In this document: in pieces, positions 1 through 39,049 of the stretch
How positions within the stretch are numbered: the stretch's first letter is position 1
Layout of the letters: each line of letters begins with the position of its first letter
From: Eremomyces bilateralis CBS 781.70
Taxonomy: Eukaryota; Ascomycota; Dothideomycetes; Eremomycetales; Eremomycetaceae
NCBI RefSeq assembly: GCF_010015585.1
Contig: NW_022985067.1
Location: forward strand, 965,453-1,004,501
Length of the DNA: 39,049 bases
Direction: 5' to 3'
The notes under the pieces: model-generated
The model's database searches: none
What the model was told of the DNA's origin: nothing
The model's input: the letters and a program-made list of their open reading frames with translations, nothing else
Translations under genes and position numbers: made by a program

Positions 1-159
1 AAGAAGGTTCGGATAGATCCCAATGTTAAGTTCGCACAGATTAAAGAGATCAAAGTAGCGCAAGAGGCTGTACGGCTTCTGGAGGCAAATACTATACTAG
101 AACAGAGTATTCCCGTGGCTGAAACTATACCAGACGCTCCCCAAGATGCTGTACAATAG
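1..159 (+). CDS. C-terminal tail of a probable DNA transposase (partial)
   Basis: An open frame enters from the left edge and stops at a TAG at 157-159, giving 52 residues. It is rich in charged residues and has a KKVRIDP stretch near its start followed by a helical, Glu/Lys-rich tail. This resembles the basic tail after the DDE domain of Fot1/pogo-type transposases, but no catalytic motif lies inside the window, so the assignment is a guess from composition and from the transposon-rich setting. It could equally be the end of an unrelated nuclear protein. Confidence 0.3.
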   Translation, partial: KKVRIDPNVKFAQIKEIKVAQEAVRLLEANTILEQSIPVAETIPDAPQDAVQ

Positions 160-232
160 TCCTATGGTTTGAATTTTCAATATAATTACGTGGTGGTAGA
201 GATGTCACGGTTTTCATGATGGTGGCTAAGAT

Positions 233-289
233 GGTGATACTGGCCAAGTAGGTGGTTGGCCAACAGGCAGGGGTTCGAACTTAGTCACC
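233..289 (+). repeat. tRNA-like hairpin with A- and B-box motifs (possible SINE head)
   Basis: TGGCCAAGTAGG at 241-252 fits the pol III A box (TRGCNNAGYNGG) exactly, and GGTTCGAAC at 272-280 fits the core of a B box. GGTGAT at 233-238 can pair with GTCACC at 284-289 as an acceptor-like stem, and TGGCCAA/TTGGCCA at 241-262 forms a D-arm-like hairpin. The A-to-B distance is about 12 nt shorter than in a tRNA and no anticodon arm is visible. It is therefore not a working tRNA. It may be a tRNA-derived SINE head, a tRNA relic or chance. Confidence 0.3.
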
Positions 290-1469
290 TACAAAGTGGC
301 TTGCCCGGCTCTAATCCGGCCCAGCCAATAAACACATCCAATTGCCTAGAAAGCAAAAAACAAAAACATAACTACTGCAATAGGAGTTCCCCTAAAATCT
401 CCCAGCTGCACACCGCCGAAAGTCGTGGGCCCGTCGAACAATACTCCCTCCCACCACTGTAAAAGTGGTAAAGACACCGTGTTCCCCCTTCGAAGAGGCC
501 CGGGGCGTAGATGTAGACCCTGATGGTAGGATCCCCTGACGACCGTGCCGTGGATCGCAAGCTGCAATCTGTTTCAAGTCCGCCGTCCCCCTCTTTAGTC
601 GCTGTACCTTCTTCGGCCCCTCGCTCTCAGTCATAGTCTTAGACGCAGTCTACAGTGCTCTCCTTCAGTTACAATTTCATCGGCTCAGTCGTAGCCCACG
701 TAATCAATCCTCCAAAGGCTGCAGAATTCCTATATCTTTATCACTAGGCCTTCGTGCGGTTCAGGAGGTTGTGGCCTGTGGCCATTTGGTCAATGTGGTG
801 CGGGAGATCTGGGAAGCTCCAGTAACATCTCCACTGGTTCAGCTACAAGGACTAGTAAATAGTGCCTTCATATTGGCAAACCTACCTCGCTTAAGGTAGG
901 CGGCTGCAGAAAGGGATGGGAAAACTAGACTCGACGAAGAGCTGCCTCGAAAGCGCTATGTTCGCTCATAGGTACTTATGTCCGGAAGAGCCTGTATTCG
1001 ATTTGGTCCAGGATTCGTATAATCTCGTTGTCATGATGAATACGTTATCTTAATGTCGCCTCTTCTGTACTTCATTCTTAATTGCTTGCCGCTTTCTCTT
1101 GGAAGCGCGCGCAAACCCCACTTTTCGAGACCTGCGCTTTGGTTTCTTATCTAGTTGGAGCCGTACTAAATAACTGGCGATCGGCATGTTTCGACTCCTC
1201 CCAGCTTTCTCAATATCCCACGTCGATCTCCAGAGATATACGCCGCGCCTGCACATATCTTCCCACCTGTCAGTATTCACTAGGGGTAATAGGCAGCGGT
1301 CAAGTAAGATAACAAGTCCTACACTCCCAACTGAGGGGGCCCCTTTTGGCGCAGTGGACTTTCAACAGTAAGCCATCGTTTCGGAATCCAGTATGCCCTG
1401 TACGTTACAGCCTTGAAGCAGAGTGACTTCATCCCTTCAACACTCTTCAGCCAGCATCGATGGGTAGAA
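290..1469. other. Non-coding or degraded stretch
   Basis: No reading frame here has convincing splice sites, start context or a recognisable domain. Short frames on the minus strand (372-560 and 1050-1280; the latter is rich in Lys/Arg near its end) may be decayed transposon sequence, but I could not place them in a family. Confidence 0.4.
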
Positions 1470-3169
1470 TCAAGTGGATTTCAGCACGGGAGCCTTCATC
1501 ACGGGAGCCGACGTCCCTGTGGTGCTGTTCCCGGGGGTGGAGCTAGAGACGTCCATCGGAGCGAATGTCAGATCCCACATGCCCATAACCTCAGCACCGT
1601 GACCATCGCCGTGACCAGCCCCCTCATCTCTCGAACGGTGTGAATGTCCTCCCATCCCCTCCATCCCGTCGGTAGTGGCTCCTTGTGTTCGGCTGTTTAA
1701 ACCTGTTAGCTCCAACTGGTCGAGGAATCTATCAACAAGAGAACAAAAATCTTACAGAGGGTGGAGTTTAAGGTCATAGACGGCCGTCATGGTGATGTAG
1801 TCTCCTTTCTTGACAGGAATTGGCTCCGCGCACCGGGTCATATTAGAGATGGTCTCCCATTTCTCGCCGTTGAGCTCCATGGTGCCGCTAGCGCCACCAT
1901 ATGTGGCTTTGCTGGTGCACACCTCCTTATCGTTAACGAGGAGAATCATCGAGACTCCGCCGTCGTGCAAGTGGCCCTCTGATTTGGTCGCATTATTAGC
2001 ACGGTTTTAGCAGACGAAGAACAAAGGTCCGGATTGGCAACTCACTCCCATTGATGATGTATCCGTCTTCATAGATTGCGAATTTGTCGCTCGTCGTCCG
2101 CGACTCACCGGCAGTGTCAAGTTTGATCTCACGGCCCGCGCAGCCAGCGACGCTCATCAACTTAGTCTTCGTGTCGGGGCCAATTTTCCCCGGCATGTAC
2201 TCCAAATTCATGGACAAGTACACCTCTTGCGGTTCGTCCTTGTAGTTGACAAGGTCTGACTGAATGGTGATCATCGCATCAGCAGGGAGATAGTAACCGC
2301 TCTCGAACTTTCCATCCTTGTCTGAGTAGTAAACCGGGGCGTTGCCACTATCCTCACCAACCATGAGGAAGGGGGAACCCGGAAGGATACCAAGCTGGCG
2401 TCGGCGGTGAGAATGACTGTGTTCATCAGATGCTGCTCCCGCAGAAGATGACGTGGGTGTGGTAGCCGACCCTGATGTATCGTATTAACGTCCATTCAAA
2501 AAATACCACGGGGGCTGCTAGCTGATACAGGAATAGCTGGGATGCCTTACCTGAACCAGTGGCCTCATCAGTGCTTGATGCTCCAAAGAGTCCTGCCAAT
2601 TCAGAGGAGCCACCATCATCACCTGAGCCACCAAATATAGACAACCAAGACGGACCGCCTGAACTACCTAAACTGCCTAAACCGGCAAAAAAGTCCGTTA
2701 AACCCGAAGCAGGCTTAGCATTAGGGTCAATCGTCGGCGTATCACACTCCGCGACCCAAGAAGTGCTCTCCTTGTTCGTGAACGACAGCATGTGGTGGGT
2801 GTACACACCGGTCTCGACTCCAATAGGCTCGCCATTGGCCGACGTGAGTTTGATCTGCCCAAAGAGGACAGACGCGTCCTTTGGGAAGCCCTCATTCAGG
2901 ACTGACATGAACGTCTCGCCTCGTGGGTCCATAGAGATGGTTCCGAAGGGCTTATCAGCGTTGCCAGGAAGCATCGTGATAGGCCCCCAGGTGATGACGG
3001 TGCGCTTTGCGTCGGGTCGGATGACAGGGGTCTCTTCGGTACTGTTGACGACGGGGAGAGTATCCAAGAACATGCTGAGGAGACCGCTGAGCTGCCGTTT
3101 GCTCTGGGGATTGCTAGCCGGCGCAGCCGAAGCCAGCAAAGGAAGGGAAAAGAGAATGAGTGACTTCAT
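1470..3169 (-). CDS. Secreted PHM/DBM-like copper type II monooxygenase-like protein
   Basis: Four exons (3169-2551, 2471-2046, 1978-1756, 1692-1470) joined by GT-AG introns of 79, 67 and 63 nt give a 496-residue protein. A signal peptide covers about residues 1-16. A KR at about 24-25 and an RRR in the linker look like Kex2 sites. A low-complexity Gly/Ser linker separates two halves. The first half has HHM-x2-F at about 125-130, matching the PROSITE pattern for copper type II ascorbate-dependent monooxygenases except that its final Cys is Asn. The second half has GHLHDGG at about 350 (an H-x-H pair) and, after a His-rich stretch, EVMGM at about 457-461. This order, HH then H-x-H then Met, is that of the CuH and CuM ligands in peptidylglycine and dopamine hydroxylases. 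The family call rests on these motifs. Substrate and activity are unknown. The acceptor of the last intron was chosen because it is the one that keeps the His/Met C-terminus in frame. Confidence 0.75.
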
Positions 3170-4471
3170 TATGACTAGAAGATGACAGGACTAGAAACTG
3201 GATAGACCAACAAGGAACGACTGGGGAGCGAAGACAAACTTGTTTGGAGGATCCACCTACTTATATCTAACAAATGCTGTGGCAGCAAAGGAATCAAGAT
3301 ATATTGTGGGGTTCATCTACCTACCCCCTTCTAAATATCAAGCTAGACTCATAACGCGCAAGTATGCACTGTTGAGTGTTGACTATGGAAGAGCGTCATC
3401 CAGCGTCCTGCGAGAAATATTCCGAATGTGACGTTGCGACGTTGGTGGAGCCGCATCTCCATCCTTTTAATCACAGATCTCCCCAGGCGTATCTAGTCCT
3501 AGTTGGACCAATCAGATTCGAGAGTCAGCATATATATGTGAGAACGAATGTCGCGAGATCTTGATAGGGCAAAGCAAGCTTTCATTATTAATTCATTTAT
3601 TTACAGTGAGGAACGTGTCGCAAGATGCCCCTGCTGGTTTCAACTGATTGATTGATTGATTCCAGCACCCGTTCGGGCCAACATCGGTTAGCCCACGTGG
3701 GGAACTAGGTGCCTAAGTACCATTTGCCTTTGCCCTAACTAGTGACCCGTATGCTTGGAATCTTAAGTTCTGAGCGCTATGCCCTATTAAGGCAGATGCT
3801 AGGAATACCTAAAAGAGTACTCCGCACTTTACTTAGGACAAGTTCATCCGGACCTGCGTCGAACTGGACACCTTTGATATGCCAAATGAAGTAAGAGAGT
3901 GAGTATTATTGAATTATTAATTGTATCATCCAAAGTCTCCAATTTTTTGGCGGAAAATGGGCAGGAAAACGACCCCATAGAGCTGATTAAAGCACGGAAT
4001 ATGGCACTCGCTATAAGGGGGGATTGCTTCCTGCACCCCAAAAATGGCATAGAATTATCATTTCAGAGATATAGAAGCATTCTACGGTGAAAGATTTGCA
4101 CAAGTCGATACTCGAAACCCCCTTTTTGAGTCTCAGAATGTGCGCAGAGAGCGTCCTAAGCGTGTTACAGGCCTGCAGCAGAGACGGCTTCAAACGCTTA
4201 GAAAAGACTTAGCCCCCGCAAGAGTCAGCGACGTTAGTAGAAGATAGGCCTAACAGCTTTTTGAAGAATAAGATGCCGTCTGATGATCATGATCACGATA
4301 CATACTCAGTTTATGTAATTTTATCACGCTAGTAAGAGTTGGGCTAGCGTTGGGGACAAATCTAACCAGCCAAATTTCCATTGCTTCAAGTGAATGTCAA
4401 ATCTGCTATTCATTACCGGTCCGTGAAGAAATGAAACCAAAAATACGCTCCCCTTCCCATCCGTAAGCCTC
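3170..4471. other. Intergenic region with a short dispersed repeat
   Basis: No gene is supported. A GATT tetranucleotide run occurs near 3645-3660. The 29-nt block 3618-3646 recurs at 11561-11589 with four mismatches, so part of this stretch is probably repeat-derived. Confidence 0.4.
3255..3270 (-). promoter_or_regulatory. TATA-like element upstream of the copper monooxygenase-like gene
   Basis: On the minus strand the sequence GATATAAGTAGG lies about 90 nt upstream of the ATG at 3169, a usual place for a fungal TATA box. This is a position and composition argument only. Confidence 0.3.
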
Positions 4472-5470
4472 TCACAACTCAAACTTCTGCCCCACAAGCT
4501 CCTCACTCAACGTCCACAACCTCGTCGCATCCGCCGGATCCTTCGCCCAGGCATTCTGCTGCTCCACCACGCAATCCGCCAAATACTTCCCACTCTCACT
4601 CTCCATCCTCGGATCCAACGCCGCCACCAACGTTGTCGCGCATCCTTCCTCTCTGTTCTTCAGCGGGTCGACCTCGAACCCATACGAGCGCGTCAACTCG
4701 CCAATGTTCCTAATTTACTCCTGGGTAAGGTTGGCCCCGAGGCTTGTCTCGTAAACACTTCCCGGATGCACGCTAATCGCGACGAGGCCCTTCGTGGCCC
4801 CCCGATTTGCGAGCTCTATGCTAAAGAGGATATTGGCGGTCTTGCTCTGCCCGTAACTATCCCAGGCATTATACGCCTTGCCGTCGGAGAAGTTGTAGTC
4901 GTCGAATCGGACTGGGCCGCATTTGTGCCCGGAGCTGCTGAGGTTGACGATACGGCTGCCGTTGCCGGCGGCGAGGAGCAGAGGCGTGAGGAGAGTGGTG
5001 AAGAGGAAGTGGCCCACGTGGTTCGCGGCGAATTGGTACTCGACGCCAGATTTGCTGAGCGTGAAGTTCGCGACTGCCATCACGCCCGCGTTGTTGATGA
5101 GTACGTCGAGTTTAGGGGTTTGTGACTGGATCGCCGAGGCGGCGGCGCGGACGGAGTCGTAGTCTGCGAGGTCGAGGTTCACGAAGACGGCTTTAATACA
5201 CGGGTCAATCGCGTGGATCTTCTGGATGACGCTGGTGACTTTGGATTCGCTGCGCGCGCGAGGAGGAAGATGGTGGCGGGGTGCCCGTGGGCCAGGGAGG
5301 TGGCGGTGGTGGCTCCGATACCATTCTCGCTGGTGCCAGTGATAGCGACTGTTGATGTCAATATAGGGTTCGGGATCATGCAGGGAATACTTACAGGTTC
5401 TGCCTCTAACCTGCTCTGGGAATGTCTCGACGACCTGCTGGCCGGTTGTGTGGAAACCGAATTGAGTCAT
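4472..5470 (-). pseudogene. Short-chain dehydrogenase/reductase pseudogene
   Basis: Starting at the ATG at 5470, exon 1 (to 5395), a 46-nt intron (5394-5349) and a second exon encode an SDR of about 320 residues. It has the cofactor-binding start AITGTSENGIG (TGxxxGIG), the NNAGVM motif, an NLSSSGH segment with the catalytic Ser, and YGQSK, the active-site Y-x3-K. Two lesions break it: a two-base excess in a GC dinucleotide run at about 5251-5261 shifts the frame between the cofactor site and the rest, and an in-frame TAA lies at 4715-4717, about 80 codons before the family's normal C-terminus, which continues recognisably to the TGA at 4472. The N-terminus resembles the WW-domain-oxidoreductase/retinol-dehydrogenase-like fungal SDRs. 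A sequencing error in the GC run is possible, but the separate stop still argues for a pseudogene. Confidence 0.75.
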
Positions 5471-5599
5471 CTTGACCGTAGTTCTCGGTAGTAACAATAG
5501 TTCAGTTCGACTGATCTGGTTATTGAAGATTAGGCTCAATTGTGAAATGGTAGTTATGACTTTGTTAGTTTGTCCTGATGATGAGTCTGAAACCAATTA

Positions 5600-6139
5600 A
5601 GATATTGACGCGATTCCTACGACCTTATATACTTCTCCTACATCTCTACTGGGTAAGTCTCCAATGATACTAGTGAGATGAGACGGTTAGCCAATATAGA
5701 GCAGGTCGATGGAGGTATGCAAGTTATCTTAACTCCTGTGGGAAGGAATAGAACATTATTGTTGCGATCAGGGGCTCTGTAGTCTGTTCGGCCGTATTTA
5801 ATGCTCTAGAACCCGTAACTCCGGATATCCCTTCTTTAATACTGTCCCGAGTCGAAAGAGAAGGTTAGACGAAGGGGGGAGAGAGAGAGATTCATACGCC
5901 CGTCAGGCCTCTCGGCGAGGCCCATGTGTTAGACGAAGGGAGGAGGGAGGTCGGAGTTTAGTGGCACCAGTCACCGGGCACCGGGCACATGGCGATGGTT
6001 TAAATCCAGACCAACGAGACTGCCAAACTTGATCAGATAACTAATTAAGGCTAGTGAGATTTTCACCCGCGCTAGCTATTATTAGTTGAAATTAAATGAT
6101 AAATTGGGTCCAGCGCATGTTTCCGCTTCTTTAGTTCTT
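5600..6139. other. Intergenic region
   Basis: No gene seen. A GTTAGACGAAGG motif occurs twice (near 5863 and 5929) next to GA-rich tracts. Nothing else is recognisable. Confidence 0.35.
5619..5628 (-). promoter_or_regulatory. TATA-like box upstream of the SDR pseudogene
   Basis: GTATATAAGG is read on the minus strand about 150 nt upstream of the ATG at 5470. It suggests a once-active promoter. Confidence 0.3.
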
Positions 6140-6450
6140 TTTCTCATAGATCTCAGCATAGAAGGTATTGCTCTCCCTCTAGATTGTCTCTACGCTTCCT
6201 ATGAAGAAGCCTACAATGCTCTCAAGATCTATAGTATGTAACATGGTTACGGCTTCCTACTCAAACGGAGCAGACCTCACCATTCTGATGTGAAGACGCG
6301 ATATTACTATCACTGTGATCGATCCGGAAACTATCAGTCAAGAGCAAGAATTCTAAGCATAATAACACGTTCAGCAGGATGTCCTTCTAAACTTGTCATT
6401 TTCAAGACAAAGGGCGATGACCAAAGAGGTTCTGGATAAGCATCATGACC
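6140..6450 (+). pseudogene. Relic of a FAR1-type DNA-binding domain from a MULE-like transposase
   Basis: One plus-strand frame reads SYEEAYNALKIYSM, then an in-frame TAA, then HGYGFLLKRSRPHHSD, KTRYYYHCDRSGNYQS and a GCPSKLVIFK block. The order of E-A-x-x-A-L, HGYGF, Y-x-CDR-x-G and GCP-x-K-L matches the zinc-binding FAR1/WRKY-GCM1 N-terminal domain common in Aspergillus Mutator-like transposases. The stop replaces a residue that would fit Gln (CAA to TAA). The frame ends at a second stop at 6437-6439. Only this domain is left; no DDE core is visible downstream. Confidence 0.6.
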
Positions 6451-6456
6451 ATCCCC

Positions 6457-6532
6457 GATGATGATGATGATGATGATGATGAAGAAGGAGAAGAAGAGGA
6501 GGAGGAGAAGGAGGAAGAAGAAGAAGGAGAAG
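6457..6532 (+). repeat. GAT microsatellite running into a GAA/GGA polypurine tract
   Basis: About eight GAT units are followed by some 50 nt of nearly pure purine (GAA, GAG, GGA). The minus strand is the complementary polypyrimidine tract. An open frame through it encodes poly-Asp/poly-Glu but has no supporting domain, so I do not call a gene. Such tracts can form triplex or H-DNA. Confidence 0.7.
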
Positions 6533-6799
6533 ATTATGGGCAAGAGCGCGTGCCCCGTTGTGCTCTCGGTGGTCGGCGACGGAAAGCTGGAGTACACGGG
6601 GGACGTGAACGCCGTGGAGGGGACTACGGCTGTGGCTCAGCATGTTCGCGCTGCTTTGATCCCCACCCAGCGGAGTATGTTTGACCCTAGGTTACCTTGC
6701 GCGAGGTGTAACCATGTGATTAGCTCCGTATGTGGAAGACGTATAGGTAAAATTCTCCTAAGAAAACCGTATTCCTTTCCAGTAGTTGGCTAATTCGGG
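6533..6799. other. Unassigned spacer
   Basis: An open plus frame follows the repeat for about 60 codons with fairly good codon use, but I recognise no domain, start or stop structure. It could be a gene remnant. Confidence 0.25.
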
Positions 6800-8424
6800 T
6801 TAGGTAGGTGTGCTGGGGTCTTGAGTACGAATGTTGCTATATACAGAAAGAAATAGCTGCTTCACTATCAACGCCGCAGGGTAGGTTCGCTCAATTGTTT
6901 CCAGGAGATGAAGGCAGCAGGAAAGTCGCCTTTCTCCCAGCTCCCTCTTATATAGTTCTGTAGACTTTAGTGCCGAAATAGAGATGAGCATAGCCGGCAT
7001 AATTAGAGGTACCACTGTCGGAGGAACGTATGCGATAGTATCGTCGTCATGATATGACTGGACTGTCGTGATGATTCCGTCCGCCGCTGTTTCGGCCATC
7101 TCCTTGTCGCCACTGAGCTGACATATTGCGATCATCGCCGCATTCTGACAGAGCCGTAAGTGACGGTAGCAAAGCGAGAGTAGTAGACTTGAACAGATGT
7201 CTTCTTGGACTTGGAGGCTGTCTTTGACACGGTTTGAGAAGACGGGAGGCTCGGTGGTCCTGGACGAGAGAAACTGACGCAACATATTCGCGGCTGTGAC
7301 TGAGGTTCTCCACATCTTCTCGAACCCCTCTGCCTCTGCTTCGGAATAAACGCTGTTGCCTTGGAGTTTCACGTCTTGAAAGCGACATTCGGCCATGAGG
7401 GGCAAAGTGGTGCTACGCGCTGCTTCATCGAGACGCAAAGGCCTTCCCATGCTGTAAGACAGCCATGTGTCTCGAAGCATACAGCAGTGCCACGCGTTTC
7501 TCCAGACATGATACTCCGCCCTGAAGATTTGCCGGGCATCAGGCATAGGTGTGCGATGAAGACCAAGGGTCTGAGAGATGCTAAAAGCAATGCCCGACCA
7601 GTACCAAGACTGCTTGATGTCCTCGGCATCGTCGAACCAGAAGCTAAGCAGGAGGGCGGACTGGACGAGAACGAGTTTATCATTCTCGCCACCTAGTTCG
7701 AAAAGAACATTCCCTCGAGTGACGAATGACGCTTTAGTTTCCTTGTCGGAACATGCGGGGACGTAGCTTGCACTGACTGAAAACATACTCCATAAGAGAA
7801 GCAAATTCAATCTACCTAGCCCTCCACTCGCGTGATCTCGTAAGAAGGAGGGTCCATCGAGGACTGGAAATATGGGGTGGACAAAGCGGAAATAGGCTGC
7901 GAGAAGGTCATTACTTTCGGTCGGCAGCTCGAAGCAACCCTTGAGCCAGAGGTATTCCAGATCCTCTGGATTGAGGGCTGCGTCAGCCCTACCGTTGATG
8001 GTAATGTGGCGACGTTTTGGACTTTCTGGTCTCAACATATCGAATATCGCACCATAGCCACTTTCGCCAACATATATCGATGTTGTTCTGGAACTTGGCT
8101 GCGTAACGACAGATGCGACAATTCTGGTTTGATCAAGCTGGGAAACAGACCTCGAGATATCCACAGTATCAGGAGGAGCCTTTTCTTCGGGATTGACGTT
8201 CTCATTCTTCTTGTTCCTATTCGTGGACCTGTGCGCAAGGTCAATGAATCGTATTGAGAATAGAATAAGGTGAAAACTAACCTATATGGTTTCCGAGTCC
8301 GAGGCGTGCACTCTGAGCGGTACTCCCGGCAATTCGAGCATGGACTCGTAGTCGTATCCAAGTCACAACGGATCTTGCGCTCGTGACATGTCGAGCACAC
8401 ATTTATCGCACGTTTCCGTGCCAT
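6800..8424 (-). CDS. Zn2Cys6 transcription factor with fungal-specific domain
   Basis: Two exons (8424-8282 and 8228-6800), joined by a 53-nt intron (GTTAGT...CACAG), encode 523 residues. Residues 10-39 form the zinc cluster with spacing C-x2-C-x6-C-x8-C-x2-C-x6-C. The middle and C-terminal parts match the fungal transcription factor regulatory domain, with the R/K-rich LGLHR region, the YHVWRNAWHCC segment and a GRPLRL motif like that of cutinase-type regulators. It is expected to bind CGG-type half sites as a dimer in the nucleus. It is divergent from the FMN oxidase at 8895, which is a likely target. All six cysteines are present and no lesion is seen. Confidence 0.9.
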
Positions 8425-8894
8425 TTTTCTTGATTAGGTTTGTTTAACCTGGTACTACTAGTAAATGCGACTCTAGAAAGAGCCGTAAAAGGTGGTGAGA
8501 TTTATATTTCTAAGATGCCGAATATACCGAAGCTGACGAGTAGGTAGCGGCTTACGGCAGCAAGGAACCACAGTGACGACGCCTTTTGATCCTTCCGACG
8601 AGTCCCGGAGGCTTAGAAAAGTAGGATCGACAGTCTGAGCTTTGGGCGCCTAAGGGATTCCAGCGCATTTCGATAAATTTGATATACTCGGTATGGCGCT
8701 TGCGTCTGTTAACTAACATAAATGCTTGATGCTCGATGGTGATTATCTATACGGTAATTTCGGTATATTGCTCCTTGGTTTTCATTGACTTGAGATGCAT
8801 GCTAGATGCTGGACGGTGACTATATATACTCCTGTCTTGCCATCACCTTTCAGAGATATGCTTCATCATCTTCTAATTCCAATTCATTTCAAGG
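8425..8894. promoter_or_regulatory. Shared divergent promoter with imperfect direct repeats and TATA box
   Basis: This 470-bp gap separates the divergent starts at 8424 (-) and 8895 (+). A 32-nt segment at 8721-8752 recurs at 8798-8829 with about six mismatches, both copies carrying GATGCT and GGTGA. The second copy ends in TATATATAC at 8821-8829, about 65 nt before the oxidase ATG, which is a good TATA position. The repeats may be regulator sites. Their link to the neighbouring Zn2Cys6 protein is inference. Confidence 0.45.
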
Positions 8895-10337
8895 ATGAGA
8901 CTGCAACTTATTGCCGCTTGCTTTGCGGCAAGTGGCTTGCCCTTGGTAGCGGCGCAAACGGCGCAAGAACTTCTTAATTCAGTGTTAAACCCCGACCCAG
9001 GCTCATCAACCTATGCATCCTACTCGACGGAGATCTATTATAATGCGACTCTTTACAACCAGACAACCCAAATTTCGACCAGCTACTACAAGCTGGAAGC
9101 TTCCGCCAAGCTACGGCTGCCTCCAGCTGCGTACGATTATGCCGCAGGTGGTGCTGGATTGGAAACGACCGTTGCAGCGAATCGAGCGGCTTTTGACAAT
9201 GTCAGTGTCACATAGCTTCATATCACCACCTCAATACTAACTATTGTTAGTGGAGCATCGTTCCTCGAGTAATGCGTAACATACTCCCGAAGCGGAACCT
9301 TACCACTACGCTCTTCGGCAAGAGTCTACCGGCACCCATCGTCATGGCTCCCGTGGGAGTGCAGACGATGTTTCATCCGGATGGAGAGCGTGCCACAGCA
9401 AGTGTATTTGGGGAGCTAGGACTGCCGTATACCTTGAGTACAGCATCTAGTACCGGCTTTGTAGACGTCGCTGAGGCCAATGGGGACAATCCGAGATGGT
9501 ATCAGCTTTACTGGCCCACCGACGACGACCTGACCAGATCTTATCTAAAGTCGGCAAAGGAGAACGGATACGACGTTCTGGTTGTGACGGTGGACACTTG
9601 GGACTTAGGGTGGAGAACCCGCGACCTGGACCGGGGGTTCTTCCCCTTTATTCGAGGCATCGGAGTTCAAATTGGGCTCGAGGATGCCTGTGCACATGAA
9701 AAGTTGGGGTTCAACCCCTTGTCGCCCAATGCAACGGACGAACAAAAGCAGATGGCAGCACTTTATCACGTTATTTCGACATCCAGGGGGGTCTCCCCGA
9801 TATGGGAAAACCTGCCCAAACTGAGAGAATTTTGGGGCAAGGGACCAATCGTGCTTAAAGGGATACAGTCGGCAGACGATGCGAAGAAAGCTGTGGAACA
9901 TGGAGTCGACGGGATCATCGTGAGTAATGTAAGGAGAATTCTATGGATTATTTATTCTGTTTGCTAACGTGACGCAGCATGGTGGTCGCCAAATTGATGG
10001 GGCCATCGGCTCCCTTGACGCCCTATATGGAATTTCGAAAGCAGTTAAAGGCAAGATCACTATAGGCTTTGATGGCGGTATTCGTTCAGGAGCAGATATG
10101 TAAGTGTTATATGATTCTTTTGGCAGCGCCTGACCATGTTTTAGATTTAAAGCACTTGCGATTGGTGCCGACTTCGTTCAGATAGGTCGGCCAGTTCTAT
10201 GGGGGTTGGCTCATGAAGGAGCAGTCGGCGTTCGGCATGTGCTGAAATCTCTGCTTGCTGAATTCGATTTGACACTGGGTCTGTCGGGCTGTAAGAGCGT
10301 TCAGGAGTTAAACCAGTCTTTTCTCGTTGCTAGGTAA
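8895..10337 (+). CDS. Secreted FMN-dependent alpha-hydroxy-acid dehydrogenase/oxidase
   Basis: Four exons (8895-9200, 9251-9928, 9978-10099, 10145-10337) encode 432 residues of the lactate/glycolate oxidase family, which oxidises 2-hydroxy acids to 2-oxo acids using FMN. A signal peptide (about 1-20, ending LVAAQ) precedes the TIM barrel. Family marks are DYAAGGAG near the start, MAPVGVQ, WYQLYW, the catalytic-His block SNHGGRQID formed across the second splice site, FDGGIRSG and GADFVQIGRPVLWG for the FMN phosphate. The NHGGR motif is intact only after splicing, which supports the gene model. Most family members are intracellular, so the signal peptide is notable; similar secreted fungal forms are usually labelled lactate 2-monooxygenase-like. 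The substrate cannot be told. Confidence 0.9.
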
Positions 10338-10777
10338 CTAACCTTGGCCTATATTTTCTGGACAATGGCTTTGATTAAAGCAACAATCATTGTCTATCCG
10401 TCAGGTGATGCACATTAAGTGATACATTCCTAATCGGGAATGTACCCTTAGCTAGCTATAAATAGTCCTAGATTATCCTTCCGATGATAGACTTAGAATC
10501 ATCTCAATGAATGAGTTTTCAATCTAACAGGTTATGCAAGGGTCTCACTGTAGGGAATCTCCAATCGTGAGGCAAACGTAGAATTGTTGCTATGAAGGAG
10601 GAATCTATCTAAGGTGTGAAAGGCGTTTGTCCTTGTGCTGTGGAGCTGGAGTAACTAACAGTAATAGGCCACGAGGCCACTACGCTGTACGCATCCAAGT
10701 CCATAGCCCTCTGATCCACCTTAGGTTATAGTTAACTGAGCCTAACTTAGTTAACTTAGTTAACTAGTTAGTTAACT
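10338..10777. other. Intergenic region with TTAA-rich tract
   Basis: No gene is seen. From about 10725 to 10779 the sequence is a run of TTAACT/GTTAAC units that forms the left border of the MITE. Confidence 0.4.
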
Positions 10778-10779
10778 TA

Positions 10780-11213
10780 ACGTAATCCACCGCCGAGCTG
10801 CGAATATCACCGAGCTGCGAACTTCAAATCTCACCAAAATCGGGATATTTCATAACCCGATATCTCAACAACAGCATCATAATAAAATCTACAAGTTGAT
10901 AGATAGACTTTACTAGTCATTTTAAGCCTTTACTCAAATTCACAGAGCTCTAGCTATTGTAGTTGTAGATATACCTAGGTCATAGTAGATTCTTGCACCT
11001 TTTAGCACCTAGGATCTAGGTATATCTACCATTACAATAGCTAGAGCTCTATAAATATGAGTAAAGGCTTAAAATGACTAGTAAAGTCTATCTATCAACT
11101 TTAGATTTTATTATGATGCTGTTGTTGAGATATCGGGTTATGAAATATCCCGATTTTGGTGAGATTTGAAGTTCGCAGCTCGGTGGTATTCGCAGCTCGC
11201 TGGTGGATTACGT
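10780..11213. mobile_element. 434-bp foldback MITE with TA target duplication (pogo/Fot-type ends)
   Basis: The element begins ACGTAATCCACC and ends GGTGGATTACGT, flanked on both sides by TA (10778-10779 and 11214-11215). The two arms, about 195 nt each, are inverted copies of each other almost to the centre, with only scattered, mostly C/T differences, so the whole element is one long hairpin. There is no coding capacity. TA duplication and an ACGTAATC end fit non-autonomous Tc1/mariner-pogo elements; from memory the Aspergillus niger Vader/Tan1 ends start the same way. The arm similarity suggests a fairly young copy. Confidence 0.85.
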
Positions 11214-11355
11214 TAGTTAGTTGATGTACTTAACTAGTACTTTAGCACGACGAGTCGCTTTCGGGCTCCAGCACCATCTAAGCACAGCGAAGCAGTCCAG
11301 TTTCTTACTGGAGAGGTTTTGCAACCTCAAAAACCATTTTACAACTTCACTACAA

Positions 11356-11740
11356 CCCACCTTTCTGTTACCCTAGGTCCTAATAGAGTTTAGTTACGGA
11401 ATAAATTCTGATGACCCACAGTTGTACTCCGTAAACTGTGTGCTACCGAACTTCCGTTCGTAGATTAGCATCGCCCTATCTGGTATAGCGCTGATTTTCG
11501 TTTTCAATGAAAATCTCACCAGCCCTTCTAATTACAGTACAGTAATTCATCATTCCCTAGTCGCAAGATGGCCCTGTTGATTTCAATTGCCACCTATATT
11601 CATTTCGCTGCCCATTACCCCTAGAACTAAGCCTATTTAGGACTGCTCAGTCCTTTCCGACGTATTTACATATCTTCAACGGTTATCTAGCTAGATCTCT
11701 TTTTTGGAGAGAAGGGGAATCGTCAATAATAACATATATT
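11356..11740. repeat. Possible degenerate LTR fragment
   Basis: The stretch starts TGTTAC and ends AATAACA, the TG...CA form of LTR ends. Its last 50-60 nt (TATTTAC..., CTAGATCTCT, GGAATCGTCAATA) resemble the end of the LTR-like repeat near 38640-38705. No flanking 5-bp duplication was found and no coding part is present. It is an old fragment. Confidence 0.3.
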
Positions 11741-11904
11741 GTGTCTCTACAGTAACTGAGCTTAAGCTGCGAACCTGCTTAATCATCACCCCGCGTAATG
11801 CGACACATGCTATATTCTATGGTTTCGCCGACCAAAATAGGTCTATACCACGAATTCGCCCGTACAGACTAATTACGTGGTGATCAAGAAGATGGTCTGG
11901 ACTC

Positions 11905-12236
11905 CTATATTACGTCTATCCAGACATCTTGTCTATAGATGATGGTCTCCAGCTCTATATCACCATTAACACCCTGCCTAAACCAGTGCTGTAAGCAGAT
12001 CAAATTCCTTAAGGTGGGCGCCTCCATCCGTGTCCTCTCCGTATCCAAGATTCTCCCGCAAGCTGACCAGATCCGCTCCATATCAGCGGCCGATGAAGGA
12101 GTCACGAAAAGGTCTATCGCGATCTAATATAGAGAGGGATATCGCGTGCGATTAGCTACCCACCAGGCGATAGGAGTTTCGGTAGGGAAAAGGCCCTCTG
12201 CGAGGTATTGAGAGACCTCATTAGATATGGGTGTTT
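11905..12236 (-). pseudogene. Relic of a hAT transposase C-terminus
   Basis: Read on the minus strand, the frame has a WW (IAWWVANRTRYPSLY), an in-frame TAG, then LFVTPSSAADMERIWSACG and a terminal LRNLICLQHWF. The order W-W, RYP-x-L, S-x-E-R-x-x-S, C-L-x-x-W-F is that of the hAT dimerisation region that ends Ac/hobo-type transposases. The stop sits where the family normally has a residue such as Gln, so CAG to TAG is likely. Upstream parts of the transposase are not recognisable. Confidence 0.55.
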
Positions 12237-12391
12237 TCCGTGGTTCTATATTATGTATCGTGACTATAATGGCAAGACCGCAAGAGTCACGTCGTCGCCA
12301 ACTTCAGGCCAATCATTATCGCCAATCATTTTGGGGTGATACTGCACCCACATCCCGTTGTACTAGGCAGAAACAGGAAACCAAAGGATGC

Positions 12392-15300
12392 TCAATCCAG
12401 GGCTTGCGCCTCGCACATCCTGCGATACATGCCGCTGTTGGCTATGAGCTCTTCGTGAGTGCCCATCTCGGCGATCTTGCCTCCGTAGAAGACGCAGATG
12501 ACGTCCGCATCCTTGATGGTGCTAAGACGGTGGGCGACGGCGAAAGTGATACGGTCGGCGTCCTTGGCGGCTTCGTTCAGGGCGCCCTGGACGATCTTCT
12601 CGCTCTCCGTATCGAGGGCGCTGGTGGCTTCGTCGAGTAGCAGGACCTTGGGGTCGCGGATGAGCGAGCGCGCGATGGCGATGCGCTGGCGCTGACCGCC
12701 GGACAGCTGGGTACCGCCCGAACCGGCCTGGGTATTCAGCCCGTCGGGAAGAGAAGAGACGAAACCCCACGCGTTGGCGCCGCGCAGAGCGGCTTCAATT
12801 TTCTCGTCGCTAACCCGTAGCGCGGCATCGGTGGACGAGAGTTCGTCCATGGTCGGGTCGTCGAGGCCGAGGGCGATATTCTCGCGGATGGAGCCTTTGA
12901 AGAGGATCGGCTCCTGCTGGACGAAGGATACGATGCGCCGGTAGAGGCGGGGGTTGAGGGTGGTGAGGTCCGAGCCGTCGATGACGATGCGGCCGGTTGT
13001 GGGGTCGTAGAAGCGCTCGAGCATGGCGATCATGGTGGACTTGCCACAGCCGGAGGCGCCGACGAAGGCGACGAACCGGCCCTTTTCGACGGTGAGGTTG
13101 ATGCCGCGAAGGACCTGGGCGTCGGGTCGGAGAGGGTAGGAAAAGCGGATATCGTCCAGGGCAATGGGACCGGCGGATCCAGGGCCCTTATCTAGGTTCT
13201 CGGGGGTTTGCCGGATGGTGGACTCTAGCCCGCTGAGCCAGAGGATGTAGTTGGCGCCGTTGACACCCTTGGTGATGCTGGTTGAGAACTGGAAGAGCTG
13301 GGCGGTGGCCTGGCCAGAGAAGAAGACAGCCAGGAAGGCAACAAAGAAATTGTACATGCTAATCTTGTCGAAGGAGAGAAGGCGGCAGCCGTACCAGAAG
13401 CCAAGGGCCATGAACCAGTACTCAATAGCCTGTGTGAAGCCAAAGCAGATCATGGCTGCGAACAACGGGGGAGTAGAGTCGGACAGAGCATGGTCGAGTT
13501 CGTTGGTGTACTGTTCCAGAACAGACTTTTCAATGGCGAGAGATGAAACGGTACGAATGGCGTTGACGGCTTCCGACGCGATCGAGGCGCTGGCGGAGTA
13601 ACGCTTCGACGTGTCACGATCGAGCTTGGAGTCCAGCTTAATCTTCAAAAAGGCAGCGCCGAAAAGAGGGGGGAGACCACCAAAAACCACGACCAGGCCC
13701 AGGTTCCAGGAGTGGGCGATAGCAAGAATGCTGCACGTGAGAACGTTCAGGACGGAGATCGTAATGAGACCGACATTGAAACCCATCAGCTCAAGAATGG
13801 ACTGTGCATTGGAATCGATGCGACTACTAAGGGCTCCGGTGCTGTTCTCCTCGCGGTCAAAGAACTGGAGATCCTGGCGGAGGATCATATCGAAGCTCTG
13901 CCTGCGCATCAGTTGGCTCAGTGCCTGGGCAACGCAGTTGGTGGACCAGCCAAGGGCGAAGTAGCTGATAAGAGCGCCGGCCGCGAGGACGATGAACATT
14001 TTGGCGTAGAAGTTGCCCTCGCGCTCCATCGCGGCGCCGGTGAGCGTGAAGACATCCATGACGTTGGCGAGGAGGATAGCTTGGCCAGGGAAAATACCAC
14101 CTTCATGCTGGTTAGCGACCGGATATTTTGAATCGGGTATGGGAAATTTTGAAACTTACTTGCACCGATGCATCCAAGAAGCACTAGTACGTACCACCAG
14201 AACAATTCAGGAGTCATCTTCATCAGGCGGAACACAACATGCAGCATACCAAATTGCTTGTGATGGTCGTAGTTGTCGCGCTCCTTTTTCGCTTCCATGC
14301 GGCCCTGGACAGACGAGGCGTACCGAGTCAGGGGCTTGTGCAGGTCCGCAGGATCTGGGTTCTGGGTGTCCTCAGTCTCCGTTTCGGACTTGCCCTCGCC
14401 GACAGCGAGGCTTTGGATCTCCACCAAGCGAGCGTAAGCACCGCCGTCGGCAATAAGAGACTCGTGGCTGCCCTGCTCGATGATGCGACCATTGCGCATG
14501 ACAACAATGTTGTCTGCCTTGCGGATAGTAGCGAGCTTGTGGGCAATGACGATTGTGGTGCGACCTTCCGCGGCCTTATCGAGGGCTTGTTGGACGACAC
14601 CTTCGGCATGAGGGTCTAGGGCACTGGTAGCCTCATCCAGCAAGAGAACCTTCGGTTGAGATACGATGCTGCGGGCGATGGCAACACGCTGCTTTTGACC
14701 GCCGGAGAGCAGACCTCCACGCTGACCGATCTGGGTGCCGTAGCCGTTTGGGAGTTCGGAAATGAAATCGTGGGCAAAGGCCATCTTGGCAGCGTGTTGA
14801 ATCAGTTCCATTTGCTTCTCGCGGGACGCGTTCTCCCACTCGGTTCCGATGAGGCCATGCTTGATATTGTCGAAGACCGAGCCCTGAAAAAGTACGGGCT
14901 CCTGCTGAACCAGGCGGACGTTCTTACGCAGCCAATTCAAATTCAGCATGTCGATGGGGCGACCATCTAACTTGATGGTGCCTGACTCCGGGTTGTACCA
15001 GCGCTCGATGAGGCCAACAATGGTGGACTTGCCGGAGCCGGATTGACCCTGAAGGAGTCGTTAGCGACGGACCAGGGTACGAAAGCCAAGGTAGAACTTA
15101 CGACCAGGGCAGTGACTTTGCCCGACGGGACCTTCAGGGAGAAGTTATCCAGAACAGTGACGCTGGGGCGAGTGGGATAGGCAAAGGTGACATTCTCGAT
15201 CTCGATGACACCTTCAGTCTCGGTCGGCTGCTCGCCATCCTCGTCGAAGGGGTCAATTGACGACTTGCGGTCAATCAGTCTAAACAGCATGACAGCAGCA

Positions 15301-16459
15301 GAAGCGGCGCGGCCGAAGTCGATAGCATAAGGAGCCAAAATGGTCAGTTGGATGGAACCAATAACAACAGAAAGAAGAACACTGATAAATAGGGTTAGTT
15401 TAGGACCGAATACAAGGAGCCAAAAGCGCCATCGTGCAAGGGTTTAGCCTACGTGAAGATTGTGCCTGGGTCTTCGATCTCGCCAGTGGCCATCATTCGG
15501 ACCCCCTGCCAGAAGGCCAGACCGAATCCCAAGTAAATTATGGTGTACTCGGCGGAAAACAGGATACCAAATAGGGGCGAGATCTTGTCACCGATCCTAT
15601 GGGTCTCGGTCAAATAGGTGTTAAATCGATTGACGAGCCTCGCGCGCATGTCGAAGGCGTGAACAGTGCGTACGCCGGAGAGAACCGCTTCTGTAAAAGC
15701 ATTACCCTGGGCATGTATCTCCATCATCTTGGTTTCGAAACCGGCCTCGATGCTGGCGACGACGCCCATAACGATGATGATGGCAGGGGCGATGCAGAGG
15801 CAGATGAGTGCAAGCTTCCACTGGACAACGACAGCGATGATGAACGCAGTGACGAAGGCAGCCAATCCCTGGAAGGTCAGGCCGAGCTTCTCTGCGATAC
15901 CGTTCTGGATCTGGCGACCATTGGATGTGGCCTGCGTCGCAATGGAGCCACCGGTTCCGAAATCGTAGTAGGCGACTTCCTGGCTGAGGGCTGCCCTGAG
16001 GTAGGCGTAGCGCATATTGCGAACGAGACGGTAGGCAACATAGGTGAACAGGCTGTTGTAGATGTACGAGAGCACCAGCCTGCCGATACCCAAATATACG
16101 AAGTAGAGGGCGAGTTCGGCGGCATCGCTCCGGAAACCGGGAGGACTTGACACCCCAGAGACGAAGCCGGTGATGACAGTGACGAATCTACCAAATATGA
16201 GGTTTTGGAGGGCAATTCCGGCGCCTGAGCCAAGGGCGGCGACGATGGCGATGGCCTGGAGAGTATACTCGAACGCGCCGCCGTACGTGAAAACGCGCGT
16301 GTAAGCGGCAAATGGGGTCATCTCCTCGGGAATATCTGGAGTAGGAGCCTTTGCGGCGGCATCTATGGGATACTCATCGCCGCGCGCCTCTTCCGCGGCC
16401 TTCTCCTTCTCGACGATATCTGCGCCCATGATGGCGCCTGAGAGTTGTGGTGTTGACAA
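12392..16459 (-). CDS. Full-length ABC-B (MDR-type) transporter
   Basis: Four exons (16459-15453, 15381-15102, 15048-14160, 14100-12392) give 1294 residues, the usual length of Pmd1/leptomycin-resistance-like pumps. The order is TMD1-NBD1-linker-TMD2-NBD2. NBD1 has Walker A GQSGSGKST (formed across an intron), Q-loop VQQEPVLF, signature LSGGQ, Walker B VLLLDEATSALD and H-loop IAHKLAT. NBD2 has GASGCGKST, VQQEPILF, LSGGQ, DEATSALD and AVAHRLST. Both ATP sites therefore look canonical. Membrane segments flank residues about 60-330 and again after the LFWWYVLVLLG start of TMD2. It should export hydrophobic compounds across the plasma or vacuolar membrane; the substrate is unknown. For the third intron the acceptor at 14101-14103 was taken because the nearer AG gives a stop. 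Confidence 0.93.
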
Positions 16460-17094
16460 CCTGGTGTACCTACGTCAACACCTAGACGACCCTGTGGCGA
16501 TGGATTGAGGAAAGTGGGAACAAAGGAGCGGCAGGAATGCAAAGCGACTTAAAGGAAAGAATATCAGGATCCTTATGCCCTTGAGCGGACAAGTCAGGGA
16601 AGAGAAAATACAATACAATGGTTTCGGGAAACAGGCAACGAAAGAGTGCCCTGCAAAGTTTGACCCAAAGATCTGTAAGCTGGAACGCGCGGATTCTACG
16701 AAGTAGTTATGGGACGCGACGAAATCCATCTCTTCTTGGGTCCCGTATAGGCTGGGCCTTGGCTAATTCGAAGTTCATAAGAAGGTGATGTGTACGTTAG
16801 GCAGGTAGGTTCGAGCCAGCGCGACCCGCGCGTCCCGGACTGAACACCAAGAGATTTGGCGGGCTGTGTCAACGTTCGAGAAGAAAAGAAAAGTTCTGTC
16901 TGAAATGAAAATTAGTCTCAGATACCTCAGCCGCTGAAAGGCACGTGACAAGGAAGATCCGAAGACTTGGCGCCACTACCAACAGCGTCTGAGCCAAAAT
17001 CCCAGGATTTGGTGTAGCTTTCCCAACCGAAATCACGATAACGAACATATTGAAGGCCATTCTGCTGCTTTTCGACAACTAATTGGCGTTTAAA
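16460..17094. other. Upstream region of the ABC transporter
   Basis: No gene is supported. The region is likely the transporter's promoter and 5' leader, ending where the AT-rich left flank of the helicase element begins near 17085-17100. No clear TATA box or regulator site could be named. Confidence 0.35.
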
Positions 17095-17100
17095 AAAAAT

Positions 17101-17391
17101 ATAGATACTATACTTTTGATTATTACCTTTCAGACTATCTACTTTTAAAGAGTCCCTACGCCCTATGGACTGAGATCAATTGCAATCTAGTTGCACTATT
17201 CCATGTTAAGGGCTCTCAACATATTTCCATCCATCTCGACTCCTGATGCACAATATACCCCATTAAGATCCGTATATCCATCTAAAACATATAGAAAATA
17301 TACTTTCAATCATTCTCTGTAAGGATAACTACTTATAAAGCAATCTCCCCTTCTGGATATTGAGATTAATTCGGGTTTAGTTGACCTATCC
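17101..17391 (+). repeat. Diverged direct repeat with 190-nt period at the left flank of the helicase element
   Basis: Copy 1 (17101-17202) and copy 2 (17291-17391) share the same order of blocks: ATAGA...TATACTTT, an ACTACTT/ATCTACTT plus TTAAAG/ATAAAG block, a TGGACTGAGAT/TGGATATTGAGAT block, then TAGTTG and CTATTCC/CTATCC. A further CATTAAGA...CCTTATA motif just before the helicase ATG may be a third, partial copy. Such subterminal repeats are common near transposon ends. Confidence 0.5.
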
Positions 17392-17513
17392 CTGGCCTAT
17401 TCCTTCAAACGCTGCCAAACTTGCTCAAATATTCCTTAAATTATAATACATATTCCATCAAAGTCAATCCCCCTATCATTAAGAGTCCTTATACAGTATA
17501 GAACATTCTCTTT

Positions 17514-20191
17514 ATGCCACCAAAGCAGAAGCGGGGGGCTAAACCAAAGCAAGACTGGCGAACCAACATCAATCTATTTTCCGAAGTCGACCCAGTTAAG
17601 AAGGAGGAGCTGCAGGATATACAAAGGAGAGTTGAGAGGTGTAGGGAGGCACAATGGCAGGATCAGATATTGGTGGTTAAAGAAGGAATCCAGTCCTTCT
17701 TTGGGTTTGAAGCAAAGGATGACCAGGCACGGTGTATTGCACACCTCCTTTTCAAACAGAGAGACCTGATCTTAACTGCAAAGACATCCTTTGGCAAGAG
17801 CTTAATCCATCAAGCACTACCATGCCTCTCTAGAGGATCTGTTGCCATTGTGATCGTCCCTCTTGATGCACTTGGTAAAGAGCAAGAAAAGAAGATCTCA
17901 TTAATCCCTGGAACCCGACCAATCTTCTTAAATGCATCAAACACGAACGATGGAGTGATTCAAGAAGTACAGAAAGGTGCTTACACTCATATTATTACCT
18001 CACCAGAGCAATTGATTGGCAAGAGGTTCCGTATCCTTATCCAGGATCGGCTCTTTCGGTCCCATCTGCTCTCTGTTTGTATTGACGAGCTTCATCTCGT
18101 TTTTGACTGGGGTGATAAGTTCCGCCATTCCTATACAGAACTACGTATCGTCCGACGGGAGCTTGAAGATATTCCGTGGTTTGGAACCACTGCAACTCTG
18201 GACCGGTTAACATTATCCCATGTCCGGGGGCTCCTAGAATTATCAGACCATATTCAGGTTATTCAAACAGACACCAACCGAGAGGATCTTACCTATATTG
18301 CCAAGCAGATCCCTATACATACACAGAAGTCATTTCTCGGGTTGAATTTCCTGCTCGAAGGTGCATTTCGACATTGTGTAAACAGGGAACAAGACCTACC
18401 AGGGGGATGTTGTGATGCTTGTCATTGTCAAGGAAAAGGGTTTATACCTACGCCTGAGCAAATTGATAAAACCATCATCTTTTTTAAGGCAAAGCGCGAG
18501 ATCCGGGAGTGCACTAAGATAATCCGTTCATGGTTCCAAGAATATGGATATTCTGAGATACTAGCGAAGGACACAGTGGCACAATATGGTACCATGCTGA
18601 CCTAAGCGAACATGAGAAACAAGGGATATACTCAAAATTCTACCATTCCCCTATCAGGATCCTCCTTTCAACAGATGCACTTGCACATGGTTGCGATATT
18701 CCAGATATCACAAGATCTATTATATGGAAAATTCCTCCTGATAATCTGATCAACCTTATCCTACAACGGTTTGGGCGTGCTGCTCGAAGCGTGCCAGCTG
18801 GGACTGCTATCCTTTTCTTCCAACAATCTTACCAAGGGCACCGAACTCGTGCAAAAGATATGCAAAAGGAGCATCAACACCAGACTACTCAGGGAGGTTT
18901 ACCCGAAGGAGAAGATCCAGGAGACCTCAATTCATCTACTTCAGATGATGACGATGATGAAGAAGAGCCTTTAATAGGAGAAGGAGCTAAAGGATCATCA
19001 TCTCGCGAAGACCATTTGAGCCAAACCCCCAAAGGCCAGAAATCGAAAGCAAGACTATCAGAAGCAGAGAGACGTGGACTTCTCCCTAACACCATTTACC
19101 AGCTCTGCAATACCAATGGTGAACGGTGGATCCGGGAGTTAATCAATACACACTACGAATGCAAAACACCAGAACGCGACCCTATTACATGCTGTGGAAG
19201 TTGTAACCCTGAACTCCTGTCTACTTTGGACACACAAATCAAGACTAGCCAGGACAAGGCAATGGCTGCAAAGAGGCTTCGACCATTAGTTGATTCCCTT
19301 AAACTCTTTTTTTATAAAGAGGCGCAAAGGGAATATCCAACTACGGACATTTGTTATACACCATATTAGCAATGGTTAATATTCCGTGAGGAACTATCAA
19401 TACTTGCAAACACATACAACCAGCTTCAGGAGAGCGTGCCAAAGGAACAAAAACCAGATGGATATTATATCCTTCTTTTTGGAGATTTGCTAGACATTCG
19501 CAAGGCTTTACCACAAAACGAATGGATACGTGAGGATGGACATTTGATAAGCCTAGGGAAAGCATTGGAGAGCTATAAACATGCTCAGTACCAATTAAAG
19601 GAAGAGAAACAGCGCACGATCGAAGATAAAAGGAGGCAGGCTTTGGCAAGGAAAGCTCAAGAGAAAGAAAGGTCACAAGATAAAGCGATTGGCCTATCCT
19701 TATTGTTTGAGCCTGGACATCCAACCTTTACGCCCCATTTGAAGCCCCCTTGCCCATCTGTCAGTGATGCTCCTCAGCCTATACAAGAGCATCAGCTATC
19801 TCCAGTTACACAAGATACTAGTGCTTACCCAAAATCCCCGAAACGACGTCAAGGTGCACAAGTACAACAGCTGTATACTCTTCCAGATATTTCGAGCCTC
19901 CCTGAAGGTAGCAGCCTCCTCAAACTTCTAATGCCAATGTCTACTATTGGTGATAAAGATCTAGCACCAACTAAGCGACGGCAGCAAGGGCAGAAGTTGG
20001 TAAATCAACCAGCGCCTTTACAGCCGATGGCTACAGATCATACCATCCTCCCTCTCCGACCAAATAGCGGTGATCAATTTCAACATGATGAGACTTTATA
20101 TGACCCACTCCGAGTAATGATCTTATATGGATCATATGGTAGCAATAAAGCATCGTGTACATCATTGTCCTCCTTTTTTCGAGCAGTATAG
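17514..20191 (+). pseudogene. RecQ-family DNA helicase, decayed
   Basis: From the ATG at 17514 the first 363 codons hold the RecQ core: motif 0 KDDQARCI, motif I TAKTSFGKSL, DELH in motif II followed by DWGDKFRHSYTEL as in RecQ proteins, motif III GTTATL, and IIFFKAKREIRE of motif IV. The frame then shifts at about 18575-18590, and the next frame carries YHADLSEHEK, motif V STDALAHGCDIPD and motif VI QRFGRAAR. It goes on through an acidic DDDDDEEE linker and a Cys pair region (CCGSCN) to a TAG at 19367, after which the same frame continues another 270 codons, Lys/Glu- then Pro-rich, to 20191. There is thus about one frameshift and one internal stop in an otherwise complete gene of about 890 codons. 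Family members unwind DNA 3'-5'. Here the job is presumably replication or excision of the element, which is inference. Confidence 0.75.
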
Positions 20192-22705
20192 ATTGAGAAT
20201 GCAAGATGGATGATATCCCGCTGTGCTGAGCTGATAGTATAGGAGTCATTGATCTTGATCTTAAATGTGTCTTCTAAGTATTTAGAGATCTTCTGAGTGG
20301 CAGACATAGCCCATACTCCATGGGAGAAAATCTTCTCCATGCCAAATGTCGATGTTGTCCCATGGGCTGATAGGTAGTCTTTGATATTCCGATTCAAATG
20401 CTCCACGTCAAGATCAAACTCATGCCACGAGTTTAGACTCCTCTCCTGATTGTTAATCAAGCCCCCTGCTAGGATAGCATCTTGTAAATCCTTGTCGGAG
20501 GCTCGAGTACATGTTTGGGTAAAGAGGAGAAGCATCTCATATCGGTATTAGTCTCGCTTAGCTCCTGCAAAGATAATGGCATACTGTGCAAGTGCCCGTC
20601 GGAGTTGACCAATATCACCAAACTTGATTGCATATCGGAGGGTTAGGTAGGCCTCGACGATTGAAATAAATCGAAGATGGTTTATACGCTCGATCTCGCC
20701 GAGTCTCTTTTGTGGAAGTGAGGATCCTGCATACTTTTTGAAAGTCTTGGGTGGGATTGTTTCCGAAATGGTCTTGTATGCTGTAGGCGAAAGCCAGTTC
20801 CGGAGTGTCTGCATCTCTGCTTCGTAAGGAAGGTCTTGGGACTGGGCCCGGGCGTCAGCACTGAAGAGCTGTTGGTAAACTGCATCAAGACAGGACTGGA
20901 ATTGAGCTGGTGATAGACCTCCTAGGCGTGTTGAAAGTTGTTCAATGTTAGGGGGATAGAAGCTGCCTGTAACGTGTTCAATCACGAAGCAAATAACTCT
21001 AGCATAAAAGCTATGTATAATCACTTCTTCCATGATCTTGAATGAGGCATTCTCGCGAGAAAAGCCACGTCGGTTAAGGAAGGTTGCGCTGTGACAAAGA
21101 GTCGATGAAAGGAAATTGCAGCTTTCAATGCCATAAAACTCGCGGGTAATCAGATAAAGGAAATTCAAGCGTGTATGCCAAAGGGCTGGGACTGGATGTA
21201 GCCAGTTGTAAGCATCAAAGGGCCTTTCAGAATCAGCACGCTCTTTGATACAGCTCCGAAGAAGTCTGACTGTTTTAACATCTCCATATACCAGGAAGAG
21301 GCGTTCAGTAAAGTCTGTCTCGATATTAAACTTAAAAAAATCTAAGAATATCTTCTCGAGGATTTGGTGATTCCCATTTGTAGTAGACTGGTTGACTGGT
21401 ATAGGCCCAAGGTTATTCTTCACTGTCTTCTCTGCTTGGAGTCGATCGATTGTTGGAAACTCAGGAAGCTTAATCCGTTTCGCCTTCAGTTGTCGAGTTG
21501 CGTCAGGGAGGGCTAATTCAATTGCCTGCCGAATCAGGAATAAGGCGTTCTGTTTTTAGATGCCTGAAGCATCAGGTAATTGGACTCCATCATAGTTGAA
21601 GAGATGTGGAGGCCGGATGGTAAACGGTCTCCGCATTGTCTGTACAAGACCATTTTCAGGCATCCGAGGACAGACTGCTGCAATTCCAGATGTATAGCTG
21701 AACATCTCGCCTGTATTCCCAATCCGCTGATGGGATGGTCGCTCATGCCCATCACAATTGTCCATTGCAATGGCCAGTCCGGGATATTTTGCAAACCGTT
21801 TAAGGCTATGCTAGATGTGGTTAGAAAGTTGGAATATAGTATCATATGACTGTAGAAAAAATACCATTTCTGTGCTGATTGTCTCCTGTGTAGAATCTCG
21901 AAGCGTATTATATGTAGGAGTCATCCCGAAGGCATGGAGATACTTTAGACCTTTGCGAGACAGACCTGCAGCTTGTAATGTAATCCCAATTCTCTTAGGA
22001 AGATTATTTGATAGCTTTTTATGCCGGGAAAAGGCCAATGAGGACGCAATCATTGTAGTGAGTCCATGATGAGGTTTCTGGCCAGATTGTTTCGTCTTGC
22101 TTAGGGTTGGGCAACTGACTCAACGATAGAGAAGAATAATGGTGCCCTATGTCGGACAATCTGGTGCATGCTTCCAACATTCCCAGGGGTCTTTTCAGCG
22201 TCCCATGCCCCAAAAAATTGAGATTCGTCTTGCATCAGGTTTTCAAATTCATCTGCGATGATGCAGGTAAAGACATGTCGAAGAATAGAAAGAATACGCT
22301 TAGGCTTATGCTTGATGATATAGCGTTGCGTGTCGGAATCAAGGAGAATATCAAGAAGAAACCCTTCTACAAGTTGATGCTTTCCAGTCTGCCTTTGCCC
22401 TGTATGCTTATCGATCATAAAAAGGAGGAACTGGTTCCTAGAAAAATGACCCTTCTTCATCATTGCCATGATTTCGGTATAGCAGGCATGAGTTGCTTTG
22501 TTTTGAGCTTTCGGTGTAGTATTCGGGGCACCATCATCGGTGAACGGAAGGGAAAAGTTAGAGGGGGTATCTTCGGCCTCTTCAATCGACTCTTCTTCAG
22601 ATAATGTATCATCTGTGTCTGAAATTATTTATCATTTAGTATATGATCATTGTAAGGTTAGATAGACATACCGTATGAAGTTTCACAATTAGAGGATAAA
22701 GACAT
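20080..22705 (-). pseudogene. DUF6589-type protein, candidate transposase, decayed
   Basis: The likely start is the ATG at 22705: a short exon (22705-22672), a 53-nt intron, an acidic Ser/Glu-rich N-terminus, then a conserved body. A second intron of 57 nt with a CTAAC branch site interrupts the gene near 21805-21865. Recognisable family blocks are AIAMDNCDGHER, MFSYTSGIA, LFLVYGD followed by WLHPVPALWHTRLNFLY, and near the end EFDLDVEHLNRNIKDY with the AHG...EKIF tail; this is the pattern of the DUF6589 family. The frame is broken by a shift near 22090-22105 and by in-frame TAA codons at 21556 and 20548. Expected length is about 860 residues. The acids in AMDN, VYGD and VEHLN could be an RNase H-like catalytic triad, but that is my inference. 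Function in the family is not established to my knowledge. Confidence 0.65.
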
Positions 22706-22830
22706 CTTTAGTGATGTTCAAAAACTAATAGATAATGTGAAGCTTGATCTAACGATTCAAATGATATTAATATTATGTTATGAATATGTCCGGTCTCAAC
22801 AATCAATTCAAGATAACTTTCATACATCAC

Positions 22831-24145
22831 CACATATAAGGTGGCGGGAAAGGCTCACGAAGGCAGGACTTTCTGGCTTAGGCCCCCGTCGTGCTGGCTC
22901 CGCCAATCACCTTCAGGGGGATACCAGGGTCCACCGAAAGGTGGCCTGAGGTATCTGAGGCTAGTTTAGACGACATTATCGTTTAGAGTGTAGGCGCTAA
23001 CTAGATTAAGGATCTAGCGTCGACAGTGTGGATGAGGTAAGCTTCAGCTGACGAACCAGGGGCGCGGATAGTGCCATCCCGGCGATGGTAGGACCGAGAC
23101 ATGCGTATGACAAATGATGCAGTTCGGGTGAAGGCCATGTGAAATACAAGACTTCGTAGCATGCGTGTGTTAGTGCTGACGGTGACTCTGTGGGTATGGA
23201 CCAGCAACCACAACTACCACACAGTATTGACAAACATTGTGACGTTCTCCTTGTACTTTTATCTCCCCTGTCCAATAATGCCAATTACTCGAAGCGATAC
23301 TGCAGAGTACGTACTTGTGGTCCGCGCCTCGCTGAAATAAACTACAGAAATAACTCTGCCAAGCTTCACTGTACCGGGGAAACTGTGTGGCCACGGATGC
23401 ACGCTCATGTCCTCCAGATCTCATTGAGCCCGAACAAGGTGTACTGAAGTACTAAACAGGGGGTTCAATGGCTGGTCAAATGTAGGAGCAGACCAGCAGC
23501 AAATTTATATCCGGGATTCTCCGAATAGAGTTGTGTACAGCACTCAAAAAATACCCGTACCTCATGGGCCCCATTGCGATACAACACTGCTCCGCCTCAC
23601 GAAGTACAACAACCTCAAACTAGCTTGATCAAAGCCTAACACTGACGCAGGCTGTCCTTTCGCATCGGGGGGCATGTTACATCTCAGGTCGAGACTCCCA
23701 GCCAAAGGGAGACGCTAGAGCCAAGGGCAGGATGTACGACAAGGAAACCTGAAGGTTCAAGGCCCTATACGGGACCCGTTCACCTCGGAGCTCCGGCTTA
23801 CTATGAAGACCTGCAGGTCCGGGCATCCGATTTTGAGTTGGACCGCAAGTCTCCATTACTCTGGCTGATGACCGTGGCAAAGATCCTCTGGTCTTTGAAG
23901 CAGGCTGCGTATTCATTCCATCTCGTTCAGGGAATAGAACGTGTTCCATCAAATCGGCGTCTACATGGCGCCATTTGCCAGCTTCGGATCCAAAATCTGG
24001 GAGGTCGTACACACCAGGTCTGGCTTTCCAGGAGCATACAAAAGAAAGACGATGTCATGCAAAATATTCAAGACACCCATTACAAGCTCTCTCAAGAAGA
24101 AGCATATAGACAAGACCGCCTCAGCTGGCCCCGTGACACTTCAAC
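22831..24145. other. Intergenic region, promoter side of the SGNH gene
   Basis: No gene is supported. Small hairpin-forming blocks (GGTCCACCGAAAGGTGG, 22930-22946) occur just past the helicase element. Nothing with domain support was found in any frame. Confidence 0.35.
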
Positions 24146-27100
24146 ATGGGACGTCATCGCGTGTCTTCCTCTGTCTCGTTGATGAGATGGGCTACTCTCC
24201 TTTGGACTCTTCTTTGCTCTTCAGCTTCCGCTCTCGAAACAAAGCCCCAGGCGACTTATCCACTCCCGCATGAGGCGGAAACCTCAGTCATATCGTCGAA
24301 TGTCCTCCAAGTGCGAGCCGACGTGAAGCCCTTCACTCTTCGTATCATGCCCTTGGGGGCATCCATCACGGCTGGATATGGCACTACTTTCGAGCAAGGA
24401 TATCGGAAGCCCCTCAGAGACCAGCTACGTTGGCGCGGCTGGCCTGTCAACATGATCGGGAGCTCACGTGGCGCCTCCGAGGTGAACTTCAAGAACGATC
24501 AACATGAAGGCCACGGGGGTCACGTCGTTAGCCAGACAATCGATGACTCAAACCTGAGCCTTTATCGGATGCCCAACCTGATTCTCATCAATTGCGGCAC
24601 CAACGACGCCGCCGGTGACAATGTTCCGACCACGGGAGATAGAATGAAGCTTGTCTTAGACCATCTTTACAACAAGGTTGACAACGTCACTATCATCCTG
24701 TCAACCTTGGTTCCCAGACTCGACGAATCCGCCGCCGATACATCCAGCATCAGCGCGCAGTATCGTACGCTAGCTTCGAACTACGCCGCGGCCGGCCGCA
24801 AAATAATACTCGCAGAACTGGGCAGTGGTCTCTTTGACAGCAGCACGGATTATTATGACAAGATTCACCCCAACGACAAAGGCGCAGCGAAGGTTGCGGC
24901 AGTTTGGGATCAAGCAATCTTGGAAGCAGAGGACAGGAATTTCATTACGGAGGCCATCGACACCGGAATCCCCGATATTAGCAACGGTGAGGATTCTGGA
25001 GGACAGGGCACATGTGCCGTCGTTCGTGGAGGCCTGCGCGGGCCGGTCAAGACGCAGTCAGGCTGGGGATACAACGACGGCACGTATGCGCATAAGGATG
25101 ATTCCACGGTTGGTCCGATCGACCTCGGGCATACCGTGATAGGTGACATCGAACCTGGAACAGGCGGTATTTGGTTTGCTCAGTTGGTCAACCCGGGAAA
25201 CGCTGACTTCGGTGACTATCTCGACGAGCTTGTCTACTGCACGGACACGGGGCCGGGCCAGGTGCCCGGGCCATGTCTCATGTGGGAGAACTCGGACGGC
25301 AACTACAACAAGATTGACGCCAAGCGCCTGGACATCGGTCTCAAATGCCTCGCGCGAGGCATCCGCTTCGGGGATGTCAACGGGGATGGTCTGGACGACG
25401 CCATCTGCATCAACCAGGAGGCGAAGATGTACGTGGCCATCAACAAGGGCGGAAACCCTCCTACCTTTGAGGTCCTTGAAAACGGCGGTCTCGTCCGGGG
25501 TACCGGCAGCGAGCAAACGTGCGACTCCCAGGCCCAGGTCAGATTGGGTGACATGGATGGCGATGGTCGTCTGGACTACTGCTGCATCGACAAGAAGGGT
25601 GACATCTACTGCTGGCGCAACGGCGGCTCGGGTAAAGCGCCAACCGCCAAAGAGAACGGCTACTGGCAGGAACTTGTGAGTCTCGAGGTGTCTCTTCTCC
25701 AATCTCTCGTGACTGACATCAATACCCCTTTTAGGTCGGCGGAATCACCTTTAAGGCCAAGGGCGAGGGCGAGGGTATCGATGGAGTCCGTTTCGTCGAC
25801 ATCAACGGCGATGGCCGAACCGACTGGGTCTACATACACAAGGACGGATCCAGCGATATCTACGTCAACCAGCGTGGAAGCTACAGCGAAGACGGTAAAG
25901 GCCTCGCGCCTCACTGGGCGAAGGCATCGTCAACCCACGCGGCGTTCGGCGGGCTGGACACGCGGGACAATATCTATTTCGGTCGACTCCAACCCAGATC
26001 GTCTCGCGGCGACAACCTTCCCGCTAGAGCCGACCGTATTGTCGTGCAAAACTTGACAGCAACCGCGGGTAAGAATGACCCCAAGGTACAGCTCTTCTTT
26101 CAGACCAACCTGGGCGCCGGTGGTACGAAGCTCAAGGGAGACGGTGTTTTCTACTGTGATATGTTTGGCAGTGGCAGCGACGGTGAGTGTTCCTTGTCTG
26201 TCATTCCTCGTGATATCGGCTAAGATGCAAGAAAAGACTATCTGTGGGTGCTTTCGACGGGCGCCATCACCCTGTTCAAGAACATCCACTCGCCACCTCA
26301 GTGGGGGCCTCTTGGACAGATCATCGACATCGAGAGGGACCGAAAGAGCATTCATTTCGTAAGTTGGAACGCAAGTCGCGAACATCCTGGGAAGCTGACG
26401 TATCGACAACAAGGGTGACTGGGATGGTGATGGAAAGTGCGACATCCTGGCGGTTGAGCGCCATACAGGCCGCGTCGAGTGGTGGCGCAATCTCTACAAG
26501 ACCGGCGACAAGGTGCCTACCTTCGCTGCCCCCAAGTGGGCTGTCGACTCCTACGACCACCTATGTACCGAGGGCTGGGGTAACGGCGTCTATGACTATG
26601 GCCTTGAGTTTGCCGATCTTGGTACGTGCTCATCTTCGTCGAGAGGTATATTGTGCAAGGTATTGACTATTAGAAAGATGGTGACAAGAGGGTTGACTAC
26701 TTGTGCATGAAGAAGAATATGCAGGTCTTTGGGTCCTTGAATAAGGCGGGAGGGCTTCAGTATAAGGATCAGATCAAGCTCGCCCCTGATGAAGGCAAAC
26801 TGGACCGAGCCAACTTCAAGTGGGCCGATGTAAGTGATCATGAGTACCTTGGCCTAGGCCCTTTGTCTCTGGTAAGGAAATATGTTCTGATCAAAGCATC
26901 TCTCCGCAGGTCAACGGTGACGGAAAGGCCGACTTGATCTGGGTCGACAAGTTCAATGGCAAGGGACGCCTCTGGACTAACGGCGGATTCACACCGGCCG
27001 CCAGCAGTAGCATGACCTGGAACTACGAGGGCTTTCGCTTCGACGGCTACGGCCGCGGGCAAAACATTCACTTCCCCAAGATCGGGACCAGTGGCCGCGC

Positions 27101-27356
27101 TGACTACCACGATGTCTGGCCGGATACGGGAATTTCCAACACCTGGTTCAACGAGTGTTCGCGCGAAGGCGAAGGTCAGGATGACTACCCGACTCCCATT
27201 GACCCCAACTTACCTGTCGTGGGTTCATGGGCTTCGTTGAATCCAACTTGGCAGGACCTTACCCCGGAAAGTGTCATTGTCACGAGCAAGGGTGACTTCA
27301 CCATCCCATACACGGACCATCAGGTTTATTCCACTTTAGCGCTGACAGGGGTATGA
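24146..27356 (+). CDS. Secreted SGNH-type esterase with FG-GAP/VCBS repeats
   Basis: Six exons (24146-25675, 25735-26182, 26237-26358, 26414-26621, 26678-26829, 26910-27356) encode up to 968 residues. A signal peptide ends at about residue 29; starting at the inner Met (24182, MRWATLLW) gives a more classical one. Residues 60-260 are a GDSL/SGNH hydrolase: LGASITAG with the Ser nucleophile at about 73, CGTND with the oxyanion Asn at about 153, and DKIHPND with Asp 238 and His 241. The rest contains repeated Ca-binding-like segments (DVNGDGLDD, DMDGDGRLD, DINGDGRTD, DGDGKCD, DVNGDGKAD) typical of FG-GAP/VCBS propellers. It probably acts outside the cell on an ester substrate such as a polysaccharide acyl group; the substrate is unknown. 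The C-terminus lies only 125 nt before the piggyBac start, so its last codons could have been changed by that insertion. Confidence 0.9.
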
Positions 27357-27481
27357 TGGCGCCCAGTTAGTGTACTTCTAGAATCCAATCACAACGCGGT
27401 ACGAAAATTACAGCCTTTGCGCCTTTTTGCCTGCTCCATTGCTCATTGCAACTCTACTTGGTACTATCCAAACGATGAACT

Positions 27482-29602
27482 ATGCTTTCGATGCTCCCAT
27501 CAACTTCAGACGCCGCCGCTTCCGATAACGAGGTATCTGAGGATGAGCTCACCACTGAATTTGTATGGAGAGTGCCATCTGATGCTACCACCGCTGCGGA
27601 AGTGGATTCGGAGCCCCAATTACAGCAACCTCAGGTTGAACCTGCAACATCCTCCGCTGGATCTCTCCCTACGCCAATTGGACGACCTGGGGATGCCTCC
27701 TACGTAGCCATTGATCCTGCTACTAAGAGGCCTCTAGGGCAGCCTGGAGCGTACTTTGAAAAGATGAAAGGATACGTCTCATACTATCACTACCCCGAAG
27801 CGTTGCTTGATCTCTCCATTGGCGTCCAAGGCCCTCTCTGCGCTACCGACACGGAGAGTGTATCCTGTGGGACTCCAGGTTGTACTGGCTGTGGGATTTT
27901 CCATAGCAATGGTCTATCCCTAGACCCCATGCTTCACGATCGCCCTCTAGCTTCCTTTGAAGAGCTTGCTAAGCGGTGGGATCTTCCGCTTGTCCTTTTC
28001 TCCCAGTTATTTGATGAAGGCATGTATAAGACGATCGCAGAGCACTCCAACCTATACGCCCAAAGGCATGAAATCTCGATTAGGCCTGTCACCGCCGGCC
28101 ATATCCGAATATGGCTTGGCCTTGTCCTTTACATGGGTACCTTCAATATCGCTTCTCGGGGGGATCTCTGGAGTAGGCACGGCCAGCGGCCTCTCCACTG
28201 TATCTCTAGGTTTATGTCCTTTAAAAGATGGAAGCAGATCAAACGGATTATCCACCTCTCCAATCCAGACACAGAGCCGCAGCCGCCCTCCGTCTTCGAC
28301 AAAGTACAGCCAATTGCCTCGCTTATAGGTGCTCGCTTCAGCCAGGTATATCTTCCTTCAAACTACGTCTCAGTCGACGAGATTATGGTTAAGTTTACGG
28401 GTCGATCGAAGGAGATTGTCTCAATTAAAGGCAAGCCTATCCCTGTTGGCTATAAAATCCTTGCCCTCGCCGATAGAGGCTATGTTTATAACTTCCTCTT
28501 TACCTCAGGGGGAAGCTTTGATACTGGAGGAAGGAAGGATACATCATCAATCCATGGTGTAAACTATCAGCCCCTCCCTGGATACGAGAATCTTGAGCTT
28601 ACGGCTACCTCAAAGGCGGTAGTTACCTTGGCAGCCTCTCTTCCTGTCGCTCTCCGCAAGTTTGTTATCTTTATGGATAACTACTTTACCAACATTCGCC
28701 TACTCTCCGTCCTTCGAAAAATGAGGATTGGGGCCTGTGGAACGACTAGGGCGTCGTATAAAGAGTACCCATTACAGCACTTCAAAGAGGCAAAGGACAA
28801 TTGCAGATGGCCGCTTCAAAAGCAGGGTTCCCTGTGCGTTCGTGATGTTGCCAGCCTCTTATGGAAGGATCGGGTACTCGTACGTTTCCTCCATACCATT
28901 TTTGAGCCAGAAGAAAATGACTGGGTACCTCGGAGGCGTCCGGCGACTGGAACAGCTACGTACCAGCGAGAACTTGATCAAATCTATCCTCCTGGGGTCC
29001 ATGAGACACCGGTTCTACAACCTAAAGCCGCTATACTGTACAACAGCTTCATGGGAGGTGTCGATATCGCGGATCAACGTCGAGCCTACTTCACATCCCA
29101 CCTGATTAGCCAGAAAACATGGCATCCTATTCTCTTCTGGATGCTCGACACGACTGCTTCGAACGCCCATATCCTCGGTACATGCCAGTTTCGGAAGCAG
29201 AATATTAGATATCTACAGAGCCTTAAGGATTTCCGTCTACAGCTTGCCTGGAATATGGTCATCAAAGGTATTTCAGATGGTCATGGTTCCCGAGTAGTAC
29301 AGGGCTTCAATGAGCAGGAAGGTCCTCAAATTCGAGGCAACCGAGGGATCAGGAGATCCGGTAACTCGTACGTACGGCCAAATACAGAGTTCCCGTATCA
29401 TACTACTCTTAGAAGTGGTGTTCATCGCTTGGCACGAATTTCAAGAGGGATGCGACGGTGGTGTTGGATGTGCAAGTGGAAAAAGCTAAGGGATACCCAA
29501 ATCAAGGACCGAAGGACCTTCTTTTGCTGTGAGGTCTGTGGAGAAGGATTTCCTCTCTGTGTTTGTTGTATAGAACCATTCCACAGTCAGAGACCTAGCT
29601 AG
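27482..29602 (+). CDS. Intact piggyBac transposase
   Basis: A single open frame of 706 residues with no internal break. The N-terminus is acidic and low-complexity, as usual in the family. The catalytic aspartates appear as SVDEIMVKF (D299), IFMDNYFTN (D399) and GGVDIADQ (D528, D531), matching the DDD core of the DDE_Tnp_1_7 domain. The last 60 residues hold a Cys/His cross-brace finger (CWMCKW, CCEVCGEGF, CVCCIEPFH) that in piggyBac binds the element's ends. The enzyme should insert at TTAA and excise without scar. I could not find matching terminal repeats or TTAA on both sides, so whether the whole element is mobile is open. The complete frame points to recent arrival. Confidence 0.92.
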   Translation: MLSMLPSTSDAAASDNEVSEDELTTEFVWRVPSDATTAAEVDSEPQLQQPQVEPATSSAGSLPTPIGRPGDASYVAIDPATKRPLGQPGAYFEKMKGYVSYYHYPEALLDLSIGVQGPLCATDTESVSCGTPGCTGCGIFHSNGLSLDPMLHDRPLASFEELAKRWDLPLVLFSQLFDEGMYKTIAEHSNLYAQRHEISIRPVTAGHIRIWLGLVLYMGTFNIASRGDLWSRHGQRPLHCISRFMSFKRWKQIKRIIHLSNPDTEPQPPSVFDKVQPIASLIGARFSQVYLPSNYVSVDEIMVKFTGRSKEIVSIKGKPIPVGYKILALADRGYVYNFLFTSGGSFDTGGRKDTSSIHGVNYQPLPGYENLELTATSKAVVTLAASLPVALRKFVIFMDNYFTNIRLLSVLRKMRIGACGTTRASYKEYPLQHFKEAKDNCRWPLQKQGSLCVRDVASLLWKDRVLVRFLHTIFEPEENDWVPRRRPATGTATYQRELDQIYPPGVHETPVLQPKAAILYNSFMGGVDIADQRRAYFTSHLISQKTWHPILFWMLDTTASNAHILGTCQFRKQNIRYLQSLKDFRLQLAWNMVIKGISDGHGSRVVQGFNEQEGPQIRGNRGIRRSGNSYVRPNTEFPYHTTLRSGVHRLARISRGMRRWCWMCKWKKLRDTQIKDRRTFFCCEVCGEGFPLCVCCIEPFHSQRPS

Positions 29603-31231
29603 ATACTACTAGATTCTTCTGTAACTAAGTTAGTAATTTTGTCTATTTACTTTATGAGGTCTGCATCGAATCGAATATGACGCCTTGATAAGTAAGAACT
29701 TGAAATTCTTCCAAACTAGGCCAAGTGCCTCAGGGGTGGTGCTAGCGCGGCCATGCCAAGTGGTATGAAAACCCAGTAGGGGATTTGGTGGGAAAATATC
29801 ACCAGCCTTTCCCGATTCGGCACGCTAAACTCTAAACGAAATTCACCTAGATGTTATGGTCCCAGGCCTGTGGCCTGAGCCCTTGAGTATGGCTGACGCC
29901 ACAGGGATGTGGCTAGTGGATGGCACAAAGGAGATAGGAACAAAGGAGGTATCTCCTATATCTAGCGCGCAGAGACGCTGGGAGGTTTCTTCCTTCTCTC
30001 TCTTCAGTTTAGATTAATGGAACTTGGTAATCGCAGACCTTGCGCATCCAAACCGTGTCACTAGACGCCGTTTGCTTCTTATGAAGGAGTAAAGTGTATC
30101 CGTAAATGCTGCAATCATAAACTTCAGTTACTTTATCTACAAGTATTAAAGACATAGTCTATATCTATACAATTAATAGAATGCTAAAAAATCTTGTTGA
30201 TTAAATACGTTTGTTTCCCTTGGGAGATATTAAGTGAAGTGTTACTAACTAAGTGCTAGTTACTGAAGTCTGAACTTATAATATGGACATGGTACGGATC
30301 AAATTATTTCCGTTGTCTAGAGCTAAACCCTCACAAACTTGAGGTTCAACCCTCAGCTTTCTGCGGCATCGGCTCCAAGATCGATACGTTAGATGTAGGG
30401 CCGGGGGACCAGGCATTCAGCTAGAACACACAACTTACACACAACACACACAATACAAACAACTTCGCTACTATAACAACAGCACCTAACTCCCAACCAT
30501 TTTAGCACATCACGTACGACAATTCCATACGTTCGTAATTACCATATTCGACACTAGTGCATTGCTTAATCTCAATTTCAGCCTCTGGAGCCCGAAATTC
30601 CGAGCGAGTCTTTGTCAGAGTCTGCGGTTCTGGCCATCTGGGGCATTCCGGGCATATGCCAACGCCTAGCAATTTGCTTGTTGGACAAGGATGGGAATTG
30701 GACCGTGGCAGGGTGGCCCGGGTCGGGTTGCCGCATTTGCGTTCACTAGCTCAAACGCTTGGACCGCAATCTTGGCACTAACCCCCTCACCGAGCGGATG
30801 GTATGGGCAGCACAACGACAGGCCATGGAGGACGAGGATGGCGCATGCTGTCTCCTTGGTATCTCCAATATCTTGTGCCACTTATCTATAGGCCACAGGC
30901 CTAGAACCATAACAGGGGGAGAAATCTCACCAGCCATTAATCAAAAAATCATTAGGTACCGGACTACCGGTACAGTATTCAGAGATGTTTTGTAAAGGAG
31001 AAGGTAGAATTCGATTATCCCCTTCGTCATCGCAGTACACAAATTGGCAGGAGCTTTATATCACGTGAATTCCTAGTACCCAATAAGTTTCCAGCATTCT
31101 TAATCCCACTATGATACAGCATGATAGGTCTAACTGAAAAGGGGCTGTGTGTGTACTGCTGCAATGACGACAAAGGGGATAAGCGGAAAGAAGTTGGAGG
31201 AGGTGCTTCTATCCATGAAATAAATTTAACA
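29603..31231. other. Piggybac downstream flank, LTR-like repeat and unassigned DNA
   Basis: The stretch holds the 3' flank of the transposase gene, a dispersed repeat copy at 29862-30062 and an AC-rich tract near 30425-30470. Small frames at 30550-30900 lack domains. No host gene is supported. Confidence 0.4.
29862..30062 (+). repeat. LTR-like dispersed repeat, copy A (partial)
   Basis: It begins TGTTATGGTCCCAGG and ends near GCATCCAAACCGTGTCA. It matches the start and middle of the repeat at 38399-38706, with an almost identical block of about 55 nt (CTTCAGTTTAGATTAATGG through CGTGTCA) and a less similar first half. TGTTA at one end suggests an LTR; no internal retroelement genes are present. 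It is an old, incomplete copy. Confidence 0.5.
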
Positions 31232-33025
31232 TTAGAAAACACCTAGCGCAACTATTCCAACGACAAGTCGCTCCGCCCCGAGAAGCGCTGCAGTCATAGG
31301 ACCAACTGCAGCACCTGAAAACGGGGCAGGTCGAGATGAAGTTAATACTGCAACAGGGCTAACGGAGCTGTGCAGGGATGCTTCTGAGGGAATACGTTGC
31401 TCGGTAGACGCGGGAGCGGGACGAGAAGCAGGTGTCTTAGCCGACGCGGGAGCCGGGCCAGGAGCAGCTAGCTCAGTCGACGCGGGAGCCGAGCCAGGAG
31501 CAGCTAGCTCAGTCGACGCGGGAGCCGGGCCAGGAGCAGCTAGCTCAGTCGACGCGGGAGGGGGATGAGGAGCTGGTGTCTCAGTCCACGCGGGAGCCGG
31601 GTTAGGACCAGGTATCGGGGACCACGCGGGAGCCGGGTTAGGAACAGGTATCGGGGACCACGCTGGGGCCGGGTCAGGAGCAAGTATCGGGGACCATGCG
31701 GGAGCCGGATCAGGAGCAGGTATCGGGGGCCACGCAGGAGCCGGGTCAGGAGTAGATATCTCAGTCGGCACTGGAACTGGGCCAGGATCAGACAGGGCAG
31801 GAAGGCCTACTAGGATGCTGCTAACCGCCGAGATAGCCGCTCCGATGGCCGGCATCGTTGTCGTGGTCCCAGTCACACTAGCCCCCTCTTCCACCGTCCT
31901 GGTGTACATGACAGCTGGAGCGCTCGTGGCAGTACTAGGAGGAGCACCATTTGCTGGGTCACAACCAGATCTGATCGGAGTTCCACCGAGCTGCTCAAGA
32001 ATGGTGGGAAGGGAGTTCAAGTAGTCAATCAGTTCAGATGGAGGTGAAGCCCCGGCAGTAGGAATCGCGTCAACGGCGTAAATCAGAGACGCCGTTTTAA
32101 CGGCTGCTGGCAGCGTAAGTGATGCAACGGTGGTGACGCAGCCTGTGGCTCCGGGCTGGGTGGTTCGGAATGTGTGGTAGAAATCCGTGAAATAGAGATA
32201 GGTCGTCGGATAAAACCTAAACCAGTCAGATGCCGCCAGAGTGAGAGAAATGGTAAAGGGTTGCTAACAATGTCAGGCCAAGCGTCTCCCACGTGAGATC
32301 TGGCTCCGGCGCAGGTGTTCCTAATTGACGAACCGACGTGCTCGTGACCCGGGATCCATCGGCCAACTCGGTCACAATTACATCAATTGCTGCCGTGGGT
32401 ACCGTGGCCGTTGTTTGGAAAACTGCGGTTGGGTATGACTTTTCAGTTAGCCTTGGGCGGATAATGCTAAAGGAACCTCTAACTTACAAGGACGCTGGCG
32501 GTAACATCAACTTGACATCCTCCCGGACATGTCCCACTTGGTACTGAACGAGTTGATGTCGAGGCACCTGAATCAAAAAGTCAGCCTGAGAAGGGGCAAT
32601 ACGATAGTCACTATACGAAAGAAAATCGAACCAGGATTGCCTCCTGAGCTGGTAGACCTCGAGCCGGAAAGCGAAGAGGAAGTTGAAGGAATACTTAGAT
32701 TAGAAGGAGACTGACTTTGTGTTGTCGTAGACACTGTGGACCCGGACACGGTAGTAGTCACCATGGATCCAGATGCAGTGGCAGTCACCGTGACAGTCGT
32801 TGCGGAATTGGTGCCCGGAACAGTAGAGATCTCCGTGATAGTAACTGTGTCGTTCTGTCCTGGCAGTGTGATGGTGACCTTCTCAGTCTCAGTGATGGTA
32901 TCCCTGATGGTCTCGACGGTTTTTTCCGTAACAGTAAGAGTCGTTGTCTCCATGGTAGCGGTAGTTACGTCGAAGAGTGCTACCGCAATCCATACTGCTA
33001 TGATGTCCTTCCAAAGTCTCGTCAT
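31232..33025 (-). CDS. Ser/Thr/Pro-rich GPI-type cell-wall protein with 12-residue repeats
   Basis: Four exons (33025-32632, 32567-32488, 32438-32269, 32216-31232) make 542 residues. The signal peptide is about 1-23; the ATG at 33025 was preferred over one 30 nt upstream because it puts the hydrophobic core in place. Residues 25-130 are Thr/Ser-rich and should be O-mannosylated. A compact domain with single Cys residues (GTCPGGC, ATGCVTT, SGCDP) follows. Ten tandem 12-residue units of the type PDPAPAWSPIPA and PGPAPASTELAA come next. The end is hydrophobic (GIVALGVF), as in a GPI-attachment signal. The first intron has a weak GTTCGA donor but the others are ordinary. Likely role: wall or surface structure. 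Confidence 0.75.
31395..31760 (-). repeat. Coding minisatellite, ten 36-bp units
   Basis: Units of 36 bp, each starting near GACGCGGGAGCC or CACGCGGGAGCC on the plus strand, run head to tail inside the wall-protein gene. Three neighbouring units are nearly identical; the outer ones drift. The period is a multiple of three, so copy-number change keeps the frame. Confidence 0.85.
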
Positions 33026-34629
33026 TTTGATTAAAATGTTAAGATATTGTGCCAAATACGGTGTTAAACATCATTACAAGAAAACAAGCATTTGGTCAAG
33101 CGATTGACTGGGTGAGGGAAGAACAATACATCAAAGAAAAAGCAGCAAGGCTTGTTGGGAGTGAGTGGTCTGGTTAAATGGGATTTCAAATGGAAAGAAA
33201 GAATGGAGAACAGAAGACATGCAACCATCGACAAAAGTCTCACGGATCTATTATGTATCATGAGTCCATGTCTCCACGACCTTCCCTCCCAAGGCTACTA
33301 CGTAGTAGGTAGTAACGGTCGCCCAGGAGAGTCAGCCATTAGCACGATTCTTCTGTCAAGGAAGATTAGGAGGAAACATTCAACAGTCCACAGTATGTAC
33401 GGCGCATATGAACGTAAGATTCCGTTGCGCTACTGGATTGATATGCAAAAGCTGGATTCTGCATGCACTTGCATTCATCTTCGAAAAGCAATGAGACGGC
33501 TCCAGTACCGCACTCCCTAGCGTGGTGACTAGTGATGGTTAGAGCTCCTAACTGGGAGTCTGGGGACCAAAATTGTATTCAGAACTGGAAAGACGGGGAA
33601 AGCAGTTTGATTTGACCCACTACGGGATACCTGGATAATTCCGATGCTAGTGGATGTACCATTGCACATGAGTAATGAAGTCGAGTGGTGGAGGACATCA
33701 ACAATTGGTGGTGATGGTGAGGTATATTTAATTGGTGGTGATTGGATGAGGGAGGTAATTAATAGAGCTACAGTCATACTTGACTGTACAGGCCGTATAG
33801 TATTAGACAGATAAAGTATCTGGAGCCGAGAATTAGACAGGTACAGTCCCTTGAGCCGAGGATTAGACGATAGTGGAAATGAACCGAACGTAAATAGCGT
33901 TAAGATAAGCTTCTCACATAAGCATCGCATGTATAGTGCCTCTTGTCACACGAACCACTCAACCAAAAGGGATACACCCTTGACGAGGGTCGATTTAGCT
34001 CTTTTGACAGCTCTCTAGTCTAACTCCTGCTCAACTAGCTGAGACTACGGAGTACTACTCGAGCAATTTCTCTCTGGTTCTTCCATCTGCGATGATGAAC
34101 TCCAATCTCTACTGTATCGCATTATTGATAAATGACAATGTACATACGCAGTACAGTACTTACTACAGATACAGTACCTACCTCCTCAGCTATATCCGTT
34201 CATCTCACCAAGTCGAGCTGTTACACAGCGGAACAGAACCACCCACCTGCTGGCACATGCATGTCTTCCACTCGGTTTAAAATCATCGGTATCGTGATCC
34301 TGTACAGTATATGGCTGGCGTGCGCCCTCCCGCTATCTCCACTCTGTTCCCCTGAATATCATTTACAATGTACATTACATGGGGCTTTGCATCCTATCAT
34401 GGCTGAAGATTCCCGCTTACCCCTAGCTTCCCTCCAAGGGTCTCAGACTCTCAGTGACCGTGAGTGATGGCTTGACGGGTACGTATTGTATCCTTCAGTT
34501 TAAAGCAGCCCTATCCTTGGCAGTCAGGTATCAGATCCTCTGAGTCTTGCTTTCCCAATCTTGTGTGAAGCCCCCTAGCCCGGCAATTGCGATGCATTCC
34601 TTCCGTTGTTCCACACTGTCCCCCTGCTC
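33026..34629. other. Divergent intergenic region
   Basis: No gene is supported between the wall protein and the pepsin-fold gene. A 30-nt tandem repeat lies at 33802-33869. Open frames on both strands at 33150-33930 lack domains and splice support. Confidence 0.35.
33802..33869 (+). repeat. Short tandem repeat, 30-nt period
   Basis: Two full units and part of a third begin ATTAGACAG / ATTAGACGA, each unit ending in GAGCCGAG. Function unknown; it may belong to a decayed element. Confidence 0.5.
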
Positions 34630-36792
34630 ATGTCGTGTGGTTCGTGGCTCAGTCCGAAAGTCTTGTTATGTCTGGTTTTGATATTGCTGTGCCCTTCTCT
34701 GGTAGTGCAGTTGGCTCAGCTGAGCTCGGTGCTTGACGTTGTCAGCAATTCGTCCACTCCACCATCGATACGGTACGTCGACACGAGTTGAGTGTGGACC
34801 ATTGCTATCTTTTCAAGGCGTCTTCATTGTTGTTCTTTCGATATGGGTTTCAAACGTCGCTCGGGTATCACTCCACAGACCGTCTCGTTACAGCCAACGG
34901 GAGAATTTGAAGGTAGTGATGGGCAGTGGTCGACATTCGCCGTCTCTGTCGGATCGGACAATCAGCCTTTTCGGGTGTTGGTATCGACCTCCTCTCCCTC
35001 TACGTGGATTCCAAGAGAAGGTTCCTGCAGCAATGGCAACCCACCCAGCAACTGTACCGGGTTAAGAGGGATAGAGGCGAACTTTGGCACCAAAAGCCAG
35101 GGATATCAACTCGCCCCGTCAAAGGAGTTGGACCAAGGTGTTTATCCTCTTAAAGTTGGAAACGACGATACGAAAGAACGATATGGACCATCTTTTGATA
35201 TGGCCGCGAGATTTGCGAACGACTCAATCAGCCTATCCAGCGACACTGGCAACGACGTGACACTGGATTCTCAAGTCATCGCTGCTTTTGTTACAAACAA
35301 AACTCTCCTGGGCACCTTGGGATTGTATTGGGGTCACAATACCTTTGGAAGAGTATCCGTAGGGTCGATGTTCTCCACGATCCCCAACAGCACCACCTCT
35401 TTTCGGCCGAGTCTCTCGTATGGATATACCGCGGGTGCAGTTTACTCACCCCCCAAATTCCTTGGTAGCTTGGTCATTGGAGGATACGATAGCTCAAGAT
35501 TTGATCCATCTCCGTATTCCTATGAGTTGGATAAGACCACAAAGGAGATGCGCCTCTCCGTGCAATCCATCAAAGCGGTCTATAAATCTGGGAGCGATGC
35601 TCTGGATTTATCGAGAGAGAGTTATGAACTTGAACGACACACTGTTCTTCTGGACTCCACCTTACCCTATATGTTCCTTCCGCGGAGCATTTGTGACCGG
35701 TTTGAAGAAGTGCTTGGTCTTACATACGACAACCGCACTGGTCTCTATTTAATGGATGAGGCAAATCGGTCAAAGCATCGCGATCTTAACACGACTATTC
35801 AGTTCAACCTTGCGGATGCCTACTCCTCAGCCAGTATCACACGCATTTCATTGCCATTTGTAGCCCTCGACCTCGAAGCCTCTTGGCCGACTGTTCCCAA
35901 CGGGAATCACACACGATTCTTTCCTATTAGAAGGGGCGTTGCATCCGATAAATACATCTTGGGCAGGGCATTTATGCAGGAAGCATACATCATTGTGGAC
36001 TATGAGCGGGGAAACTTTTCTGTCGCACAGTCACGAAATTTCGGTCCAGCCCCTTCACCAAACATCATCGCCATCACTTCGCCTCATACAAAGGAAAAGG
36101 AAGGTGGGCTCGGCGCTGGAGCCTTGGCCGGCATCGGTATCGGTGCTACAGTGGTGGTTATTGCCATGTGCGCGCTCGCCTGGTACTTGTTCAAGGGAAG
36201 GCAAAAGAAGACACCGAAAATTGAACTGGACGGCACAGCCGTGGAACCTGAAAAGCCTCCAGCCGACAGGGACCAGGACAGACGTCACACCGTATTCAGC
36301 ATCGCATCTTCCGAACTGCCCGGATCGCCCGTGCCCAGAATATCGATGCCCGGAATAGCGAGACTCATGAGTGGTCGACGTACCTCGGAGCTAGCCACAC
36401 CGGTGAATCTGGAAGGATACTTTGCGCCGCGCCTTAGAAAGACGGATTCGGCCGAAAGCAATGAGCTGAATACACCACCAGAACTCGAACCTATTCGACA
36501 ACAGCAACGGAATACATATATCCGCAATTCTACTGGAGGTTATAGCCCACCAAGTCCCATTGCCGAACTCCCTGGGAACACATGGGTTGGAAGTGGCGTA
36601 CCCGCTAGTACTTCAAGAACTCCTCCACAAAGCCCCCCGGAAAGCCTTTCGGACAGCTCTGCTACGATTCAAAACTCGCTTCGACAGCCATCCAGTTCTT
36701 CTGAGCAGAAATCGAAAGAGGAGTCACCTGAACCTTCCCAGGGCTCCGTGACCGATGGATATCCATGGATTGTAACCTCCCAAAATCGATGA
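34630..36792 (+). CDS. Pepsin-fold (A1-like) single-pass membrane protein, probably non-catalytic
   Basis: Exon 2 (34818-36792) carries an aspartic-protease-like ectodomain, one membrane helix (AGIGIGATVVVIAMCALAWYLF) followed by basic KGRQKK, and a cytosolic tail of about 190 Ser/Pro-rich residues. Exon 1 (34630-34772) supplies a strong signal peptide (MSCGSWLSPK then a Leu-rich core); the 45-nt intron joining them is frame-consistent but has no clear branch site, so the 5' end is tentative. At the first active-site position the protein has VSTSSPSTW instead of DTGS; the second site reads LLDSTLPY. With the first Asp missing it is unlikely to be a protease. Several Asn-x-Ser/Thr sites are present. 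Related fungal proteins of this layout are common and of unknown function. Sensor or scaffold roles are guesses. Confidence 0.75.
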
Positions 36793-37442
36793 CCTTTTTG
36801 TACTGGACAGGTACCCATAGCCCTGGCGTAATACTAGTGGCCCTAGGTGGGCGAGTCTTCTATAGTGCTGCCCTTGTTCCCCTTCGCTGCGTATGGGTTG
36901 GCAGGCGAAGCTCAGAGCAATGAACAGTTTATAATTGGCAACGGCATGCTTTCATTCAGTGTTCTGTTCTGGCGCTGGGACCAGGGAAACCCAAATTACT
37001 TTCAATCGACCTGCCTTATCAATCATGTCGGCCAGAAGTGTCAACGTTTAATCCCATGTCTCTCTATGACGCTTCTCCACAGTGAAACTATTCTCCCTGT
37101 GCCTTTTGATCAGGTTCTTGTGTCTCCCGCTCCTTTAGCTTTGCCATCCACATGGAAGCGACACGAGCAGCATCCTCCCAATGTTTTCGTATCGAACCAG
37201 ATCCTTCGTCTTGAGAGACAGTCAAATCCGTGCCCAGGGCTCCTCATTCACAATAGAACTGAATATCAACCGCAAGTTCTTCCCCACCAGAATACCTTTC
37301 GGCGGAGATGTCGTCTTTCAAACTTTTGAGATACGAATGCACTTTCAGGATGTAGTCACCAACCGTAACGCCGTTTTCTCCAACGCTCGCTTCAACAAAC
37401 CGGGTTTAGCGGGAAATATCGATGGCAAGTCCCACAAAGGCA
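36793..37442. other. Unassigned region downstream of the pepsin-fold gene
   Basis: Open frames on the plus strand (36847-37329 and 37181-37618) have no domain I recognise, and they overlap each other. Nothing can be called here. Confidence 0.3.
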
Positions 37443-37800
37443 TCAATCATGGGTTTGCTCGGACTCGGATTCTGAATCACAATCGCACCAACCCTTGGAG
37501 ACGAAATAATACTCACACAACGTATATACCTCCACATGGATCGACAAAGCCGGAAGACGGCGGATGGAGGACTTCGAGAGCGGATGGAAAGTCCCCTCCG
37601 GATTCTGGAACGGTCTAGCGGTCGATTGCACATCGGTTAGGGCGTCCAAGATCTTGATGTCGGACATTTCACCGAATATCGGCCACCGGATTCCGCAGGA
37701 TTGTTGAATGCGCTCATGTGACATCTGAGCCCACGCTTTAAATTGAATCTCCCTGTCGATTCCCGCCTTGTACCATTCATAGGGCTGCAGTGGGGTATTG
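37443..37800 (-). pseudogene. Unrecognised coding-like segment, gene remnant or exon
   Basis: A minus-strand frame of about 115 codons ends at a TGA at 37443. It has coding-like composition, with PYEWYKAGIDREIQF near its start and an EYYFVSKGWCD segment near its end. It has no clear ATG or signal peptide. The stretch 37819-38115 on the same strand could be an upstream exon, but the splice sites are not convincing. I recognise no family. Confidence 0.25.
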
Positions 37801-38398
37801 GAGTTAGGGTTCGTTTATTTACTGTCCATAGTTGTTGCTAGTTTGAAGGTCGATATAATGTGAATCGTGTTTGGATGTGCGAAATACACTCTGCCAAGTT
37901 GAGTGATCAGTCGCAGAGGTACGGGATATAGAATTCGATATGGTGATGAAGTTATAACATGTCCACGAGGATCTGAGAAGATGGAGATCTGTTGATGGTG
38001 TCAGGTCTGCGGCTTCAGTTGGAGCCATTGGGCCTGGTGCCTGTACGTACATTAATTCATCCTTCACCCAATCACTTTCCACGTCCTCTTCCAACTCACA
38101 TAAACGAAGGATCAACCTACCGATTTAAAAGGACTTCAAGACCACATTTCTATCTCTAGAGGTGACGATTCAGACTTTCGACGACCCAAAGGTTGATGTT
38201 GAAGACTAATGTATTATCTGAAGGAGCCTGAGGCTACAAACTGCATTAATAATCTTGCTATGATTCTCATACGTTAACTATCACGAGCGTAGCGAGTTAC
38301 TAAAGTGGTCGAATCAAAAACTTTTTTCTCGCCCTCTGATTGGCTTGACAGGGGTTCGTGAACTTAAACCACGTGACTTTGGTCCTTTTCACCATTTC

Positions 38399-38706
38399 TG
38401 TTATAGTCCCAGGCCGGTTCCCTTGGTTGTGGCTGAAGACGTGGCTGGTGGATTATATCAGAGAAGCAAACAAATATGGTAACACAGCAGTAGGGCATTG
38501 GAGAGGAGAGTCGCTATCTCGCGCACACAAAGGTGCCGGGAGATTTCTTCTCTCTCTCTCTCTTCAGTTTAGATTAATGGAACTTGGTAATCGCAGACCT
38601 TGCGCATCCAGACCGTGTCAATACTCGGTCTGCTCCTCTGTATTTATGCATCATCTTCTTCTTTCCTCTAGATCTCTCTTTTCTAGACAATGGGAATCGC
38701 CAATAC
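38399..38706 (+). repeat. LTR-like dispersed repeat, copy B, interrupted by a hAT element
   Basis: It starts TGTTATAGTCCCAGG and shares its order of blocks with copy A at 29862. It continues through TATTTATGCATC and CTAGATCTCTC to GGAATCGCCAATAC, where the hAT terminal sequence begins. No retroelement genes are seen, so it is a fossil, probably a solo LTR. Confidence 0.5.
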
Positions 38707-39049
38707 TAGGGCTTGACACGAATAAGGATTTTAGGGCTGGACACGAATATTCGATTACGAATATTCGTACGAATATTCGTAGTCGAATACGAATAAAATT
38801 TAGAATTTCCGCTTACTAATATTCGTACGAATAATATTCGCATTATTCGTAATTATTCGTAATTATTCGTAAATCTCTGAAGCTATTTCCATGTATCTCG
38901 CAGCATCATAAGACGCCTCATAGTCTCTGCACTCATTGAGCTCCTCCGCACTCCTAAGAGATCTCTTCCCCCACTGAACAGTCTTTCGACTGATACCCCA
39001 GATGCTGGTATAGCCAAATAATCTCTGGCAGCTGCAGCCATACGTGGGT
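38707..39049 (-). mobile_element. End of a hAT transposon with ATTCGTA subterminal repeats
   Basis: TAGGGCTTGACACGAATA (38708) and TAGGGCTGGACACGAATA (38732) stand as a doubled terminal motif. They are followed by palindromic TTCGTACGAATATTCG-type repeats to about 38870 and then by the transposase C-terminus on the minus strand. The TAGGGCTGGACACGAATATT type of end is familiar in fungal hAT elements. The other end and the 8-bp duplication lie outside or are unseen. Confidence 0.7.
38883..39049 (-). CDS. hAT transposase, C-terminal dimerisation region (partial)
   Basis: Reading in from the right edge on the minus strand, 55 codons end at a TAG at 38883-38885. The frame contains ARDYLAIPASGVSVERLFSG, then GRDLL, RRSSMSAETMR and a final LRDTWK. 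This is the classic hAT pattern (IPAS-x-x-x-x-ER-x-FS-x-x-x-x-L...R..L..E...L..LK/R.W). No break is visible in this part. The rest of the gene lies beyond the window. Confidence 0.85.
   Translation of the reverse strand, partial: PRMAAAARDYLAIPASGVSVERLFSGGRDLLGVRRSSMSAETMRRLMMLRDTWK

Follow-up and report, generated by a model that had tools for sequence, protein, structure and literature searches.

The window, a stretch of 39,049 nucleotides from the genome of Eremomyces bilateralis CBS 781.70, contains two broken genes that run toward each other (Table 1). The gene on the forward strand encodes an SF2 helicase beside the DUF6589 gene. It matched Pfam DEAD (E 1.2e-13) and Helicase_C (E 1.3e-11), and the motifs DELH and QRFGRAAR were both there, in agreement with the RecQ motif set that the earlier note had read on this strand. 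The gene on the opposite strand, which the same note had assigned to the DUF6589 type, matched Pfam DUF6589 in two pieces (E 2.4e-41 and 6.5e-11). The helicase frame changed between 18557 and 18605 and was closed by a stop at 19367, and the DUF6589 frame was interrupted by stops at 20548 and 21556 and by frame changes between 22101 and 22119. A further DUF6589 stop at 21811 also occurred in a sister copy of the unit, just before a conserved Asp, and probably falls in an intron. The stops and frame changes in each gene bear out the note's description of both as broken, and neither protein can be made whole from the window copy. The indices for repeat-induced point mutation (TpA/ApT 0.72, second index 1.44) gave no sign of it as a cause of this decay.

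Table 1. Features of the element copy in the window (positions counted from the first base of the window)
Feature	Position	Strand	Basis
Whole transposon copy, decayed	16913..22963 (6051 bp)	.	Similarity to the second copy begins and stops here
Terminal inverted repeat, helicase side	16913..16930	+	18 bp, 17 of which agree with the opposite end
Terminal inverted repeat, DUF6589 side	22946..22963	-	18 bp, pairs with the helicase-side end
RecQ-like helicase gene, broken	17514..20191	+	Open frames, ATG and stops, Pfam DEAD and Helicase_C
DUF6589 gene (probable transposase), broken	20080..22628	-	Open frames, stops, Pfam DUF6589
Junction of the probable 326-bp loss relative to the sister copy	20093..20095	.	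Alignment of the window and sister copies

The sister copy lies on the same contig (G000:C1, about 1431459-1437815) and is 92-93% identical to the window copy. The similarity between the two starts at 16913 and stops at 22963, so that both copies have the same two ends, and the extent of 17095-22830 first proposed for the unit was too small. Already in the first repeat scan of the window, positions 16909 and 22967 had been picked out as the arms of an inverted repeat, and inverted repeats were present at the sharp ends common to the copies (TAGYCTCAGATACCYCAG). The island was AT-rich, as the earlier note had claimed, with a GC content of 43.6% in the element, whereas the flanking sequences had 50.8% and 50.4%. 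A second AT-rich stretch (41-43% GC) was seen outside the transposon, at 10000-12000 of the window. Genome-wide, the end pattern of the window type was found exactly at four places and with one mismatch at two, and four of these six sites were the ends of the window and sister copies. Allowing up to three mismatches gave 53 matches compared with 70 for the reversed control, and revealed no more copies of this lineage.

The 3' ends of the two genes overlap by about 112 nt, close to the 110 nt noted before, as the forward frame ends at 20191 and the reverse frame at 20080. This overlap was not a feature of the element itself. In ten better-preserved copies that we read, 81-475 bp separated the two open frames. 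The window copy is without 326 bp at 20093 that the sister copy has, and its DUF6589 tail stops earlier. Because the better-preserved copies keep a spacer between the frames, the overlap is best explained, from the aligned sequences, as the product of a local 326-bp deletion. An insertion of the same 326 bp in the sister copy is the formal alternative.

The Eremomyces genome contained 18 DUF6589 matches, 17 of them above the Pfam cut-off. A RecQ-like helicase gene adjoined 14 of the 18, and all 14 pairs were arranged tail to tail (the helicase at C17 was taken from open frames). The unpaired matches were a copy on C12, short fragments on C5 and C24, and a fragment on C3 beside a run of N; this last match, reported in an open frame of 1914 residues, thus turned out to be only a piece of the gene. 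The C12 copy (C12:219485-224500) had one stop and a left end like that of lineage C, with no helicase and no right end within 224500. By similarity the family fell into three lineages, namely A (the window and sister copies), B and C. Between lineages, amino-acid identity was 29-36% for DUF6589 and 27-41% for the helicase. Within B and C, relatives from outside the genome included, it was 84-100% and 67-100%, respectively. The identity matrices of the two proteins correlated closely over ten paired loci or species (r 0.98, permutation p 1e-4), much of which is owed to the three deep lineages. The pairing, its constant orientation and this correlation agree with the co-inheritance proposed in the earlier note, and the two genes were indeed neighbours elsewhere in the genome.

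The other lineages followed the same plan and retained long open frames for both genes. Lineage B loci were 99.7-99.95% identical to one another and lineage C loci 99.9%, and short deleted copies were numerous; on these grounds the sequences indicate that both lineages moved recently. The ends were TTACCTCAGC in lineage B and TTATCTCAGC in lineage C. With up to two mismatches the 20-bp B end gave 79 matches (11 of which had two mismatches and were mostly the C-type end), compared with one for the reversed control, and the C end gave 26 compared with none. Many of these matches formed pairs about 0.13-3.3 kb apart, representing short copies.

Target duplications were read at both flanks of the 27 elements in which both ends were recognised, single ends being left out; six elements had doubled ends, and each candidate end was tried. 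Sixteen elements had a perfect 8-bp duplication, three matched at 7 of 8 positions and one at 9 of 9, while seven had none (C2a, C8, C21, C1m, C13, C1:1824816-1825514 and the window copy). At length 9 there was this one perfect match, and at lengths 7 and 10 there was none. The probability that all 8 positions match by chance is about 1.5e-5 for each attempt. Perfect duplications were present at C26a (6016 bp) and C26b (6658 bp), which are both full-length and carry the two genes; the sister copy matched at 7 of 8 positions and the window copy at 3 of 8. The 16 perfect sites shared no strong common sequence. Taken together, the common ends, inverted repeats, 8-bp target duplications and near-identical copies strongly support the unit in the window being a mobile element, as the earlier note had thought probable.

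Two peculiarities of the ends were also observed. At C2, C3, C14, C17, C20, C21, C22 and C40, two ends in the same direction stood 80-97 bp apart. Since the perfect duplications at C3, C14, C22 and C40 flanked the outer end, the doubled ends seem to have travelled as one unit. The copies on C5 and C8 had an identical 14-nt left flank, and the right flank at C8 was the reverse complement of the left. A search for the empty site of the palindrome that these flanks seem to form gave no matches and no intact palindrome.

The predicted structure of the DUF6589 protein pointed to its function. The confident model of the core was closest to the P-element, Hermes and RAG1 transposases, and invariant Asp, Asp and Glu residues occupied plausible catalytic places in the model and alignment. 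Because of this resemblance and placement, DUF6589 is very probably a DDE transposase. Sequence identity in the structural alignments was under 12%. Foldseek without realignment gave no match to the model at E 0.001 or below, and the DUF6589 profile gave one match among PDB sequences, which was not credible (E 0.21). For the N-terminal 301 residues the predicted fold had low confidence (pLDDT 55.3), and we set it aside. His211 was kept in all 33 rows that covered it and the residue three positions before was mostly Ala, Ser or Gly, and the C/DxxH signature was not found in the DUF6589 alignment.

On the helicase side, the nearest solved structures to a relative from the same genome (P0054) were human RECQ1 and WRN, with E about 1e-16. 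Three relatives matched Pfam DEAD and Helicase_C, while RQC and RecQ_Zn_bind were not matched.

With a transposase and a helicase in one unit, the closest comparison is AcademH, a group of DNA transposons of the Academ superfamily reportedly described by Kojima in 2020. A RecQ helicase is recorded in Academ (PMC3627910). In fungi, Academ copies contain DEAD and recQ domains and have frequently been taken for host genes in annotation (PMC6416283), and helicase-bearing AcademH is present in low copy number in Ascomycota and elsewhere among fungi (PMC10799480). It is therefore probable that the element is simply AcademH, with DUF6589 as the Academ transposase and only the duplication length unusual. 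Against this, PMC10045372 gives AcademH a helicase and target duplications of 9 or 10 bp, compared with 8 bp here, AcademH being compared by its description. We filed the element as a variant on account of this difference and of the absent C/DxxH signature. We take it to operate in the manner of AcademH, a kind that is already known; on balance we expect it to prove to be Academ. A superfamily separate from Academ, to which the 8-bp duplications, regular convergent helicase, three deep lineages and movement between fungal classes could belong, seems rather doubtful.

Other transposons shared fewer features. The hAT and P transposons make 8-bp target duplications, as this element does, and the DUF6589 model matched the structures of P-element, hAT (Hermes) and RAG1/Transib best. 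The element differs from them in its identity of less than 12%, the lack of C/DxxH and the additional helicase gene. Kolobok inserts with a TTAA target duplication, whereas the 8-bp duplications found here have no TTAA. KolobokH resembles the element in being fungal and in joining a transposase to a RecQ helicase (PMC9587614), but its helicase is said to lie downstream, whereas the one here is convergent. PMC10045372 also places a C/DxxH motif between the second D and the last E in Kolobok, hAT, P, MuDR and Dada, in contrast to DUF6589. The earlier note had known of no described transposon with this pairing. That cannot stand for a transposase with a RecQ helicase, which AcademH and KolobokH already combine, but the convergent arrangement with DUF6589 did not turn up in the accessible literature that we searched.

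The multi-copy RecQ-like helicase genes recall the telomere-linked helicases of fungi, and recombination of chromosome ends could have spread such genes in subtelomeres; RecQ genes are placed near fungal telomeres in PMC4522978 and PMC12857005, and 10 of the 14 paired copies lay at contig ends. However, the copies here sit within an element with terminal inverted repeats and a probable transposase, the window copy lies in the interior of a 2.39-Mb contig, at about 0.98 Mb, and the target duplications show transposition. At least three contigs (C28, C7 and C29) end at the same base within near-identical copies, as assembly breaks would. The assembly contained no (TTAGGG)3, and chromosome ends were thus not recognisable in it. 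We consider a telomeric origin very improbable.

A rolling-circle or Helitron-like element could use its helicase for replicative movement, as the earlier note had suggested. Helitrons encode a Rep (HUH) protein and have neither inverted repeats nor target duplications. The element proteins that were scanned against Pfam showed no Rep (HUH) domain, and rolling movement was not supported because of the inverted repeats at both ends, the 8-bp target duplications and the DDE-like partner protein, which leave it very improbable. We infer that the movement is of the DDE cut-and-paste type. Finally, it is scarcely credible that two ordinary host genes came to lie tail to tail by chance, a reading for which we saw no evidence, when 14 of 18 matches were paired in the same orientation and the unit was present in multiple copies with common ends.

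We are therefore confident that the unit in the window is a decayed autonomous DNA transposon, with a DUF6589 transposase and an accessory, convergent RecQ-like helicase. In the mechanism that we propose, DUF6589 would have a DDE core of RNase-H-like fold, interrupted by an all-helical insertion in the manner of the P-element, hAT and RAG1 transposases. The protein would bind the inverted ends and excise the element, and insertion by a staggered cut would produce the 8-bp target duplications. The helicase would be an accessory protein carried for transposition, which most likely separates DNA strands at the ends of the element, or at gaps and excision sites, and may thereby aid strand transfer or repair.

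Relatives of the lineage B transposase with 80-94% identity, the alignment in some cases covering just a third to half of the protein, were found in Stachybotrys, Fusarium, Dactylonectria, Metarhizium, Bisporella, Calycina and Cadophora. These genera belong to other fungal classes than Eremomyces. In two of the nine named non-Eremomyces records, Stachybotrys elegans and Dactylonectria macrodidyma, DUF6589 and the helicase were on contigs of equal size; the other seven had no such helicase among the matches listed, which gave the longest contig per cluster. A metagenome contig size of 6756 bp appeared in both the DUF6589 and the helicase match lists. If these matches are one contig, the two genes must adjoin in so short a sequence. 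The Stachybotrys and Eremomyces transposases were about 90% identical, which suggests possible horizontal transfer. A search of viral contigs encoding both DUF6589 and helicase proteins confirmed no relatives. One gene model of Metarhizium anisopliae BRIP 53284 (P0017) fused a Piwi domain to DUF6589, perhaps because the element inserted into an Argonaute gene or because the gene model is faulty.

These results give the Pfam family DUF6589 a likely function, and indicate that helicase genes often annotated as the host's can be transposon genes. The duplication length of 8 bp, set against that of AcademH, bears on the idea, put forward in PMC10045372, that the accessory enzyme relates to duplication length. 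With its near-identical copies, short non-autonomous derivatives and clear duplications, the element offers a test bed for the role of a transposon-borne RecQ-like helicase.
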